Assembly (NCBI RefSeq): GCF_029581575.1
Contig: NZ_CP089975.1
Coordinates: 868,001-932,000 of the forward strand
Source: Moraxella nasibovis
GTDB taxonomy: Bacteria; Pseudomonadota; Gammaproteobacteria; Pseudomonadales; Moraxellaceae
Reading direction: 5' to 3'
Length of the DNA: 64,000 nucleotides
In this document: piece after piece, positions 1 through 64,000 of the stretch
Position numbering within the stretch: the first letter of the stretch is position 1
How the letters are laid out: every line of letters begins with the position of its first letter
Made by a program: the position numbers and the translations under genes
The notes under the pieces: model-generated
The model's input: the letters and a program-made list of their open reading frames with translations, nothing else
What the model was told of the DNA's origin: nothing
Database searches by the model: none

Positions 1-1901
1 GCGAGCAAGACACGCCCAAAAAAAGTGGAAAATCTGCCAAAGCCAGTAAAGATCCACTGGCGGAATTTGCGGTGAATTTAAATGAGCGAGCCAAAGATGC
101 ACACATTGATCCTTTGGTTGGGCGTGAGGCTGAGATTGAGCGTACTGCCCAAGTGCTGTGCCGCCGCCGCAAAAATAACCCCTTGCTTGTGGGCGAGGCA
201 GGCGTGGGCAAGACCGCCATTGCTGAGGGCTTGGCATGGCTGATTGTCAATGGCAAAGCACCCAGCGCCTTAAAAGACATGGTGATTTATAGCCTTGATT
301 TGGGGGCGTTGGTGGCAGGGACGAAATTTCGTGGCGACTTTGAAAATCGCATGAAAGCGCTTTTGACCGCCCTAAAAAATCAGCCCAATGCGGTGCTTTT
401 TATTGATGAAATTCATACCGTCATCGGTGCAGGCTCTACCATGAACAGCACGATGGATGTCTCCAATCTGCTAAAGCCTGCCTTGTCCAGTGGCGAGCTT
501 CGCTGCATCGGCTCAACCACTTTTAATGAGCATCGGCAGATTTTTGAAAAAGATCACGCACTGTCTCGCCGTTTTCAAAAAATTGATGTCACCGAGCCGT
601 CTGTGGCGGATACGGTGGCGATTTTACAGGGCTTAAAGCAATATTACGAATCTCATCATCAGGTGCGTTATACCGATGAGGCACTGACAGCGGCGGCGGA
701 TTTGTCGGCACGCTACATTCAGGATAGATTTTTGCCTGACAAGGCGATTGATGTGATGGACGAAGCTGGGGCGGCAGTTAGATTGCTAGGGCTAAATGCT
801 GATGATGGCGATGATGAGCCTGCTGTGATTGATGTTGCCATGATTGAGGAAGTGGTGGCAAAAATTGCCCGCATTCCACCAAAATCTGTCTCCAAAGACG
901 ACAAAGACACCCTAAAAAATCTTGAGCGCAATCTAAAACATGTCATTTTTGGGCAAGATGAGGCGATTGAGAGTGTGTCATCGGCGATCAAATTGGCACG
1001 AGCTGGACTAAAACCTGCCAACAAGCCCATCGGTGCGTTCATGTTCGCAGGTCCGACAGGGGTGGGTAAGACAGAAGTGTGCAAACAGCTTGCCTTTGCT
1101 TTGGGTGTGGAGTTTGTGCGTTTTGACATGAGTGAGTACATGGAGGCTCATACCGCATCTCGTCTGATTGGTTCGCCACCCGGTTATGTGGGCTTTGATC
1201 AAGGCGGGCTTTTGACCGAAAAAATCCACAAACACCCGCACTCGGTGCTACTACTTGATGAGATTGAAAAAGCTCACCCAGATGTGTTTAACTTGCTACT
1301 GCAAGTCATGGATCATGGCACGCTGACGGACAATAATGGACGCTCGGTGTCGTTTAAGCAGGTTATTTTGATCATGACGACCAATGTCGGTGCAGAAAGT
1401 ATCAGCCGTGCGTCTATGGGCTTTACTCATCAGGATCATTCTGCCGACCATACAGACGCACTAAAACGCACTTTTACGCCAGAATTTCGCAATCGCCTAG
1501 ATGCCATTGTCAATTTTGCACCGCTTGATGAGCGTGTGATGGCATCTGTGGTGGATAAATTCATCGTGGAGCTACAAACTCAGCTGGATGAAAAAAATGT
1601 CGTGCTAGACATTGATGATGAGGCACGAGCATATCTTGCCAAAAAAGGCTATGATCGGCTGATGGGAGCAAGACCGATGGCAAGACTGATCCAAAACGAA
1701 CTCAAAAAACCGTTGGCGGAGATGATTTTGTTTGGCGAGCTGGCAGGCGGTGGTGTGGTGCAGATTTCGCTGATGGCAAGTGATGATTTGTCGTTTGATG
1801 GACGAGATGATAATCAGGCTGATAAGCAAATTGAAAAGCAAAATCTGACAAAATTACGCTTTAATGTGATACAATCTACCACAGAAAAATCTGATGATTA
1901 A
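1..1901 (+). CDS. clpA: ATP-dependent Clp protease ATP-binding subunit ClpA, 5' end outside window
   Basis: AAA+ unfoldase that feeds substrates to ClpP in the cytoplasm. The frame is open from base 3, and the GTG at 72 is internal, so the gene starts upstream; about 633 codons are present against about 758 for the family. Two nucleotide-binding modules are visible: Walker [10 protein letters not shown] followed by LFIDEIH, and a second Walker [11 protein letters not shown] (near base 1048) followed by [11 protein letters not shown] (near 1246). The double arrangement plus the [12 protein letters not shown] stretch before [10 protein letters not shown] marks ClpA rather than ClpB or HslU. MGF in SMGFTHQD (near base 1416) sits where the IGF/IGL ClpP-docking loop is expected. 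A ClpS gene would normally precede it but is outside the window. Confidence 0.95.
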
Positions 1902-2002
1902 GCATCGGATTGAATGGTTTTTTATAGACTTTTTGAGCGACTGTAAGTCATGACTTGTGGTTGCTCGGCTTTATTTTGGTTTTTCATTTTTAAGGAATGG
2001 CT

Positions 2003-2857
2003 ATGGCACAGATTTTAGATGGTAAGGCGTTGGCAAGCTCGGTTGAAGGCGAGCTGTCGGCACGAGTGGCAATTTTAAAAGAAAAAACAGGTCGTACACC
2101 GATTTTGGCGACCATTTTGGTGGGCGATGATCCAGCGTCAGCGACTTATGTGCGTATGAAAGGCAATGCCTGCAAGCGTATCGGCATGGACAGCATTCGC
2201 GTGGAAATGCCACAAGCGACCACGACCGAAGAGCTGCTTGCCAAGATTGACGAGCTGAACGCCAATCCTGATGTGCATGGCATTTTATTGCAGCACCCAG
2301 TGCCAGAGCAGATTGATGAACGAGCGTGCTTTGATCGTATCAGCCTTGCCAAAGATGTTGATGGCGTAACTTGCCTAGGCTATGGACGCATGGCGATGGG
2401 CGAGCCTGCTTATGGCTCTTGCACACCACAAGGCATCATGCACTTACTAAATCATTACAATGTGGAGCTGTCTGGCAAGCATGCTGTGGTGGTGGGTCGC
2501 AGTGCGATTTTGGGTAAGCCGATGGCAGCCATGCTACTAAACGCCAACTGCACCGTAACCATTTGCCATTCTCGCACCAAAAATCTGTCAGAACACATTC
2601 GCCAAGCGGACATCGTGGTCGGTGCGGTCGGTGTGCCAGAGCTGATTAAAAAAGACTGGATCAAACAAGGTGCGATTGTCGTGGATGCAGGTTTCCACCC
2701 AACGCCAAATGGTGGCTGTGGTGACATTGAGCTGTCTGGCATCGAAAGCATTGCATCGGCATACACGCCAGTACCGGGCGGTGTCGGTCCGATGACGATT
2801 AACACGCTTATCCGCCAGACGGTAGAAGCTGCCGAGCTAGAAGCAGGCTTGCGTTAA
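2003..2857 (+). CDS. folD: Bifunctional methylenetetrahydrofolate dehydrogenase/cyclohydrolase FolD
   Basis: Interconverts methylene-, methenyl- and 10-formyl-tetrahydrofolate with NADP, supplying one-carbon units for purines and formyl-Met. The protein is 284 aa, close to the usual 285-290. Visible landmarks are the catalytic lysine in [11 protein letters not shown] (Lys53), [11 protein letters not shown], the Rossmann segment [25 protein letters not shown] and the C-terminal [11 protein letters not shown] signature. There is also an in-frame ATG at 1997, but the ribosome-binding site AAGGA (1992-1996) touches it directly, while it lies 6 bases before the ATG at 2003, so 2003 is chosen. The gene is monocistronic-looking, with a terminator just downstream. 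Confidence 0.96.
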
Positions 2858-2875
2858 TTTGACAAAACCATCTTG

Positions 2876-2910
2876 CCACCCCGAGCAGCTTTTGTTTGGG
2901 GTGGTTTTTT
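2876..2910 (+). terminator. Rho-independent terminator after folD
   Basis: CCACCCC (2876-2882) pairs with GGGGTGG (2898-2904) and is followed by TTTTTT, 19 bases after the folD stop codon. Confidence 0.85.
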
Positions 2911-3018
2911 CCACCTAATTTTTTGCCTAATTTTGTGCTAAGTTAAGTGGGTTATGATGTGCATATTCACGATGCCATGACTTATGGCAAGAGGGTTTTT
3001 TAAGATTTTGGAGCTTAT

Positions 3019-3567
3019 ATGAAATCATCATACATCACAATTTTGGCGTGTGCCGCCATCATGACAGGCTGTACCAATACAGGCGACATTCGTATTCCTA
3101 AGGTCAATTTGCCCACCAACAGCACGGCTAGCACTCAGGCAGCGCCAGTGTCCAGCACGCATCAGGCGTTTGATCTGCCGACCGCCATCAGCATCGCAGA
3201 GGCGAAAACAGGCGGCGTGGCGGTCAATTTGGAAGTGTATCACGGGCATGGTGGCGGTGCTTATGAGATTGAAACCATCACCGCCACGCACGAATACACC
3301 GTACTCATCGATGCTCGCTCAGGTGATGTGCTGTCCATCGATCAAGAATATGATGTGAATGTGCTGCCAAATGTCAATCTGCGCCTAAAAGATGCGCTCA
3401 TCATCGCACAAAATGCCCAAGCGGGTGTGGTGCGTGAAGTTGATTTGGAACGCAAAGTGACGGGTTCTTATTATGAAGTGAAAATCGATGGCGCGCACCC
3501 TTATGAGCTGCACATCGACGCTGCCAATGGGCAGATTTTAAGCAGTCGTGTGGATTATGATGATTGA
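3019..3567 (+). CDS. PepSY-domain lipoprotein
   Basis: A 182-aa protein with a lipoprotein signal ending in the lipobox IMTGC (Cys18), so probably lipid-anchored in the periplasm. After a Thr/Ser/Ala-rich linker there are two PepSY-like modules (about residues 50-112 and 117-180), each with an AxxIA-like helix (DLPTAISIAEAKTGG; LKDALIIAQNAQAG) and a Y-E-V/I-x-I...DxxxGxVLS strand pair. PepSY domains are often proposed to inhibit proteases or sense the envelope; the substrate here is unknown. GGAG at 3010-3013 is a good ribosome-binding site for this ATG. It stands alone between folD and the convergent YpjD-like gene. Confidence 0.85.
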   Translation: MKSSYITILACAAIMTGCTNTGDIRIPKVNLPTNSTASTQAAPVSSTHQAFDLPTAISIAEAKTGGVAVNLEVYHGHGGGAYEIETITATHEYTVLIDARSGDVLSIDQEYDVNVLPNVNLRLKDALIIAQNAQAGVVREVDLERKVTGSYYEVKIDGAHPYELHIDAANGQILSSRVDYDD

Positions 3568-3701
3568 TTCAGTGAGCAAGGGGTCAGCCAGCAGGGGGTA
3601 GCAAAGCGCCTGACTCTTCGGCTTTTGTAGTGTCATTTTTGTATCGTCATTGTTGATGCCCGTGCCATGTTGAAATTTGGCATGGGCTTTTTTGGGTCAG
3701 T

Positions 3702-4490
3702 TTAAATCAGTAAATCCATCACCGCCTTTGAGCCGACAAAGCCGATGGCAAGCAAAATAAAGCCATAAATCGTGAAATTTGCCGCACGCTTGCCACGCCA
3801 ACCAAAGCGATAATGACCGATGATAAAAATACCAAACATCGCCCAAGACAGCACGCTAAAAAACAGCTTGTGGGCGATGTGCTGTGCCATGATGTCATAA
3901 GTCGCCACAAAGCCCAGCCCAAGCGCCATGCTTAAAATGACAAAACCCACCAAAATCATGTCAAATAACAGACTCTCCATGCTTTGTAGACTTGGTAATT
4001 TACTCACCCAAAAACGATGAATCGTCTGATGTTTTAGTTCTCTGATTTGTAATTTTAAAATCACCGCCTGCACAGTCGCCATCAATAGCACGCAGTATGC
4101 GGCAAAAGACAGCAAAATGTGAGTTTGTAGCAGGGGGTTTAAACTGACCAATGGCTCATAATCACTACGCCCAAAATACCCCAAGCTTACGCCAAGCAGT
4201 GCCGCAGGCGTGGCAAGTACGCCCAGACTTAAAATGGGGCGGTATAGGCTAAACAGCACAAAACAGCAAGCAAAAATCAAGCTGATGAGACTTAGGGTGT
4301 TAAACAGGCTAAAATTTAGACCGTCAGCGGTGATGATGTTAGGCAAAAGCTGTGCGCCATGAAACAGCACGCCCAATAATAGCCAGCCTAAAATGACGGA
4401 TTTTTTGGCGTGTGAAATGTCATCTAGGCTACGAAACAAACAAAAACCCGCCCCAAGATAGCAACCAATGGCAAGCAAATAGCTATACAC
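3702..4490 (-). CDS. YpjD/CcsA-family inner-membrane protein (cytochrome c assembly-like)
   Basis: A 262-aa polytopic membrane protein with about eight hydrophobic segments, resembling the cytochrome c assembly (CcsA/CcmC/YpjD) family. The tail of that family, here with W in SVLSWAMFGIFIIGHYRFGWRG and conserved His residues (LLQTHILLSFAAY), is recognisable. It begins with GTG; AGGTGA lies 5 bases upstream on this strand. It is divergent from ffh, an arrangement also known for ypjD in other gammaproteobacteria. Whether it handles haem or has another role (YpjD has been linked to metal-ion export) cannot be told from sequence. Confidence 0.82.
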   Translation of the reverse strand: MYSYLLAIGCYLGAGFCLFRSLDDISHAKKSVILGWLLLGVLFHGAQLLPNIITADGLNFSLFNTLSLISLIFACCFVLFSLYRPILSLGVLATPAALLGVSLGYFGRSDYEPLVSLNPLLQTHILLSFAAYCVLLMATVQAVILKLQIRELKHQTIHRFWVSKLPSLQSMESLLFDMILVGFVILSMALGLGFVATYDIMAQHIAHKLFFSVLSWAMFGIFIIGHYRFGWRGKRAANFTIYGFILLAIGFVGSKAVMDLLI

Positions 4491-4746
4491 AAAATCACCT
4501 TTGTTGATTATTTAAGTTGATTATTTAAACTGACAAAACGATCAAAATTAAAAACACTGACAACCACTCAAAATGACGAAAAACTTTGCCAATTTTGGAT
4601 GGAATTTGTTCATTATTATACACTGAAAATTGCACGCTGATGGTTTATTTTCAAGTCATTTCAAATGATTTTAAGTTTTTTGGGTGGGTTTTGGCGGTGC
4701 TTGTGGGAAAATTTACGCTCTTTGGGGCTTTTGATGGCGGCAAAAA

Positions 4747-4774
4747 TTGCAATATTCTAAGATTGTGATACAAT
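4747..4774 (+). promoter_or_regulatory. Sigma-70-type promoter of ffh
   Basis: TTGCAA (4747-4752), a 16-base spacer and TACAAT (4769-4774), with TG one base before the -10 (extended -10). It lies about 35 bases before the ffh ATG. Confidence 0.6.
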
Positions 4775-4808
4775 TTACCCATTTTATTTAAAAATTTTTG
4801 GATAGACT

Positions 4809-6353
4809 ATGTTTGATACCTTAACCGAACGACTCTCTGGCAGTTTGCGTAACATCACAGGCAGCAGTCAGCTTACCGAAGACAACATCAAAGACACGCT
4901 GCGTGAAGTGCGTATGGCACTGCTAGAGGCGGATGTGGCATTGCCTGTGGCTCGTGAGTTTGTTGCCAAGGTGAAAGAGCAGGCTTTGGGTCAAGAAGTC
5001 TTAAAAGAGCTACAACCAGGGCAAGCTTTCGTCAAAATCGTCTATGATGAGCTGACCGAGATGATGGGTTCGGCAAATCAGTCTTTGGAAATGACGGGCA
5101 AACCGCCAGTGGTGTATCTCTTGGCAGGCTTACAAGGTGCGGGTAAAACCACCACTGCAGGTAAGTTGGCGAAATTTTTGCAAGAAAAGCAAAAGAAAAA
5201 AGTCATGCTGGTGTCGGCAGATGTGTATCGTCCTGCGGCGATCAATCAGCTGGAATTTGTGGCAGGTCAAGTCGGTGCGATGTTCGTGCCGTCTAGCACC
5301 AGTGAAAATCCGATTGACATTGCCAAGCGTGCCATCGAAGAGGCAAAATTAAAATACGCCGACATTTTGATCATCGATACGGCAGGTCGCCTTGCCATTG
5401 ATGAAGAAATGATGAATGAAATCAAGGAATTGACGGCGGCTGTCACTCCAACTGAGACTTTGTTTGTCGTGGATAGCATGACAGGTCAGGACGCTGCCAA
5501 TACCGCCAAAGCGTTCAATGACGCACTGCCTTTGACGGGCGTGATTTTGACCAAAACCGACGGCGATGCTCGTGGTGGTGCGGCATTGTCCGTGCGAGCG
5601 ATTACTGGTAAGCCGATTAAGTTTTTGGGGCGTGGCGAAAAACTTGAAGCGTTGGAGCTGTTTCACCCTGAGCGTATCGCCCAGCGTATTTTGGGCATGG
5701 GCGATGTGCTGAGCTTGGTTGAGGAAGTTGAGAGTAAAATCGACCGTGAGCAAGCCGAGCGCATGGCGAAAAAGCTGCAAAAAGGCGGCGAGTTTGACCT
5801 TGAAGATTTGCTCAACCAATTCCAGCAGATGAAAAATCTTGGCGGTATGGCAGGGTTTTTGGACAAAATGCCGGGCATGGGCGGCGCTGACCTACAAAAA
5901 GCGATGGAAGAGGCAAAGCCTGAGGAAAAAGTCAAAGAAATGGAGGCACTCATTCACTCCATGACGCCATTTGAACGCCAAAATCCAGACAAGATTACGC
6001 CAAGTCGCAAACGCCGTATCGCCGCAGGTTCTGGCAAGCAAATCCAAGATGTCAATCGCCTGCTCAAACAGCACAAGCAGATGGCAAAAATGATGAAAAT
6101 GATCAGTCGACCTGACGGCATTGGCAAGATGATGAAAGCGGTGCAGGGTCTGACGAAGGGTATGTCTGGCGGTGGTCCGTTGTTTGGTGGCAATGCCAAT
6201 GCTGGCAATCCATCTGGCATGAATGAGACACAAATGCGTCAATCTATGGCAGATTTGGGGCTTGATCCGAACAATATGCCAAGCATGGAAGAAATGCAAA
6301 AGCAAATGCAAGCGATGGAAAATCAATTTCCAAATTTCAAAAAACGCTTTTAA
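4809..6353 (+). CDS. ffh: Signal recognition particle protein Ffh
   Basis: GTPase that, with 4.5S RNA, targets nascent inner-membrane proteins to FtsY and SecYEG. N-domain helices lead into the G domain with GLQGAGKTTTAGKL (near residue 108), DTAGRLAIDEEM, TKTDGDARGG and GxGE (LGRGEKLE). The methionine-rich M domain follows, carrying the RNA-binding SGK/ARG-like segment (RRIAAGSGK). At 514 aa it is about 60 longer than E. coli Ffh; the excess is a C-terminal Met/Gln/Gly/Asn-rich tail ending in NFPNFKKRF-like sequence (QFPNFKKRF). The 4.5S RNA gene was not found in the window. Confidence 0.97.
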   Translation: MFDTLTERLSGSLRNITGSSQLTEDNIKDTLREVRMALLEADVALPVAREFVAKVKEQALGQEVLKELQPGQAFVKIVYDELTEMMGSANQSLEMTGKPPVVYLLAGLQGAGKTTTAGKLAKFLQEKQKKKVMLVSADVYRPAAINQLEFVAGQVGAMFVPSSTSENPIDIAKRAIEEAKLKYADILIIDTAGRLAIDEEMMNEIKELTAAVTPTETLFVVDSMTGQDAANTAKAFNDALPLTGVILTKTDGDARGGAALSVRAITGKPIKFLGRGEKLEALELFHPERIAQRILGMGDVLSLVEEVESKIDREQAERMAKKLQKGGEFDLEDLLNQFQQMKNLGGMAGFLDKMPGMGGADLQKAMEEAKPEEKVKEMEALIHSMTPFERQNPDKITPSRKRRIAAGSGKQIQDVNRLLKQHKQMAKMMKMISRPDGIGKMMKAVQGLTKGMSGGGPLFGGNANAGNPSGMNETQMRQSMADLGLDPNNMPSMEEMQKQMQAMENQFPNFKKRF

Positions 6354-6382
6354 GATTTAAGCCTTTGACCAAATTTAACCTA

Positions 6383-6422
6383 ACGACAAGTAGCACCCAG
6401 CCTTGGGTGTTCTTGTGTTTTT
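6383..6422 (+). terminator. Weak terminator-like hairpin after ffh
   Basis: CACCCA (6394-6399) pairs with TGGGTG (6404-6409), extended imperfectly by ACAAG/CTTGT, followed by GTTTTT. It lies between ffh and tsaB and may only attenuate read-through. Confidence 0.4.
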
Positions 6423-6435
6423 ATGGAAATGATGT

Positions 6436-7113
6436 ATGACCAAGCTACTCGCCTTAGATACGGTGTTTGAGCAATGTTCGGTGGCGATTTTGGATAATGA
6501 TATGGTGCTTGCCGAAACAACCATCGCTGGCAGTCGTGGGCAGACTGAGACCATCTTGCCGATGATTGATGAATTATTAAAAGAAACTAAATTATCTCTG
6601 GCTGATTTTGATGTATTGGCGTTCAACCGTGGACCAGGGGCGTTTAGTGGCATTCGTATCAATACCGCTGTGGTGCAGGCGTTGTCGTTTGCCCACGAGT
6701 TGCCGTGTGTGGGCGTATCTAGCCTTTATGCGCTTGCCAATGCGTTTTTTGTACATCGCAAAACCACGCATAATCTGGGCGAAAATGCCATCATCGCAAG
6801 CTGTATTGACGCTCGCCAAAACGAAGTGTATGCAGGATTTTATCAAGTCAAAAATGACAAACTTGTCACCATTAGCGATGAAAAACTTTTGGCGTATGGC
6901 AGCGAAGTGGTGGCGGATTTTGTGATTGGCAATGGTGGTGAATTTGTACAAACGGCTGGCAAAAAAATCACTTTAAATCCAACCGCCAGCGACATTGGTA
7001 AGATTGCTTATGTAGATTATCTTAATAATGGCGGTGTTACTGCCAAAAACGCCTTGCCTGTGTATTTACGCCATAATGCGTGGAAAACTTTGGCAGAACA
7101 AGGCAAAAAATAG
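6436..7113 (+). CDS. tsaB: tRNA threonylcarbamoyladenosine biosynthesis protein TsaB
   Basis: Non-catalytic partner of TsaD in making t6A37 on ANN-reading tRNAs. The 225-aa protein has the ASKHA-fold start LLALDTVFEQCSVAIL, the family signature FNRGPGAFSGIRI (near residue 62), and DARQNEVYAGFY in the second subdomain. Length matches E. coli TsaB (231). It follows ffh by 82 bases and precedes uppP; rimI, which often follows tsaB, is not there. Confidence 0.93.
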   Translation: MTKLLALDTVFEQCSVAILDNDMVLAETTIAGSRGQTETILPMIDELLKETKLSLADFDVLAFNRGPGAFSGIRINTAVVQALSFAHELPCVGVSSLYALANAFFVHRKTTHNLGENAIIASCIDARQNEVYAGFYQVKNDKLVTISDEKLLAYGSEVVADFVIGNGGEFVQTAGKKITLNPTASDIGKIAYVDYLNNGGVTAKNALPVYLRHNAWKTLAEQGKK

Positions 7114-7202
7114 CAAAAATCTGCCGTGCAGTCTTTGGGATTTCTTGATGAGAAATTCTATAAAAATTCTTTTAAAATCAATCATATAAGCTGAAAAATC
7201 AC

Positions 7203-8045
7203 ATGGATATTTTATTACTAATCAAAGCCGTCATCATGGGTATTGTTGAGGGGGTTGCCGAATTTTTACCCATTTCAAGCACAGGCTATTTGATTTTGTC
7301 CGCCGATTTAATGAATTTTTGGGACAAAGAAAAGCGGGATTTGTTCATTGTCTTTATTCAGCTTGGGGCGATTTTGGCGGTCATTTATGACTACTGGGGC
7401 AGACTTTGGACGGCGTTTTTGGGGCTTTTGACAGGCAGGGCGGATGGCATGGCGAACCCACGAGGCTTGGGGTTTGCCTTGATCATTGCGACTTTGCCTG
7501 TGATGGTGGTGGGATTTACGCTCAAAGATTTTATTACCGAAGTGCTGTTTCATCCGTTGGTCGTGGCGACCATGCTGATCGTTGGGGCGGTGCTGATCGC
7601 TTATGTTGAAAAGCACCCACGACCGATCAAGGCGGCGGAGGCTGAGGCGATTGATTTTAAAATGGCATTAAAAATCGGCTTGGCACAATGCCTTGCTCTG
7701 ATTCCAGGGACTTCTCGTTCTGGGGCGACCATCATTGGGGCTTTGTGGTTTGGGGCGTCTCGCAAGGCGGCAACCGAGTTTTCGTTTTTCTTGGGCATTC
7801 CTGTCATCGTGGGTGCGGCACTGCTGGACTTATTGGATCATAAAGATGCGCTCAAAACAGGCGAAGACTGGGCGATTTTGGGCGTAGGAACGCTGGTGTC
7901 TTTTGTGGTGGCTTTGCTGTGCATTCGCTTTATGGTGGCGTGGGTTTCCAAAAAAGATTTTATGATTTTTGCGTATTTGCGTATCATCACAGGCGTGATT
8001 GTGCTGCTGGCGTATTTTTTGTTTGGCTATCAGATTCAAGGCTGA
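7203..8045 (+). CDS. uppP: Undecaprenyl-diphosphatase UppP (BacA)
   Basis: Integral membrane phosphatase that recycles undecaprenyl diphosphate to the monophosphate carrier used by peptidoglycan and O-antigen synthesis. The two halves carry the conserved catalytic motifs: GVAEFLPISSTGY near the N-terminus and PGTSRSGATIIGAL near residue 165. There are 7-8 hydrophobic segments and the length of 280 aa is normal. uppS, the synthase of the same lipid carrier, is at the far end of the window. rsmJ begins 3 bases after the stop, so the two are probably co-transcribed. Confidence 0.96.
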   Translation: MDILLLIKAVIMGIVEGVAEFLPISSTGYLILSADLMNFWDKEKRDLFIVFIQLGAILAVIYDYWGRLWTAFLGLLTGRADGMANPRGLGFALIIATLPVMVVGFTLKDFITEVLFHPLVVATMLIVGAVLIAYVEKHPRPIKAAEAEAIDFKMALKIGLAQCLALIPGTSRSGATIIGALWFGASRKAATEFSFFLGIPVIVGAALLDLLDHKDALKTGEDWAILGVGTLVSFVVALLCIRFMVAWVSKKDFMIFAYLRIITGVIVLLAYFLFGYQIQG

Positions 8046-8048
8046 TCC

Positions 8049-8858
8049 ATGCAAGTATCAGTGATTGGCACGGCAGACGATGGGGTGGTTTTTGAGCGGT
8101 TGGTACAGCTAACTCAACAAAAAAATCTGCCTTTGGCGTTGTCTTTTCATACTTTGCCAAAATTAAGCGACAAATTCATCACATCATTTGCCAGTGAAAA
8201 TGTAGGCAAGGCTATCATCACCATCGTCAAAAATACGCCCATGCTCATCAAGATTGATGGCGGCAGCGTGATAAAATCTTATCTTAATTGGCAGTCTTTG
8301 ACCAAGCGAATCGTCAGTGCGGGGCGAAAATCTGAGCTGATTTTGCAGGCGTGCAGGCTCACTTCGGACATGACGGTGCTTGATGGTACGGCAGGCTTTG
8401 GGCATGACGGGCTGATTTTGGCAAGTACAGGGGCAAGCGTGGTCATGCTTGAGCAAAATCCGCTCGTCTCGTTGCTACTTTTTTATGAATATGAGCTGAT
8501 GGGACAAAATATTAATTGGCAAAAATTGCTGTCAAGAATCAGTATTATGCACGGCAGTTTTTTTGATGTGTCTCTGGTGGCGAAGTTGCCAAGCGTGGAT
8601 TTATTGTATCTTGATCCGATGTTTCCTGCCGACAGCTATTCGGCAAAGGTCAATAAAAATATGCAGATTTTGCATGAATTGGCAACACCGCCTGACAAGA
8701 TGGATGAGCAAAATTTTTTGGCAATTGGCAAAACCAAGCTCAAAGATGGCGGAAAAATCGTGGTAAAACGCCCGATTTTAGCACCGTTTTTGGCGAATCA
8801 ACCGCCCACTCAAAGCGTGGCAAATGACGCCATTCGTTTTGATAAATATGATTGGTGA
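8049..8858 (+). CDS. rsmJ: 16S rRNA m2G1516 methyltransferase RsmJ
   Basis: SAM-dependent methyltransferase acting on helix 45 of 16S rRNA. The 269-aa protein has motif I as VLDGTAGFGHDGLILAS, the acidic MLEQNP after strand 2, and the catalytic DPMFP, which corresponds to the family's DPMYP/F. The N-terminal 80 residues are poorly conserved, as usual. It starts 3 bases after the uppP stop with AGG at 8039-8041. Confidence 0.9.
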   Translation: MQVSVIGTADDGVVFERLVQLTQQKNLPLALSFHTLPKLSDKFITSFASENVGKAIITIVKNTPMLIKIDGGSVIKSYLNWQSLTKRIVSAGRKSELILQACRLTSDMTVLDGTAGFGHDGLILASTGASVVMLEQNPLVSLLLFYEYELMGQNINWQKLLSRISIMHGSFFDVSLVAKLPSVDLLYLDPMFPADSYSAKVNKNMQILHELATPPDKMDEQNFLAIGKTKLKDGGKIVVKRPILAPFLANQPPTQSVANDAIRFDKYDW

Positions 8859-8912
8859 TACGATAAAATTCATACGATAAAAATTGATACGATAAACTTA
8901 AAAGGAGTGATG

Positions 8913-9200
8913 ATGCAATACGAATATTTGGTGCTGTTTGTGGTGCTACTTATGACATGGCAAAATTTTTCGCTCAGACGCAAAATTAAACAGCTTTGGC
9001 AGGCGATGGATAAGCAAAAATACATCGCACGCTATGGCGAGCTGGTGCGTCAAAGCCAAGACCAAACAAAAGCGGTCAAGGCACTGCGTCAGGAATTTGG
9101 CGAGCTAAATTTATTGCAAGCGGTGGAAGTGAGCCAGATTTTTCATCAGCAAAACGCCCAAAGCCAACAGCCCGCCAAAAAAGATGAGCCAGTGGCATGA
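8913..9200 (+). CDS. Small membrane-anchored protein of unknown function
   Basis: A 95-aa protein with one N-terminal hydrophobic segment ([17 protein letters not shown]) followed by a basic, helical, Gln-rich tail with coiled-coil character ([20 protein letters not shown]). Three in-frame starts exist (GTG 8907, ATG 8910, ATG 8913); AGGAG at 8903-8907 favours 8913. The stop overlaps the ubiA start by four bases (ATGA), so the two are translationally coupled. Not a family I recognise; topology suggests a short anchored cytoplasmic helix. Confidence 0.75.
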
Positions 9201-10111
9201 CTTGGTCGGATAAAGTCATCGCTTGGCTACAATTAACTCGCTTTGATAAGCCTGTTGGCACGGAGCTTTTGCTGTATCCGACTTTGTGGGCGTTGTTTTT
9301 GGCGGCGGCAGAGTATGGCAGATTGCCCAGTGTTAAATTGCTGGTTGTTTTTACGCTTGGGGCGATACTCATGCGAGCGGCAGGCTGTGCGATTAACGAC
9401 TTTGCCGACCGCAAGGTAGATGGGCGGGTCAAACGCACCAAATCTCGTCCTTTGGCGGACGGTCGGCTGTCGGCACGCACGGCGGTTTGGACTTTTGTGG
9501 GTTTGTCGCTACTTTCTGCGTGTTTGCTGTTTTTCTTGCCGTTGGCGGTGTTTTATTGGTCGCTTGTGGCGGTGGCTTTGGCATTTATTTATCCATTCAT
9601 GAAACGCCATACGCACTTGCCGCAGGTGGTGCTGGCGGCGGCGTTTGGCATGAGCGTGCCGATGGCGTTTGTGGCGGTCAATAGCGAATTTGGCGGTGTG
9701 CCTGTTGTTGGGGCGACTGGCTGGCTGACCTTTATCGCTTATATGTGCTGGACGGTGGCGTACGATACGCAATATGCGATGTGCGACAAAGACGATGATG
9801 TGAAAATTGGCGTAAAATCAACAGCGATTTTGTTTGAAAGAGTGTTTGGAAAATATGATGTTTTAGCGATTGTTGGTTTGCAGGCGATATTTTTGGCAAT
9901 CATGGTCGCATTGACATCTGGGCTGTTTGGCTGGTTGGTGGCTTGCTTGTTGGCGGTCATTTTGTCGGTGCTGTTTGCGGTGCAATATGAAAAAACCAAA
10001 ACTCATGAACGCTTGGCGTGTTTTGCTGCGTTTCGCCATAATGCATGGGTGGGGCGAGCGGTGCTTGTTGTGATTGTGCTGGCGTGTGTGGTGCGGTATG
10101 GCATGGCGTGA
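9197..10111 (+). CDS. ubiA: 4-hydroxybenzoate polyprenyltransferase UbiA
   Basis: Membrane prenyltransferase that attaches the polyprenyl tail to 4-hydroxybenzoate, the first committed membrane step of ubiquinone synthesis. Both aspartate-rich metal/diphosphate motifs are present: [15 protein letters not shown] (NDxxDxxxD) and [13 protein letters not shown]. There are 8-9 hydrophobic segments in 304 aa, the normal family size. It overlaps the upstream small gene by 4 bases. ubiC is not adjacent. An FAD hydroxylase of the same pathway type is at 34.4 kb. Confidence 0.95.
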
Positions 10112-10259
10112 TTTTGCTAAAATCTCACAATTTCGCCACAAAATTTCGCCAATTTAGCCGTTCAAATGTGATATGATGGCGGATGATTGGCGTTAATAAT
10201 AGCCAATAGCTAATGGATTTTAACCGTAATATTTTAACCATAATAATGAACTTGTGTGT

Positions 10260-11240
10260 ATGATGAATACCGATTTTACAACAAAGACTGATTTTATCCC
10301 AGAGGCGATTACCGCCATTCGCACCGAACAGCGAGCGCTCGACTTACTCATTGATGAGCTTGATGAGCGATTTAATGAGGCGTGTCGCACGATTTTGGCG
10401 TGTGATCGCCGTGTGGTCATCACTGGTATGGGTAAGTCAGGGCATATCGGTCGCAAGATTGCCGCTACGCTTGCCTCGACAGGTACGCCTGCGTTTTTTG
10501 TGCATCCAGGGGAGGCAGGGCATGGCGATTTGGGTATGCTGGTCAAAGGCGATGTGCTGATTGCCATTTCTAATTCTGGCGAGTCTGATGAGATTCGTAT
10601 GTTGATTCCTGTGGTGAAACAGCTTGGCATTCCGCTTATCAGTATCAGCCGTGATAAGCGTGGCTTTTTACCGCAAGCTGCTGATGTCGCTTTGACATTG
10701 GGCAAATCTGAAGAGGCGTGTCCGCTTGGGCTGGCGCCGACTTCTAGTACGACAGCGACGCTGGCTTTGGGCGATGCGTTGGCGGTGGCGTTATTGCACG
10801 CTCGTGGTTTTACCAGTGATGATTTTGCTTTGTCGCACCCAGCAGGGGCATTGGGGCGCAAACTTTTGACTCGTGTGCAAGATTTGATGCACGCAGATGA
10901 TTTGCCCGTGGTCAAGCAAACCGCCAGTTTGCACGACACGCTACTGGTCATGACGAGTGGTCGCTTGGGGCTTGCGGTAGTGGTTGATGACCGTGATGGC
11001 GTGGTGGGTGTCTTTACCGATGGCGATTTACGCCGAAAACTTGCTGAGCGTGTGGATTTGAGTGTAAAAATTGGCGACATCATGACACAAACGCCTAAGC
11101 ACACCACAGGCGAGGTGCGTGCATCGGACGCTTTGAGCATGATGAATGAATATGGTATCGGACAGCTTTTGGTGCTAGATGGTGGTAAATTGCAAGGCGT
11201 ATTAAGCATTCATGATGTAGTACAAGCAGGCGTAAGCTAA
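10260..11240 (+). CDS. kdsD: D-arabinose-5-phosphate isomerase KdsD
   Basis: Converts ribulose-5-phosphate to arabinose-5-phosphate, the entry step of Kdo synthesis for LPS. The SIS domain carries VVITGMGKSGHIGRKIA and HPGEAGHGDLGML, the catalytic-histidine region of the family, and SHPAGALGRKLL; two CBS motifs follow (DLMHADDLPVV and DIMTQTPKHTT). Length of about 326 aa matches KdsD (328). Candidate starts are GTG 10254, ATG 10260 and ATG 10263 with no clear ribosome-binding site, so the N-terminus is uncertain by 1-3 residues. First gene of a run with kdsC, lptC, lptA and lptB. Confidence 0.93.
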   Translation: MMNTDFTTKTDFIPEAITAIRTEQRALDLLIDELDERFNEACRTILACDRRVVITGMGKSGHIGRKIAATLASTGTPAFFVHPGEAGHGDLGMLVKGDVLIAISNSGESDEIRMLIPVVKQLGIPLISISRDKRGFLPQAADVALTLGKSEEACPLGLAPTSSTTATLALGDALAVALLHARGFTSDDFALSHPAGALGRKLLTRVQDLMHADDLPVVKQTASLHDTLLVMTSGRLGLAVVVDDRDGVVGVFTDGDLRRKLAERVDLSVKIGDIMTQTPKHTTGEVRASDALSMMNEYGIGQLLVLDGGKLQGVLSIHDVVQAGVS

Positions 11241-11249
11241 GGATAAAAC

Positions 11250-11771
11250 ATGACAACAGTCGCAACCAAAGCCAGTAAAATCAAGCTCCTTGCCATGGAT
11301 GTTGATGGTGTATTGTCCGATGGTAAAATCATCTATAATGCGGATGATGTGGAAACCAAGGCGTTTCATGTGCATGATGGCGTAGGCTTGGTCGCTTTAA
11401 AAGAGGCGGGCGTCGTGCTTGCCATCATCACAGGACGAAGTTCGCCCATGGTCGCTCGCCGTGCCAAAGAGCTTGGCATTCATCATGTCGTGCAGGGGCG
11501 AGAGGATAAATTTACCGCATTGTCGGCATTGGCAGGTGATCTGGGCTTATCATTGGATGAATGTGCTTATATGGGCGATGATTTGCCAGATTTAAAGGCG
11601 ATTCGTGAGGCAGGGTTGGGCATAAGCGTGCCAAATGGTGCGGACATTGTCCAAAAAACTGCCGATGTCGTGACCACTAAGGCGGGTGGCTACGGTGCGG
11701 TCAGAGAGGCGTGCGAGCTGATTTTGCAAGCACAAGGTAAGTACGATGATTTTATTCGTAAATTTTTATGA
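11250..11771 (+). CDS. kdsC: 3-deoxy-manno-octulosonate-8-phosphatase KdsC
   Basis: HAD-type phosphatase that releases free Kdo from Kdo-8-phosphate. Motif I is MDVDGVLSDGKI, motif II the TGR in IITGRSSPMVARR, and motif III/IV GDDLPDL. It is the short capless tetrameric type at 173 aa. AAGGATAAAAC before the ATG is a good ribosome-binding site, and only 9 bases separate it from kdsD, so the two are one transcript. Confidence 0.95.
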   Translation: MTTVATKASKIKLLAMDVDGVLSDGKIIYNADDVETKAFHVHDGVGLVALKEAGVVLAIITGRSSPMVARRAKELGIHHVVQGREDKFTALSALAGDLGLSLDECAYMGDDLPDLKAIREAGLGISVPNGADIVQKTADVVTTKAGGYGAVREACELILQAQGKYDDFIRKFL

Positions 11772-11823
11772 TGACTTTTTTAATCAAAAAGACCAGTATG
11801 ACTGATAAAATGGCGATGAGCGC

Positions 11824-12399
11824 ATGAATGCAAGAATTTTGAGCATACTTGGGGTGATGGCACTGATGGTGGCGGCTTGGTTTTTTTATCAAGAGGATGC
11901 CAGCATTGAGCCTGCGGTGCCTGCCAAACCTGAGGTGGCTTATGAAGTGACTGAAATCCAAGCGGTGCAGACCAACGAAGAGACGGGCGAGGTGGAATAC
12001 ACGCTGACCGCTGACTCTTTGGTACAAAATGCTGATGGCAAAGACGAAATGCTGGGGGCGGTATTAAACTGGCAACCACCAAGCGGCGAGGCATATACCA
12101 TCACCGCCAAGCGTGCCACTTTGGAGCAAGCGACAGGAGACTTAAAGCTGTATGATGGCTTTGTATTGACCCGAGAGGCGACCGCTGATAAGCCTAAGCT
12201 TGTGTTTGAGGGTGGCACCCTTGTGGGAAATACCAAGTCTCGCAAGCTGTCGAGCGATGAGCCATTATTGGTGAAAAATGGCGAGGACAGCTTTCGTGCT
12301 CAGGCGATGACCGCAGATCTGAATGCCGGCGAATATGAGTTTAGTCAAATCGAAGTGCTGTATCATGCCGCCGAGCGTAAAGACGAGCCGCTGTTTTGA
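11824..12399 (+). CDS. lptC: LPS export ABC transporter periplasmic protein LptC
   Basis: Bitopic inner-membrane protein of the Lpt bridge, receiving LPS from LptB2FG and passing it to LptA. An N-terminal transmembrane helix (LSILGVMALMVAAWFFY) is followed by a periplasmic beta-jellyroll with YTLTADSLVQN and later LKLYDGFVLTRE. The 191 aa equal the E. coli length. Sequence conservation in this family is low; position between kdsC and lptA strongly supports the call. Confidence 0.9.
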   Translation: MNARILSILGVMALMVAAWFFYQEDASIEPAVPAKPEVAYEVTEIQAVQTNEETGEVEYTLTADSLVQNADGKDEMLGAVLNWQPPSGEAYTITAKRATLEQATGDLKLYDGFVLTREATADKPKLVFEGGTLVGNTKSRKLSSDEPLLVKNGEDSFRAQAMTADLNAGEYEFSQIEVLYHAAERKDEPLF

Positions 12400-12502
12400 T
12401 GCGTCATGAGAAGTGGGCAAACTGATGCTTGCAAATATTGTTAAATTTTAAGATTTATTCATTGTTTGGTTACTATCTATTTTAAAATTAATTGAGAAAA
12501 TT

Positions 12503-13033
12503 ATGCCAATTTCTACTTTTATCAAGCCTGCACTTGTCGCCGCCATCACGGTTTTGACTCTTACCATGACAAGTGCTAATGCGTTGCCCTCTGATGCCAA
12601 TCAGCCAATCCGTCTGCTTGCTGATAGAGCAACTTATGTGGAGCGCACAGGGGTGACGACTTACTCGGGTAATGTCACCATCGAACAAGGCACGCTAAAA
12701 ATCGCCGCCGACAACATCACGCTAAATCTGAGCAACGACCGAAAAATCACCAGTGCTGTCGCCACAGGTCGTCCTGCGACTTTTCAGCAAGTCATCACCC
12801 AAGAAAAAGGGCTTGCCAAAGGACAGGCGAATCGCATTGATTATAATGCTGTGACAGGCATCGTGACGCTGACGGGCAATGCCAAACTGACTCAGGCTGG
12901 CTCAAGCTTTGCAGGCAATACCATCCGTTATAGCCTAAAAGCAGGCGATGTGGAGGCAAATGCAGGCGGTGGTCAGCGAGTCGAGCTCATCTTTCCGCCC
13001 ACTGGCAGCGGCTCGCATCAGGGTCTGCGTTGA
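12503..13033 (+). CDS. lptA: LPS transport periplasmic protein LptA
   Basis: Forms the periplasmic oligomeric bridge for LPS between LptC and LptD. It has a signal peptide (KPALVAAITVLTLTMTSANA, cleavage probably after SANA) and the OstA-like fold seen as repeated short beta segments (LLADRATYVERTGVTTYSGNVTI in the family pattern A...G...Y.GNV, and GIVTLTGNAKLTQAG). Length 176 aa against 185 in E. coli. It lies 103 bases after lptC, with an AT-rich gap, and 43 bases before lptB. Confidence 0.92.
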   Translation: MPISTFIKPALVAAITVLTLTMTSANALPSDANQPIRLLADRATYVERTGVTTYSGNVTIEQGTLKIAADNITLNLSNDRKITSAVATGRPATFQQVITQEKGLAKGQANRIDYNAVTGIVTLTGNAKLTQAGSSFAGNTIRYSLKAGDVEANAGGGQRVELIFPPTGSGSHQGLR

Positions 13034-13076
13034 TGAGTTCTGTGGTTGAAAATTTGTAAGATTTTTAAGGAAAGCT

Positions 13077-13808
13077 ATGTCAAATGTGGCATTAAAAATG
13101 CGTCATCTGGGCAAGCGCTATGGCGAACGCTGGGTGGTCAAAGATGTGTCCTTTGAAGTCTGGCAAGGTCAAGTTGTGGGCATTTTGGGACCAAATGGTG
13201 CGGGCAAGACGACCAGTTTTTATATGGTCATCGGTCTTGTGCCGATGGATCGAGGGCAGGTGCTGTTTGGTGATGCTGACATCTCCAAAAAATCCATGCA
13301 CGAGCGAGCTGCTCAGGGCATAGGCTATCTGCCCCAAGAGGCGTCCATTTTTAGAAAGCTCACCATCGAGCAGAACATCTTATCAATCTTGCAAATGCGC
13401 AAGGATTTGGATAAGACTGCTCAATTACAAGAGCTTGAAAAACTCATGGCGGAATTTCACTTAGAGCATGTGCGTCATTCTTTGGGCATGAGTGTCTCAG
13501 GGGGTGAACGCCGCCGCTGCGAAATCGCCCGTGCTCTGGCAAGCGATCCGAAATTTATCTTGCTTGATGAACCCTTCGCTGGTGTCGATCCCATCTCGGT
13601 GGGCGACATTAAAGATGTCATCAGCGCTTTAAAAGAGCGCGGCATCGGTGTGCTCATCACCGACCACAATGTGCGAGAGACACTATCCATCTGCGAAAAA
13701 GCCTACATCGTCTCTGAGGGTGCCATCATCGCTGAGGGGTCGCCAGAGGACATTTTGGCGAATGAATTGGTGCAAAAAGTCTATCTGGGCAAGGACTTTT
13801 CGGTTTAG
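13077..13808 (+). CDS. lptB: LPS export ABC transporter ATP-binding protein LptB
   Basis: Cytoplasmic ATPase that powers LPS extraction with LptF and LptG. All ABC motifs are present: Walker [11 protein letters not shown]-loop region YLPQEAS, signature SVSGGERRR, Walker [14 protein letters not shown] and the switch histidine in [10 protein letters not shown]. 243 aa is normal. TAAGGAAAGCT precedes the ATG. lptFG are not in the window; rpoN and hpf, which follow lptB in enterics, are absent too. Confidence 0.97.
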
Positions 13809-13876
13809 GCGTATTTTTTTAAGTCATTGAATTTTTAAGAAAGTGTAGGGTTGAGTGAAACGAAAATCCAGCTTTT

Positions 13877-13967
13877 GTAGGTTGGGCTCTGCTTGCGAAA
13901 ACCCAACAAATTCAACGGCTTACACAAAAAATTTTGGGTTACGCCAAGCTTTCCTAACCCACAAAAG
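13877..13967. repeat. REP-family element between lptB and radA
   Basis: Member of the dispersed family described under the accessory regions: GTAGGTTGGG start, AACCCAACAAATTCAA centre, then a second diverged arm (TTTTGGGTTACGCC...CCTAACCC). The intergenic space 13809-14025 holds nothing else recognisable. Confidence 0.75.
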
Positions 13968-14025
13968 TTGTCTTACTTTATCGGCTCGCTTGATGTACTC
14001 CAATCTTTAATCTAAAACAATCAAC

Positions 14026-15438
14026 ATGGCAAAAAAATCATCTTCTTATGTCTGCCAGTCCTGTGGGGCAAATTTTGGCAAATGGTCTGGACAATGTGCC
14101 GACTGTGGTGAGTGGAATTCCTTGGTGGAGGCGCCTGATGTCGCCATGCCACACCACAAAGCCGCCAAAAAAACCGCCGCCACCGCCAAGACTGCCAACT
14201 ATGCAGGGGCAACTTCTGGGGTCATGAACCTTGATGAAGTGGGGGTGACGCTAGAGACCCGTATGCCGACGGGCATTGGCGAATTTGACCGTGTGCTGGG
14301 CGGTGGTCTGGTGGCAGGCTCGGTGGTGCTGATCGGTGGCGACCCTGGCATTGGCAAATCCACCATTTTATTACAAACCGCCACCAACATGGCAAGCAGT
14401 GATTCGCTGGCAGGTTCGGCGCTGTATATCACGGGCGAAGAAAGCTTATCGCAAGTCGCCATGCGTGCTAAAAGATTGGGGTTGCCTACCGACCGCCTAA
14501 GGGTGCTTGCCGAGACCAATGTGGATACCATTTGTTTGGCGCTTTCTACAGAACAGCCTGCGGTGGTGGTCATTGACTCCATTCAGACTCTATTTACCGA
14601 CATGATTCAGTCCGCCCCTGGTGGTGTGGCTCAGATTCGTGAGTCGGCGGCGATTTTGACTCGCTATGCCAAGCAGACAGGGACGGCGTTGTTTTTGGTG
14701 GGTCATGTCACCAAAGAAGGGGCGTTGGCAGGTCCTAGGGTGCTTGAGCATATGGTAGATACGGTGCTGTATTTTGAAGGGGAGTCGGACAGTCGCTTTC
14801 GCATGATTCGTGCCGTCAAAAATCGTTTTGGGGCGGTCAATGAACTGGGTATTTTTGGCATGACCGATACAGGTCTAAAAGAAGTTGCCAACCCTTCGGC
14901 GATATTTTTAAGTCGTTATGAAAGACCGATTGCAGGTTCTGTGGTGATGGTCAGCCGTGAAGGTACTCGCCCGCTACTGGTGGAAGTGCAGGCGTTGGTT
15001 GATGATGCACACGCTCAGCCCAGACGCATGGCGTTGGGGCTTGATTATCAGCGTCTGTCCATGCTGCTTGCGGTCATGCACCGTCATGGCGGTATTTACA
15101 CCAGTGGGCAAGATGTGTATGTCAATGTGGTGGGCGGCGTTAAAGTCATGGAGACTGGCTCGGATTTGGCGGTATTGCTTGCCTGTGCGTCCAGCTTAAG
15201 GGAAAAGGCATTACCGCCACGCCTTGCGGTATTTGGCGAAGTGGGTTTGTCTGGCGAGATTCGCCCTGTGCCAAACGGACAAGAACGCCTGCGTGAAGCG
15301 ATGAAACATGGTTTTACGCACGCCATCATTCCCAAGGCCAATGCCCCAAAAGCCGACAGCGAGCAGTTTTCTGGCATTCAAGTCATTGCGGTGGATCGGC
15401 TAGATGATGCCATCAGTCGTGCTTTTGATTTGGTATGA
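14026..15438 (+). CDS. radA: DNA repair protein RadA
   Basis: RecA-like branch-migration helicase that works with RecA on recombination intermediates. The N-terminal zinc ribbon is C-x2-C-x13-C-x2-C (CQSC...CADC), followed by the RecA core with Walker A GGDPGIGKST (about residue 104), the RadA-specific KNRFGAVNELGIF motif, and the C-terminal Lon-like domain (QDVYVNVVGGVKV...LAVFGEVGLSGEIR). 470 aa compares with 460 in E. coli. Start ATG chosen because the zinc ribbon begins right after it. Confidence 0.97.
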   Translation: MAKKSSSYVCQSCGANFGKWSGQCADCGEWNSLVEAPDVAMPHHKAAKKTAATAKTANYAGATSGVMNLDEVGVTLETRMPTGIGEFDRVLGGGLVAGSVVLIGGDPGIGKSTILLQTATNMASSDSLAGSALYITGEESLSQVAMRAKRLGLPTDRLRVLAETNVDTICLALSTEQPAVVVIDSIQTLFTDMIQSAPGGVAQIRESAAILTRYAKQTGTALFLVGHVTKEGALAGPRVLEHMVDTVLYFEGESDSRFRMIRAVKNRFGAVNELGIFGMTDTGLKEVANPSAIFLSRYERPIAGSVVMVSREGTRPLLVEVQALVDDAHAQPRRMALGLDYQRLSMLLAVMHRHGGIYTSGQDVYVNVVGGVKVMETGSDLAVLLACASSLREKALPPRLAVFGEVGLSGEIRPVPNGQERLREAMKHGFTHAIIPKANAPKADSEQFSGIQVIAVDRLDDAISRAFDLV

Positions 15439-15444
15439 ATCAAT

Positions 15445-15490
15445 CCCAATAAAAAAAGACAATCTGCTATGGATTGTCTTTTTTATTGGG
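15445..15490. terminator. Bidirectional terminator between radA and the RlpA-like gene
   Basis: A near-perfect long hairpin: CCCAATAAAAAAAGACAATC pairs with GATTGTCTTTTTTATTGGG around a 7-base loop, with A-tract and T-tract in the arms. It can end radA on the plus strand and the convergent gene at 15544 on the minus strand. Confidence 0.88.
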
Positions 15491-15543
15491 ATTTATTTTG
15501 GGTAATTTATTTTGGGTAGTTTTGCGATGGGTTTACAATCTTT

Positions 15544-16122
15544 TTAAGGACCATCAACTCGTTCAATGATGACATTGCCTGTACCACGCTGAGTCAGCCC
15601 GATGGCTTTGGCGGCACCATAAGACAGGTCAAGCACTCGGTCGCCTTGGAAAGGACCACGGTCATTGACACGCACCACGACAGATTTGCCGTTGTCTTTG
15701 TTGGTCACACGAATGTAGCAGTTTAGGGGTAGTGAGCGATGAGCGGCGGTCAAGGCGTTCATGTCAAAAGTCTCGCCATTGGCGGTTTTTTTGCCGTGGA
15801 ATTGCCGACCGTACCAAGACGCCAGACCAGTTTGTTTGAATCGGTTCACCGTATTAGATGCTACGGCGGTCAGCTTTTCAAGCACAGGTTCGTCTTTTTT
15901 GGTAGATGAGCCAGACTGCGCCAAAAGCGGACTGCTTAGGCTCAGTGATGTTGGCTGGCGAGTCGATTTGACAAGGCTTGATGCACCACTGTGCTGGCGT
16001 GTCAGTTCGCTCAGTACTCTGTCGATGTTCGTGCCTGCTTGATCGGCAGCCATCGCTGGCAGTGCTTGCGCCGTACCAACAGCGATGCTGGCGCCAAGTA
16101 AGTACTTTGTGATGTATTTCAT
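15544..16122 (-). CDS. Septal ring lytic transglycosylase RlpA-family protein
   Basis: A 192-aa exported protein: signal peptide MKYITKYLLGASIAVGTAQA and cleavage near AMAADQ, a low-complexity linker, and a C-terminal double-psi beta-barrel. The barrel carries the family signatures GLASWYGRQFHGKKTANGE (with the usual Asp after it), LTAAHRSLPL and VRVNDRGPFQGDRVLDLS. RlpA of Pseudomonas cleaves peptidoglycan lacking stem peptides; the SPOR domain of RlpA is missing here, so septal targeting is doubtful. An ORF extends 23 codons further upstream, but GAGG 6-9 bases before the ATG at 16122 and the signal peptide fix this start. Confidence 0.88.
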   Translation of the reverse strand: MKYITKYLLGASIAVGTAQALPAMAADQAGTNIDRVLSELTRQHSGASSLVKSTRQPTSLSLSSPLLAQSGSSTKKDEPVLEKLTAVASNTVNRFKQTGLASWYGRQFHGKKTANGETFDMNALTAAHRSLPLNCYIRVTNKDNGKSVVVRVNDRGPFQGDRVLDLSYGAAKAIGLTQRGTGNVIIERVDGP

Positions 16123-16709
16123 AACAACCTCTTTTGGGTGATTGATGCACAAAACCCAACAAACCGCTGATGGGGTAAAAATGCACATCAAGCCCTAAAT
16201 TGACAGCGCAAAAAAGCCATCACATGGGCAACTATATTTTGATGTTTTGCCATAAAAGCAAATCCATACAAACAACATGGGGATAAATCGCCAAAAATTC
16301 AAGCTTTTGGCAAAATATCTAAATCAATGGATGCAAGTGTTTTAACCAAATGTGTTGTGCAATTTGGCTAATGGATTGATTAAATAACAAATCGTCCGTC
16401 TTTGTACGCATAAAAAGCTTAAAAGCGGTGCTTGTCTTTATTTATATGGTAGCACGATTAAAATAAATTACAAGTATATTAAATCCATAAAAATCATGCA
16501 CTTAGAAGAATATTTGCTTGCTTGTGTTCATCATAAGCGGTGATTTTTTGGAATAAAATCCCGCATCTTTTGCTGATTTGATAAATCTTCATTGATGCTG
16601 ATGCTTGGTAAGTATGTGCTAGGGGCAGCTGTTTTAAGCTGGTGATTTTTTAGTTTATCTTAATAAAAATGGTGGATTTATCTTACTAATTAATAAAATC
16701 CGCTTGCGA
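16123..16709. other. Gene-free AT-rich stretch between the RlpA-like gene and rodA
   Basis: About 590 bases lying upstream of the RlpA-like gene and downstream of rodA. No ORF with coding character, no RNA gene and no REP element was recognised. The sequence is AT-rich with several -10-like hexamers, so it may hold the promoter of the RlpA-like gene. Confidence 0.5.
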
Positions 16710-17855
16710 CTAGGTGGTCTTTTGGGTGTGGGTATGGACGCAGGTGAGCAAGCCAAAGCCCGCCATCAGTGTGATGATTGCCGTGCCGCCATAGCTGATG
16801 AAGGGGAGGGGAACGCCAACCACTGGCAAAATGCCGCCGACCATGCCGACATTGACAAACATATATACAAAAAAAGACATCGACAGCGAGCCTGCAAGCA
16901 GTCGGCAGTATGGGTCAGGATTGACAAGGGCGATATATAGCGACCGAGCCAGCAGGCAAAGATAAAATAGCATCAGCAAGGACACGCCCGCCAAACCAAA
17001 CTCTTCGCTGAATGCAGCAATGATGAAGTCGGTGTGACCTTCGGGTAGAAAATGCAAGTGAGACTGTGTGCCTTCAAGGTAGCCTTTGCCAGTCATACCG
17101 CCTGAGCCGATGGCGATCTTGGACTGAGTGATGTTCCACCCTGAGCCAAGCATGTCTGCCTCAGGGTTTAGCAGGGTCATGACTCGGGTTTTTTGGTAAT
17201 CGTGCATGACAAATTGCCACATAAAAGCCACCAATGGCACGCTAAAAAGCACCGCCGAGCCAATCATCCACCACGGCAAGCCCGCCAAAAACAGCACAAA
17301 AATCCCACTTGATGCCACCAAAAGCGAAGTGCCTAAGTCTGGCTCTTTGGCGATGAGCGCCACCGGCAAAAGAATGATGCCAAGCGTGATGGCGACCGTC
17401 TTGATGCTCGGCGGCGACTCCCGACCAGACAGAAACCACGCGCACATCATCGGCATGCCAAGTTTCATAAACTCTGACGGCTGTACGCTACCAAAGCCGG
17501 GAATGCGAATCCAGCGCTGCGCCCCCATCCGCACCTCGCCAATCAGCTCCACCAAGATGAGCAAAAACACGCCCAAAGCATAAAAAATCGGCGTCAAAGT
17601 ACGATAAAAACTTGGTGGAATCTGTGCCATGACGATCATCACGGTGAAGGCAATGCCAAAGCTTACCATCTGCCGCATGACCATCGCCATGTCTTGTGTT
17701 GATGCGCTGTATAGAACGGTCAGCCCGATAAAACAAATCGCCAAAAGCAGCATCGTCAGCCACGGATCGATGTGCAGACGCTGCCAAAGCGTCGGTTCAA
17801 GGTCTCGTCTTAGATGATGGCTTTGGCGTGAAAATCGATATTGCTGACTGGTCAT
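16710..17855 (-). CDS. rodA: Rod shape-determining peptidoglycan polymerase RodA
   Basis: SEDS-family glycosyltransferase that polymerises lipid II for cell elongation together with PBP2. The 381-aa protein has about ten transmembrane segments and the SEDS landmarks: WIRIPGFGSVQPSEFMKL, KEPDLGTSLL (the catalytic Asp region), GKGYLEGTQSHLHFLPEGHTDF-type signature (broken here as GKGYLEGTQ and FLPEGHTDFI), and VGVPLPFISYGG near the C-terminus. The H-L-x-F-L-P-E pattern favours RodA over FtsW. mrdA (PBP2) is not adjacent. Confidence 0.95.
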   Translation of the reverse strand: MTSQQYRFSRQSHHLRRDLEPTLWQRLHIDPWLTMLLLAICFIGLTVLYSASTQDMAMVMRQMVSFGIAFTVMIVMAQIPPSFYRTLTPIFYALGVFLLILVELIGEVRMGAQRWIRIPGFGSVQPSEFMKLGMPMMCAWFLSGRESPPSIKTVAITLGIILLPVALIAKEPDLGTSLLVASSGIFVLFLAGLPWWMIGSAVLFSVPLVAFMWQFVMHDYQKTRVMTLLNPEADMLGSGWNITQSKIAIGSGGMTGKGYLEGTQSHLHFLPEGHTDFIIAAFSEEFGLAGVSLLMLFYLCLLARSLYIALVNPDPYCRLLAGSLSMSFFVYMFVNVGMVGGILPVVGVPLPFISYGGTAIITLMAGFGLLTCVHTHTQKTT

Positions 17856-18070
17856 GACATCGCTTGCTTGATTTAGAATTGGGGCGAAAGACGGATTAAA
17901 AAACTTGATAGTTTAACCGATATTGGTGAAATTTGATAGTGCTTTGTGCATTTTTATACGGTTTTTGCGTCTCTGTCTGGTGTGGCTGTTCTTGGCTTGG
18001 TCGAGCTTTGGCAGTTGCTGCTGAGGCAAATCTGCCGATGGATGACTTTGATGGTCATTGATGGTCAAAA

Positions 18071-18099
18071 TTGATAAAATATTAAAAATACCCTACAAT
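18071..18099 (+). promoter_or_regulatory. Sigma-70-type promoter before the M15 peptidase-like gene
   Basis: TTGATA (18071-18076), exactly 17 bases, then TACAAT (18094-18099). Transcription would begin near 18106, which is inside the longest reading frame (ATG 18101) and therefore argues for a downstream start codon. Confidence 0.6.
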
Positions 18100-18154
18100 A
18101 ATGGCGATGATTCATCGTATTTTATCCAAAAAATCTTTGCTCTTAAAATCTGGA

Positions 18155-19051
18155 ATGACCATGACAGCACCTCAAAACAATGCTTTTTGCAAACTGCCTC
18201 ATAAAAACACAGCTTGGCACTCATCAAGGCTGAATCGATATGGCGGTCTTATTAGGGTGTCTGTCATGGCATCTGCGGCTGTATGGCTGGCGGCGTGCGC
18301 CTCCACAGCTGTACCACCAAGCTCAAACAAGCCCCAGACTCAAACGACCACAAGCAAGCCTGAGCGCCAAAACCCCGCGCGCCAAACAGCAGCACCCAAG
18401 CAGGTGAATGTCTATCATGGAGATCATCACGACCACGACCACGCAAGCTTGCATACGATGGGTGCGGATGTCGGAACTCGGGCGCATTTTACCGCTTGGC
18501 TTTCGGCACGCCCGCATCAGGCGGCAGAAGTGGCAGGCTATGAGCGTTATTTGACAAGTCGAGTGGGTACAGGCAAAGTGCCGCCCATGCATGAGCTTTT
18601 GACGACGGCACGCTCATGGCAAGCGTGCGGACATGAGCCTTATGAAGTGCCGCCCAGAGCGCTCTGGGATGCGATGATTCCTACCATCATGCTATTCAAT
18701 GATTTAAAAGCTCGTGGCGTGCTGCCAGCAGGCACACACATTCGTTCGGTGTATCGCAGCCCTGAACTCAATCGCTGTGCAGGCGGTGCGGTAAGTAGCA
18801 AGCACATGACCAATGGTGCGATGGACATCTGGGTGCCAAGCATCGACATGGGCAGTCATGAGATGTTTAATTTGCAAAATCGGCTGTGCGAATACTGGCT
18901 GTATGAAGGCAGGGGGCGTGACTTTGGTCTTGGGCTTTATGCCACAGGTGCAATCCATTTGGACACACAAGGCTACCGCAAATGGGGTGCGCAATTTTCC
19001 GAAAGTCACTCCATCTGCCGCATTTCACCGCCAAAGCAGGAAAATCTGTGA
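18155..19051 (+). CDS. Lipoprotein with M15-type (D,D-carboxypeptidase-like) domain
   Basis: Probable periplasmic zinc peptidase of the peptidoglycan M15 clan. A hydrophobic segment ends in lipobox LAAC, preceded by a long basic N-region; a Pro/Thr/Gln-rich and then His/Asp-rich linker follows (HGDHHDHDHASLH). The catalytic domain shows HIRSVYRSPELNRCAGG, the zinc motif SSKHMTNGAMDIW (His and Asp ligands) and IHLDTQGYRKWG (third ligand). The open frame begins at 18101, but the promoter seen at 18071-18099 would start transcription after that codon, so ATG 18155 (or 18161) is preferred. The stop overlaps the next gene as TGATG. Confidence 0.8.
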   Translation: MTMTAPQNNAFCKLPHKNTAWHSSRLNRYGGLIRVSVMASAAVWLAACASTAVPPSSNKPQTQTTTSKPERQNPARQTAAPKQVNVYHGDHHDHDHASLHTMGADVGTRAHFTAWLSARPHQAAEVAGYERYLTSRVGTGKVPPMHELLTTARSWQACGHEPYEVPPRALWDAMIPTIMLFNDLKARGVLPAGTHIRSVYRSPELNRCAGGAVSSKHMTNGAMDIWVPSIDMGSHEMFNLQNRLCEYWLYEGRGRDFGLGLYATGAIHLDTQGYRKWGAQFSESHSICRISPPKQENL

Positions 19052-19833
19052 TGACTCATACGGTCAACTTCATTCAGCAGGTTAATATTTTACAAGGGCT
19101 TGGCGTGACACATTGGGTGCAAAAAAGCACACCAACCATCATGCTCAATCATCGCACCGACCGCTTTGCTGACTTTGATGTCGATGGCGCGGACATTAAG
19201 GTGTCAGACGCCATGCCAGATACTGCCGATGCGACAAGACTTGTAAAGTCTGATTTGAATGACGCCAGCCCAAGCGACGAGAGAGGCGCTGATGGGCAAA
19301 CGCAGCCGTCAAAGATGGTGGGTGAGGGCAAGGCCGACAGTGATGATGCCCAAAAAGCGTTCAATGCCAATGAATTTCATGTGCAGCCTGAGCGTGGTCT
19401 TGGGGGTGATGCTGATAGCTTTGATGTCAATGCTGACATAAGGTACGAGCTTGAAGGCGTGCGAGCGGGTGAGTGGATACTCGTGGCGGATGTGGCGCAG
19501 ATGAACACGAACGAGCAGTCGATTTGGCTGTCGTTAAAGTCGGCGTTGGTGACTTGGGCAGATCAGCATGGGCGACCTTGTGGCGAGCACCGCCTGAGCT
19601 ATCCGATGAGTGATGAGCTGCCAGGCTCGCCTGATCTTGCACAAAAATGCTTAGATGGCTTTGTCGTGTATTTGCAGATGCTTGATGCATTTACCCAAAA
19701 AGTAGCATTTTTGAATGATGTGCCAGACGGAGTGGACTATTTTGGAGAAGTGGTCGATTTGCCAAGTTTAAAGCAGATGGCTCATGATGTTACATTTAAG
19801 AAAGTACTTTGGCAACAGGTGGCGGTGGCTTGA
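19051..19833 (+). CDS. Uncharacterised protein, possible DNA polymerase III psi subunit (HolD-like)
   Basis: A 260-aa protein translated from TGATG overlap with the upstream lipoprotein gene. The N-terminus reads ILQGLGVTHWVQKS, like the start of HolD proteins (LxxLGITxWxLR). After a long acidic, poorly conserved linker comes GEWILVADVAQMN...EQSIWLSLKSALVTW, again in the style of HolD's central Rossmann-like part. HolD links the clamp loader to SSB. The protein is much longer than E. coli psi (137 aa) because of the linker, and the similarity is by eye only, so the function is a hypothesis. sbcC follows convergently. Confidence 0.6.
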   Translation: MTHTVNFIQQVNILQGLGVTHWVQKSTPTIMLNHRTDRFADFDVDGADIKVSDAMPDTADATRLVKSDLNDASPSDERGADGQTQPSKMVGEGKADSDDAQKAFNANEFHVQPERGLGGDADSFDVNADIRYELEGVRAGEWILVADVAQMNTNEQSIWLSLKSALVTWADQHGRPCGEHRLSYPMSDELPGSPDLAQKCLDGFVVYLQMLDAFTQKVAFLNDVPDGVDYFGEVVDLPSLKQMAHDVTFKKVLWQQVAVA

Positions 19834-19951
19834 ATGCACCTTGAATGTGACAAAATCAATCATCGTGCATGACATGCGCTTTATATCATGACGATGTTTG
19901 GTTTTTGATGTTTATTGTGACATTCGTGCCAAATCAAATGGCGGGCATGAG

Positions 19952-22900
19952 TCACCCGACTAAGCTGACCCCTGCGCCAGACAGTTTGCTTGCACCATTG
20001 GCGCCTTTATGCACGATGATTTGCGTGCCGATGCGCTCTTTGAGACTGGCGACATGAGAGATGATGCCGATCATCCTACCTTCTTCTTGCAGGGCATCTA
20101 GCGTGGCAAGTGCGATGTCGAGAATCTCCTCATCGAGCGTGCCAAACCCTTCATCCAAAAATAACGAGTCAATGCGAATGTTTTCGCTGCTCATCATCGA
20201 CAAACCCAGCGCCAAAGATAGGCTGATGATAAAGCTTTCACCGCCAGACAGATTTTTGGTGCTGCGCTCCTCGCTGCCTTGCTGTGTGTCTATGATATTG
20301 ATTTCTAAGAGTTTATTGTCATCGCTGGCATGGCATAAAATATAGCGTTCGCTCATGCGTGCCAGCACTTGATTGGCATAAAACAGCATGGCTTCTAGCG
20401 TCAAACCCTGCACAAAATTGCGGTACTTTTTGCCCTCTTTTGAGCCGATGAGTTCATTTAGCTTAGCCCAGACTTCGATGTCTTTGGTTTTTTGTTGAAT
20501 CTGAGCGCGCAATGCGGCTTGTTTGCTGCGTTCTTGGGCGGCGTGGTCTAGGATTTGTTGGTTTTTACCTAAGTTTTGTAGAAGGTTTCGCTGAGAGTGT
20601 TGTAAGGCGTTTCTTTGGGCTGTCAGATCATCGGCATTTAGCTTGGCGGTGGATGGCATCAGTGCTGCCAGCAGTTCTTGCTCTTGCTCCAGATTTTCTT
20701 TGGTTTTGCTGATGGCGTATTGTAGCGTTTGCGATTGTTCTTGTAGGCGCTGTCTGTCCTCATCGCTTAGGCGCGCCGCCAAAAATTGTGCCTCATCAAG
20801 AAAGCCTTTTGCCAATAAAGCGCCGCCAAAATCCTGCCAAGACTCATCAAAACTTGTGCGTAATTTGTCCAGCTGACGACTCGTCTCCGACAGCCTGTCG
20901 CCAAGTGAAGTGAGTGCACTTTGATGCAAAGTGTGCGCCTCTGTACTTTGAGTCAGTAAATTAGTGGCAAGTTTGATGCGCTGTTTTAGAGCGCTTTCTT
21001 CATCATCGACGATTTTTTGACCAAATAAATCTTGTCTTTGACTTTGTAGCTTGTGCGTCTTTTGCAAGATGTCGTCAAGCTTTTGTGCGGTGCTGTCTTG
21101 TAGCTGCGACAAGCGCTCTTGGTCTTTTTGATGATTGCTAAGATGAATGGCGATGTTATCCAAAGTGCGTTCAAGCGCTTGTCTGGTATGATGTGCCTGT
21201 TGAGATGCTTGATGAATCACACTTAATTTATTAATATTGTCTAAAATATCTTTATAAAAATCGTCATACGGTATTGACGCATTTTCGCTTTGCACTGGCA
21301 AAGTGATTCCATGTTTGTGTAGGGTGGTGGTGAGTCTGGCAATGCTGTCTTTGATGGCATCGCTCAGCTCGGCAGACTCTGTGCAAATTTTGGAGAAATC
21401 TTGCTCCACAAAACCAAGCTGATCTCTTATTGAGCTGCCTTCATGCTGGATGTTGAGAAGCTGATCTTCATATTGCTTAATGTCTTGAAGGCTTCTTTGT
21501 AGCTTGGGTGCGAGCGCTTGATGGTGGCTTAATGCTTGATTGAGCGCATCAATTTTGTCTTTGCAGGCGGTGAGCATCTCAATAAGATGGCTGTCGTCTT
21601 TTTCATCAAGGCTGATGTCATCAAGGCTTGTGATGCCATGAGCTTGGGCATGGTTTTTGATTTCATGGATTTTTTGATTCAGTGTGCTTTGCTGTGTGCG
21701 TAGCTGCTGTAATTTTTCATTAAGATTTTCTAAATTATTTTTGGAGATAATTTGCTTTGCATTGGCGTCGCTTAGCTCGTCAGTCAGCTGAGTGATTTTT
21801 GCCTTGGTGTGTAATATGGCATCATCAGTGCTGTCCTCAGACTTTTGCTGTGGCATGAGTTTATTGGGGTGTTCAAGGGAGCCGCACAGCGGGCAGGGCT
21901 TGCCGTCTTGTAGATGCGACAGCTGCTTTTGCAGGGCTTTTATTTCAAGTTGTAAGGTTTTATTTTCCTCCAAGCTTGAAAGTGTGGTGTGCTCGTGGCT
22001 TAGAGTTTGGTTTAGCGTGTCGATGTGCGTGCGGTATTTGCCAAGCTGCTTGGTTTCATGATGGATGTCGGCGCTTGTGGTCTGCACCGCTTGATGCACT
22101 GTGTGTAGCTCTTGCAAGGTGTTTTTGAGCTGATTTTGCGTGTGCAGCTCTTGGCTTGTGCGCATGCCTTGCTCGCTTAGGTGGTGCTCATCAAGCTGTG
22201 AGATGGACAGCGCTAGACAGTAGTTGTTTTTGAGTGTCTGGTGCGTATTTTGATGCTTGGTCAAGGCATTGTTCAGCTGTTTGTATTCATCGCGCTTTTG
22301 CGTCAGCTTTGTTTGTAAGTCGTCCAAATGTCGCTTGGTGTTAGCCATGCTGATGTCAAGGCGTTTGGCATGGCTGATTTGCCGTGCAAGCTCGCTAAGG
22401 TGCGCATTTAAAAACCCCAGATCTTGCCCAAGGTCATCGCTGGTATGGCGGATGGATTGCAGCTCTTGAAGTTTGTTTTGGGTGTCGCATTGCTTGGCAA
22501 GGCTTTGCTTGATGGCGTGGTTGAGCGCATCCATTTGCGCAAGCTGCTGATCGTGCATGTCTTTGAGCTGCCGATGTTCGCCATTTAGAGCAAACAGTGT
22601 CTCGTCCAGTCGGCGCACTTGACGAAAAATCTCGGCATGATCCGCCTCATCTTTTTGTGCCAAAAGCAATGCATCACGGGCTTGGTTTTTTTGATGAAGG
22701 CTTTCATCGCTGTCTTTTTGGCGGCGTTCAAGCTCGCTTTTTAGTGTGTTTTGAGTCAGGTAAAGTTGGTTTTGCTGGTTTTTGAGCTGCTGAATGTGCG
22801 CATACTGGCTTTGTAGCTCATGGGCTTTGTTGGCGTTTTCTAGGGTGGTGAGACTGGGGCGAAAATCATCAAAGGCGGCTTGATGCATCAAGAGTTGTGC

Positions 22901-23704
22901 GCTAAGATTGCTGATTTTTTGTTCGTGATGGGATTTTTGTTCAAGCTGTTTTAGCGCAGTTTCAAGGCGTTCAATACTGTCTTCTTGCTGGTCTAGTGCA
23001 GCCTTATCATCAGCGATGGCAGCAGACAGGGCGGCAAATTCCTCATCGCTCATGACGGCGTGATCTGTCAGCTTGTCCTGCAAGGCAGTCAGCTCCAAGC
23101 GTTTGGCTTTCTCGGTTTCAAAGGCTTTGGCGCTGATTTGGGCGTAGATTTCTGTGCCGGTGATTTGCTCTAAGATCTCGCCTTTCTCGCCAGCATCCGC
23201 CTTCAAAAAAGCCGCAAAATTGCCTTGTGCCAGCAGCACCGAACGGGTGAATTGCTCAAAATTCATGCGCATGATTTCCACCGCTTTTTTGTCACATAGG
23301 CTTGGCTTGGTCTCTAAGATTTTGCCGTCATCATCGCCTGGATGCTTGATAAGGCTGATCTCTCGGCGGATGGCTTGCAGCTTGCCATCTGTCTTGCCGC
23401 CAGCTCGCCGCTGCTGCCAGTTGAAGCGATAGCATTCGCCGCCCATGCTGAGCTCAACTTGTGCCATGCATTCGCTTGTGCCAAGGCTCATCAGCTCATT
23501 GTGCGTGGCGCTGATCTGCTTGATGCGTGGTGTTTGCCCATAGATGGCAAGGCAAATGGCGTCCAAAATGGTGGTTTTGCCCGCCCCAGTCTGCCCGATG
23601 ATGGTAAAAATGCCGTCACGCTCATAGGCATCGTCCGTAAAATCAATGTGCCAGCTGCCTTTTAGGGAGTTGAGATTGGTGAATGTCAGGCTTAAAATTT
23701 TCAT
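19952..23704 (-). CDS. sbcC: Exonuclease subunit SbcC
   Basis: Large SMC/Rad50-type ATPase which with SbcD cleaves DNA hairpins and processes blocked ends. Walker A GQTGAGKTT lies at residues 37-45; two very long coiled coils flank the zinc hook CPLCG near residue 602; the C-terminal lobe has the ABC signature KNLSGGESFIISL and Walker B DSLFLDEGFGTLDEE. 1,250 aa, somewhat longer than E. coli SbcC (1,048), the extra being coiled coil. It begins 31 bases after the sbcD stop, the usual sbcDC operon. Confidence 0.97.
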   Translation of the reverse strand: MKILSLTFTNLNSLKGSWHIDFTDDAYERDGIFTIIGQTGAGKTTILDAICLAIYGQTPRIKQISATHNELMSLGTSECMAQVELSMGGECYRFNWQQRRAGGKTDGKLQAIRREISLIKHPGDDDGKILETKPSLCDKKAVEIMRMNFEQFTRSVLLAQGNFAAFLKADAGEKGEILEQITGTEIYAQISAKAFETEKAKRLELTALQDKLTDHAVMSDEEFAALSAAIADDKAALDQQEDSIERLETALKQLEQKSHHEQKISNLSAQLLMHQAAFDDFRPSLTTLENANKAHELQSQYAHIQQLKNQQNQLYLTQNTLKSELERRQKDSDESLHQKNQARDALLLAQKDEADHAEIFRQVRRLDETLFALNGEHRQLKDMHDQQLAQMDALNHAIKQSLAKQCDTQNKLQELQSIRHTSDDLGQDLGFLNAHLSELARQISHAKRLDISMANTKRHLDDLQTKLTQKRDEYKQLNNALTKHQNTHQTLKNNYCLALSISQLDEHHLSEQGMRTSQELHTQNQLKNTLQELHTVHQAVQTTSADIHHETKQLGKYRTHIDTLNQTLSHEHTTLSSLEENKTLQLEIKALQKQLSHLQDGKPCPLCGSLEHPNKLMPQQKSEDSTDDAILHTKAKITQLTDELSDANAKQIISKNNLENLNEKLQQLRTQQSTLNQKIHEIKNHAQAHGITSLDDISLDEKDDSHLIEMLTACKDKIDALNQALSHHQALAPKLQRSLQDIKQYEDQLLNIQHEGSSIRDQLGFVEQDFSKICTESAELSDAIKDSIARLTTTLHKHGITLPVQSENASIPYDDFYKDILDNINKLSVIHQASQQAHHTRQALERTLDNIAIHLSNHQKDQERLSQLQDSTAQKLDDILQKTHKLQSQRQDLFGQKIVDDEESALKQRIKLATNLLTQSTEAHTLHQSALTSLGDRLSETSRQLDKLRTSFDESWQDFGGALLAKGFLDEAQFLAARLSDEDRQRLQEQSQTLQYAISKTKENLEQEQELLAALMPSTAKLNADDLTAQRNALQHSQRNLLQNLGKNQQILDHAAQERSKQAALRAQIQQKTKDIEVWAKLNELIGSKEGKKYRNFVQGLTLEAMLFYANQVLARMSERYILCHASDDNKLLEINIIDTQQGSEERSTKNLSGGESFIISLSLALGLSMMSSENIRIDSLFLDEGFGTLDEEILDIALATLDALQEEGRMIGIISHVASLKERIGTQIIVHKGANGASKLSGAGVSLVG

Positions 23705-23735
23705 GGTCTTAATGGGCTTAATGTGTTAAGTAGGC

Positions 23736-25019
23736 TTATTGTGCCTGAGAGTCGCTGCTGTGAATGTCGGCAATGAGTGACTGATAAGCGTGTTTTAGGG
23801 TTGGTCGGTCGTCATCGCTGATGTCTTGTTTGTCAAGTAATTGCTCAAACACCTCCATCTCATCAAGCTGTTTTAGGCTTAAAGACTTAGGCTGTGTGCT
23901 GAGCGTTTTTTGGTAAAGCGTGCGATTTTTGATGCTCAGTGGCACGACCTTCGTTGAGTCGGTGAGCGCGCGAATCTCACTGGCAAGATTTGGAAGAAGG
24001 TCTTGCCCTGTATAGATGATTTCCGCCCAAATGCTGGTGTTTTGGCTGATTAGGTCGGTCAGCTGAGTGTTGATTTGCTCCCAGTCACCGCTGATTTGCA
24101 CAAGCTGCTGAAAAACTGGCACGCTAAGTGGGTGAACGGTAGGGCGTGTGTCATCAAAATCGACGAGCAAAACTTGCTTGGGTTTGCCTGCCTCACCAAA
24201 GCCCATGGCAATCGGCGAACCGCAGTAGCGAATGTGCTCGCAATTTGCCACCTTCTGTGGGGCATGAATGTGTCCAAGCGCCACATAATCTATGCCATCA
24301 TCAAAAATCCCCGAAGGAATCTGCCCCAGCGTGCCGACATAAAGCTCACGCATGCCATCATCCTTAGATGAAATGTGCGAGCCTGCGACAAACAGATGAC
24401 CTGTGGCGATGATGGGAACCTTTTTATTAAATTTATCTAAAATGTCTTTTTGTAAATCTTTGGCGTGCTGACTGAGCGTGTCATAATGCTTGGCAATGCC
24501 CATGAAGGTGTCTTGCTCTTTGTTTTTGATGTCATCAAAGCTGGTACTGTCTCGCACATCTTTGTCTCGCAAATAAGGCACGGCAAGGACGATGACCTCA
24601 GGCTCATCATGATGATATAAAAGCAACAATTCATCGTCAATATCGGAGCTTGCCGTACCGATGACCTTGATGTCTAGGGCATTTAAGATGGATTTTGGTG
24701 CATCAAGAAAAGTAGGGCTGTCGTGATTGCCAGCAGTGATGATGACATGACGGCAGCCGCTTTTGGCGACCTGTCCCAAAAAGCGATAATACAGCTCTTG
24801 GGCTTTGTTGCTGGGCGTCATGGTGTCAAAGACATCGCCTGCCACGATGAGCATATCCACGGTGTGTTCATCGATGGCATTGATTAGCCAATCTAAAAAA
24901 TTAGCAAATTCATGATAGCGCTGCTGATTATACAGTCGCTTGCCAAGATGCCAGTCAGAAGTGTGCAGTATTCGCAGAGTTTGTGCGTTTTTAGTGGGAA
25001 TGGTGCTGATTTTTGTCAT
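23736..25019 (-). CDS. sbcD: Exonuclease subunit SbcD
   Basis: Mre11-type calcineurin-like nuclease partner of SbcC. Metal-binding motifs are in order: LHTSDWHLGKRLYN, VAGDVFDT, ITAGNHDSP and ALGHIHAPQ. The frame extends to a TTG at 25040, but the ATG at 25019 is preferred because the TTG lies inside the terminator hairpin of the preceding gene. The resulting 427 aa is close to E. coli SbcD (400). Ribosome-binding site is weak. First gene of the sbcDC pair. Confidence 0.94.
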   Translation of the reverse strand: MTKISTIPTKNAQTLRILHTSDWHLGKRLYNQQRYHEFANFLDWLINAIDEHTVDMLIVAGDVFDTMTPSNKAQELYYRFLGQVAKSGCRHVIITAGNHDSPTFLDAPKSILNALDIKVIGTASSDIDDELLLLYHHDEPEVIVLAVPYLRDKDVRDSTSFDDIKNKEQDTFMGIAKHYDTLSQHAKDLQKDILDKFNKKVPIIATGHLFVAGSHISSKDDGMRELYVGTLGQIPSGIFDDGIDYVALGHIHAPQKVANCEHIRYCGSPIAMGFGEAGKPKQVLLVDFDDTRPTVHPLSVPVFQQLVQISGDWEQINTQLTDLISQNTSIWAEIIYTGQDLLPNLASEIRALTDSTKVVPLSIKNRTLYQKTLSTQPKSLSLKQLDEMEVFEQLLDKQDISDDDRPTLKHAYQSLIADIHSSDSQAQ

Positions 25020-25023
25020 GGTT

Positions 25024-25052
25024 TTAAAAAAACCGCACAAAGGCGGTTTTGA
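25024..25052 (-). terminator. Terminator between ybeD and sbcD
   Basis: AAAACCGC (25029-25036) pairs with GCGGTTTT (25043-25050); on the minus strand the hairpin is followed by TTTTTT. It ends the ybeD transcript just before sbcD begins. Confidence 0.7.
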
Positions 25053-25089
25053 AAAAAGATTTTTATGATTATAGCAGATTTTGGGGAAA

Positions 25090-25416
25090 TTATACCACCG
25101 TTTTGACGGTTTTTGCTTTATCTAGGGCGGTATAAAGGCGGTTCACTTCATCGGCAGAAGTCAGGTATAATCTGGCTCTTAGGGCGTGAAATTTGCCTGT
25201 TCTTGACGGCTTGATTTGAATGCTGGCTGCATCAAATTCTGGGAAAATCTCCGCCAAAATCAGCGTCACTTCATGCAATAGGCTGTCGTGTTCGCCTTCG
25301 TGTCCGATGATGCTGATGGGATAATCCATCGGAAAATTCCAAAGCTCAGGGTTTTGGATTTCGGTGCGTTTTGCTCCCACTGCGGTGGGTTTTCGGTTTA
25401 GGTCGGTGAGTTTCAT
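25090..25416 (-). CDS. ybeD: DUF493 family protein YbeD
   Basis: A 108-aa protein of the YbeD/DUF493 family, a small alpha-beta fold with a resemblance to ACT-like regulatory domains; its role is not firmly known. Landmarks are ELWNFPMDYPISIIG, then SIQIKPSRTGKFHALRARLYLTS (family S..gky.s.t....s) and a C-terminal helix with LYTALDKAKTVKTVV. It is about 20 residues longer at the N-terminus than E. coli YbeD (87). ybeD usually sits next to lipB; here lipB is 29 kb away. Confidence 0.85.
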   Translation of the reverse strand: MKLTDLNRKPTAVGAKRTEIQNPELWNFPMDYPISIIGHEGEHDSLLHEVTLILAEIFPEFDAASIQIKPSRTGKFHALRARLYLTSADEVNRLYTALDKAKTVKTVV

Positions 25417-25507
25417 GATGTGCCTTTTTTTGATTTATGATGCTGGATAAATGGGGCGGGCTTGATAAATTTCAAGGCGTTTTGCTAAGATTGCTTTTAT
25501 GAAGATA

Positions 25508-25537
25508 ATAAAATAACCACACAAGGTGGCTATTTTA
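25508..25537 (-). terminator. Terminator after rpoD
   Basis: AAATAACCAC (25511-25520) pairs with GTGGCTATTT (25526-25535) with one mismatch; a T-rich run follows on the minus strand. It lies 38 bases past the rpoD stop. Confidence 0.6.
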
Positions 25538-25574
25538 TTTGTTATTTAATTGTCATTTTTAAAATAACAGCGTA

Positions 25575-27428
25575 TCAGTCATTTTCCAAGAATGAACGCA
25601 AATGCTCAGAGCGAGAAGGGTGGCGAAGTTTACGCAATGCTTTTGCCTCGATCTGACGGATGCGCTCACGAGTCACATCAAATTGCTTGCCGACTTCTTC
25701 AAGCGTGTGATCAGACGCCATGTCAATGCCAAAACGCATTTTTAGAACTTTCGCCTCTCGCTCGGTCAGATTGTCAAGCACTTCACGAGTCGCCTCACGC
25801 AAGCCTTCGGCGGTGGCGCTGTCCACAGGGCTTGAGATGGTGCTGTCTTCAATAAAATCACCCAAGTGGCTGTCTTCATCATCGCCAATAGGGGTTTCCA
25901 TAGAGATGGGTTCTTTGGCAATTTTTAGCACTTTGCGCACCTTTGCCTCGTCCATGTCTAGGCGTTCGCCCAGCTCTTCTGGCGTCGGCTCTCGTCCCAT
26001 TTCTTGCAAAAGCTGACGGCTGACACGGTTGATTTTGTTAATCGTTTCAATCATATGCACAGGGATGCGAATCGTGCGCGCTTGGTCGGCAATGGAGCGA
26101 GTGATGGCTTGGCGAATCCACCAAGTCGCATAAGTTGAGAACTTATAACCACGGCGGTATTCAAACTTATCCACCGCTTTCATCAGACCAATGTTGCCTT
26201 CTTGGATCAGGTCAAGGAATTGCAAGCCACGGTTGGTGTATTTTTTGGCAATAGAAATCACCAGACGCAAGTTCGCCTCCACCATGTCTTTTTTGGCACG
26301 GCGAGCTTTGGCTTCGCCGATCGCCATTTGGCGAGCGACCGCCTTCATGTTTTTGACATCCATTTGTAGCTCGTTTTCGTGAGCTAGGATTTTTTCTTGC
26401 AGTTCAATGACTTCTGGTAAGACTTTTTCGAGCGTTTCGGCAAAGGCAGGCTTGCCCTCGATGCGCAGACGCAGCCAGTCTAGGTTGGTTTCGTTGCTTG
26501 GGAAAGTCTTTTTAAATTCGTCCACTGGCATTTTGCCACGACGCACGACCAATTTCATGATCTTGCGTTCGCTGTTTCGCACATCTTCATAGACCTCACG
26601 CATGAGTGCCATGACTTGATCGGACAGGCGGTTGTTGAGCTTGATGAGCATAAAACGAGATGCCAGCTCGTCATAAGCGGCTTTGGCTTTCTCGCTGCCA
26701 CGACCATGCTTTTCTAGGGCTTTTTGAGATTTGGCAAATAAAGTCTGAATCTCTTCAAAACGAACACGCACCTCTTCTGGGTCAAGGTTGCTGTCGTCAT
26801 CGCCACCAGCTGCATCCATGTCCTCATCGTCTTCGTCGCCATCATCGATGTCTCTTTCTTCTTGAATGCTACCAAGCTCGACTTCGGCGTCTTCTTTGAG
26901 CTCAAATTCTTCATCTTCAAGATTTAAAAAACCAGAGACGATGTCAGAGATTTTTTTCTCGCCAGTCTCGACCAAAGCGTATTCATCAAGCACAAATTTC
27001 ACCGTACCTGGCCAGTACGCCATGATGTACTGCACCTCACGAGTGCCTTCCTCGATGCGCTTGGCGATGGCAATTTCGCCATCACGAGACAAAAGATCCA
27101 CCGTGCCCATCTCACGCATGTACATACGCACAGGGTCTGTGGTGCGTCCCGGCTCGGTCTCAACGCTTGCAAGCACCGCCGCCGCCTCGTCTGCCGCCAT
27201 GTCGTCTTCGCTGCCTGAGCTGCCCAAAATGATGTCGTCTTCATCGGGGGCGACCTCATAAATTGGAATGCCGACATCGGTCAGCATCTGCACGATGTCT
27301 TCGATCTGATCGCTTTCGGTGACGGAGTCTGGCAGCTGATCATTGACTTCGGCATAAGTCAAGTAGCCTTGTTCCTTGCCCAGCTGAATGAGTGCTGCTA
27401 ATTGAGAATTGGAATGTTGTTCGCTCAT
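25575..27428 (-). CDS. rpoD: RNA polymerase primary sigma factor RpoD
   Basis: Housekeeping sigma-70 factor. The order is region 1.1 ([21 protein letters not shown]), 1.2 ([18 protein letters not shown]), a large non-conserved insert with an Asp/Glu tract ([17 protein letters not shown]), region 2 ([30 protein letters not shown]), region 3 and region 4 with the -35-reading HTH ([19 protein letters not shown]). 617 aa against 613 in E. coli. The frame runs 18 codons further upstream, but MSEQHS at 27428 aligns with the normal N-terminus. Its upstream side faces the first accessory patch. Confidence 0.97.
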
Positions 27429-27570
27429 GGATGCTCGCTTTTTATTATCAATTCTGGGATAAAATGGTGCATAGTATAGCACAGATGTTGGCTATGTGGG
27501 GGCGCTTGTGATGTTTTTAAAGCTTTTTGGGTGTTTTTAAAAGTTTTTGTGTATTTTTTCCAAAAACTCC

Positions 27571-27681
27571 CCAAAAACTCCCCAAAACAGAATGAATTTC
27601 AGCAAGTCGGCAAAAAAGCAATGCTCATCATTTCATCGTTATGTTCAGCAGGGAATTTTACCAAAAGAGTGGGGCGGCTGA
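27571..27681 (+). pseudogene. Relic of a REP-associated tyrosine transposase (internal deletion)
   Basis: Matches two separate parts of the intact RAYT gene at 49251-49742: the piece around 49505-49555 (CTCCCCAAAACAGAAyGAATT, then CAAGTCGGCAAAAAA), joined directly to the 3' end from about 49686 (TCATTTCATCG, TATGTTCAGCAGGG, GAGTGGGGCGGCTGA). About 130 bp in between, including the catalytic Tyr region, is deleted, and the 5' half is absent. ACTCCCC is locally duplicated. The homology continues past the stop through 27816, including the flanking REP. Confidence 0.8.
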
Positions 27682-27760
27682 TTTTATATAAAGTGGTTTT
27701 GGTGTAAAATATCAATGATTTTGATATGATGGGAGATACAATGATGATAAAGCCAAAATT

Positions 27761-27816
27761 ATGGTGTAATTCATTGAATTTGTTGGGTTTCGCAAGCAGA
27801 GCCCAACCTACGGGCT
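27761..27816. repeat. REP-family half element with intact IS110 target sequence
   Basis: TTCATTGAATTTGTTGGG...GCCCAACCTACGGGCT, the same 3' half as at 49831-49880, and in the same position relative to the RAYT relic. Its CCCAACCT/ACGGGCT is the sequence occupied by the IS110 copies elsewhere, but is empty here. Confidence 0.8.
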
Positions 27817-27867
27817 TTGATTTTCAATGGGAAAAAAGAATTAAGAATCTACCCATATTTTCAATAA
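27817..27867 (+). pseudogene. Possible C-terminal tail of a secreted toxin
   Basis: The frame leaving the REP end reads LIFNGKKELRIYPYFQ-stop and ends 17 bases before the immunity-type gene at 27884. By analogy with the toxin remnants at 29822 and 46433, which also begin at a REP end and precede an immunity gene, it may be the tail of the cognate toxin. The fragment is too short for more than a guess. Confidence 0.3.
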
Positions 27868-27883
27868 TTATGAAGGTGTTTTT

Positions 27884-28279
27884 ATGAAAAATAATTTAGG
27901 TCATATATATCAAAATTTAGCTAATAGCTTATTAATTAATATGAGTTCTGAAAGTTGGGATAAAATTATTCTAAAATCAGATATTTTGAGAGATAATGCG
28001 AGTAGTATTCGTTTTATTCTTTATGATAAAGGAAGTGAGGTTAGCCAAGAACTGACATTTGAAACAGCATTTGCTATAAATGATTTGTTAATAGAATTAA
28101 GAAATATTATGCTACACAGCACAGGTCATCGCATTTGGGGCTTGTTATTTACCCTATACCCTGATGGCAATTTTGAAATAGAGTATGATTATAATAAACC
28201 AGAAGATTACGAAGAAAGTGATGATATTATCTTAGGTGATGAAATCAATCAATCGCTGGATAAATTGGGAATAAGATAA
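27884..28279 (+). CDS. YezG/DUF600-type immunity protein of a polymorphic toxin system
   Basis: A 131-aa acidic, AT-rich protein without signal or membrane segment. The order of features resembles the YezG (DUF600) immunity family: an N-terminal helix (HIYQNLANSLLINM), a W-D-K-I segment, an S-x-x-FxxY strand pair, and a late strand block FTLYPDGNFEIEYDYN. Such proteins neutralise the C-terminal nuclease of LXG-, CDI- or Rhs-type toxins. No intact toxin gene precedes it; only a REP and a short possible toxin tail do, so it looks like an orphan or stored immunity gene. Base composition is clearly more AT-rich than the core genes. Confidence 0.7.
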   Translation: MKNNLGHIYQNLANSLLINMSSESWDKIILKSDILRDNASSIRFILYDKGSEVSQELTFETAFAINDLLIELRNIMLHSTGHRIWGLLFTLYPDGNFEIEYDYNKPEDYEESDDIILGDEINQSLDKLGIR

Positions 28280-28371
28280 CTTGTGATTTAATTTTCATGC
28301 AAAACTCAACTTTTTGTCTAAACTAAAATGGGTTGGTTGATGTTATCAACAGCCTATTTCCAAGCATGGTA

Positions 28372-28468
28372 AGCCCGTAGGCTTAGGTTGCCAACAGCGT
28401 AACCCAGCATTTATAGCGCAACTCATTGAATTTGTTGGGTGTCGCAATAAGAGCTCAACCTATGGGCT
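28372..28468. repeat. REP-family full element (two inverted arms)
   Basis: AGCCCGTAGGCTTAGGTTGCC... to ...GAGCTCAACCTATGGGCT, with the centre CGCAACTCATTGAATTTGTTGGG. Positions 28391-28488, including 20 bases beyond the REP, recur at 30307-30405 with few differences, so the two form direct repeats around the first IS110/toxin cassette. Confidence 0.8.
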
Positions 28469-28486
28469 AAAATAATGGAAAATTCA

Positions 28487-28573
28487 GCTCGTAGGTTGGG
28501 TTGAACGATAGTGAAACCCAACATTTAAATTCAGCCCTTGATTTTGTTGGGTTTCGTAAACTCAACCCAACCT
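28487..28573. repeat. REP-family element split by IS110 copy 1
   Basis: Starts GCTCGTAGGTTGGGTTGAACG and runs to CTCAACCCAACCT, where the IS begins; the missing end CTACGGGCTG continues at 29813-29822 on the other side of the IS. Confidence 0.85.
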
Positions 28574-28584
28574 TGTATCTCACC

Positions 28585-28785
28585 ACCAAGACTAGCTATC
28601 TTGGTGATGGCATGGTAGATTATACCATCACCCTAAGTTACTTGGTAGTTTCTACCCAACCTGAGTACTTTGATGCTGTCTCGTAGATTAAACCCAAGTA
28701 GCTTTCTTATCATCGTACAATCTGAATGGTATCCAAGCGCTTGATTGATTTTCAATCATGACGCTGAATGAACAAGGCTAGATGA
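28585..28785 (+). ncRNA. Candidate bridge RNA of IS110 copy 1
   Basis: The leader upstream of the transposase folds in order into: a 5' hairpin CACCAAGA/TCTTGGTG (28584-28606, alternative GGTGATGG/CCATCACC); a target loop closed by GTTACTTGG (28637-28645) with CCAAGTAGC (28694-28702) and GTTT with AAAC, holding ACCCAACCT (28654-28662) and CTCGTAG (28680-28686); and a donor loop holding ATGGTATC (28726-28733) and ACAAG (28772-28776) around a hairpin GATTGA/TCAATC with AGCG/CGCT. TCATC (28710-28714) with GATGA (28781-28785) may close it, overlapping the transposase start. Guides match target and IS ends. Exact RNA ends are not known. Confidence 0.72.
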
Positions 28786-29789
28786 CAATGACTTATTATG
28801 TTGGTATTGATGTTAGCAAGCACAAGCTGGATGTGGCTTGGCTTAAAGAGTTAAGTACAATGAAAGTCAAAACCAAAGTCTTTAATAATCACTTTGATGA
28901 CTTTGAACACATCATTCATTGGCTTAAAACCAATCTTGGTGCAAGTGTCAGCTTTAACGACATTCATCTTATTATGGAAGCCACAGGGGTATATCACGAA
29001 CCTTTGGCGTATTATTTACACGATTTAGGCTTTAAAGTCTCTATCATCAATCCTGCCTTTGTCAAACACTATGCGGACAGTTTAGGCGTAAGACAAAAGA
29101 CAGATAAAAAAGACAGTATTGTCCTTGCCAGATATGGCAGAGCCACCCACCCTGATGCTTGGATTGCCCCAAGTATTGAAGCTCGTCATTTAAAGTCTTT
29201 GCTTTCTCGTCTTGATGCTCTAAATGAAGACTTACAGCGAGAAGAAAACCGCAAAGAAAAAGCAGAAGTGGCAGACACAACCCCCATTGTTAAACAATCC
29301 ATTGACGAGATGATTGTGGCATTAAAATTGGCAATCAGCAAATTAAACGATGACATTGACACTCATATCAACAACCACCCCAAACTTAAAGAAGAGCAAA
29401 CACTCTTACAAAGCATCAAAGGAGTGGGACAGGTGGTGTCAAGACAAATGCTTAGTTTGTTTAATACCAAACAATTTAACAATGCCAAACAAGTCTCTGC
29501 TTTTTTAGGGTTGATTCCCAAACAACAAGAATCAGGATTGTTTAAAGGCAGATCAAGACTTGCCAAAACAGGCAATGCTCAATTAAGAGCTAAGCTGTAT
29601 ATGGCAGCAGTCGTTGCCACCAAGTACAATCCAGACATTAAAGACCAATACGAACGCTTACAACAAAATGGCAAATGCAAAATGCAAGCTTTATGTGCTT
29701 GTATGCGTAAATTGGTGCAAATCTGCTTTGGTGTGATCAAACACCAAACTCCCTACACCCCACAAGTTAGGATAGATAATATGGCTTGA
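28782..29789 (+). CDS. IS110-family transposase (DEDD recombinase), copy 1
   Basis: A 335-aa recombinase. The N-terminal RuvC-like DEDD domain has Asp10 (YYVGIDVSK), Glu66 (LIMEATGVYHE), and Asp108/Asp111 (KTDKKD). A coiled-coil-like linker (about 145-190) leads to the C-terminal Transposase_20 domain with the helix-hairpin-helix SIKGVGQVVSRQ, FLGLIPKQ and the catalytic serine in QESGLFKG (Ser251), followed by TGNAQLRAKLYMAA. IS110 enzymes use a structured RNA from the element's own end to choose target and donor. The ATG lies at the 3' edge of the predicted RNA. All catalytic residues are intact and the three copies are identical, so the element was recently active. Confidence 0.95.
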   Translation: MTMTYYVGIDVSKHKLDVAWLKELSTMKVKTKVFNNHFDDFEHIIHWLKTNLGASVSFNDIHLIMEATGVYHEPLAYYLHDLGFKVSIINPAFVKHYADSLGVRQKTDKKDSIVLARYGRATHPDAWIAPSIEARHLKSLLSRLDALNEDLQREENRKEKAEVADTTPIVKQSIDEMIVALKLAISKLNDDIDTHINNHPKLKEEQTLLQSIKGVGQVVSRQMLSLFNTKQFNNAKQVSAFLGLIPKQQESGLFKGRSRLAKTGNAQLRAKLYMAAVVATKYNPDIKDQYERLQQNGKCKMQALCACMRKLVQICFGVIKHQTPYTPQVRIDNMA

Positions 29790-29814
29790 CAAGGGGTGGG
29801 GAGAGATGGTATCT
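29786..29814 (+). promoter_or_regulatory. Outward/circle-junction promoter at the IS110 right end
   Basis: TTGACA (29786-29791), overlapping the transposase stop, then 18 bases, then TATCT(A) at 29810-29815. In an excised circle joined at the CT core the -10 would read TATCTT and drive the bridge RNA leader; in the inserted state it points into the flanking toxin/immunity cassette. The same sequence is in all copies. Confidence 0.45.
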
Positions 29815-29821
29815 ACGGGCT

Positions 29822-29878
29822 GGACCAGGAACCGAACACAATCAAATTAAGAAATATGGCGACCGAGCATTTAAATAA
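29822..29878 (+). pseudogene. C-terminal tail of a polymorphic toxin
   Basis: The frame leaving the REP end at 29822 reads GPGTEHNQIKKYGDRAFK-stop, 11 bases before an immunity-type gene. GPGTEHN...GDRAF resembles the tails of secreted toxin C-terminal domains. Everything upstream has been replaced by REP plus IS110, so no start codon or delivery domain remains. Confidence 0.5.
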
Positions 29879-29889
29879 TTGGAATATAT

Positions 29890-30105
29890 ATGAAAAATTC
29901 AGTTTATGTTCTTTATCACACAAGAGTAGATAGCTTTGGTTGTGATAACGATAAATGTTTAGGAGTGTTTTCTAGCTTGGAAGAAGTGGAAAAAGCCAAG
30001 CAGTATGCCCTAAAACAAAAAGGCTTTAAGGATTATCCAGACGGCTTTTCTGCTGTTGAATATGAAATCAACAAGCAGGAATGGTTGGAAGGTTTTGGCG
30101 ATTAA
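29890..30105 (+). CDS. Small DUF7336-like immunity-type protein
   Basis: A 71-aa soluble protein: VYVLYHTRVDSFG, then KCLGVFSSLEEVEKAKQYA, then GFKDYPDGFSAVEYEINKQEW. This pattern (VYVLYH...iGvysS.e.A..A...l....gF.d.pd.F.i..Y.ld...W.eGF) is common in small proteins encoded beside polymorphic toxin ends and annotated as DUF7336. The gene directly follows the toxin tail at 29822-29878 and has GGAA before its ATG. A strong terminator follows. The family assignment is from memory of the pattern. Confidence 0.65.
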   Translation: MKNSVYVLYHTRVDSFGCDNDKCLGVFSSLEEVEKAKQYALKQKGFKDYPDGFSAVEYEINKQEWLEGFGD

Positions 30106-30106
30106 C

Positions 30107-30150
30107 AAAAAAATGCGTTACCTTGAAAATACAAGGTAACGCATTTTTTA
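30107..30150 (+). terminator. Terminator after the DUF7336-like gene
   Basis: AAATGCGTTACCTTG (30111-30125) pairs perfectly with CAAGGTAACGCATTT (30132-30146), followed by TTTT. The A-tract on the other side makes it usable from both directions. Confidence 0.85.
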
Positions 30151-30306
30151 CTTCAAATCCGCCACACAATACCTATCGCCCTTACTGCTGTAATTGCATT
30201 TACTTTCAATGACTTTCATACATAACCGCTTATCGTAATTACTGGTTTGTAGGCGTTGCAGGTTTTGGGCTTTCTCAATTTTGGCGGTTAAGCACGGCAG
30301 GCTGAT
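30148..30306 (-). pseudogene. 3' fragment of an unidentified cysteine-containing protein gene
   Basis: The minus strand is open for about 52 codons up to the stop at 30148-30150, with sequence LPCLTAKIEKAQNLQRLQTS...CMKVIESKCNYSSKGDRYC-VADLK. Its upstream end merges into a REP element, with no start codon before it. The composition looks like real protein (paired Cys, helical then hydrophilic) but I do not recognise it. It appears to be another gene end stranded by rearrangement at a REP. Confidence 0.45.
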
Positions 30307-30386
30307 TAGCGACAGCGTAACCTAAGCATTATGGCGCAACTCATTGAATTTGTTGGGTTTCGCAATAAGAGCTCAACCTATGGGCT
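30301..30386. repeat. REP-family element
   Basis: TTAGCGACAGCGTAACC...CGCAACTCATTGAATTTGTTGGG...GAGCTCAACCTATGGGCT; the first arm is truncated. Bases 30307-30405 repeat 28391-28488, including AAAATAATGGAAAATTCAGC beyond the REP. Confidence 0.8.
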
Positions 30387-30478
30387 AAAATAATGGAAAA
30401 TTCAGCGATGATATGGGGATAATTTGCTATAATTAAAGGCTAACCACCCACCAAAAACACTCAAATTAAGGACAATCT

Positions 30479-31420
30479 ATGCACAAGCTTTCTTTATCCA
30501 TCGCCCTGCTGCTCGGCGCTGGTTTGGTATCATCGTCGGCTTTTACCAAGCCATCGGACGGCTATGCCATCAGCACCAATAATGCTTGTAAAGTTTATTA
30601 CCACCCAGATTTAACTTACCGCCAAGTCAAATGGCATGGCAACTGCAAAGACGGCTATGCGGACGGTTATGGTGTTGCCACTTGGGGTTGTCAGCAAAAT
30701 ACAAACTGCGGTTATGCGGTGACTGGCACTTATGTTCGGGGCAAATTACACGGACGAGCCACCGCCCAAGCCCTAGACCCACAAGCCGAAGTTCAAACCA
30801 TAACCGCCGATTATCAAAACAACATCGCCACAGGCTATGAAAAAATCATCTTTGATGATGGTAATGTCTACGAGGGCGAGCCCCAAAGCCACACCAAAAT
30901 CTATCGTGGCACATTTGTATGGGGACAAAACAGCGAGTGGGCAGGCGACCGTTATGAGGGCGAGATGATTGGCGGCAGGCATCATGGTTTTGGCACTTAT
31001 TGGTACGCCAACGCACCCTATGCAGGCGACCGTTACGAGGGTGAGTGGAAAGACAATGAACGCACAGGCAGGGGCAAATATTTCTTTGCCAATGGCGATT
31101 ATTATGAAGGAGATTTTGTTAATAACTCAATGCATGGTACAGGTGTTATGCTTTATGCTAATGGCAACCGCTACGAGGGCGAATGGCAAAATGACTATCG
31201 CCACGGTCAGGGCAAATCCTTTTATGCAGAAGGCGGCTCATATGAAGGCGGCTGGCGATACGATCTAAAACACGGCAAAGGCAAACTCAACTACACAAAT
31301 GGCGAGATTTACGAGGGGGATTTTGTGGATGATGAACGCCACGGTCAGGGTAAATTCATCTATAAGGACGGAGCGGTTTATGAAGGCGATTTTTGGCAAG
31401 ATGAAATGATAGCACGGTAA
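30479..31420 (+). CDS. Exported MORN-repeat protein
   Basis: A 313-aa protein with a signal peptide (LSLSIALLLGAGLVSSSAF) and, from about residue 105 onward, 8-9 MORN-type repeats of about 23 residues with the pattern Y-E-G-(E/D)-(W/F)...G-x-G-x-x-x-(Y/F): DRYEGEWKDNERTGRGKYF, YEGDFVNNSMHGTGVMLY, YEGEWQNDYRHGQGKSFY and so on. MORN repeats form extended beta-hairpin blades; in bacteria the ligand is usually unknown. The first third holds Cys residues (CKVYYHPDL, WGCQQNTNCGY) that may form disulphides. Placed between two REP elements, with its own start after AAGGACAATCT. Confidence 0.85.
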   Translation: MHKLSLSIALLLGAGLVSSSAFTKPSDGYAISTNNACKVYYHPDLTYRQVKWHGNCKDGYADGYGVATWGCQQNTNCGYAVTGTYVRGKLHGRATAQALDPQAEVQTITADYQNNIATGYEKIIFDDGNVYEGEPQSHTKIYRGTFVWGQNSEWAGDRYEGEMIGGRHHGFGTYWYANAPYAGDRYEGEWKDNERTGRGKYFFANGDYYEGDFVNNSMHGTGVMLYANGNRYEGEWQNDYRHGQGKSFYAEGGSYEGGWRYDLKHGKGKLNYTNGEIYEGDFVDDERHGQGKFIYKDGAVYEGDFWQDEMIAR

Positions 31421-31506
31421 GTTAGGTTGAACGAATGTGAAACCCAGCATTATGGCGCAACTCATTGACTTTGCTGGGTGTCGCAAGTAGAGCCTAGCCT
31501 ATGTGG
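31421..31506. repeat. Degenerate REP-family element
   Basis: Begins in the stop region of the MORN gene: TTAGGTTGAACGAATGTGAAACCCAGCATTATGGCGCAACTCATTGA... and ends in CTAGCCTATGTGGG. The arms are recognisable but mutated. Confidence 0.65.
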
Positions 31507-31666
31507 GTATAAAAGGCTATAAAAAGCATATTTTGGCGGTCATATTTGCCCAAGCACTAGCCAAACGCCCAAAATACTTGTAAAATAGACGACTGTTTTA
31601 TGGTTTTGTTGTGCTTGGTCTATGTCTGCTTATTTGGTATCTGCGTCTAAATCTTTGGCTCATCGT

Positions 31667-32167
31667 ATGAAGGCTTTGCCGTATGCGCCGAGGGTTTTTG
31701 GTGTTTGTATGGTAGCGGCTGTCTTGGCTGCGTGTCAAGAGAGTGCGCCAGATGCACATCAGGCAGGCGGTGGCGCTTTATCTGAGGGAGCTGTGGCGAT
31801 GGGTACCGATGAGCTGGTGGGCTGCTATGGCGTTGTACAAGATGAGCCTGCGCAGATTAAAATCAACCACACGACAGAAGGGTTTAGCATGCAGATGAGA
31901 GAGCCAAAAGGTGCTGACAGGGTGTGGGATGCCGCCGAGCCACTTCGAGTGCTAAGCATTGATGAGGGGTGGTCTTATTTTAAGGTCAATGCGCTGGATT
32001 TGAATAAAAGTGACGCTCAGCACATCATCGCTCGTACCGATGGGGTGATGGCGCTCATGCACATCAAGCCATCAGTGCAAAACATCAATCCTAGACTTGA
32101 CAGTCCCTATGTGATGCACATTTTGCAAGGCTCAAATACGGTCTATCGCCTGCCGTGTGATGACTGA
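31667..32167 (+). CDS. Putative lipoprotein of unknown function
   Basis: A protein with a lipoprotein signal: basic start MKALPYAPR, hydrophobic VFGVCMVAAV, lipobox LAAC. The mature part of about 145 aa has no domain I recognise; it contains GCYGVVQDEPAQIKI, a beta-rich middle and a C-terminal YRLPCDD. The two cysteines could pair. The frame is open to an ATG at 31622, which would put the lipobox Cys at residue 38; ATG 31667 puts it at 23, more usual for a lipoprotein, so it is preferred. No clear ribosome-binding site for either. Confidence 0.65.
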   Translation: MKALPYAPRVFGVCMVAAVLAACQESAPDAHQAGGGALSEGAVAMGTDELVGCYGVVQDEPAQIKINHTTEGFSMQMREPKGADRVWDAAEPLRVLSIDEGWSYFKVNALDLNKSDAQHIIARTDGVMALMHIKPSVQNINPRLDSPYVMHILQGSNTVYRLPCDD

Positions 32168-32334
32168 CAGATGGGCGATGATGCCGTGTGCGCTGCGGTC
32201 TTTGCAGTTATCATCAGATTTGCCATAGGTATTTTTTGTCATAGGTACTAGGCGCATTTGCCGTGTCGGTTTTTGATGATGGCTTTTGTGCTTGGGTTTG
32301 ATTGTTATTTTGTTTTTGGTTGATTGGGTGTTGT

Positions 32335-32640
32335 ATGGGTTTGTTTGGCTATCTTGTATTGGGTGCGCTGATGTATTTGGTGGGCTTTATGACGCACCAA
32401 AAAATCCTAAAAAAGCACCGCCAAGGCAGCGAGCAGCTTACCGTGTCGCACCCTGTGCTATTGCAATGTCTGGCGGTCTGCTTTGTCATCATGCTGGCGG
32501 TGAGCGCTTTGATTGGGCGTTTTGTGCTGGGTCATACAGGCTTTGATTGGGCTTTTATTGGCGTAAACAGCTTGGTGGCGACGGTGGTGTTTTATTTTGG
32601 GGCAAACCCCGACACCACCAAGATGCGCATGCCAGATTGA
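32335..32640 (+). CDS. Small polytopic membrane protein of unknown function
   Basis: About 101 aa with three hydrophobic segments: GLFGYLVLGALMYLVGF, LLQCLAVCFVIMLAVSALI, and WAFIGVNSLVATVVFYFG, separated by a basic loop (HQKILKKHRQG). It ends in a short polar tail. The frame extends 11 codons upstream to 32302, but the first of these segments is complete from ATG 32335. It is not a family I recognise. It lies upstream of the glnA promoter on the same strand. Confidence 0.6.
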   Translation: MGLFGYLVLGALMYLVGFMTHQKILKKHRQGSEQLTVSHPVLLQCLAVCFVIMLAVSALIGRFVLGHTGFDWAFIGVNSLVATVVFYFGANPDTTKMRMPD

Positions 32641-32684
32641 CAATCAAGGATAACATTGATGATGGTGACATTTGGCAAAAATGA

Positions 32685-32713
32685 TTGACAGATGGCAAGA
32701 AGGGCTATAATAT
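32685..32713 (+). promoter_or_regulatory. Sigma-70-type promoter of glnA
   Basis: TTGACA (32685-32690), 17 bases, TAATAT (32708-32713), about 115 bases before the glnA ATG. A TATAAT overlaps it at 15-base spacing. Confidence 0.55.
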
Positions 32714-32827
32714 CGCAGCATGATGGAGTGTTTTAAATTGACTTCATCGATTTAAATTTACTGACTTTTTATTTAATTTTAATTTAACCTTACTTATTTT
32801 TAAATTTTGACTTTTTGGAGTGGTGTT

Positions 32828-34237
32828 ATGTCTAACAAGCTGTTTGATTTGATCGAATCATCAGGTGCAAAGTGGGTGGATTTTCGTTTTACCGACACGC
32901 ATGGCAAGGAGCTGCATTTGACCTTCCCAGCGTCATCGATTGATGAAGACACGCTAGAAGATGGCAAGATGTTTGATGGCTCGTCGGTGGCAGGCTGGAA
33001 GGGCATTGAGGCGTCGGACATGATTTTGTTGCCAGATGTGCAAACGGCGTATCTTGATCCGTTCAGCGAAGCGCCGATGGTGGTGGTGACTTGTGATGTC
33101 ATCGAGCCTGATACCATGCAAGGCTACGCCAAAGACCCACGCTCTATCGCTCGCCGTGCTGAAACTTACCTAAAATCAACTGGCATTGGCGATACGGCAT
33201 TGGTCGGTCCTGAGCCTGAGTTTTTCGTCTTTGATGAAGTCAAATGGGACATCGACATGTCTGGCGCTAGAAATACAGTCATCGCTGAGGCAGCGGCTTG
33301 GAGTACCAATAAAGACTACGCATGGGGCAACCTAGGTCAGCGTCCTGCGGTCAAGGGCAACTACGCTGCCATCGCCCCTGTGGATCATCATCACGACATG
33401 CGTGCGGTGATGTGCGATCGCATCGAAGAAGTGATGGGTGAGGGTCGCATCGAGGTGCATCACAACGAAGTGGCAAGCTGTCAGCTTGAAATTGGCATTT
33501 CGTTCAACACTTTGGTCAAAAAAGCGGACGAAGTTCAGCAGTTTAAATACATCGTACAAAATGTCGCCAATCAATTTGGCAAGACCGCCACTTTCATGCC
33601 AAAACCCCTAGTTGGCGACAACGGCTCTGGCATGCATGTCAATATGTCCATTTCAAAAGATGGCGTGAACACTTTCTCTGGTGATGAATACGCAGGTCTG
33701 TCGAAGACGGCATTGTATTTCATTGGCGGTATCATCAAGCATGCTCGCGCCTTGAATGCCATCACCAACCCAAGCACCAACAGCTACAAACGCCTTGTAC
33801 CGCACTTTGAGGCGCCGATCAAGCTTGCTTATTCTGCGTCTAACCGCTCAGCAAGTATCCGCATCCCGCATGTCACTAGCCCTAAGGCGGTGCGTATTGA
33901 GGCTCGCTTCCCTGACCCAAGCGCCAACCCATACCTGTGTTTTGCAGCGATTTTGATGGCGGGTCTTGATGGCATTGAAAATAAAATCGAACCGGGCGAG
34001 GCGGCAGATAAGAACTTGTACGATTTGCCACCAGAAGAAGAGATGTTGATCCCAACTGTCGCTGAAAACCTAGAAGTGGCGCTCAATGCTCTGCGTGACG
34101 ACCATGAATTTTTGCTCAAAGGCAATGTATTTAGCAAAGAGATGATTGACAGCTACATCGCCCTTAAAATGAAAGAAGTACATCGCATCAATGAGGCGGT
34201 ACATCCCTTGGAATTTGACATGTACTATCGTGTCTAA
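32828..34237 (+). CDS. glnA: Type I glutamine synthetase GlnA
   Basis: Makes glutamine from glutamate, ammonia and ATP; the central nitrogen-assimilation enzyme. 469 aa, the length of GSI-beta. Visible signatures are the N-terminal [14 protein letters not shown] (the usual start) and FDGSSVAGW, the active-site [10 protein letters not shown], the NGSGMHVN loop (as [11 protein letters not shown]), and the adenylylation site NLYDLPPEE, where the Tyr is residue 398, equivalent to the classic Tyr397 when Met is not counted. That implies control by an adenylyltransferase (GlnE). The frame extends 7 codons upstream; GGAG and ATG 32828 fix the start. Confidence 0.98.
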
Positions 34238-34250
34238 GGTCTTGGGATTT

Positions 34251-34281
34251 AAAAAGCGCAGGGTGATTCTTGCGCTTTTTT
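34251..34281 (+). terminator. Terminator after glnA
   Basis: AAAAAGCGCA (34251-34260) pairs with TGCGCTTTTT (34271-34280), followed by T; 13 bases past the glnA stop. Confidence 0.85.
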
Positions 34282-34406
34282 ATGACAATAAACTTGATTA
34301 TAAAAATCTTGATGCAAAACCTGCCAATAAAAAGCGCTTGGCAAGCAGGACTTGACAGCATATAACTTGACATGATGAGAATGAAAACTGCATGAAATGG
34401 GATGAA

Positions 34407-35654
34407 ATGACAACGCTAAAAACCGATGTGCTGATCGTCGGCGGTGGGGCGGTGGGCATGACGCTTGCCATCGGATTGGCATGCCAGAAAAAATCGGTAC
34501 TACTGATTGATAAAAAGCCCAAAGCCACGCCTGCATCAAGACAGGCAAGGCTGGCAAGGCGTGATGCTCGGGTGTATGCGCTGAATTTGGCAAGTTTGGT
34601 GCTGTTACAAGAAGTGGGTGTGCAGGACTTTGCTCGCCGTGCTGATTATACAGACATGCAAGTCTGGCAGGGTGATGGGCGTGGCGAGCTTATTTTTGAT
34701 AAGCCTGACCATGAAGAGATTTTGGGAAGTATGATTGAGCCCAGCGTGCTTGATGAGGCGCTGATGGTGCGGGCGGAGTCGGCAGAAATCTCGCCATTTT
34801 TGAGTGTTTGGCATGAGGCATGGCTTGATGAATATGTCGGCATGGATGTGTATGGCAGAGGTGGGCAAGGTGGCGTGCGTGTGCTGGTGCATCATGAGGG
34901 CAAAAAGACGCTCATTGATGCGGCGCTTTTGGTCGGGGCGGATGGTCGCTCATCGATGGTGCGACAGCTGATGGGCGTGGATATATCTTGGCTGGATTAT
35001 CAGCAGAGCGCCATCTGCTGTGCGATTAAGACTGACAAGCCGCACGCCAATACCGCACGCCAAGCCATGCTAAACACAGGGACGCTTGCCTTGCTGCCGC
35101 TTGCTGATTTGTCGGCAGATGATGGTGGGCATTGGCAGTCGGTGGTCTGGACATTGCCCCGTGCGACCGCTAAGGCGTGCTTGGCTTTGCCGCCCAAGCA
35201 GCTTGCGCAAAAATTGGCACAGGCGAGCGGATTTGAGCTGGGGGAGGTTGGTGAGATTGAGTCGATTGCCAGTTTTGATTTGTCCGCCCAAGTCGCCAAA
35301 AGCTACACCGCACCACATGTCTTGCTGATTGGCGATGCAGCGCATGGCGTGCATCCTTTGGCAGGACAGGGGCTGAACTTGGGCTTGGCGGATGTGAGGG
35401 CTTTATTGGATTTGGCGGCGCATCGGGTGCTGTCAGACGCACAGGCAAATGCACAGCTACTCCGCCAGTATGAGCGAGCGCGGCGTGCCAACAATGCCCT
35501 GATGATGCACAGCTTTTCTTTGATCAACTATGCGTTTGCAGGCGGGATTTTTCAAAAAGAACCTTGGCGATTCATCCGCTCAGAGGCGGTGAATCTGACG
35601 GGTAAAATCCGACCGCTCATGGCGTTTTTTAACAAAAAAGCTGGCGGTTTTTAG
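34407..35654 (+). CDS. UbiH/VisC-family FAD-dependent hydroxylase
   Basis: Flavin monooxygenase of the family that hydroxylates the ubiquinone ring (UbiH, UbiF, UbiI). Motifs in order: dinucleotide-binding DVLIVGGGAVGMTLA at the N-terminus, ARVYALN, the DG motif LLVGADGRSSMVRQ, and the FAD ribityl motif LLIGDAAHGVHPLAGQGLNLGLAD. 415 aa. Which ring carbon is oxidised cannot be read from sequence. ATG 34392 in frame is also possible; 34407 gives the standard short N-terminus and has GGGATGA before it. Confidence 0.88.
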   Translation: MTTLKTDVLIVGGGAVGMTLAIGLACQKKSVLLIDKKPKATPASRQARLARRDARVYALNLASLVLLQEVGVQDFARRADYTDMQVWQGDGRGELIFDKPDHEEILGSMIEPSVLDEALMVRAESAEISPFLSVWHEAWLDEYVGMDVYGRGGQGGVRVLVHHEGKKTLIDAALLVGADGRSSMVRQLMGVDISWLDYQQSAICCAIKTDKPHANTARQAMLNTGTLALLPLADLSADDGGHWQSVVWTLPRATAKACLALPPKQLAQKLAQASGFELGEVGEIESIASFDLSAQVAKSYTAPHVLLIGDAAHGVHPLAGQGLNLGLADVRALLDLAAHRVLSDAQANAQLLRQYERARRANNALMMHSFSLINYAFAGGIFQKEPWRFIRSEAVNLTGKIRPLMAFFNKKAGGF

Positions 35655-35686
35655 GTGGTATTAAATGTTTGGCGGCAAAATAAGCC

Positions 35687-37039
35687 TTACTGAATATAAG
35701 GCTTGATCAGTGCGTCGCTGTCGGTGCGAGCGTCCAGTGCGACGAGTAGCGCATACGCCCCGATGAATTTTCGACTAATAAACATCATCTCTTTGGGCGG
35801 TAGGCTAAATTCTAGCGATGTCATACCATCTCTGGCGCACGCCATCACACGATGATAAAGCTGACTGTCCGCCCACAAATAGCGACCTGCATCGTCCAAA
35901 TATCGCTGTTCAATCAACGAATGATGCGCAAACGGCTCACACGCCAACAAAAACACCGCCGCCATGTCGTCTTTGGGCTTGCCTGTCAGCCTGTCAAAAA
36001 ACTCATAGCCAGTCATCGCACTTTTCATGAGCGCCTTGTCCTGATGGTATCCTGCGCTTAAAAGTCGCTTGGCGATACTCAGCAAATGCTCATCAAAGCG
36101 TCTGACCGCCCCAAAGTCTAGTAGCACCAAGCGATCCATACCGTCATCGTCCGTACGCACCAGATAATTGCCAAAATTTGGGTCGGTCTGCATTTCGCCC
36201 CATTCAAACAGCTCTTTGATGACAATTTCAATCGCTGCCTGCCCCAGTGCATTACGGCGCTCTTGGGATAGGGTGGCAAGGCTTGGGTCATTAAGCGGCA
36301 CACCTGCCTCAAAGCTCATGCAAATCAAGCGGTCGGTGCTATAATTGTCATAAATGGTCGGTACAATATAGCGAGTGTCACTGGCAAGACGGCTGGCAAA
36401 TCGCTTGGTGGTGTCGGCTTCGGTGCGATAATCCACTTCGGTGTGGAGCAGCTCTTTAATCTCCAAAAACCAGTCGTCCAGCGCCTTTGTCTGTGGGACG
36501 GCATTGGTGATTTTAAGCAGCTGCTTGAACATGGCAAGGTCTGAGTCGATGGCATCGGCAACATTTGGGTACTGCACCTTAAAGACCACCGTGCGACCGC
36601 TGTATTTATGTACTGCTCGATGCACCTGAGCAAGGCTTGCTGTGCCAATCGGTGTGCGCTCAATCTCAAAATCATGCACCCGCTCGCCAAGCTCGTGTTT
36701 TAGAGCGTCATAGATGATGTGCCAAGACAAAGGGGCGGTGTTGGCATCTAGTGTGTGCAGGGCGTTAATGACTTCCTTTGGCAAAAAATGCTCGCCATAC
36801 AGCGCCAACATTTGCCCAATTTTCACCACCGAACCTTTTAATTTTCCAAGCTCGCTCACCAAATAATCCGCCTGTTCTTGTAATAGCGTGTGCTTGGCAG
36901 CATCCTTTTGCTCTTGGGTCATGAACAGACCGCCAACGCTGGATTTTGCCCAGTTTTTGCCGATGTTCAGTGAAGTCTTGGCGATGGATAGGCGGCGAGA
37001 CAGTGGTGATGTTTTGAGTTTGTTGATTGGCTGTGTCAT
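35687..37039 (-). CDS. ABC1/ADCK-family (UbiB-like) atypical kinase
   Basis: A 450-aa member of the ADCK/UbiB family. Diagnostic motifs are KGSVVKIGQMLALYGEHFLP (the KxGQ motif, as KIGQ), PIGTASLAQVHRA (Ala-rich nucleotide loop), VFKVQYPNV (Lys), EVDYRTEA, QTDPNFGNYL and LLDFGAVR (DFG). It lacks the long C-terminal transmembrane region of true UbiB and is closer to the AarF-domain proteins seen in many bacteria; a role in quinone lipid homeostasis is likely but unproven. It is convergent with the FAD hydroxylase of the same pathway type. Confidence 0.85.
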   Translation of the reverse strand: MTQPINKLKTSPLSRRLSIAKTSLNIGKNWAKSSVGGLFMTQEQKDAAKHTLLQEQADYLVSELGKLKGSVVKIGQMLALYGEHFLPKEVINALHTLDANTAPLSWHIIYDALKHELGERVHDFEIERTPIGTASLAQVHRAVHKYSGRTVVFKVQYPNVADAIDSDLAMFKQLLKITNAVPQTKALDDWFLEIKELLHTEVDYRTEADTTKRFASRLASDTRYIVPTIYDNYSTDRLICMSFEAGVPLNDPSLATLSQERRNALGQAAIEIVIKELFEWGEMQTDPNFGNYLVRTDDDGMDRLVLLDFGAVRRFDEHLLSIAKRLLSAGYHQDKALMKSAMTGYEFFDRLTGKPKDDMAAVFLLACEPFAHHSLIEQRYLDDAGRYLWADSQLYHRVMACARDGMTSLEFSLPPKEMMFISRKFIGAYALLVALDARTDSDALIKPYIQ

Positions 37040-37190
37040 TGCAAATTAAACGGATATTAAATGATAAATTGACTTCATTATAGCAAAAATCGCACGCTTA
37101 CGCCAATGTGTGTTTTTTCTAAGATATTTTTGGAATATTTAAATGATATAGCTACCGAATGGCAAAATTACCACAAAATCGTACGGTCTT

Positions 37191-37266
37191 GTAGTGTGAG
37201 TTTTACCTACCGTTTTATTTTAACTTATTGAATTTATTGGGTTTTTTTGAACTTAACCTACGCCCC
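37191..37266. repeat. Degenerate REP-family element
   Basis: CGGTCTTGTAG followed by GTGAGTTTTACC...AACTTATTGAATTTATTGGG...ACTTAACCTACGCCCC. The left flank AAAATTACCACAAAATCGTACGGTC resembles that at 56977-56995 (AAAATTACCAAAAAC...GCGGTC), so the repeat unit may extend beyond the palindrome. Confidence 0.55.
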
Positions 37267-37313
37267 GATTTGTTAAAAATTGATCAAATCAGGCATTTGT
37301 AAAACCCCGACCA

Positions 37314-37346
37314 ACAAAAAAACTCCCTTATGATCAAGGGAGTTTT
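37314..37346 (-). terminator. Terminator after purD
   Basis: AAACTCCCTT (37320-37329) pairs with AAGGGAGTTT (37336-37345); T-tract on the minus strand. Confidence 0.85.
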
Positions 37347-37363
37347 GTCTTATCATCACACAA

Positions 37364-38635
37364 TCAGCGAGCAATCGCACGCCAGCCAATATCACGGCGG
37401 AATTGCTTGCCATCAAAATCAATCGCCTGACAGCCTTGTAGAGCCTTGCTTTGAGCGTCTTTGATGCTGTCTGCCAATGCCGTCACACACAGCACACGAC
37501 CGCCATCAGTAACAATGTCATCGCCTGCTTGCTTTGTGCCTGCATGGAACACTTTGACGCCATCAAATGTCTCATCAAGCCCTGTAATCACATCGCCTTT
37601 TGAACTGCTCTCTGGATAGCCACGGCTTGCCAATACCACGCCCAAAGCGACTTTATCAGACCATTTGGCTTCGCTTGGCAATTGTCCTGCCAAACCTGCT
37701 TCAATCAAATCCACCAACGAGCTTTCAAGACGCATCATGATGGGCTGAGTCTCTGGGTCGCCAAAACGACAGTTAAACTCAATCACATACGGATCGCCTG
37801 CGTCATTGATCATCAAGCCTGCATACAAAAAGCCAGTATAAGGCGTGCCGTTTGCCTTCATGGCATCAACCACAGGGCGAATGACACGGTCAATGACCTT
37901 ATCATGTACTTGCTGTGTAACGACAGGCGCAGGTGAATACGCCCCCATACCGCCAGTATTTGCCCCAGTGTCGCCTTCAAAAATGCGTTTGTGATCTTGG
38001 CTGGTCGCCATTGGCAAAATGTTGTCGCCGTCAATCATGCAGATGAATGACGCTTCTTCGCCTGCCAAAAATTCTTCAATCACCACACGACTGCCTGCAT
38101 CGCCAAACTTATTGCCAGACAGCATGTCATCAATGGCACTAAAAGCTTCTTCTTCATTCATGGCGACGATCACGCCTTTACCTGCTGCCAAGCCGTCTGC
38201 CTTGATGACAATCGGCGTGCCTTTGCTGCGGACAAAGTCTTTGGCAGGCGTGATTTCGGTAAATACTTCATAAAAGGCGGTCGGAATGCCAACTTGTTTC
38301 ATAAAGTCTTTGGCGAATGCCTTTGAGCCTTCAAGCTGAGCGCAGTACTGTGTCGGACCCCATGCTTTGATACCCACACGGCGTAAGTCATCAACAATGC
38401 CTGCCACCAGCGGTGCTTCAGGTCCTACCAGTACAAATGCGATGTCATTGGCTTGGCAAAATTCAATCACGGCGGTGTGATTTGCCATGTCCAAATCCAC
38501 ATTTTGTAATTTATCTTCGTGTGCTGTGCCTGCATTGCCCTTGGCAACAAAAACGGTGTTTACTTTGCTGTCTTTGACACACGCCCACGCCAGTGCGTGC
38601 TCACGACCGCCAGTACCCAATACAAGAATGTTCAT
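37364..38635 (-). CDS. purD: Phosphoribosylamine-glycine ligase PurD
   Basis: ATP-grasp enzyme of step 2 of purine synthesis (5-phosphoribosylamine plus glycine to GAR). Starts MNILVLGTGGREHALAWA, then FVAKGNAGTA, the ATP-grasp domain with VIKADGLAAGKGVIVA and VVIEEFLAGEEAS, and the signature FNCRFGDPETQPIMMRL. 423 aa is the normal length. purH is not adjacent. Confidence 0.97.
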   Translation of the reverse strand: MNILVLGTGGREHALAWACVKDSKVNTVFVAKGNAGTAHEDKLQNVDLDMANHTAVIEFCQANDIAFVLVGPEAPLVAGIVDDLRRVGIKAWGPTQYCAQLEGSKAFAKDFMKQVGIPTAFYEVFTEITPAKDFVRSKGTPIVIKADGLAAGKGVIVAMNEEEAFSAIDDMLSGNKFGDAGSRVVIEEFLAGEEASFICMIDGDNILPMATSQDHKRIFEGDTGANTGGMGAYSPAPVVTQQVHDKVIDRVIRPVVDAMKANGTPYTGFLYAGLMINDAGDPYVIEFNCRFGDPETQPIMMRLESSLVDLIEAGLAGQLPSEAKWSDKVALGVVLASRGYPESSSKGDVITGLDETFDGVKVFHAGTKQAGDDIVTDGGRVLCVTALADSIKDAQSKALQGCQAIDFDGKQFRRDIGWRAIAR

Positions 38636-38731
38636 GATGTACCCTTGAAAATATCAAACAATAAAAAATCGCTGTCTATTATAGCAGGATTTTAATAAAA
38701 ACTTTAGGTAAAATTTAGGCAAAAGTGGCTT

Positions 38732-39334
38732 TTATTGTACGGCAATGTGATACACATCATCATCAAGACGCACCACCAAACGATCCCCTGCTACCAAACG
38801 ATCCACCCCTTTTGGTGTACCTGTCATGATGACATCGCCTGCCGTCAAGCCATACAGCTCGTCCAAATACGCCACGAGTTCATCAAAGGCATACATCATC
38901 TTATCGGTCGTGTCATGCTGACGAATCTCGTCATTGACCTGCAAAAACAGCTCATAAGTCTTGTTTTTAAAAGGCTTGAATTCGCCAAGCCAGCAGGCAT
39001 TTTTAAAGCCTTTTGCTTTTAGCCATGGCAAGCCTTTTTCTTTGCAAACACTTTGCACATCTCGTGCGGTCAAATCCAGCCCAACTGCCACACCAGCAAT
39101 CTGCCGACCTTCGCCCATCAGTAGCACAAGCTCGGTTTCATGATGGATGTTGTCCGAAAACTTGGGCAGGGTTAAAGTATCGCCCATCACGATACTGCTG
39201 TTTGGCTTTAAAAATACCAACGGCTCGTCAGGCATGGCATTACCAAGCTCATGAATGTGCTCAACATAGCTACGACCGATGCAGTAGATGGTGTTGATTG
39301 GGTGGGGTGCGCCATTAAAAGTGATGGTGGGCAT
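38732..39334 (-). CDS. Fumarylacetoacetate hydrolase-family protein
   Basis: A 200-aa single-domain FAH protein of the YcgM/FAHD1 type, which act as acylpyruvase or oxaloacetate decarboxylase-like enzymes. Landmarks are IYCIGRSYVEHIHELGN (CxGrNY.dH), FLKPNSSIV, the metal-binding HHETELVLLMGE (E-x-E pair), GLDLTARDVQ, and the C-terminal LTAGDVIMTGTPKGVDRLVAGD. Substrate cannot be deduced. The ATG at 39334 has AGGA 10 bases upstream; the frame runs seven codons further. Confidence 0.88.
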   Translation of the reverse strand: MPTITFNGAPHPINTIYCIGRSYVEHIHELGNAMPDEPLVFLKPNSSIVMGDTLTLPKFSDNIHHETELVLLMGEGRQIAGVAVGLDLTARDVQSVCKEKGLPWLKAKGFKNACWLGEFKPFKNKTYELFLQVNDEIRQHDTTDKMMYAFDELVAYLDELYGLTAGDVIMTGTPKGVDRLVAGDRLVVRLDDDVYHIAVQ

Positions 39335-39484
39335 GATGATTTTCCTGATTGGCAAATTGGGGAGGTTAAGTGTTTTGAGTGGTGTGATTGTAGCAAATGC
39401 CCATCATTTCGGCAAGCTGATGCTCGGCAGACTGATGCATTGGGGTGTTGATCTGCCCTAAAAGCTGTGAGCTGATTGTGCTTA

Positions 39485-40489
39485 TCAATCATGATGGCTT
39501 TGGCGGCAAAAGTCGCCGATCACGCTCACCAAATGTGAATAATAATAAGGCGGAAGGTCATGCCCCATGCCATCAATGAGCCGAAAAGTGGCGTCTGGAA
39601 TGACTTTGGCTAAAAATTTGCCATGACTTGGGGCGATCAGTCCGTCTTTATTGCCGTGCAAGATGAGTGTGCGAGCTTTGATTTGTTTGGCGAATCGCAG
39701 TATTGAGCCTGATGCCAAGATGGCATTGAGCTGCTGGGCGACGCCTAGGGGGTGAAAACAGCGTTGGTAGCGTTTTTCGGCGATGGCTCTGGTGCCTTTG
39801 ATGTCAAGGTGACCGGGGCTGCCGACCGCCGTCATGAACCAGACGCTATGACGCACCATGTCTCGCTCGGAGTGGCTCTCAGGACGGCGAATGAAAGTCA
39901 TGAATTGCTTTGGATTCGGCGGTCTTAAAAACGCACGGTTGCTACTGGTAAATAGCAACACCAAATTCTTTATGTAGTTTGGATAGCGAGCAGCGACAAT
40001 CTGAGCAATCATACCGCCCATGGACGCACCGACCAGATTGACTTTGCCAAGATTTAGGGTTTTGATCAGCCGTGCCACATCTTCTGCCATGTCGGTGAGC
40101 GTGTAGGCGACTGGCTCGTGGCGATTGGAGAGTCCTGCTTGCACCTTCATCATCATTTTGAGCGTGTTGAGCTTTGGCAGACCGTCAATGCGAATCTTGC
40201 TAGACAGCCCTGTATCACGATTGTCAAAACGAATGACGAAAAATCCTGCGTCCATAAAGCGTTTTAGCAGAGTGTCCGACCAAAACATCATCTGCGAGCC
40301 AAGCCCTGTGATAAAAATCATGGCAGGGTGGTCAGGATTGCCCCCCGCTTCCACGCACAGCTGTATGCCATCGCCGATGTCGATCATGGCTTGGTGCAAA
40401 TGTGGCGACAAATCGGACGGTTGCCAGTCGATGTCGCCAAATTTGCGCCAAGACTCTGGCAGGGCGTGTGCGTCAAGCGGGGTGGTCAT
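39485..40489 (-). CDS. Alpha/beta-hydrolase
   Basis: A 334-aa alpha/beta-hydrolase: oxyanion region MIFITGLGSQMMFW, nucleophile elbow GASMGG (Ser), RTLILHGNKDGLIAP with the catalytic Asp, and MGHDLPP with the His. Similar to esterases/lipases annotated as acyl hydrolases; substrate unknown. Its ATG shares the TGATG with the rubredoxin stop upstream, so the two are translationally coupled, suggesting a joint role perhaps in lipid or alkane-related chemistry. Confidence 0.85.
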   Translation of the reverse strand: MTTPLDAHALPESWRKFGDIDWQPSDLSPHLHQAMIDIGDGIQLCVEAGGNPDHPAMIFITGLGSQMMFWSDTLLKRFMDAGFFVIRFDNRDTGLSSKIRIDGLPKLNTLKMMMKVQAGLSNRHEPVAYTLTDMAEDVARLIKTLNLGKVNLVGASMGGMIAQIVAARYPNYIKNLVLLFTSSNRAFLRPPNPKQFMTFIRRPESHSERDMVRHSVWFMTAVGSPGHLDIKGTRAIAEKRYQRCFHPLGVAQQLNAILASGSILRFAKQIKARTLILHGNKDGLIAPSHGKFLAKVIPDATFRLIDGMGHDLPPYYYSHLVSVIGDFCRQSHHD

Positions 40490-40653
40490 CAGATTTCTAC
40501 CATCTCAAAGTCTTCTTTGGTGACGCCGCATTCAGGGCAAGTCCAGTCGTCTGGAATGTCTTCCCAGCGAGTGCCGGGAGCAAGCCCTTCTTCAGGACAG
40601 CCCAGCGCTTCATCATAAATCCAGCCGCAGACGATGCATTGATATTTTTTCAT
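40489..40653 (-). CDS. Rubredoxin
   Basis: A 54-aa iron-only electron carrier: [18 protein letters not shown], then [18 protein letters not shown], then [16 protein letters not shown]. The two C-x2-C-G knuckles and the W in DDWTCPECG are diagnostic. In relatives rubredoxin passes electrons to alkane hydroxylase or other oxygenases/oxidoreductases. The stop codon overlaps the hydrolase ATG by one base. The matching reductase is not in the window. Confidence 0.95.
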
Positions 40654-40821
40654 AAGTGACCTTACTAAGTTTGCCTAGTGCAATGATGTCATGCACAATG
40701 GGTGAAAATTTTTAACCCTGCTTAGTTTACAGATGTATCTATTTTTTGCAAGTAAAATTTGTAAAAAATTTGTATGTATGAGTAGGGCGGCTGTCAAATC
40801 GCTTATGATATGAAATGAACA

Positions 40822-40859
40822 CCAATAAAAAAAGACCTTGCGATGAAGGTCTTTTTTGG
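40822..40859 (-). terminator. Terminator after rpsT
   Basis: AAAAAAGACCTT (40828-40839) pairs with AAGGTCTTTTTT (40846-40857) around GCGATG, 23 bases past the rpsT stop on the minus strand. Confidence 0.85.
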
Positions 40860-40881
40860 CTTAAATTGCTTAATTGGTCAA

Positions 40882-41151
40882 TTAAGCGTCTTTAAGTGCC
40901 TTGATGGCAGTGTTTAGGCGGCTCTTATGACGAGCGGCTTTATTTTTGTGAATGACGCCTTTGTCAGCCATGCGGTCGATGACTGGAACGGCTTTTTTGT
41001 AAGCTTCGGTAGCCAATTCGTATGATTTTGCTTCAATGGCTGCATTGACACGCTTGATGAAAGTACGCACCATAGAGCGTTGTGACGCCAGATGTTGACG
41101 ACGCTTGGTGTTTTGACGAGCGCGTTTGCGAGCTTGTGCTGAGTTTGCCAT
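40882..41151 (-). CDS. rpsT: 30S ribosomal protein S20
   Basis: An 89-aa basic helical protein that binds the 5' and 3' minor domains of 16S r[21 protein letters not shown] and the later [16 protein letters not shown] are the conserved helices of S20. Single-gene unit with its own terminator, as usual. Its upstream region (41152-41400) is AT-rich and would contain its promoter. Confidence 0.98.
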
Positions 41152-41485
41152 GGTTTATCCTTGGATAAATGAGTGAATGTTAAAGGTCAAAAATGCTAAG
41201 CGTGACAATTCGGGCAGCCACCGAATCGTCATTTTTAAGTGGAAAATGGCGCATTTTATTAAGCCATGCACTTAAAAATAGACACGATGCCTAACATCAT
41301 AAAGCGCCATTTTATCAAAAAAAAACAGCAGATTCAATAAAAATCAGCGCTCAAATAAAAAGTTGCTGTATTTTACGGCATTTTTATGCGCTTTGGCAAG
41401 ACTTTCGCTGTGATTGCTGCCAATTTTTGTGGCTTTTGTGTTAAAATGGCACATTACTTTTATGTCAGCTTTATGTCGGCGATTT
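41152..41485. other. Divergent intergenic region rpsT / Rossmann-fold gene
   Basis: About 330 bases without a gene. A TGTTAAAAT (41439-41447), an extended -10 facing right, lies 38 bases before the next gene; no matching -35 or RNA gene was recognised. Confidence 0.45.
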
Positions 41486-42193
41486 ATGAAAAGAAAAGCA
41501 GTCTTAATTGGTGCGTCTGGGCGGGTCGGTCAGGCGCTCACCCGAGAGCTTGCGGCGCTTTATGACACGCTCATCGTCATCACCCGCACGCAGCCTGCCA
41601 CTATCAGCGAAAACACGCACATTTATCATGTGCAAAATTTTGATGCGTTGTCTGACACCATCGCCAGCATGGCCATCGGTGCGGACACGGATGCTTTTAG
41701 CTGCCTTGGCATGGACAAGCAAGATGCCATGAGCGAGGATGAGTTTTATCAGGTCAATGTGCTGTTTAATATCGCATTTGCTAATGCGTGCCAAGACAAG
41801 GGCGTTCAGCGCTTTTTTTATCTGTCAAAAATGGGCGCTGACAAGGCAGGGCGAGACACTGAGCTCATCGCTCGGGCGGATGTGGAGCATTATTTAAAGT
41901 CGCTAGATTTTAGCAAAGTGGTGTTTTTTCGCTTGCATAAGCTGACCTTTGCCAAAGACAAATTTTCCTTTAAGACGGCGGGCAGATTTGGGCTAAACCT
42001 TGCCAAAAACACGCTTAGCTCTGCTTTGAGTCTGGACAAAAAACAGCGGCTGACGCCCAAGCGAGTGGCTGCTGCGATGTCGCTTACGGCTTATCGTTTG
42101 CATTTGCATAATAAGCATCAGTCTTTTGAGCCGCATCTTGTCATCAGCCATGATGAGATGTGTGCCATGACTGAGGTAGATAAACACCCTTAA
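41486..42193 (+). CDS. NAD(P)-binding Rossmann-fold protein (atypical short-chain dehydrogenase-like)
   Basis: A 235-aa protein starting MKRKAVLIGASGRVGQALTREL, the GxxGxxG dinucleotide fold typical of YbjT/HTATIP2-type atypical SDRs. Further on come AFSCLGMDKQDAMSEDEFYQVN and FFYLSKMGADK, in place of the usual YxxxK. Substrate unknown. The open frame begins at 41414 but the fold begins at ATG 41486. It lies directly upstream of gyrA, which has its own promoter. Confidence 0.75.
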   Translation: MKRKAVLIGASGRVGQALTRELAALYDTLIVITRTQPATISENTHIYHVQNFDALSDTIASMAIGADTDAFSCLGMDKQDAMSEDEFYQVNVLFNIAFANACQDKGVQRFFYLSKMGADKAGRDTELIARADVEHYLKSLDFSKVVFFRLHKLTFAKDKFSFKTAGRFGLNLAKNTLSSALSLDKKQRLTPKRVAAAMSLTAYRLHLHNKHQSFEPHLVISHDEMCAMTEVDKHP

Positions 42194-42252
42194 TTTGGGA
42201 TGTTTTGAGGCATTTTGGGCTGTTTTTGGCTGTGGGTTTTTGTGTGCGTTTG

Positions 42253-42261
42253 TGTTATAAT
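42253..42261 (+). promoter_or_regulatory. Extended -10 promoter of gyrA
   Basis: TGTTATAAT: consensus TATAAT (42256-42261) with TG one base upstream, 34 bases before the gyrA ATG. No good -35 is seen, as expected of an extended -10. Confidence 0.55.
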
Positions 42262-42295
42262 GGACGCTTGATTTTAATATGAAAAAAGGTTGGTT

Positions 42296-45001
42296 ATGAC
42301 CGATTCTGTGACTCCCGTTGGGATTGTTGATGAATTAAAACAATCTTATCTTGACTACGCCATGAGCGTCATCGTCTCTCGTGCCTTGCCTGATGTGCGA
42401 GACGGGCTTAAGCCTGTGCATCGCCGTGTGATGTATGCCATGCACGAGCTGTCTAATGACTATAATAAGCCTTATAAAAAGTCGGCTCGTGTGGTCGGCG
42501 ATGTCATCGGTAAATACCATCCGCATGGCGATATAGCCGTGTATGATGCCATCGTGCGTCTGGCTCAGCCGTTTTCTATGCGTTATATGATGGTCGATGG
42601 TCAGGGCAACTTCGGTTCGGTCGATGGCGATCCACCAGCGGCGATGCGTTATACCGAAGTGCGTATGCAGAAGCTGACACACCAAATGCTTGCCGACTTG
42701 GATAAAGACACGGTGGACTGGGAGGATAACTATGACGGCTCTGAGCAAATGCCGTCTGTCCTGCCTGCCCGTGTGCCAAATCTTTTGGTCAATGGGGCGA
42801 CGGGTATCGCTGTGGGTATGGCGACCAACATGGCACCGCACAACCTAACCGAAGTGGTGAATGCCTGCCTTGCCTATGCCGACAACCCCATGATCAGCGC
42901 CGATGAGCTGGCAAGCCACATCACAGGTCCCGACTTCCCCACAGGGGGCATCATCCATGGTCGCAGCGGCATCCGTGATGCTTATATGACGGGCAAAGGA
43001 CGCTTGCACATTCGTGGTCGTTATACCATTGAAAATATGGAAGGCAGCTCAAAGGACCGTGAGCGCATTGTCTTTACAGAGATTCCTTATCAGGTCAATA
43101 AAGCCAAGCTCATCGAGCAGATCGCTGGCTTGGTCAATGACAAAAAAATCGACGGCATTTCTGCCATTCGTGACGAATCAGACAAAGAAGGCATGCGCAT
43201 TGCCATCGACTTAAAGCGTGGCGAAAACGCTGAGGTCGTGGTGAACAATCTGTTTTTGCAGACCCCTTTGGAGTCGAGTTTTAGCATCAATATGGTCGCC
43301 CTTGACAACGGTCAGCCACGCCTAATGACTTTGCACGACTTGATTTCAGCATTCATTCGTCATCGCCAGGAGGTCGTGACTCGCCGTACGATTTTTGAAT
43401 TAAACAAAGCAAAAGCTCGTGGGCATTTGCTTGAAGGCTTGACCATTGCCCTTGCCAATATTGACGACATCATCGAGACCATCAAAAAGTCTGCCAACCG
43501 AGCTGAGGCTCGTGAAAATCTGCTGTCTCGTGTCTGGCAGTCTGGCGGTGTGGTGGCGATGTTGGCGGCGGCGGGAGCGCAGTCGGTGCGCCCTGAGATC
43601 ATCGAAGGTGAGGATTTGAACGCGCCCTTTGGTTTGATCAATGACGATAAAGAATATCGCTTATCGCCAGAGCAGGTCAATGCGATTTTGGATATGCAGC
43701 TGCACCGCTTGACAGGGCTTGAACAGGATAAATTATCCGCAGAGTATCAAGAGATTTTGCGTGAGATTGCTCGCTTGCAGCTGATTTTGGCGGATTTTGA
43801 TGTGCTGATGAATCTGATCAAAACCGAGCTTGTGCAGATTCGTGATGATTTTGGTGATGAGCGCAAGACCGACATCGTCGATTCACGAGCAGATTTTAGC
43901 CGTGAGGATTTGATTCCAGAGCAGACGGTGGTGATGACGGTCTCTGCCACAGGCTATGCCAAGACGCAGCCGATTGGCGATTATCAAGCCCAAAAACGAG
44001 GCGGCAAGGGTAAATCTGCCACCGCCATGAAAGAAGATGATGTCATCGAGCATCTGATCGTGACCAGTACGCACGCCCATATTTTGTGCTTTACCAATAC
44101 GGGTCGAGTGTTTGGCTTGCGTGGTTTTGAAGTGCCGATCGCATCTCGTGGCTCAAAAGGGCGACCTTTGGTCAATCTCATCAGCATCGCCCCTGACGAG
44201 AGCGTGACCGCCATCTTGCCAGTCGATGACCTAAAAGCTGATGATAAGTTTGTCTTTTTTGCCACCGCCAGTGGTACGGTCAAGCGTGTGGCACTTTCGC
44301 AGTTTGCCAATTTGCGAGCCAATGGTCTAAGAGCCATCGACCTGATGGAGGGCGACAGCTTGGTGGGCGTGGCGATTACCGATGGCGAACAAGAAATCAT
44401 GCTGTTCTCCAACGAAGGCAAGGCGATTCGCTTTAAAGAGTCTGCCATCCGTGCCATGGGGCGTACTGCCAAGGGTGTGCGTGGCATCCGTGTCAATCTG
44501 ATGGCAAATCTGGGCTTGGACGACGATGAGCCAAGCGATGACGAGACTGATGATACTGATAATGACAGCGTCGTGTCGGTGAGCCGTGTGGTGTCCTTGG
44601 TAGTCGTGCCGACGGCAGGCGAGATTTTGTGTGCTTGTGAGCGTGGCTATGGTAAGCGCACGCCGATTAATGACTATCCGACCAAAGGGCGTGGTGGTCA
44701 AGGCGTGATCGCCATCAAGACGAGCGAGCGTAACGGTCAGTTGGTCAAGGCGGTGTCGGTAACTGGCGATGAAGATGTGATTTTGATTTCGGACAAAGGC
44801 ACGCTCGTGCGTACGCCTGTTGCCCAAATCGCCATCGCAGGGCGTAATGCCCAAGGCGTGCGTCTGATTCGCATCGGTGAGGGCGAGACCTTGGTCGGTG
44901 TGGCGTGCGTGGAGCATGAAGAAGTGGAAAGCGATGAAGTGCAAACTGCTGAAATCACAGAGACCACGACCGATAGCGAAACGCATAGTGATGTTGAATA
45001 A
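42296..45001 (+). CDS. gyrA: DNA gyrase subunit A, with Ile at the quinolone position 80 (E. coli 83)
   Basis: Breakage-reunion subunit of gyrase. The 901-aa protein has [27 protein letters not shown], catalytic Tyr119 in [10 protein letters not shown], and the GyrA box QKRGGKG (canonical QRRGGKG) before a six-bladed C-terminal propeller that carries an acidic insert [16 protein letters not shown]. The quinolone-resistance region reads [13 protein letters not shown]: Ile80, codon ATA at 42533-42535, where Ser or Thr is normal; Asp84 (E. coli 87) is kept. An in-frame TTG lies at 42290, but ATG 42296 with AAGG upstream is chosen. The last 17 codons are duplicated at 50006-50059. Confidence 0.97.
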
Positions 45002-45091
45002 ACCAAAACGCCAATCCTTGTCCGATTGGCGTTTTTTTATGCTGTTTTATGCGTTTTACAACTTTTGTAGGTTTTATGGCAGTTTTTGCAG
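44948..45091. repeat. Left direct repeat of the gyrA-side island (gyrA tail, terminator, cytochrome gene tail)
   Basis: From GCTGAAATCACAGAGACC in gyrA through the terminator to TGGCAGTTTTTGCAG. The counterpart is 50006-50146. The last 36 bases (45056-45091) are the reverse-strand end of the cytochrome gene that is intact at 50110 (CKNCHKTY then a one-base deletion); a REP begins at once afterwards. Confidence 0.85.
45005..45038 (+). terminator. Terminator after gyrA
   Basis: AACGCCAATC (45007-45016) pairs with GATTGGCGTT (45024-45033) followed by TTTTT. The same hairpin recurs at 50065-50096. Confidence 0.88.
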
Positions 45092-45184
45092 CCCGTAGGC
45101 TCAGGTTGGCGACAGTGTGACCCAGCATTTATGGCATAAATTATTGAATTTGTTGGGTTTCGCAAGCTCAGCCCAACCCAACCT
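45090..45184. repeat. REP-family element split by IS110 copy 2
   Basis: AGCCCGTAGGCTCAGGTTGGCG...TTATTGAATTTGTTGGG...CAGCCCAACCCAACCT, then IS110; the REP end CTACGGGCTG resumes at 46424-46433. It marks the left edge of the 5-kb island. Confidence 0.85.
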
Positions 45185-45195
45185 TGTATCTCACC

Positions 45196-45396
45196 ACCAA
45201 GACTAGCTATCTTGGTGATGGCATGGTAGATTATACCATCACCCTAAGTTACTTGGTAGTTTCTACCCAACCTGAGTACTTTGATGCTGTCTCGTAGATT
45301 AAACCCAAGTAGCTTTCTTATCATCGTACAATCTGAATGGTATCCAAGCGCTTGATTGATTTTCAATCATGACGCTGAATGAACAAGGCTAGATGA
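45196..45396 (+). ncRNA. Candidate bridge RNA of IS110 copy 2
   Basis: Same sequence as 28585-28785 shifted by 16,611 bases. Target guides ACCCAACCT at 45265-45273 and CTCGTAG at 45291-45297; donor guides ATGGTATC at 45337-45344 and ACAAG at 45383-45387. Confidence 0.72.
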
Positions 45397-46400
45397 CAAT
45401 GACTTATTATGTTGGTATTGATGTTAGCAAGCACAAGCTGGATGTGGCTTGGCTTAAAGAGTTAAGTACAATGAAAGTCAAAACCAAAGTCTTTAATAAT
45501 CACTTTGATGACTTTGAACACATCATTCATTGGCTTAAAACCAATCTTGGTGCAAGTGTCAGCTTTAACGACATTCATCTTATTATGGAAGCCACAGGGG
45601 TATATCACGAACCTTTGGCGTATTATTTACACGATTTAGGCTTTAAAGTCTCTATCATCAATCCTGCCTTTGTCAAACACTATGCGGACAGTTTAGGCGT
45701 AAGACAAAAGACAGATAAAAAAGACAGTATTGTCCTTGCCAGATATGGCAGAGCCACCCACCCTGATGCTTGGATTGCCCCAAGTATTGAAGCTCGTCAT
45801 TTAAAGTCTTTGCTTTCTCGTCTTGATGCTCTAAATGAAGACTTACAGCGAGAAGAAAACCGCAAAGAAAAAGCAGAAGTGGCAGACACAACCCCCATTG
45901 TTAAACAATCCATTGACGAGATGATTGTGGCATTAAAATTGGCAATCAGCAAATTAAACGATGACATTGACACTCATATCAACAACCACCCCAAACTTAA
46001 AGAAGAGCAAACACTCTTACAAAGCATCAAAGGAGTGGGACAGGTGGTGTCAAGACAAATGCTTAGTTTGTTTAATACCAAACAATTTAACAATGCCAAA
46101 CAAGTCTCTGCTTTTTTAGGGTTGATTCCCAAACAACAAGAATCAGGATTGTTTAAAGGCAGATCAAGACTTGCCAAAACAGGCAATGCTCAATTAAGAG
46201 CTAAGCTGTATATGGCAGCAGTCGTTGCCACCAAGTACAATCCAGACATTAAAGACCAATACGAACGCTTACAACAAAATGGCAAATGCAAAATGCAAGC
46301 TTTATGTGCTTGTATGCGTAAATTGGTGCAAATCTGCTTTGGTGTGATCAAACACCAAACTCCCTACACCCCACAAGTTAGGATAGATAATATGGCTTGA
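45393..46400 (+). CDS. IS110-family transposase, copy 2
   Basis: 335 aa, identical to copy 1: DEDD residues Asp10, Glu66, Asp108, Asp111 and Ser251 in QESGLFKG are intact. Copies 2 and 3 face each other around the toxin remnants at 46.4-47.9 kb. Confidence 0.95.
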   Translation: MTMTYYVGIDVSKHKLDVAWLKELSTMKVKTKVFNNHFDDFEHIIHWLKTNLGASVSFNDIHLIMEATGVYHEPLAYYLHDLGFKVSIINPAFVKHYADSLGVRQKTDKKDSIVLARYGRATHPDAWIAPSIEARHLKSLLSRLDALNEDLQREENRKEKAEVADTTPIVKQSIDEMIVALKLAISKLNDDIDTHINNHPKLKEEQTLLQSIKGVGQVVSRQMLSLFNTKQFNNAKQVSAFLGLIPKQQESGLFKGRSRLAKTGNAQLRAKLYMAAVVATKYNPDIKDQYERLQQNGKCKMQALCACMRKLVQICFGVIKHQTPYTPQVRIDNMA

Positions 46401-46432
46401 CAAGGGGTGGGGAGAGATGGTATCTACGGGCT

Positions 46433-46819
46433 GATTTAACCAGACCTTCTTTAAGGGCGAACACAAAGCGTTTGATTGAAGCAAGTCACAACTATAACGC
46501 TGATGGAAAAGCTCTAGATGATGATGACAATGTCATTGAACCCCCTTATCATTATGGTCATAAAACAAACTGGGAGAATAGACGAATTATCGCAGCTGCC
46601 ACCGAGCTTGGCTGGGATCAAGCCACACTAAATGACTATGTCAATGCCAGATCAGGTCATTTTGAGTTGCAAAATGATAAATTCAATCTAGGTCATCAAG
46701 GTGAAAATAAAAGCCTAGAAGATTTAGGTAATATTAAAGATGATATGAATGATTTTTTAAACAAGAGAGACAAACTATGCATACTAGACCCTCAGACCAA
46801 TCAATGCAAGAAAATCTAG
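46433..46819 (+). pseudogene. GH-E nuclease toxin C-terminal domain, severed from its delivery protein
   Basis: 128 codons in frame, beginning right after the REP end: RPSLRANTKRLIEASH, then EPPYHYGHKTNWENRRII, in which Gly42-His43 and Glu48 form the GH-E signature of the HNH/EndoVII-like toxin clan, then GHFELQNDKFNLGHQGENK. This is the entire tip domain of a polymorphic toxin; family members are normally fused to a large secreted (CDI, Rhs or Maf-type) protein. Here the frame can only begin at a TTG inside IS110 (46397), so it probably is not expressed as a toxin. The ankyrin gene overlaps its end. Confidence 0.75.
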
Positions 46820-47367
46820 CAATGAGAATTATTAGAGCCAATCACGAAGGTAATGTTGATTTTCTAAAACAAGTCTTTTTGGAAGATAAATCCTTTGATA
46901 TATTTTATATCAATCGTGGTAAATCAAATTGGCTACACTCTGCAAATACACTTAACCCTTCGCCTGTAGAAGTGATGGAGTTTTATATAGAACAAGGTGT
47001 ACCATTAGACGCTCAAAATCAATATGGCGATACACCACTACATTATGCTGTGCGTGAGCATAATGCTGATGCAGTATTGGCATTATTAAAAGCAGGTGCT
47101 AACCCGCATATTAGAAATGAAAGAGGCGTAACTGCATTACAACAGTTGGTTGGAAAAATTATTTTAGAAGAAGATGTACCTATTTTTGAATATATGTTTG
47201 AATATGGCATAGATCCCTATGAACTAATTTCGGAAAGATCAAAATCATCATTTTTTGATTATCTAAAAAAGGCCTTACACCCCTACAATTCAAAGGGAGA
47301 GCAATCTTACAGACCCTATCTACAGCCACTTGTAGATAGATTAACTGAGAATTTTCAGGAAAAATAA
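46777..47367 (+). CDS. Ankyrin-repeat immunity protein
   Basis: A soluble 196-aa protein with ankyrin repeats, best seen at QNQYGDTPLHYAVREHNADAVLALLKAGANPHIRNERGVTALQQLV (shown in part: GDTPLHYAVREHNADAVL). Ankyrin proteins are a known immunity class for nuclease toxins, and the gene overlaps the 3' end of the GH-E toxin domain, the classic toxin-immunity layout. Start is ambiguous: 46777 has AGAGAG upstream at good spacing; ATG 46804 and 46822 lack one. No signal peptide. The gene is AT-rich against the core genome. Confidence 0.78.
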   Translation: MHTRPSDQSMQENLAMRIIRANHEGNVDFLKQVFLEDKSFDIFYINRGKSNWLHSANTLNPSPVEVMEFYIEQGVPLDAQNQYGDTPLHYAVREHNADAVLALLKAGANPHIRNERGVTALQQLVGKIILEEDVPIFEYMFEYGIDPYELISERSKSSFFDYLKKALHPYNSKGEQSYRPYLQPLVDRLTENFQEK

Positions 47368-47377
47368 AACATCATAA

Positions 47378-47698
47378 CCCACACCACAACAATCTGAACA
47401 AGATGTTGGTAAAATGCTACCTGTTGGAGCAAGAGAACAGGTTAGTTTTAAAGGTGGCGAAGAAGTAGATTATGGTACACCAGGCTCTGTCAGACCTGAT
47501 TGGTGTATTGGCAATACTTGTAGTATTGAAGTCAAAAACTATGATATTCACGACAATCGCAATAACTTAATTACCATCATTGCAGAACAATCAATAGAAA
47601 GAGACAAGCACCTACCAGAAGGTATGATGCAAAAGATTTATATTGATTTAAGAGGTCAAGCATATACAGATCAAGATCTTTTGGACATCAGCCCGTAG
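47378..47698 (+). pseudogene. Restriction-endonuclease-fold toxin domain, truncated at both ends
   Basis: The frame, open from 47378, reads SEQDVGKMLPVGAREQVSFK, then EEVDYGTPGSVRPDWC, IGNTCSIEVKNYDIHDN and HLPEGMMQKIYIDLRGQ. RPDW and SIEVKNY give the D...ExK of a PD-(D/E)XK nuclease, and the whole pattern resembles CdiA/hemagglutinin-type C-terminal toxins. Only ATG 47414 is available as a start, inside the domain. At the 3' end the last native codons DQDLLDI run into a REP, whose GTAG supplies the stop. No immunity gene follows. It looks like a stored or dead toxin tip. Confidence 0.68.
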
Positions 47699-47753
47699 GC
47701 TGGGTTAGCGATAGCGTAACCCAGCATTTATGGTGTAACCCATTGAATTGTTT
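47690..47753. repeat. REP-family half element ending the toxin frame
   Basis: AGCCCGTAGGCTGGGTTAGCGATAGCGTAACCCAGCATTTATGG...CCCATTGAATT, after which homology stops (GTTTGACTTTG). Only the first arm is present. Confidence 0.75.
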
Positions 47754-47843
47754 GACTTTGATTTGCTAAACCTCCAAATCCCATAACCCACAACCCACAA
47801 CCTCAAAAAGACCCAAACCCATGACCCACACCAACCACGCATC

Positions 47844-47906
47844 TTACCATATATTATCCTTACCAACACGATTGGCATTGGCTGTCTCTTTGACCTTGTT
47901 CTGTTC
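47844..47906 (-). pseudogene. Possible toxin C-terminal fragment beside IS110 copy 3
   Basis: On the minus strand, the frame after the REP end reads EQNKVKETANANRVGKDNIW-stop. As at 29822 and 46433, a coding tail begins exactly where the REP following an IS110 right end stops. Too short to identify. Confidence 0.35.
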
Positions 47907-47938
47907 AGCCCGTAGATACCATCTCTCCCCACCCCTTG

Positions 47939-48946
47939 TCAAGCCATATTATCTATCCTAACTTGTGGGGTGTAGGGAGTTTGGTGTTTGATCACACCAA
48001 AGCAGATTTGCACCAATTTACGCATACAAGCACATAAAGCTTGCATTTTGCATTTGCCATTTTGTTGTAAGCGTTCGTATTGGTCTTTAATGTCTGGATT
48101 GTACTTGGTGGCAACGACTGCTGCCATATACAGCTTAGCTCTTAATTGAGCATTGCCTGTTTTGGCAAGTCTTGATCTGCCTTTAAACAATCCTGATTCT
48201 TGTTGTTTGGGAATCAACCCTAAAAAAGCAGAGACTTGTTTGGCATTGTTAAATTGTTTGGTATTAAACAAACTAAGCATTTGTCTTGACACCACCTGTC
48301 CCACTCCTTTGATGCTTTGTAAGAGTGTTTGCTCTTCTTTAAGTTTGGGGTGGTTGTTGATATGAGTGTCAATGTCATCGTTTAATTTGCTGATTGCCAA
48401 TTTTAATGCCACAATCATCTCGTCAATGGATTGTTTAACAATGGGGGTTGTGTCTGCCACTTCTGCTTTTTCTTTGCGGTTTTCTTCTCGCTGTAAGTCT
48501 TCATTTAGAGCATCAAGACGAGAAAGCAAAGACTTTAAATGACGAGCTTCAATACTTGGGGCAATCCAAGCATCAGGGTGGGTGGCTCTGCCATATCTGG
48601 CAAGGACAATACTGTCTTTTTTATCTGTCTTTTGTCTTACGCCTAAACTGTCCGCATAGTGTTTGACAAAGGCAGGATTGATGATAGAGACTTTAAAGCC
48701 TAAATCGTGTAAATAATACGCCAAAGGTTCGTGATATACCCCTGTGGCTTCCATAATAAGATGAATGTCGTTAAAGCTGACACTTGCACCAAGATTGGTT
48801 TTAAGCCAATGAATGATGTGTTCAAAGTCATCAAAGTGATTATTAAAGACTTTGGTTTTGACTTTCATTGTACTTAACTCTTTAAGCCAAGCCACATCCA
48901 GCTTGTGCTTGCTAACATCAATACCAACATAATAAGTCATTGTCAT
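47939..48946 (-). CDS. IS110-family transposase, copy 3
   Basis: 335 aa, identical to copies 1 and 2, with all DEDD and serine active-site residues present. Lies between the minus-strand toxin fragment and the RAYT gene. Confidence 0.95.
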   Translation of the reverse strand: MTMTYYVGIDVSKHKLDVAWLKELSTMKVKTKVFNNHFDDFEHIIHWLKTNLGASVSFNDIHLIMEATGVYHEPLAYYLHDLGFKVSIINPAFVKHYADSLGVRQKTDKKDSIVLARYGRATHPDAWIAPSIEARHLKSLLSRLDALNEDLQREENRKEKAEVADTTPIVKQSIDEMIVALKLAISKLNDDIDTHINNHPKLKEEQTLLQSIKGVGQVVSRQMLSLFNTKQFNNAKQVSAFLGLIPKQQESGLFKGRSRLAKTGNAQLRAKLYMAAVVATKYNPDIKDQYERLQQNGKCKMQALCACMRKLVQICFGVIKHQTPYTPQVRIDNMA

Positions 48947-49143
48947 CTAGCCTTGTTCATTCAGCGTCATGATTGAAAATCAATCAAGCGCTTGGATACC
49001 ATTCAGATTGTACGATGATAAGAAAGCTACTTGGGTTTAATCTACGAGACAGCATCAAAGTACTCAGGTTGGGTAGAAACTACCAAGTAACTTAGGGTGA
49101 TGGTATAATCTACCATGCCATCACCAAGATAGCTAGTCTTGGT
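48943..49143 (-). ncRNA. Candidate bridge RNA of IS110 copy 3
   Basis: Reverse-strand equivalent of 28585-28785, with the same guides and stems. Confidence 0.72.
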
Positions 49144-49154
49144 GGTGAGATACA

Positions 49155-49210
49155 AGGTTGGGTTGAACGAATGTGAAACCCAACATTTGCGGTGTAACTT
49201 ATTGAATTTA
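49155..49210. repeat. REP-family element split by IS110 copy 3
   Basis: AGGTTGGGTTGAACGAATGTG...AACCCAACATTTGCGGTGTAACTTATTGAATTT; the missing start CAGCCCGTAG is at 47906-47915 beyond the IS. It lies just upstream of the RAYT gene. Confidence 0.8.
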
Positions 49211-49250
49211 GGGGACTTTGCCAGCCCTATACCTTTATTTGTATGATGAC

Positions 49251-49742
49251 ATGAAATATCGCCGACATTACGAGCCAAATAAAAGCTATTTTTTCACCCT
49301 AAATCTGGCAGATCGATCCAGTGATTTGCTGTTAAGGCACATCGATGAGCTGCGTCATGCCTTTAAAATCGTCAAGCAGCAGCGCCCATTTGACATTGAC
49401 GCTATCGTGATATTGCCAGACCATCTGCACATGCTATGCACCTTTGATGATGATTGTGATTATTCCACACGCATTCGTCTGATCAAATCTTATTTTTCTC
49501 AAAAACTCCCCAAAACAGAACGAATTTCAACAAGTCGGCAAAAAAAGCAAGAAAGGGGCATTTGGCAAAGACGCTTTTGGGAGCATTGCATCAAAGACGA
49601 GCAAGATTTTAATTTTCATGTTGATTATATCCACATCAACCCTGTAAAACACGGTCTAGTGAGCAAGGTGTCAGATTGGCAATATTCATCATTTCATCGG
49701 TATGTTCAGCAGGGAATTTTACCAAAAGAGTGGGGCGGCTGA
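49251..49742 (+). CDS. REP-associated tyrosine transposase (RAYT)
   Basis: A 163-aa Y1-type HUH nuclease of the TnpA(REP) family. Landmarks: MKYRRHYEPNKSYFFTLNLA, the metal-binding HUH pair His58/His60 in PDHLHML, the catalytic Tyr126 in HVDYIHINPVKHGLV, and the diagnostic WQYSSFHRYV. RAYTs nick single-stranded REP hairpins and are thought to be domesticated single-copy enzymes spreading REPs. The gene is flanked on both sides by REPs of the family dispersed through this window. An upstream TTG (49218) is in frame, but ATG 49251 gives the family N-terminus. A deleted relic of the same gene and its 3' flank is at 27571-27816. Confidence 0.9.
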   Translation: MKYRRHYEPNKSYFFTLNLADRSSDLLLRHIDELRHAFKIVKQQRPFDIDAIVILPDHLHMLCTFDDDCDYSTRIRLIKSYFSQKLPKTERISTSRQKKQERGIWQRRFWEHCIKDEQDFNFHVDYIHINPVKHGLVSKVSDWQYSSFHRYVQQGILPKEWGG

Positions 49743-49830
49743 TTTTATATAAAGTGGTTTTGATGTAAAATATGAATGGTTTTGATGTGATGGGAAGTGA
49801 AATGATGATAAAGCCAAAATTATGGTGCAA

Positions 49831-49880
49831 CCCATTGAATTTGTTGGGTTTCGCAAGCTCAACCCAACCTACCGAGCTTA
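49831..49880. repeat. REP-family half element downstream of RAYT
   Basis: CCCATTGAATTTGTTGGG...AACCCAACCTACCGAGCT. Located at the same distance from the RAYT stop as the REP at 27761-27816 from the RAYT relic. Confidence 0.8.
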
Positions 49881-49912
49881 TTAAATACACCGCATCCAGA
49901 AAAGTGCGAGGC

Positions 49913-50008
49913 AGCCCGTAGGCTCAGGTTAGCGACAGCGTAACCTAAGCATTACAGTGTAAATCATTGAATTTGTTGGGTTTCGTGCCAGAGCCCAACT
50001 TACGGGCT
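49913..50008. repeat. REP-family full element at the right edge of the island
   Basis: AGCCCGTAGGCTCAGGTTAGCGACAGCG...TCATTGAATTTGTTGGG...GAGCCCAACTTACGGGCT: both arms present. Its last bases GGGCT are fused to the second copy of the gyrA tail. Confidence 0.85.
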
Positions 50009-50146
50009 GAAATCGCAGAAACCACGACCGATAGCGAAACGCATAGTGATGTTGAATAAACCAGAACGCCAATCCTTGTCCGATTGGCGTTTTTTATGTA
50101 GCTTTCGTCTTACAACTTTTTGTAGGTTTTGTGGCAGTTTTTGCAG
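50006..50146. repeat. Right direct repeat of the island: duplicated gyrA 3' end and terminator
   Basis: 50006-50059 encodes [17 protein letters not shown]-stop, the last 17 residues of GyrA with one substitution (Ile-Ala for Ile-Thr), followed by the same terminator hairpin and the 3' end of the cytochrome gene. Compared with 44948-45091 there are several scattered substitutions and a diverged 20-base spacer, so this is not a very recent simple duplication. Confidence 0.85.
50065..50096 (+). terminator. Second copy of the gyrA terminator
   Basis: AACGCCAATC (50065-50074) pairs with GATTGGCGTT (50082-50091), then TTTTT. Confidence 0.8.
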
Positions 50147-50619
50147 CTGGCATGGATTTTATCAAGCGTGGGCTTGACATCATTAATGTTTTTGGCTTGT
50201 TTACTGGCTTGGTAAAGGCTTTCTATGAGTGCATCAAATTCATCTGATTGCGCTTGAAAATCTGTGCGGTTTTGACTGACTAAGCGATTGACTCGGTTGC
50301 CCTTAGTGTCGTCATTAAAATAAAGCCACATTTGAGATTTGCTGTTATTGATCATGGCGACTTTTTCGGTCAGCAGGGCAGCATTAAAAGTGTCGGGCTG
50401 TTTGTGCATGTTTTTGATGACATCATGCGCCTTGCCCCATCGGTGCATCAGGTCTCGTCTGGCTTTGATGGCGGTTTTGCTGGCGGGTTCTTTTGTAGAT
50501 TCTTTTGTAGATTCGTGTGTGGATTCGCTTGGTGGTGCAGGGTTTGGCTGGCAAGCGGTGATAAGCGCAATGCCAGTAAGATATAGTAAAATTCGTACTT
50601 TTAGCATGCTATGTTTCAT
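50110..50619 (-). CDS. Cytochrome c-prime-type lipoprotein
   Basis: A 169-aa exported protein: lipobox ITAC near residue 23, a Pro/Ser/Thr linker with the repeats ESTHESTKESTKEP, a four-helix domain, and a C-terminal haem site CKNCH close to the end, the arrangement of the cytochrome c-prime family (Cytochrom_C_2). Possible role in periplasmic electron transfer or NO binding; not determinable. ATG 50619 overlaps the mnmC stop by 11 bases; ATG 50607 is also possible. Its original neighbour at the 3' side was gyrA, as shown by the duplicated ends. Confidence 0.82.
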   Translation of the reverse strand: MKHSMLKVRILLYLTGIALITACQPNPAPPSESTHESTKESTKEPASKTAIKARRDLMHRWGKAHDVIKNMHKQPDTFNAALLTEKVAMINNSKSQMWLYFNDDTKGNRVNRLVSQNRTDFQAQSDEFDALIESLYQASKQAKNINDVKPTLDKIHASCKNCHKTYKKL

Positions 50620-52546
50620 TGTCTGTTAGTGGCGTGGCAAGGCGTACTCGATTGGGGCTGATCTTGGCAAGCAGCTCATGAGAGATGGGTAGGGTCTCAC
50701 CGCAAATCATCGCCGCCAACACTTCACCGCATAAAGGCGCAAAGGTAAAGCCCTTAGAGCCCATGCCGTACATGGCGTAAATATGGCAGTCGATTTGCCC
50801 GATGATGGGGTGGTAGTCGGGTGTTTGCGCACGAATACTGGCACGCCCTTTCATCTGTGCGGTGTGCGGCTCGATGATGGCGCTGATACTTGGCAGACTG
50901 TCTGCCAATTTGCCCATATTAAACTCATGCTCGGCGACCTTGATGTCGGTATCGATACAATTTCGCACAAAACTTGCACCCATCAAAAACTTAGGTTTGC
51001 CATCTTGGCTGAATTTGGCGCAGTAGCCATCGTATTTGATGGGGTGGTCTGGCAGGAGGTCGAAGGCTGGCTGGTCGATGTCAAGCCACGAAACTTGCCC
51101 ACGGATTTTGCGTGGGTTGAATAACGCTTTGTGCAGCCGATGACTTTCAAAACCTGCGGTGATGATGGCTTGATCTGCTGTGATGGCAGGCGTGCTTGGG
51201 TCGTCGCCAATAAGGGTGATGCCTGCATCGCTGTTGATTTTTGTGATGTGGGCTTGTTGCCATGAGATCAGCGGATGAGCAAGGACGGATGTCGCCAGAT
51301 TTTTTGGGCTGATCAGACCTGCCTTTGGCACGAAAGTGTGAATGGGCTGATTGGGATAAATCGGCTCAATCTGATGAATCAGCTCATCAGGGTAGGGGGT
51401 GACAAGTGCACAAAGTTTGTCGTAGTTTTTTTGGGTGGGTAATAAAAAATCCACCGCACCAAGCTTGGCGTACACAGCGTCGATTTGATTGAGCTTGTCA
51501 TAAAATCGTGATGCGTATAAAAATGACACGGTCGATAAGTGGTGCGCTGCCTGTTCAATGAGCGACAGCTTGGGCGCAAACATGGCACAAGGATTGCCCG
51601 ATGCGCCTGCCAAAGGTGCGTCTTTGTCAAGCAAGGTAATGCGAATGCCACGCTGGGCAAGGGCGTACGCTGCACACAGACCGCTCACGCCTGCGCCGAT
51701 GATGGCGATGTGCTTGGGTCTTGTGGGCAGGTGTGTCGGTGATGGCTGGGCTGACTCATCTGACTCATCTGACAAAAGCTTGCCGGTAAGCATCTCTCGC
51801 TTACGCCCAAAGCCTTGTCTTTTACTCATCTCAAATCCGGCAGCCATCAAGCCACGACGAACAAATCCTGCCGCAGTGAAAGTGGCGAGTGTGGCATCTT
51901 GGGCGGATAGATTTTTTATGAGTTCAAACAGCGCATCCGACCAAAGATCCATATTCTTACTGGGTGCAAAGCCGTCCAAAAACCATGCGTTGATTTTTGC
52001 GCCAGTTGCCTGCATCATTTGGGTCTTATAAAGCGTCTCAAAGCTGTCTTTGGCGTCGCCCAGCCACAAATCAAGCACGATGTCATCACGAATGTCAATG
52101 CGGTGACAGCCTGCCAGTGGTAAAGGATAGTCTTTGATGAGCGCCTGAGAGAGTGCCAAAATGGCGGCGTTTTTATTAGTGTCTTGCCAAGCGGCAAGCG
52201 CCTTTTGAAGGTCGTGGCGGCTTAGCGGGTATTTTTCTGTGCTGATAAAGTGCAGGCGAGCGCCATCGGCAAGCTTATTTTTACCCTTAAGCTCGTCCCA
52301 CAGCTGACAGACAGCAAGGAAATTTAGCCCAGTGCCAAAGCCAGTCTCCGCCACAACAAAAGTCTGATGCTCGGTCAAATTGGAGAATCTTTGTGGCAAG
52401 TCATTACCCAAAACAAAGACATAATGACTCTCATCCAGACCGCCTGCATGTGAAAAATACACATCATCAAAGTGGCTTGATGTGGGTACGGTGTTGCCCT
52501 GATGGTCGGTTTGCCAGTCGATGACGGCGTGCTGTACTTGCTGCAT
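50609..52546 (-). CDS. mnmC: Bifunctional tRNA mnm5s2U34 methyltransferase/FAD oxidoreductase MnmC
   Basis: Completes 5-methylaminomethyl-2-thiouridine at the wobble base of tRNAs. The N-terminal half is the methyltransferase (FVVAETGFGTGLNFLAV as SAM motif, AWFLDGFAPSKN, then FTAAGFVRRGL); the C-terminal half is the FAD-dependent demodification domain with IAIIGAGVSGLCAAYALAQRG and GMGSKGFTFAPL near the end. 645 aa, like E. coli MnmC (668). The frame begins at 52606, but the first 20 codons overlap the upstream gene; MQQVQHAVIDW at 52546 is the normal start and follows that gene's stop by 5 bases. Confidence 0.95.
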   Translation of the reverse strand: MQQVQHAVIDWQTDHQGNTVPTSSHFDDVYFSHAGGLDESHYVFVLGNDLPQRFSNLTEHQTFVVAETGFGTGLNFLAVCQLWDELKGKNKLADGARLHFISTEKYPLSRHDLQKALAAWQDTNKNAAILALSQALIKDYPLPLAGCHRIDIRDDIVLDLWLGDAKDSFETLYKTQMMQATGAKINAWFLDGFAPSKNMDLWSDALFELIKNLSAQDATLATFTAAGFVRRGLMAAGFEMSKRQGFGRKREMLTGKLLSDESDESAQPSPTHLPTRPKHIAIIGAGVSGLCAAYALAQRGIRITLLDKDAPLAGASGNPCAMFAPKLSLIEQAAHHLSTVSFLYASRFYDKLNQIDAVYAKLGAVDFLLPTQKNYDKLCALVTPYPDELIHQIEPIYPNQPIHTFVPKAGLISPKNLATSVLAHPLISWQQAHITKINSDAGITLIGDDPSTPAITADQAIITAGFESHRLHKALFNPRKIRGQVSWLDIDQPAFDLLPDHPIKYDGYCAKFSQDGKPKFLMGASFVRNCIDTDIKVAEHEFNMGKLADSLPSISAIIEPHTAQMKGRASIRAQTPDYHPIIGQIDCHIYAMYGMGSKGFTFAPLCGEVLAAMICGETLPISHELLAKISPNRVRLATPLTDNET

Positions 52547-52551
52547 TGGGA

Positions 52552-52974
52552 CTACCAGCGGCTGCGCTGCCCACGCATGGAGATGAGTGCGCCTGCCAGC
52601 ACGCACAGACCGATGGTCACAAGCACGGTAAGCGCACCGTACAAGAACAGCTGACCGCTGCGCTCATGCGTCAAGACATTGACTTGCGTGGTTAGGTCAT
52701 TGATGCGGCGTTCAAGCTCAGCGTTTTTTACCAAAAGCTCGGCATTGGCACGAGACAGCGTGCTGTCATTTGGTGCGGCGATTTCCGCCAGACTCGGCGC
52801 TTGGCTGTCATGCGGGGTATTGATTTGCACGGGGGTATCTACTTCCCCTGTCTGAGCGGCGGTCTGCGTGACAGTCTGGCTGCTGGCTTGATTGATGTCT
52901 TGGGCGCTGGTCGCTTGTGCAGGCATTACCAAAGCCAAGCAAGAAATTAACAACAAAGCGGATTTTTTCATCAT
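52552..52974 (-). CDS. Exported coiled-coil membrane protein of unknown function
   Basis: A 140-aa protein with an N-terminal signal peptide (SALLLISCLALVMPAQA), a Gln/Thr/Ser-rich middle, a short leucine-rich coiled coil (SRANAELLVKNAELERRINDL) and one C-terminal transmembrane helix (LYGALTVLVTIGLCVLAGALI) with a basic end. This resembles SH3-less versions of signal-transduction TM proteins, but no family is assigned. Its ATG overlaps the YciI-gene stop by four bases and mnmC follows at once, so the three form one transcript. Confidence 0.7.
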   Translation of the reverse strand: MMKKSALLLISCLALVMPAQATSAQDINQASSQTVTQTAAQTGEVDTPVQINTPHDSQAPSLAEIAAPNDSTLSRANAELLVKNAELERRINDLTTQVNVLTHERSGQLFLYGALTVLVTIGLCVLAGALISMRGQRSRW

Positions 52975-53273
52975 GAATCTACTTTTGGCAAGGCTTGAAT
53001 GAAAGGCTTAATCTCCACATGGCTGTACACACCACCATGCAAATAAGGCTCATCATTTGCCCAAGCTTGCGCCTGTGCCAAGTCGTCAAAGTGTGCAATG
53101 ATAAAGCTGCCACTCATGGCAGGCTTGCCGTGAGCGATGGGTGTGGGGCCTGCGATGACCAGACGATTTTGGGCATGAAGGGCGGTGAGGCGCTCTAAAT
53201 GAGCAGGGCGAATCTCAGCTCGCTTGGCGGTACTGTCGGCGACATCATGACCGATGATGGCAAATAATGGCAT
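52971..53273 (-). CDS. YciI family protein
   Basis: A 100-aa ferredoxin-like fold protein of the YciI/YCII family: FAIIGHDVADSTAKRAEIRPAHLERL with the conserved His (R.aHl..l), SGSFIIAHFDDLAQAQAW with the conserved Asp, and NDEPYLHGGVYSHVEIKPF. YciI proteins are small dimeric putative enzymes of unknown substrate. Head gene of the small operon with the coiled-coil protein and mnmC. Confidence 0.88.
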   Translation of the reverse strand: MPLFAIIGHDVADSTAKRAEIRPAHLERLTALHAQNRLVIAGPTPIAHGKPAMSGSFIIAHFDDLAQAQAWANDEPYLHGGVYSHVEIKPFIQALPKVDS

Positions 53274-53411
53274 GAGTTTTTCCTTTTTTTGGTTAAAATA
53301 AGTTTGGCTCAGATGGCTTTGTCTTGCGTGGCTTGTTTTAAAAAGCTTGTTTTGGGTGCTTGATTGGTTTGCTTAAACTTCATAGACTGTCATAATGCTT
53401 GCCTTACATCA

Positions 53412-54029
53412 TTAAGGCTTGACATTATCCTTGCGAATGTGATTTCTTAACGCATAAAACATCGCCGCCATAAAAATCACCATCACAATCATGTCGCCAA
53501 AAGCAGTGAACTCACCCCAGTACACGCCGCCCATGAACACAAAGGCAAAAAAAGCATGCAGGCCTGCCATCAGCACAAAAAACCCCACCCACGCCCAATG
53601 CAGCTTTCGCCAGCCATTAACACTGAGCGCAAAGACAGGTGAGAGAAATTTTTCAATGGCGGATTGTTTGTTCAAAAACAGTGGTGACACCGCCAATGCA
53701 AAGGCAAAGCCTAAGTTAATCAAAACAGCTTTTAGGCGAATGTAAAAATCATCTCTAAATGCCAAAGTCAAGCCGCCAAAGACCACCGTCATGAGCAGCA
53801 CGAAAACCTGCTGTTTTTCAAGGCGAAACTTTTGATTAACAAACAAAAAGCCATACACCACGAGCGTCGCCAGACTCAGCCCCAGCGTTGCGACGATGAT
53901 GTGATTGTTCGTCGTCGCCCCCGTCAAGCCAAACACATCAAGCAAAGGATGGTGCGGATTGGTCTGGTCGGTGGTCTTGTAAAGATAAAAAAAGACGATG
54001 AGGGGAATGTAGTCAAATAAGGCTTTCAT
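53412..54029 (-). CDS. yciB: Inner-membrane septation protein YciB (IspZ)
   Basis: A 205-aa polytopic protein with five to six transmembrane helices, starting MKALFDYIPLIVFFYLYK, the YciB start, with FGGLTLAFRDDFYIRLKAVLIN and LSVNGWRKLHWAWVGFF as the family core. YciB interacts with elongation and division proteins and affects envelope integrity. Next to the YciI gene, as yciB and yciI are in E. coli. Confidence 0.92.
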   Translation of the reverse strand: MKALFDYIPLIVFFYLYKTTDQTNPHHPLLDVFGLTGATTNNHIIVATLGLSLATLVVYGFLFVNQKFRLEKQQVFVLLMTVVFGGLTLAFRDDFYIRLKAVLINLGFAFALAVSPLFLNKQSAIEKFLSPVFALSVNGWRKLHWAWVGFFVLMAGLHAFFAFVFMGGVYWGEFTAFGDMIVMVIFMAAMFYALRNHIRKDNVKP

Positions 54030-54113
54030 GAAAGGTCGGCAGCTGATAAAAGTGTATAGTTTAAAATAAAATGACGAAAAATAAAACCCAAATTTGTCAG
54101 CACGCCGCCAAAA

Positions 54114-54147
54114 ACAAAAAATAGCCCAAAATAAGGGCTATTTTCAT
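54114..54147 (-). terminator. Terminator after ppa
   Basis: AAATAGCCC (54118-54126 region) pairs with GGGCTATTT (54135-54143); T-rich on the minus strand. Lies between ppa and yciB. Confidence 0.75.
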
Positions 54148-54164
54148 GCTTTAAAACGCTAAAA

Positions 54165-54695
54165 TTATTTTTCAGTCCAGCGTTTTTGACTCTCTACGAT
54201 GACCGCTTTGGCCTCATCAATGCCAAAGAAACCTTCAACCTTGGTTGTACCTGCTTTTTTTAGGTCTTTGTAGTGGTTGAAGTGAAATTCTAGCTGTTTG
54301 ATGAATTGGGCTGGCAAGTCTTCTAGTGAGTTGTAAGCATTGCCGTTGTTGCGGTCGTCTGCTGGCACGACGATGATTTTATCATCTACTTCGCCATCAT
54401 CAACAAATTTCATCACGCCCAAGACTTTGGCTTTTAGGAAAATGCCTGTGGTCAGTGGCTGTTCGGTGAAAATTAATGCGTCCAGCTCATCGCCGTCTTC
54501 GTCTAGGGTTTGTGGGATAAAGCCGTAGTTGCAAGGCTTGGCAAAAGCGATCGGCTCAACACGGTCAAGCTCAAAGCACGCCAACTCACGGTTCCACTCA
54601 ATCTTGTGATTTGAGCCTGCTGGGATTTCCACAACGACATTGATCACGCCGCCAGCCACATCGCCTGCGTCTAAAATTTGGTTAAAATCTGCCAT
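54165..54695 (-). CDS. ppa: Inorganic pyrophosphatase
   Basis: Family I soluble pyrophosphatase, hydrolysing PPi released by biosynthetic reactions. The 176 aa equal the E. coli length. Conserved residues: VVEIPAGSNHKIEW (Lys), PCNYGFIPQT (Tyr), the signature DGDELDALIF (three Asp metal ligands) and DEKI-like DDKIIVVPADD. Start ATG 54695 has TTGGAG 7 bases upstream; the frame runs four codons further. Confidence 0.97.
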   Translation of the reverse strand: MADFNQILDAGDVAGGVINVVVEIPAGSNHKIEWNRELACFELDRVEPIAFAKPCNYGFIPQTLDEDGDELDALIFTEQPLTTGIFLKAKVLGVMKFVDDGEVDDKIIVVPADDRNNGNAYNSLEDLPAQFIKQLEFHFNHYKDLKKAGTTKVEGFFGIDEAKAVIVESQKRWTEK

Positions 54696-54752
54696 AAAAT
54701 GCTCCAAAATAGGTTGGTTAGTTAAAAATTCAAAAAACGCCCCATTGTAATA

Positions 54753-55493
54753 TTAAATCGCTCTAAGTGCAATTATTCCTTCATGCCTAAGCTGAATATT
54801 TTTAATGAATTTTTGAATAAAGGCGTGCGTGTCATCGGCGGTAAATTTGCCAAAGCTTGCCAGTTTGACCATGCTCATGCCCGCATAGCCACACGGATTG
54901 ATGGCGTTAAAGGCGGTCAAATCATTGCTTAGGTTGATGGCGATGCCATGATAGCTGTGTCCTTGCTTGATTTTAAAGCCTAGGCTTGCGATTTTGCCAA
55001 GCATATCGCCATCATTATTATAGACATACACACCAGGGGCGTCCTTGCGAGCCTTGGCAGTCAGCTCATCTGGCAAATATTCGCTCACCACATCTTCAAT
55101 CGCTTGCTCGGCATGGCTGACCAAATCACGCACGCCAAGCCCAAGCGTGTGCAAATCCCACAGCCAATACACCACAAGTTGCCCTGTGCCGTGCCAAGTC
55201 ACCTGTCCGCCACGGTCGGTTTTGATGATGGGTGTGCCAGTGTGGTACAAAATATGCTCTTCTTTGCCCGCCTGCCCAAGTGTATAGACATCTTGATGCT
55301 CGACAACCCACAGCTCATCAGGCGTGGTTTTACCGTATTTTTTTGCGTCAATGCGTGCCAAAATGCAAGACAGCATCGCATCATGCGTGTGGTTATACTC
55401 AGCGTGAATGTGCGTGCTGGTATGTAGTCGTTCCCACTGTAAATCTTGGTTGTCAAGCGTGGCTAAATCAAGCGAAATGGCAGAATGAGTCAT
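54753..55493 (-). CDS. lipB: Octanoyltransferase LipB
   Basis: Transfers octanoyl from ACP to lipoyl domains, first step of lipoate synthesis. It shows DRGGQVTWHGTGQLVVYW (RGG.vt.HGpGQ), the lysine region GKIASLGFKI and the catalytic cysteine in INPCGYAGMSM. With ATG 55493 the protein is 246 aa; the frame is open to 55643 but that N-terminus (Lys-rich) does not belong to the family. No clear ribosome-binding site. lipA is not in the window. Confidence 0.93.
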   Translation of the reverse strand: MTHSAISLDLATLDNQDLQWERLHTSTHIHAEYNHTHDAMLSCILARIDAKKYGKTTPDELWVVEHQDVYTLGQAGKEEHILYHTGTPIIKTDRGGQVTWHGTGQLVVYWLWDLHTLGLGVRDLVSHAEQAIEDVVSEYLPDELTAKARKDAPGVYVYNNDGDMLGKIASLGFKIKQGHSYHGIAINLSNDLTAFNAINPCGYAGMSMVKLASFGKFTADDTHAFIQKFIKNIQLRHEGIIALRAI

Positions 55494-55729
55494 GGTTATG
55501 ATGGTTTTTGTTGTGATGATTGTTGCATTATTGTACTCTGATTTTGTGGTTTTTTTAAGTAATTTTTGGCAAATTTTGATGGCTTTGGCGATGGCTTGCC
55601 AAAAATGATGCCAAAAATTGACAAATATGAGAAAACTTCTCAAAAATTTGCAACATTTTTAGCAAAAACGGTGCAAATTGGCAAAATTTTCGGTATGATA
55701 GCGGTTTTATTAGTATTTTTAGGGTCGTC

Positions 55730-56947
55730 ATGCAAACCGCCAAGCCCATCATTACTTCGTTATTAGATAATGATTTGTACAAATTCACCATGCTCCAAGC
55801 CATGCTACACCAGTTTCCCCAGACGCATGGTGTGTATCGTTTTCGCTGTCGCAATAACGACCAGCTTGCTTTTGATTTGGGCGACATTAAAGATGATGTA
55901 GAGACTCAGCTTGACTTTTTGTGTTCGCTCAAATTCAAACAAGACGAGCTGGATTATCTTAGAAGTTTGCGGTTTATTAAGACGGATTTTGTGGATTATT
56001 TGGAGCTGTTTCAATTAAAACGCCGATTCATCAAGGTCTGGGCGGACGATGAAAATCGCCTAAACATTGAGATTGAAGGAGCGATGATTCAGGCGATGTT
56101 CTTTGAGATTTTTGTGCTTGCCATTGTCAATCAGCTGTATTATGAGCGACTCAATGACAATCACGCCATCAGCGAAGGACAAAAACGGCTTGATGAAAAA
56201 GTGCGAATTTTAAAGCATTATGAAATGCTGCAACAATCCGACCTAAAAAATCCGCCTTTTACGGTGGCAGATTTTGGCACTCGTCGCCGTTATTCAAAAG
56301 ATTGGCATTATCATGTGGTCAAAACGCTTGCCAAAGAGTCGCCATCTATTTTTCGTGGCACGAGCAATGTTTATCTTGCCAAAGAGCTGGGGCTGACCCC
56401 AATTGGTACGATGGCACATGAGTTCATGCAGGCGTTTCAGGCATTAGATGTGCGTCTAAGAGACAGCCAAAAGGCGGCTTTGGAGGCGTGGGTGCGTGAA
56501 TACCGTGGCGATTTGGGCATTGCTTTGACCGATGTGGTGGGCATGGACGCATTTTTAAGGGATTTTGATTTGTACTTTGCCAAGCTGTTTGACGGTCTGC
56601 GTCATGACTCTGGCGATCCGTACGAATGGGGTGATAAGGCGATTCGTCACTACCAGATGCTAAAAATCGATCCAAAAACCAAAAGTCTGACTTTCAGTGA
56701 TGGACTGACCTTAGAAAAGGCATGGGATTTGCACCAATATTTTAAAGAGCGTATCAAAACAGGCTTTGGCATCGGCACAAATCTTACCAATGATGTGGGG
56801 CTGACGCAGTTAAATATCGTGTTAAAGCTCGTGCAGTGCAACGGTCAGCCAGTCGCCAAGCTCTCTGACAGCCCTGGCAAGACCATGATTGATGACGATA
56901 CTTATTTGGCGTATTTACGACAAGTATTTGGCATTGATGGTGAGTAA
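55730..56947 (+). CDS. pncB: Nicotinate phosphoribosyltransferase PncB
   Basis: Salvages nicotinate to NAMN in NAD synthesis, ATP-stimulated through a phospho-histidine. Starts with [17 protein letters not shown], the classic NAPRTase start; [12 protein letters not shown] and [24 protein letters not shown] contain the substrate-binding residues and the phosphorylated His; [13 protein letters not shown] and GIGTNLTND follow. 405 aa against 400 in E. coli. Confidence 0.97.
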
Positions 56948-56996
56948 TTTGACCGTTTCTATCAAATACTAAAATTACCAAAAACTATGCGGTCTT

Positions 56997-57083
56997 GTAG
57001 GTTGGGTTGAGCAAAGCGAAACCCAATAAATTCAATGAGTTACGCCACAAAATGTTGGGTTACGCTCAGCTCGCCCTACGCCC
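56997..57083. repeat. REP-family element between pncB and xseB
   Basis: GTAGGTTGGGTTGAGCAAAGCG...AACCCAATAAATTCAATGAGTTACGCC...GTTGGGTTACGCTCAGCTCGCCCTACGCCC: both arms, in the opposite order to the island copies, well away from the accessory patches. Confidence 0.8.
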
Positions 57084-57102
57084 TAAAAAACTGTCTTGCT
57101 TA

Positions 57103-57306
57103 TCAAACCGATTCGTCATCAAATGCCTTTGCTAAGGCTTGCTCTACCGCCAAAATGCGTTCTTGGCAAATTTTGTAGGCGGCGATGGACTCTTCAACGG
57201 TGGTCACCAGATTGTCAATGTCTAGCTCGTCTGACTTTTCTAACTGTTCGGCATTGGTTTTTAAAATATGATAAGCGTCTTTAAAGGTGCTTGGTGCTGT
57301 GGTCAT
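57103..57306 (-). CDS. xseB: Exodeoxyribonuclease VII small subunit
   Basis: A 67-aa helical protein that with XseA forms the single-strand nuclease ExoVII. TFKDAYHILKTNAEQLEK, then LVTTVEESIAAYKICQERILAVEQAL is the XseB pattern (fEeal..Le.iv..Le.g.lsLeesl..fe.G..L...c...L..ae). xseA is not adjacent. Convergent with pncB across a REP. Confidence 0.88.
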   Translation of the reverse strand: MTTAPSTFKDAYHILKTNAEQLEKSDELDIDNLVTTVEESIAAYKICQERILAVEQALAKAFDDESV

Positions 57307-57426
57307 GGTTTGTCCTGTTTTAAGAGGCTGTTGGGAAATTGTTGGAAAGCTGCTTAAAAAACTTCAATGGGCAGAGCAACCATTGTAATGTAAAATCATC
57401 GCTTTGTTAAGTGTTGTTTGTTCGTA

Positions 57427-58878
57427 TCATTCGCCAATGTCCAAGCACCAGTATTTGGTCGTTACATATTCATCCATGCCATATTTTGAACCTTCACGCC
57501 CAAAGCCAGATTCTTTAACCCCGCCAAAGGGGGCGACTTCGGTGGACAGCAGTCCTGTGTTTTGGGCGACCATGCCGTATTCTAGGCGCTCCGTTACTCG
57601 CCATGAGCGTGCGTGATTGTCTGTATAAAAATACGCCGCCAAGCCATAGGGCGTATCGTTCGCCTGTGCGATGACCTCGCTTTCTGTATCAAAAGGATAA
57701 AGGGCGGCAATCGGTGCAAAAATCTCTTCGTGAGCGATACGCATCTGACTGGTAATGTCTGTCACGACGGTCGGCAAAAAGCACGCTGGGTGCTTGGGGT
57801 GGGGCGTGCCACCTGTGATGAGCGTTGCGCCCTTGTCTAGGGCGTCTTTGAGTAGCTCTTGGGTATTTTTGATGGCTTTTTCATTGATTAAGCAGCCCAA
57901 ATCAGGGTCGTCAAGTCCGCTACCTACCGACAGCGCTTCGACTTTTTGCTTAAATAGACTGACAAATTCATCAAAAATGCCTCGCTGTACATAAATGCGA
58001 TTGGCACAGACGCAAGTTTGCCCTGCATTGCGGTATTTTGAGCTCATCACGCCTTCGATGGCTTTGTCAATATTGGCATCGTCAAAGATGATGAATGGTG
58101 CATTGCCGCCCAATTCTAGCGAGAGTTTTTTGAGTGTGGATGCAGACTGTGCCATGAGTAGTTTGCCCACTTGGGTGGAGCCAGTGAATGACAGTTTTTT
58201 GATGTCGGGATGTTCAGTCAGCACACTGCCGATGACCTTGGCTTCGCCTGTGACGATTTGTAATACGCCTTTTGGCAGACCTGCTTGAATGGCAAGCTCG
58301 CCCAGAGCTAGGGCGGAAAAAGGCGTTTGGCTGTCTGGTCGGACAATCATCGTACAGCCTGATGCCAACGCTGGTGCGACTTTGCGAGTAATCATCGCTG
58401 CTGGAAAGTTCCAAGGGGTGATGGCGGCACAGACGCCGATGGGCTGTTTTAGGACGATGTGGCGGAGTTTGGCGTGCTTGGCGGGTATGGTGTCGCCATA
58501 AATGCGCTTGCCTTCTTCGGCAAACCAGCGGATAAAGCTGTTGGCATAGCCGATCTCGCCTTTGGATTCTTTGAGCGGTTTGCCTTGCTCGGTGGTCATG
58601 ATGAGCGCCAAATCATCGATGTTTTGGTCAATCAAATCCGCCCAGCGGTGCAAAATCTCGCCTCGTTCAAAGGCGGTCTTATCCGCCCAAGCTTTCTGTG
58701 CGTCTTTGGCGAACTGCACAGCATCCCTGACTTCATCTGCTGACAGGTCAGGAATGCTGCCGATGATGGTCTGGTCAAAAGGATTGGTAACATCAATGCG
58801 CTTGCCGTGCGCTGATTGGCGCCATTCGTGGTTGATGAGTGCGTGCTGACGAAATAAGGTGGGGTTTTGTAGCTGCAT
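57427..58878 (-). CDS. gabD: NADP-dependent succinate-semialdehyde dehydrogenase GabD
   Basis: Aldehyde dehydrogenase that oxidises succinate semialdehyde to succinate, the last step of the GABA shunt. The 483 aa equal GabD. Seen are VCAAITPWNFPAAMITRK, the catalytic Glu in LELGGNAPFIIFDDA and Cys in NAGQTCVCANRIYV, and EEIFAPIAAL. The cofactor-binding segment reads MIVRPDSQTPFSAL, where E. coli GabD has KPAS; the Lys to Arg and Ala to Asp changes are unusual. Start ATG 58878 has AAAGGATC upstream; the frame is open 30 codons further. No gabT in the window; the next gene is a dicarboxylate-type transporter. Confidence 0.92.
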   Translation of the reverse strand: MQLQNPTLFRQHALINHEWRQSAHGKRIDVTNPFDQTIIGSIPDLSADEVRDAVQFAKDAQKAWADKTAFERGEILHRWADLIDQNIDDLALIMTTEQGKPLKESKGEIGYANSFIRWFAEEGKRIYGDTIPAKHAKLRHIVLKQPIGVCAAITPWNFPAAMITRKVAPALASGCTMIVRPDSQTPFSALALGELAIQAGLPKGVLQIVTGEAKVIGSVLTEHPDIKKLSFTGSTQVGKLLMAQSASTLKKLSLELGGNAPFIIFDDANIDKAIEGVMSSKYRNAGQTCVCANRIYVQRGIFDEFVSLFKQKVEALSVGSGLDDPDLGCLINEKAIKNTQELLKDALDKGATLITGGTPHPKHPACFLPTVVTDITSQMRIAHEEIFAPIAALYPFDTESEVIAQANDTPYGLAAYFYTDNHARSWRVTERLEYGMVAQNTGLLSTEVAPFGGVKESGFGREGSKYGMDEYVTTKYWCLDIGE

Positions 58879-59190
58879 GGATGATCCTTTTGGTTTTTGT
58901 TGTTGGTACTGCGCTGTGGGCGGTGCTTGTATGTTAAACCGCATAATAACCGTACAATATTGAACCAAAATTGTAACAGCAACAATAAATTATTTTGCGT
59001 TATGTAACCTTTGTGTTATTATGATGTAATCTATGCCAATAGGATTTAGGCATAAAACATCATTGATGATTTGCTATCAGTCATGCATACCGCTGGATTT
59101 GGCGAGAGCATGGCTATTTTCATGGCTGTTTTTTGAATGTTTGAATTGGATATTTGGCATTCCAAGCAGCTGCTTTAAAAGGAACTTCAC
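58879..59190. other. Divergent promoter region gabD / DASS transporter
   Basis: About 310 bases without a gene. Facing right, TTGCGT (58995-59000), 16 bases, TATTAT (59017-59022) is a plausible promoter with a leader of about 160 bases before the transporter, whose start has AAAGGAAC. No binding-site repeat was recognised. Confidence 0.5.
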
Positions 59191-60630
59191 ATGGTTCAAC
59201 CAACTCAACAAAAAGATTTCTCATTAGAGACTGATTATCAGCATAATGATAATCACACTCCACCGTCAGGTAAGGTACGAAAAGATGTGATCAAAGGCGT
59301 CGTCATCACCACCATCGCTGCGATCATCGCTTATTTTATGGCGACAAGCATTTTGCCATTTGAGCCTCTGGTCAATAAAGGCTTGGCGCTGGCGACATTC
59401 ATCGGTATTTTGTGGCTGACAGAGGCGATTCACATCACCGCCACCGCCATCTTAGTGCCGATGCTGGCGATTTTTATTGGCATTCCAGAGTTTGACACCA
59501 AAAAAGCACTGGCAAGTTTTGCCGACCCCATCATCTTCGTGTTCTTTGGTGGTTTTGCGCTGGCGGCAGCACTTCATGTCCAAAAGCTAGACCGTAAAAT
59601 CGCCTTTGGCATCGTCAGTCTGGCTGGGGGTCATCTGGGTCGAGCGATCGTGCTGATCTTTGGTGCGACTGCATTATTGTCAATGTGGATCAGTAATACC
59701 GCAACGGCAGCGATGATGTTGCCATTGGCAGTCGGTCTGTTAAGCCATGTTGACAGCCAAAAAGACCGCAACACCTTTATTTTTGTACTGCTAGGCATCG
59801 CATATTCAGCGTCTATCGGTGGTATTGGCGCTTTGGTTGGCTCACCACCAAACGGCATCGCTGCCAAAGAGCTTGGTCTTGACTTTGTGGGCTGGATGAA
59901 ATTTGGTCTGCCTGTGATGCTTGTGATGTTGCCAACGCTACTGATTGCCATGTACTTTGTGCTGCGTCCTAAGCTAAACCTTAGAGTGAGCGTCGAGCGT
60001 GAAGACATCCCTTGGACAATGCCACGCATTCTGACCATCGTGGTGTTTTTGATCACGGCATTTAGCTGGATTTTTGGCAAGCAGTTGGGTGATGCCTTTG
60101 GCTTTAAGTCGCCAGATACGGTGATTGCCCTGTTTGCTGCGGTGGCAGTATTGCTGCTTGGTTTGGTGAGCTGGAAGCAAGTGTCGGACAACACCGACTG
60201 GGGCGTACTCATGCTGTTTGGCGGTGGTATTGCCCTGTCTGACATCATGAGAAGTACCGGTGCATCTGCGGTGCTTGCTGAGCAGATTTCTGGCGGTCTG
60301 GCGGGTGCATCTGCACTTGTGGTCATTCTTGCGGTGTCAGCTTTCATCATTTTCTTGACTGAGTTTACCAGTAATACCGCATCGGCAGCATTGCTTGTGC
60401 CACTATTTGCACCAATCGGCGCTGCGCTTGGCTTGCCTGAGCAGGTGTTGGTCATGGTTATTGGTATCGGGGCATCTTGCGCCTTCATGATGCCTGTCGC
60501 CACGCCGCCAAACGCCATCGTCATGGGTACAGGTCATGTGCGTCAAGGCGACATGATGAAGGTGGGCTTCTTCCTAAATCTCATAGCGGTCGTCATCGTC
60601 ACCATCATGGCGTATCTATTTTGGATGTAA
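59191..60630 (+). CDS. DASS-family (SLC13-type) sodium/dicarboxylate symporter
   Basis: A 479-aa membrane protein with about 11-12 helices and the two SNT signatures of the divalent anion:sodium symporters (MWISNTATAAMMLP and EFTSNTASAALLVP), plus GSPPNGIA and ATPPNAIVMG, the re-entrant substrate-binding hairpins. A hydrophilic N-terminus of about 35 residues precedes the first helix. Likely imports C4-dicarboxylates such as succinate; with gabD alongside, a dicarboxylate role is plausible but not shown. Confidence 0.92.
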   Translation: MVQPTQQKDFSLETDYQHNDNHTPPSGKVRKDVIKGVVITTIAAIIAYFMATSILPFEPLVNKGLALATFIGILWLTEAIHITATAILVPMLAIFIGIPEFDTKKALASFADPIIFVFFGGFALAAALHVQKLDRKIAFGIVSLAGGHLGRAIVLIFGATALLSMWISNTATAAMMLPLAVGLLSHVDSQKDRNTFIFVLLGIAYSASIGGIGALVGSPPNGIAAKELGLDFVGWMKFGLPVMLVMLPTLLIAMYFVLRPKLNLRVSVEREDIPWTMPRILTIVVFLITAFSWIFGKQLGDAFGFKSPDTVIALFAAVAVLLLGLVSWKQVSDNTDWGVLMLFGGGIALSDIMRSTGASAVLAEQISGGLAGASALVVILAVSAFIIFLTEFTSNTASAALLVPLFAPIGAALGLPEQVLVMVIGIGASCAFMMPVATPPNAIVMGTGHVRQGDMMKVGFFLNLIAVVIVTIMAYLFWM

Positions 60631-60670
60631 CTCCTTTGCCATCAATGGCATGGTACGGACAGATGTCCTT

Positions 60671-60703
60671 AAAACACCCCAAACTGATTTGGGGTGTTTT
60701 TTT
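60671..60703 (+). terminator. Terminator after the DASS transporter
   Basis: AAAACACCCCAAA pairs with TTTGGGGTGTTTT around CTGA, followed by TTT. Confidence 0.9.
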
Positions 60704-61102
60704 GTTGGATTGTGTTTTATTGTAAGTTTATGTAATTTTTTTAAATGAAAATGTGATATGAGGTCAAATTTGCGCCAAAAAATGCTGCAAAAATGCTATG
60801 ATGTTGTAAGTTGTAAATAGCCATGTAGCCACTTGTTGTTATCATTTTTGTCATTTTACTTACTTTCCTACCCAAAACCCTTTAATTTTTTAAATCTAAT
60901 GGATTGACTCAATTTGTTTAAGTTTGATTGATTTTATGGTGAGGGTGTGATGCAGGGATGCTAAGGATTGGTGTCTTGATTTGACTAAAAACCTGATTTA
61001 AAGCTTTGGCTAAGATAAAATTTTGGCTTAAATTAAAACCAAATAATCCATGTGCGGTCAATGGATGGCTGTGCGGATTTTTCTTTTATGGTCGAGTGTT
61101 TT
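60704..61102. other. Gene-free AT-rich stretch
   Basis: Nothing recognisable: AT-rich, several short A/T runs, no coding frame with a ribosome-binding site and no REP. It may carry the promoter of the next gene. Confidence 0.45.
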
Positions 61103-61420
61103 ATGATGTTACCAAAAAAGTTAGCGTTTTGCTCTGTATTGATGGCGGCGATGGCAATGCCTGCGATGGCGGATGGCTCGGTCTCTGCCGCTACGCTTGA
61201 TGCTGTGGAGTTTAATAATAAACAATTCAACAAAAATCGCACGCAAGCCATTCGCAAGCTGCAAGAGCGTGGCTATCAAGTGCGCAGCATTCAGCTAAAA
61301 TCGCATGGTGAGACGCCTGCATTTGTCATGTATGCCACAAAAAACGGCATGCGATATGTCATTAAGCTGACCTATGCCGACCTAAAAATCATTCAAGAAA
61401 CCCGCTTGGACGCCGTCTGA
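61103..61420 (+). CDS. Small periplasmic PepSY-like protein
   Basis: A 105-aa protein with signal peptide (MMLPKKLAFCSVLMAAMAMPAMA, cleavage after AMA). The mature part has a helix AIRKLQERGYQVRSIQLK followed by three beta-strands (TPAFVMYATKNGMRYVIKLTY, YADLKIIQE), which is the half-PepSY/BaeRF-like pattern of periplasmic regulators. Function unknown. The frame starts at 61052 but the signal peptide begins at ATG 61103. Confidence 0.72.
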   Translation: MMLPKKLAFCSVLMAAMAMPAMADGSVSAATLDAVEFNNKQFNKNRTQAIRKLQERGYQVRSIQLKSHGETPAFVMYATKNGMRYVIKLTYADLKIIQETRLDAV

Positions 61421-61621
61421 TACCAACCTTTCTACCCACTAAAACAACGCCGCTACAAAAGCGGCTTTGCCATTAAAGGCTGGCATGACAATAATGCTGG
61501 CAAATCAGCCACCAACCAGCAAATACCACAGGGCGAAAATTCGCCATTTTGCCCAATCTTGTAGCAAAATTGACCCAAAATCAACTTTGTCTGCCATTGT
61601 ATGTTAGAAAAATTATCAAAA

Positions 61622-61649
61622 TTGTCGCAAAATGTGATAAAATTATAAA
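61622..61649 (+). promoter_or_regulatory. Candidate promoter of pyrH
   Basis: TTGTCG (61622-61627), 16 bases, TATAAA (61644-61649), about 55 bases before the pyrH ATG. The preceding intergenic (61421-61621) holds only a weak GCCGCT/AGCGGC hairpin. Confidence 0.4.
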
Positions 61650-61703
61650 AATTTATCTATGAGCTTTTGGGTAAGTTTGATTGATTCACCAAATGGGGTA
61701 GTT

Positions 61704-62429
61704 ATGTCTGATAAAAATCCAAAATTTTCTCGTATTTTATTAAAACTGTCTGGCGAGGCGTTGGCGGGTGGTCGTGACATGGGCATTGATGCGTCCATTC
61801 TTGACCAGATGAGCCTATCTATTGCGCACTTGCGTGGCTTGGGCGTGCAGGTGGGCATCGTCGTCGGCGGTGGTAACCTATACCGTGGCTCAACCCTACA
61901 AAAAGAAGGCTTGGTCGGTCGTGTGACGGGTGATCAAATGGGCATGCTTGCCACGGTGATGAACGGTCTTGCCATGCGTGATGCACTGGTGCGTCGCAAC
62001 ATCACCACCCGACTCATGTCAGCGGTCGCCATCTCTACCATCGGTGAGCCGTATTCTAGCCGTGATGCCATTCGCCACCTTAATAACGGCGAAGTGTGTA
62101 TCTTTGTGGCAGGCACGGGCAACCCATTTTTTACCACCGACACGGCGGCGTGCTTGCGAGGCATTGAGATCGAAGCGGGCTTGATTTTAAAAGCGACCAA
62201 AGTCGATGGCGTGTATGACAAAGACCCAAGCATTCATGACGATGCCGTCAAATATGACAGCCTGTCTTTTGATGAAGTGCTTGAAAAGAAACTGGGGGTG
62301 ATGGATTTGACCGCCATCGCTTTGTGCCGTGAGCACAATGTGCCACTACAAGTCTTTGACATGAATAAGCCAAATGCGCTCTTGAATGTCGTGATGGGCG
62401 AGCCTGAGGGTACTCGGGTGTATCACTGA
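61704..62429 (+). CDS. pyrH: UMP kinase PyrH
   Basis: Hexameric uridylate kinase (UMP to UDP), regulated by GTP and UTP. Amino-acid-kinase fold with [63 protein letters not shown] and [14 protein letters not shown]. 241 aa as in E. coli. ATG 61704 follows GGGG at good spacing; the frame is open 15 codons upstream. It precedes frr and uppS in the conserved order pyrH-frr-uppS. Confidence 0.97.
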
Positions 62430-62567
62430 TCGCTTTTAACGGTAGATAGTCCGTATTTTTAAAGTATTTTAATTTTGAAAACTTTGTTAAATCCGTTTGT
62501 GCCTTATGCTTGTTTTTAAAGGTACTTTGATTTGGATTTAAACCATACAAACCATGAAGGAATGACC

Positions 62568-63122
62568 ATGATTAACGACATTAAAAAAGACGGCGAAGGT
62601 CGTATGCAAAAATCACTTGACGCCTTAGAGACAGCATTTGCCAAGCTGCGTACAGGGCGTGCGCATCCAGGCATCTTGTCAGGTGTGATGGTGAGCTACT
62701 ACGGCTCTGACATGCCACTCAACCAAGTCGCCAGCGTCAATGTTGAGGACAACCGCACGCTTTTGGTGCAGCCGTTTGATCGCTCTATGGTGCAGGCGGT
62801 AGATAAAGCGATTCGTGAGGCGGATTTGGGTCTAAACCCGATGACTGCCGATGTGATTCGTGTGCCAATGCCTGCCTTGACCGAAGAGACTCGCCGTGAC
62901 ATGCAAAAACTGGCTCGCTCTGATGCTGAGTCTGCGCGTGTGTCTGTACGCAATATCCGCCGTGACATGCTGGGCGACATCAAAAAACTGGTCAAAGACA
63001 AAGAAGTGAGCGAAGATGATGAGCGTCGTGCTGAGACCGACATCCAAAAGCTTACCGATGACTTCATTAAGACCATCGATGCTCGCCTTGCCAAAAAAGA
63101 AAGCGAGCTGATGGAAGTGTGA
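62568..63122 (+). CDS. frr: Ribosome recycling factor
   Basis: Splits post-termination ribosomes with EF-G. 184 aa: [43 protein letters not shown]-like [13 protein letters not shown], and the C-terminal helix ending KKESELMEV. An ATG at 62562 touches the ribosome-binding site GAAGGA (62556-62561), which is 6 bases from ATG 62568; the latter matches E. coli (185 aa). Confidence 0.97.
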
Positions 63123-63152
63123 TTGCACACCTGATACATTGTGCAAACCAAA

Positions 63153-63218
63153 AAAGACTTACGCAGGTTTCAAAATTGGACTTTGGTTTTGAGATGGTTT
63201 GGCGTAAGTCTTTGTTTT
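63153..63218 (+). terminator. Terminator-like hairpin after frr
   Basis: AAAGACTTACGC (63153-63164) pairs with GCGTAAGTCTTT (63202-63213) around a 37-base loop, followed by GTTTTTA. The large loop makes it less certain; it may be only partly terminating, since uppS follows at once. Confidence 0.55.
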
Positions 63219-63244
63219 TATAAGTTTAATTAGCCAAAAATTTT

Positions 63245-64000
63245 ATGCAACAGACCGCCAATTTACCGCCACTTGCCACCGTGCCAAAGCACATCGCCAT
63301 CATCATGGATGGCAATAATCGCTATGGCAAATCAAACAATCTTGCCACAGGGCAGGGGCACATCAAGGGTAAGGATGCGCTTGATCCCATTGTTGAGCAT
63401 TGCTTGGCTCGTGGTGTGTCGGTGCTGACGGTGTTTGCATTTTCCAGTGAAAACTGGGCAAGACCTAAGGCGGAGGTCGAGCTTTTGATGCATCTTTTGG
63501 AGCAGACCATTCATGAGCAGATGCCCCGCATGAATCAATACCGCATTCGCTTGCGTTTCATCGGTGATAGAAGTGCTTTGTCGCCCAAGCTTGCAGCACT
63601 GATGGCGGATGCTGAGCAAAAAACAGCGCACTTTGAGGCGATGACTTTGGTGATTGCCATCAGCTATGGCGGTAAGTGGGACATTGCTTGTGCTGCCAAA
63701 ACACTTGCCCAAAGGGTCGCTGATGGCACTTTGGATGCTGATGCCATCGATGAGACGATGCTGGGTGAGTGCGTGGCGCTTGCCGATCATCCGCCAGTGG
63801 ACATGCTGATTCGCACAGGTGGTGATTATCGCATTTCTAATTTTTTGCTGTGGCAGGCGGCGTATGCAGAGCTGTTTTTTACGCCGACGCTGTGGCCTGA
63901 TTTTAGTGCCGATGAGCTTGACGGCATGATGCAAAATTTTGCCAATCGTGAGCGCCGCTTTGGCAAGACCAGTGAACAGATCGCTTGTGAGCAGATGGGA
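63245..64000 (+). CDS. uppS: Undecaprenyl diphosphate synthase UppS, 3' end outside window
   Basis: cis-Prenyltransferase making C55-PP for cell-wall synthesis. The frame is open for 252 codons to the window end and is nearly full length (E. coli 253 aa). Seen are IAIIMDGNNRYGKS with the catalytic Asp, GQGHIKGKDALDPIV, VLTVFAFSSENWARPKAEV, and the C-terminal DMLIRTGGDYRISNFLLWQ-like signature (here LIRTGGDYRISNFLL) and ELFFTPTLWPDF. It is followed elsewhere by cdsA in most relatives. Partner of uppP at 7.2 kb. Confidence 0.93.
   Translation, partial: MQQTANLPPLATVPKHIAIIMDGNNRYGKSNNLATGQGHIKGKDALDPIVEHCLARGVSVLTVFAFSSENWARPKAEVELLMHLLEQTIHEQMPRMNQYRIRLRFIGDRSALSPKLAALMADAEQKTAHFEAMTLVIAISYGGKWDIACAAKTLAQRVADGTLDADAIDETMLGECVALADHPPVDMLIRTGGDYRISNFLLWQAAYAELFFTPTLWPDFSADELDGMMQNFANRERRFGKTSEQIACEQMG

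What the first reader, a model, noticed from the sequence alone, without database searches (positions are those of the whole stretch)
28637..28702. IS110 leader carries a target-guide loop that matches its own REP insertion site
Seen: GTTACTTGG/CCAAGTAGC plus GTTT/AAAC (one two-base bulge, one G-U) close an internal loop with ACCCAACCT (28654-28662) on the 5' side and CTCGTAG (28680-28686) on the 3' side. All three copies are inserted at CAACCCAACCT/ACGGGCTG. The 5' guide is identical to the left nine target bases including the CT core; the 3' guide pairs with CTACGGG, six Watson-Crick pairs plus one G-U. Known: IS110-family elements such as IS621 encode a bridge RNA whose target loop has exactly a left guide of target-like sequence and a right guide complementary to the other half, with a CT core. 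Inference: this is a bridge RNA programmed to REPs.
Basis: partly seen in the sequence, partly recalled or inferred. Interest (0 to 1): 0.92.

Follow-up and report, generated by a model that had tools for sequence, protein, structure and literature searches.

The report
Bridge RNA of a REP-targeting IS110
This jumping gene carries, just upstream of its enzyme gene, a sequence that looks like a guide RNA whose two loops spell out where it inserts (a small repeated hairpin of its host) and what it inserts (its own ends); it is a well-supported new example of the recently discovered bridge RNAs rather than a new kind of system.

Summary
The leader of the IS110 at 28574-29814 (one of nine copies in the genome, three in the window) has the anatomy of an IS621-type bridge RNA. 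A covariance model built from 18 relatives, without this element, finds the three window copies at E 8e-25 (next hit 0.59) and the real IS621 leader at E 1e-8. Over 94 related insertions with 18 guide types, guides and insertion sites change together: 0 of 100,000 permutations reach the observed match, for each half. The target is a true REP: a REP-associated tyrosine transposase (RAYT) gene at 49218-49742 lies between two copies of the repeat, and IS copy 3 sits in one. This is a new member of a known kind. Most novel reading: the right guide (GTAG) is aimed at the complement of the GTAG tag that RAYT enzymes need, while the left guide follows the drifting REP stem. No transcript or activity was measured.

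The parts
28563..28573 (+). Left target half with CT core (CAACCCAACCT), 3' arm of a REP hairpin (GTTGGGTTTCG...AACCCAACCT, 28546-28573)
28574..29814 (+). IS110 element, copy 1 (left end to the right-hand core CT)
   Evidence: nine copies compared
28603..28632 (+). 5' stem-loop, GGTGATGG / CCATCACC
   Evidence: fold; not supported by the alignment of relatives
28635..28704 (+). Target-binding stem-loop of the bridge RNA (outer helix 28635-28645 with 28694-28704; inner 28648-28651 with 28690-28693; hairpin 28664-28667 with 28674-28677)
28654..28662 (+). Left target guide, ACCCAACCT
   Evidence: covariation with targets
28680..28686 (+). Right target guide, CTCGTAG, pairs with CTACGGG (6 Watson-Crick, 1 G-U)
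   Evidence: covariation with targets
28720..28783 (+). Donor-binding stem-loop (outer 28720-28723 with 28780-28783; hairpin 28736-28739 with 28762-28765); it overlaps the first bases of the recombinase gene
28726..28733 (+). Left donor guide ATGGTATC, same letters as the right end 29806-29813
28768..28776 (+). Right donor guide AT(GA)ACAAG, nine letters pairing with the seven donor letters CTTGTAT
28782..29789 (+). IS110 DEDD recombinase, 335 aa; D10, E66, D108, D111 and S251 line up with IS621 D11, E60, D102, D105 and S241
29786..29791 (+). TTGACA, a -35-like box in the right end, 18 bases from the TATCT|T that would form where the ends meet in the circle
   Evidence: spacing counted, ends not joined; control
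29806..29814 (+). Left donor, ATGGTATCT with core
29813..29819 (+). Right target half with core, CTACGGG
45185..46425 (+). IS110 copy 2 (guides 45265-45273 and 45291-45297)
47914..49154 (-). IS110 copy 3 (guides 49066-49074 and 49042-49048), inserted in the REP left of the RAYT gene
49218..49742 (+). RAYT / TnpA-REP gene, the enzyme linked to the targeted REPs
   Evidence: NF047646 E 2.6e-57; PDB 4er8 E 4e-41
49843..49872 (+). Uninterrupted REP right of the RAYT gene, GTTGGGTTTCGCAAGCTCAACCCAACCTAC

Best explanation
The leader encodes a bridge RNA of the IS621 type. When the element is excised as a circle, its abutted ends form a promoter (-35 in the right end, -10 across or just past the junction), and the RNA is transcribed from the left end. 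The first internal loop pairs with both strands of the REP foot: the left guide with the bottom strand of ACCCAACCT, the right guide with the top strand of CTACGGG. The second loop pairs with the joined ends of the element. The DEDD/serine recombinase then exchanges strands next to the shared CT core and inserts the circle in one orientation. Shown by sequence: the conserved fold, both guide pairs, the covariation, the catalytic residues, the target. Inferred from the published IS621 work: transcription, RNA binding, strand exchange.
For: Nine copies, all after CCCAACCT at a REP hairpin. Covariance model R1, built without this element, gives E 7.8e-25 for each of the three window copies, nine hits at E <= 0.001 in the genome, all at these copies (150 of 409 first-look candidates scored), and E 1.4e-8 for the real IS621 leader. 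Helices keep pairing through changes on both sides: 19 of 25 pairs, 95.5% of 442 cells paired against 31-42% for slid versions. Left guides: 82 of 105 letters outside the core agree with their targets, 35.8 under permutation; right guides 61 of 75, 23.6 under permutation; 0 of 100,000 each. Left guide at least 7 of 9 in 86 of 94 loci; right guide at least 5 of 7 (G-U counted) in 86 of 90. Donor loop: the variable left-donor base is T/T in 55 and C/C in 34 of the 89 loci scorable on both sides, and the 9-on-7 right donor guide is found in 93 of 94. A -35-like box with at most one mismatch at 16-18 bases: 15 of 23 distinct right ends, 3% of shuffled ones. Recombinase matches IS621 (E 4e-54) and ISCro4 (E 1e-49), 37% identical to IS621, and NCBIfam NF033542 'IS110 family RNA-guided transposase'.
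Against: No RNA or activity data. In 8 of 94 loci the left guide matches fewer than 7 of 9 letters; in 4 of 90 the right guide makes only 4 of 7 pairs. One element (L044) fits neither half: its guides belong to one lineage and it sits at the site of a sister lineage. Occupied sites are not significantly better matched on the right than empty ones: 5 of 9 against 9 of 39 with full pairing, Fisher p 0.067. One of the five structure measures, the number of pair types, did not stand out from shuffles (116 of 500). Model R1 hit 7 of 17 further loci; it missed all 8 tried from the below-40% group, L012 and L049. The lineages are related, so the permutation counts overstate independence.
Confidence: 0.95

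Rival explanations
1. The match between leader and insertion site is a captured REP fragment or coincidence, and the recombinase recognises REPs by protein-DNA contacts.
For: REPs are common here: 39 uninterrupted AACCCAACCTAC. The leader match alone was reached by 3 of 20,000 shuffles, not zero.
Against: Relatives with unrelated targets carry unrelated guides at the same two columns; an independent covariance model finds the whole two-loop fold.
Confidence: 0.02
2. The leader RNA mainly regulates recombinase expression (as small RNAs do for ISPpu9, PMC8450116, search listing only) and does not guide.
For: The donor loop runs into the start codon (28782), so it could affect translation.
Against: Regulation would not require guide-target covariation or a donor guide that follows the element's own end. 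The two roles could coexist.
Confidence: 0.03

Closest known systems
IS621 and its bridge RNA (Durrant 2024 PMC11208160: abstract, sections 5-7, 12, 13 and passages read; Hiraizumi 2024 PMC11208158: passages read)
   Same: Left-end RNA with two internal loops, left guide of about nine letters, right guide ending in GTAG, CT core, donor guide of nine letters on seven, REP target, the five catalytic residues, junction promoter; the real IS621 leader scores 37.6 bits with a model made from relatives of this element.
   Different: Different REP class (CCCAACCTAC here, ATCAGGCCTAC at the IS621 copy read); right-guide pairing reaches 7 in 5 of 9 sites and is 4 to 6 in the rest, where a passage on IS621 speaks of 4 extended to 7 by design; recombinase 37% identical.
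ISEc21 seekRNA (IS110 type; PMC11187229: start of abstract in a listing and passages read)
   Same: Upstream non-coding region, circle with junction promoter, RNA-guided target choice.
   Different: Its target is a linear site inside IS3-family elements, not a REP; leaders were not compared here.
IS1111-group elements such as ISPa11 (REP target; passage of PMC11187229)
   Same: RNA-guided DEDD elements, some at REPs.
   Different: RNA in the right end and subterminal inverted repeats (PMC11208160 section 12); here the RNA is in the left end.

Membership tests
IS110 group with bridge RNA (IS621-like) | DEDD RuvC domain plus C-terminal domain with conserved serine | tested here: met
   PF01548 and PF02371; D10, E66, D108, D111, S251 aligned to IS621
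IS110 group with bridge RNA (IS621-like) | Structured RNA in the left end with a target loop and a donor loop | tested here: met
   predicted structure
IS110 group with bridge RNA (IS621-like) | Left and right target guides complementary to opposite strands, overlapping at a CT core | tested here: met
IS110 group with bridge RNA (IS621-like) | Donor guides matching the joined ends | tested here: met
   the right-donor letters do not vary, so only the left one could show covariation, at one position
IS110 group with bridge RNA (IS621-like) | Promoter formed at the circle junction | tested here: met
   consensus match only: a -35-like box with at most two mismatches 17 or 18 bases away in 90 of 90 loci with both ends; at most one mismatch in 15 of 23 distinct right ends, 3% of shuffled ones
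IS110 group with bridge RNA (IS621-like) | RNA is expressed, binds the recombinase and is needed for recombination | not testable with these tools
   no RNA or biochemical data
Rfam RNA families | Match at a curated threshold | tested here: not met
   0 matches in the window against 4227 families
REP / RAYT system (the target) | Hairpin tagged with GTAG (complement CTAC), flanking a RAYT gene | tested here: met
   definition from PMC8266576 introduction

The most novel reading that the evidence does not exclude
The right target guide of the IS621-like branch is aimed at another transposition system's invariant signal. Its ...GTAG pairs with CTAC, the complement of the GTAG tag that RAYT enzymes need on their REPs. 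The left guide covers the class-specific stem and drifts with it. Lineages in genomes without RAYT mostly have other right guides. RNA-guided elements would thus exploit the one part of a REP that cannot change.
Probability: 0.45. Interest if true: 0.55.

Novelty: new member of a known kind. Interest (0 to 1): 0.42.

Why it matters
It gives a clean natural data set in which bridge-RNA guides have been re-aimed several times within one bacterial family: right halves CTACG, CTCTT, CTGAG, CTTTGG, CTCAAAC and CTCAGG, each with its matching guide. It also places an RNA-guided element and the REP/RAYT system it inserts into side by side in one window, which makes testable why REPs are such frequent IS110 targets.

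Tried and rejected
The search for related loci on genome contigs found no relative, and a distant DNA search of plasmids found only short matches in two records. Rfam has no matching family at its thresholds. I tested whether occupied REPs are the best right-half matches: not significant. I tested whether each left guide matches the REPs beside its own genome's RAYT better than those of other genomes. It does not discriminate: own best scores were 9, 7, 7, 6, 9, 7, 8 of 9 for seven genomes, and other genomes often score as high (REP strings picked by hand). The outer target helix looked broken in part of the first alignment (A1) because of a one-column shift; it pairs in A2. Coincidence and captured-REP readings were rejected on the covariation.

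Rows dropped before counts: 117 of 120 loci had a tblastn match (L014-L016 had none). 23 were left out of the guide counts: 17 below 40% identity, and 6 with no left-end anchor (L012, L041, L048, L049, L050, L118); four of these six (L041, L048, L050, L118) do carry an R1 hit. Four of the 94 kept had no readable right end. In the RAYT comparison G005 was searched but left out, because its elements belong to the below-40% group, and G316, which has both guide kinds, was counted as GTAG. In one search each of the 15 distinct guides was counted once, with the target of the first lineage that bears it.

Full report
What is there. The window holds three copies of an IS110 element (28574-29814 +, 45185-46425 +, 47914-49154 -). 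The genome holds nine, with identical proteins, identical left ends and, as printed, identical right ends. Each has a 208-base left end, a 335-residue recombinase and a 25-base right end with the core. The left flank always ends in CCCAACCT and the right flank always starts with AC after a shared core CT.

All letters and coordinates check. The fold of 28600-28800 gives the stem closing the target loop and a second stem-loop, z-score -2.38. The paired guides were reached by 3 of 20,000 dinucleotide shuffles of the leader.

Independent test. I collected relatives from the own genus (22 genomes with the own one) and family (348 genomes). The aligned left ends (A1, 20 sequences) show the same two stem-loops. 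RNAalifold alone predicts helices in both loops, with both-side changes in 9 of 16 pairs. On 18 relatives without this element or its nearest relative (A2), 95.5% of cells pair and 19 of 25 pairs have changes on both sides; slid versions reach 31-42% paired. One measure, the number of pair types, did not exceed shuffles. The structure was drawn on one of these sequences, which favours it, but R1 was then tested outside the set. It gave 7.8e-25 for each of the three window copies, with the next hit at E 0.59. Of 17 further loci it hit seven: both copies of the nearest relative (1.7e-26), four that had no readable left-end anchor, and the true IS621 leader from an E. coli plasmid (1.4e-8). It missed ten: eight of the below-40% group, L012 and L049. 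In the whole genome it gave nine hits at E <= 0.001, all at the nine copies (150 of 409 candidates scored).

Guides follow targets. For 94 loci in 18 guide types, all 94 left flanks end in CT and all 90 readable right flanks begin with CT; CT is partly what the anchors ask for. Examples (guides / target): ACCCAACCT with CTCGTAG / ACCCAACCT-ACGGG (this element, commonest site); ACGCACCCT with TTTGTAG / ACGCACCCT-ACGCA; GTATAACCT with GTAAGAG / GTATAACCT-CTTAA; GTTCGCCCT with TGCTCAG / GTTCGCCCT-GAGCT (34 copies); TTGTTTACT with CCCAAAG / TTGTTTACT-TTGGG. Permutation of guides among targets: 0 of 100,000 reach the observed match, for the left and for the right. A scan of the left-end columns (those with more than 30% gaps left out) against 22 target positions puts 28654-28659 (identity; two overlapping five-base stretches tie) and 28680-28684 (complement) first. 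Exceptions: 8 of 94 left, 4 of 90 right. Two of the eight (L043, L045) match when shifted by one base, which I counted as misses. L044 carries the guides of one lineage and sits at a sister lineage's site, which suggests exchange of elements by recombination, or off-target insertion.

Donor loop. ATGGTATC (28726-28733) repeats the right end, and ATGAACAAG pairs with CTTGTAT leaving GA out, the nine-on-seven pattern reported for IS621 (PMC11208160 section 7). Across relatives the one variable left-donor position is T with T in 55 loci and C with C in 34, with no discordant case among the 89 scorable on both sides; five of 94 were not scorable. A -35-like box (at most two mismatches) lies 17 or 18 bases from a TATCT-type -10 at or just past the junction in all 90 loci with both ends: TTGACA with spacing 18 for this element. 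Of 23 distinct right ends 15 have at most one mismatch, against 3% of shuffled ends.

The target is a REP. The hairpin GTTGGGTTTCG...AACCCAACCT occurs 25 times in the genome, five of them holding an IS copy (reverse control 0), and AACCCAACCTAC uninterrupted 39 times (control 0). In the window a RAYT gene (49218-49742; NF047646 E 2.6e-57; PDB 4er8 E 4e-41) lies between two of these repeats. Copy 3 of the IS has inserted in the left one. A second intact RAYT and a remnant (window 27598-27678, near copy 1) lie in the same genome.

A step further. [quoted passage not shown] coli RAYT (PMC8266576 introduction). Its complement is CTAC, the right half in 9 of 9 copies here, and the IS621 leader has the same GTAG with right flank CTACG. 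Hairpins with at least a 6-base arm ending in CCTAC turned up in all 15 RAYT loci examined from nine genomes (12 above the family cut-off, 3 below): 36 in all, against 1 to 4 for six other five-base feet and 0 to 2 in 20 shuffles. Among relatives, 12 of 23 loci with a GTAG guide sit at a perfect hairpin (at least 6 pairs) ending at the core, against 1 of 71 with other guides; 9 of the 12 are this element's own copies, so without them it is 3 of 14. RAYT was found in 7 of 9 genomes with GTAG-guided elements (one only a fragment below the cut-off) and in 1 of 11 with only other guides, Fisher p 0.003 (table filled in by hand). This is confounded by descent: all eight g2 genomes lack RAYT. And left guides do not match the REPs of their own genome's RAYT better than those of other genomes. 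So the idea that the right guide is aimed at the RAYT tag is supported but not settled. In the searched library one paper holds IS621, GTAG and REP together and nine hold IS110, RAYT and REP. In the passages I read of the first (PMC2817692), IS621 appears only in the reference list, among ISs said to use REPs as targets. GTAG and RAYT do not occur in PMC11208160. The other eight papers were seen as listing only.

Verdict. A well-supported bridge-RNA element of the IS621 type with a REP target. NCBIfam already names the family an RNA-guided transposase, and bridge RNAs were predicted in 85.7% of IS110s (PMC11208160 section 12). I searched the library for Moraxella with IS110 (nine papers). Three of them I searched for passages on Moraxella and found this element in none; the other six were seen as listing only.

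Noticed in passing
L113 (G171:C9:1868900-1870800) and L087 (G011:C1:1154300-1156100): In two relatives the left flank of the element is its own left end up to the left guide and core, i.e. the element's left junction sits at a copy of its own guide. This looks like self-targeting of the guide (or unequal recombination at the core). The exact L113-type junction was found in 1 of 175 genomes of that genus, G171 itself.
   Followed up: partly
L044 (G132): An element whose guides fit one lineage's target but which sits at the target of a sister lineage; a candidate for recent guide or element exchange.
   Followed up: partly
L013, L019, L021, L085, L093: Distant relatives (31-32% identity) beside what looks by eye like a type 4 pilin gene, like the Piv invertase (name from PMC11187229 passages); they lack the left end seen in the others, and the three given to model R1 (L013, L019, L085) gave no hit.
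   Followed up: no
27598-27678: Remnant of a RAYT gene (78% identity over 27 residues) about 0.9 kb upstream of IS copy 1.
   Followed up: no
46777-47367: Ankyrin-repeat gene between the inverted IS copies 2 and 3, which could flip by recombination between them (flipping not tested).
   Followed up: no
27884-28279: YezG-like immunity-type protein just upstream of IS copy 1, PF04634 E 1.3e-6.
   Followed up: no
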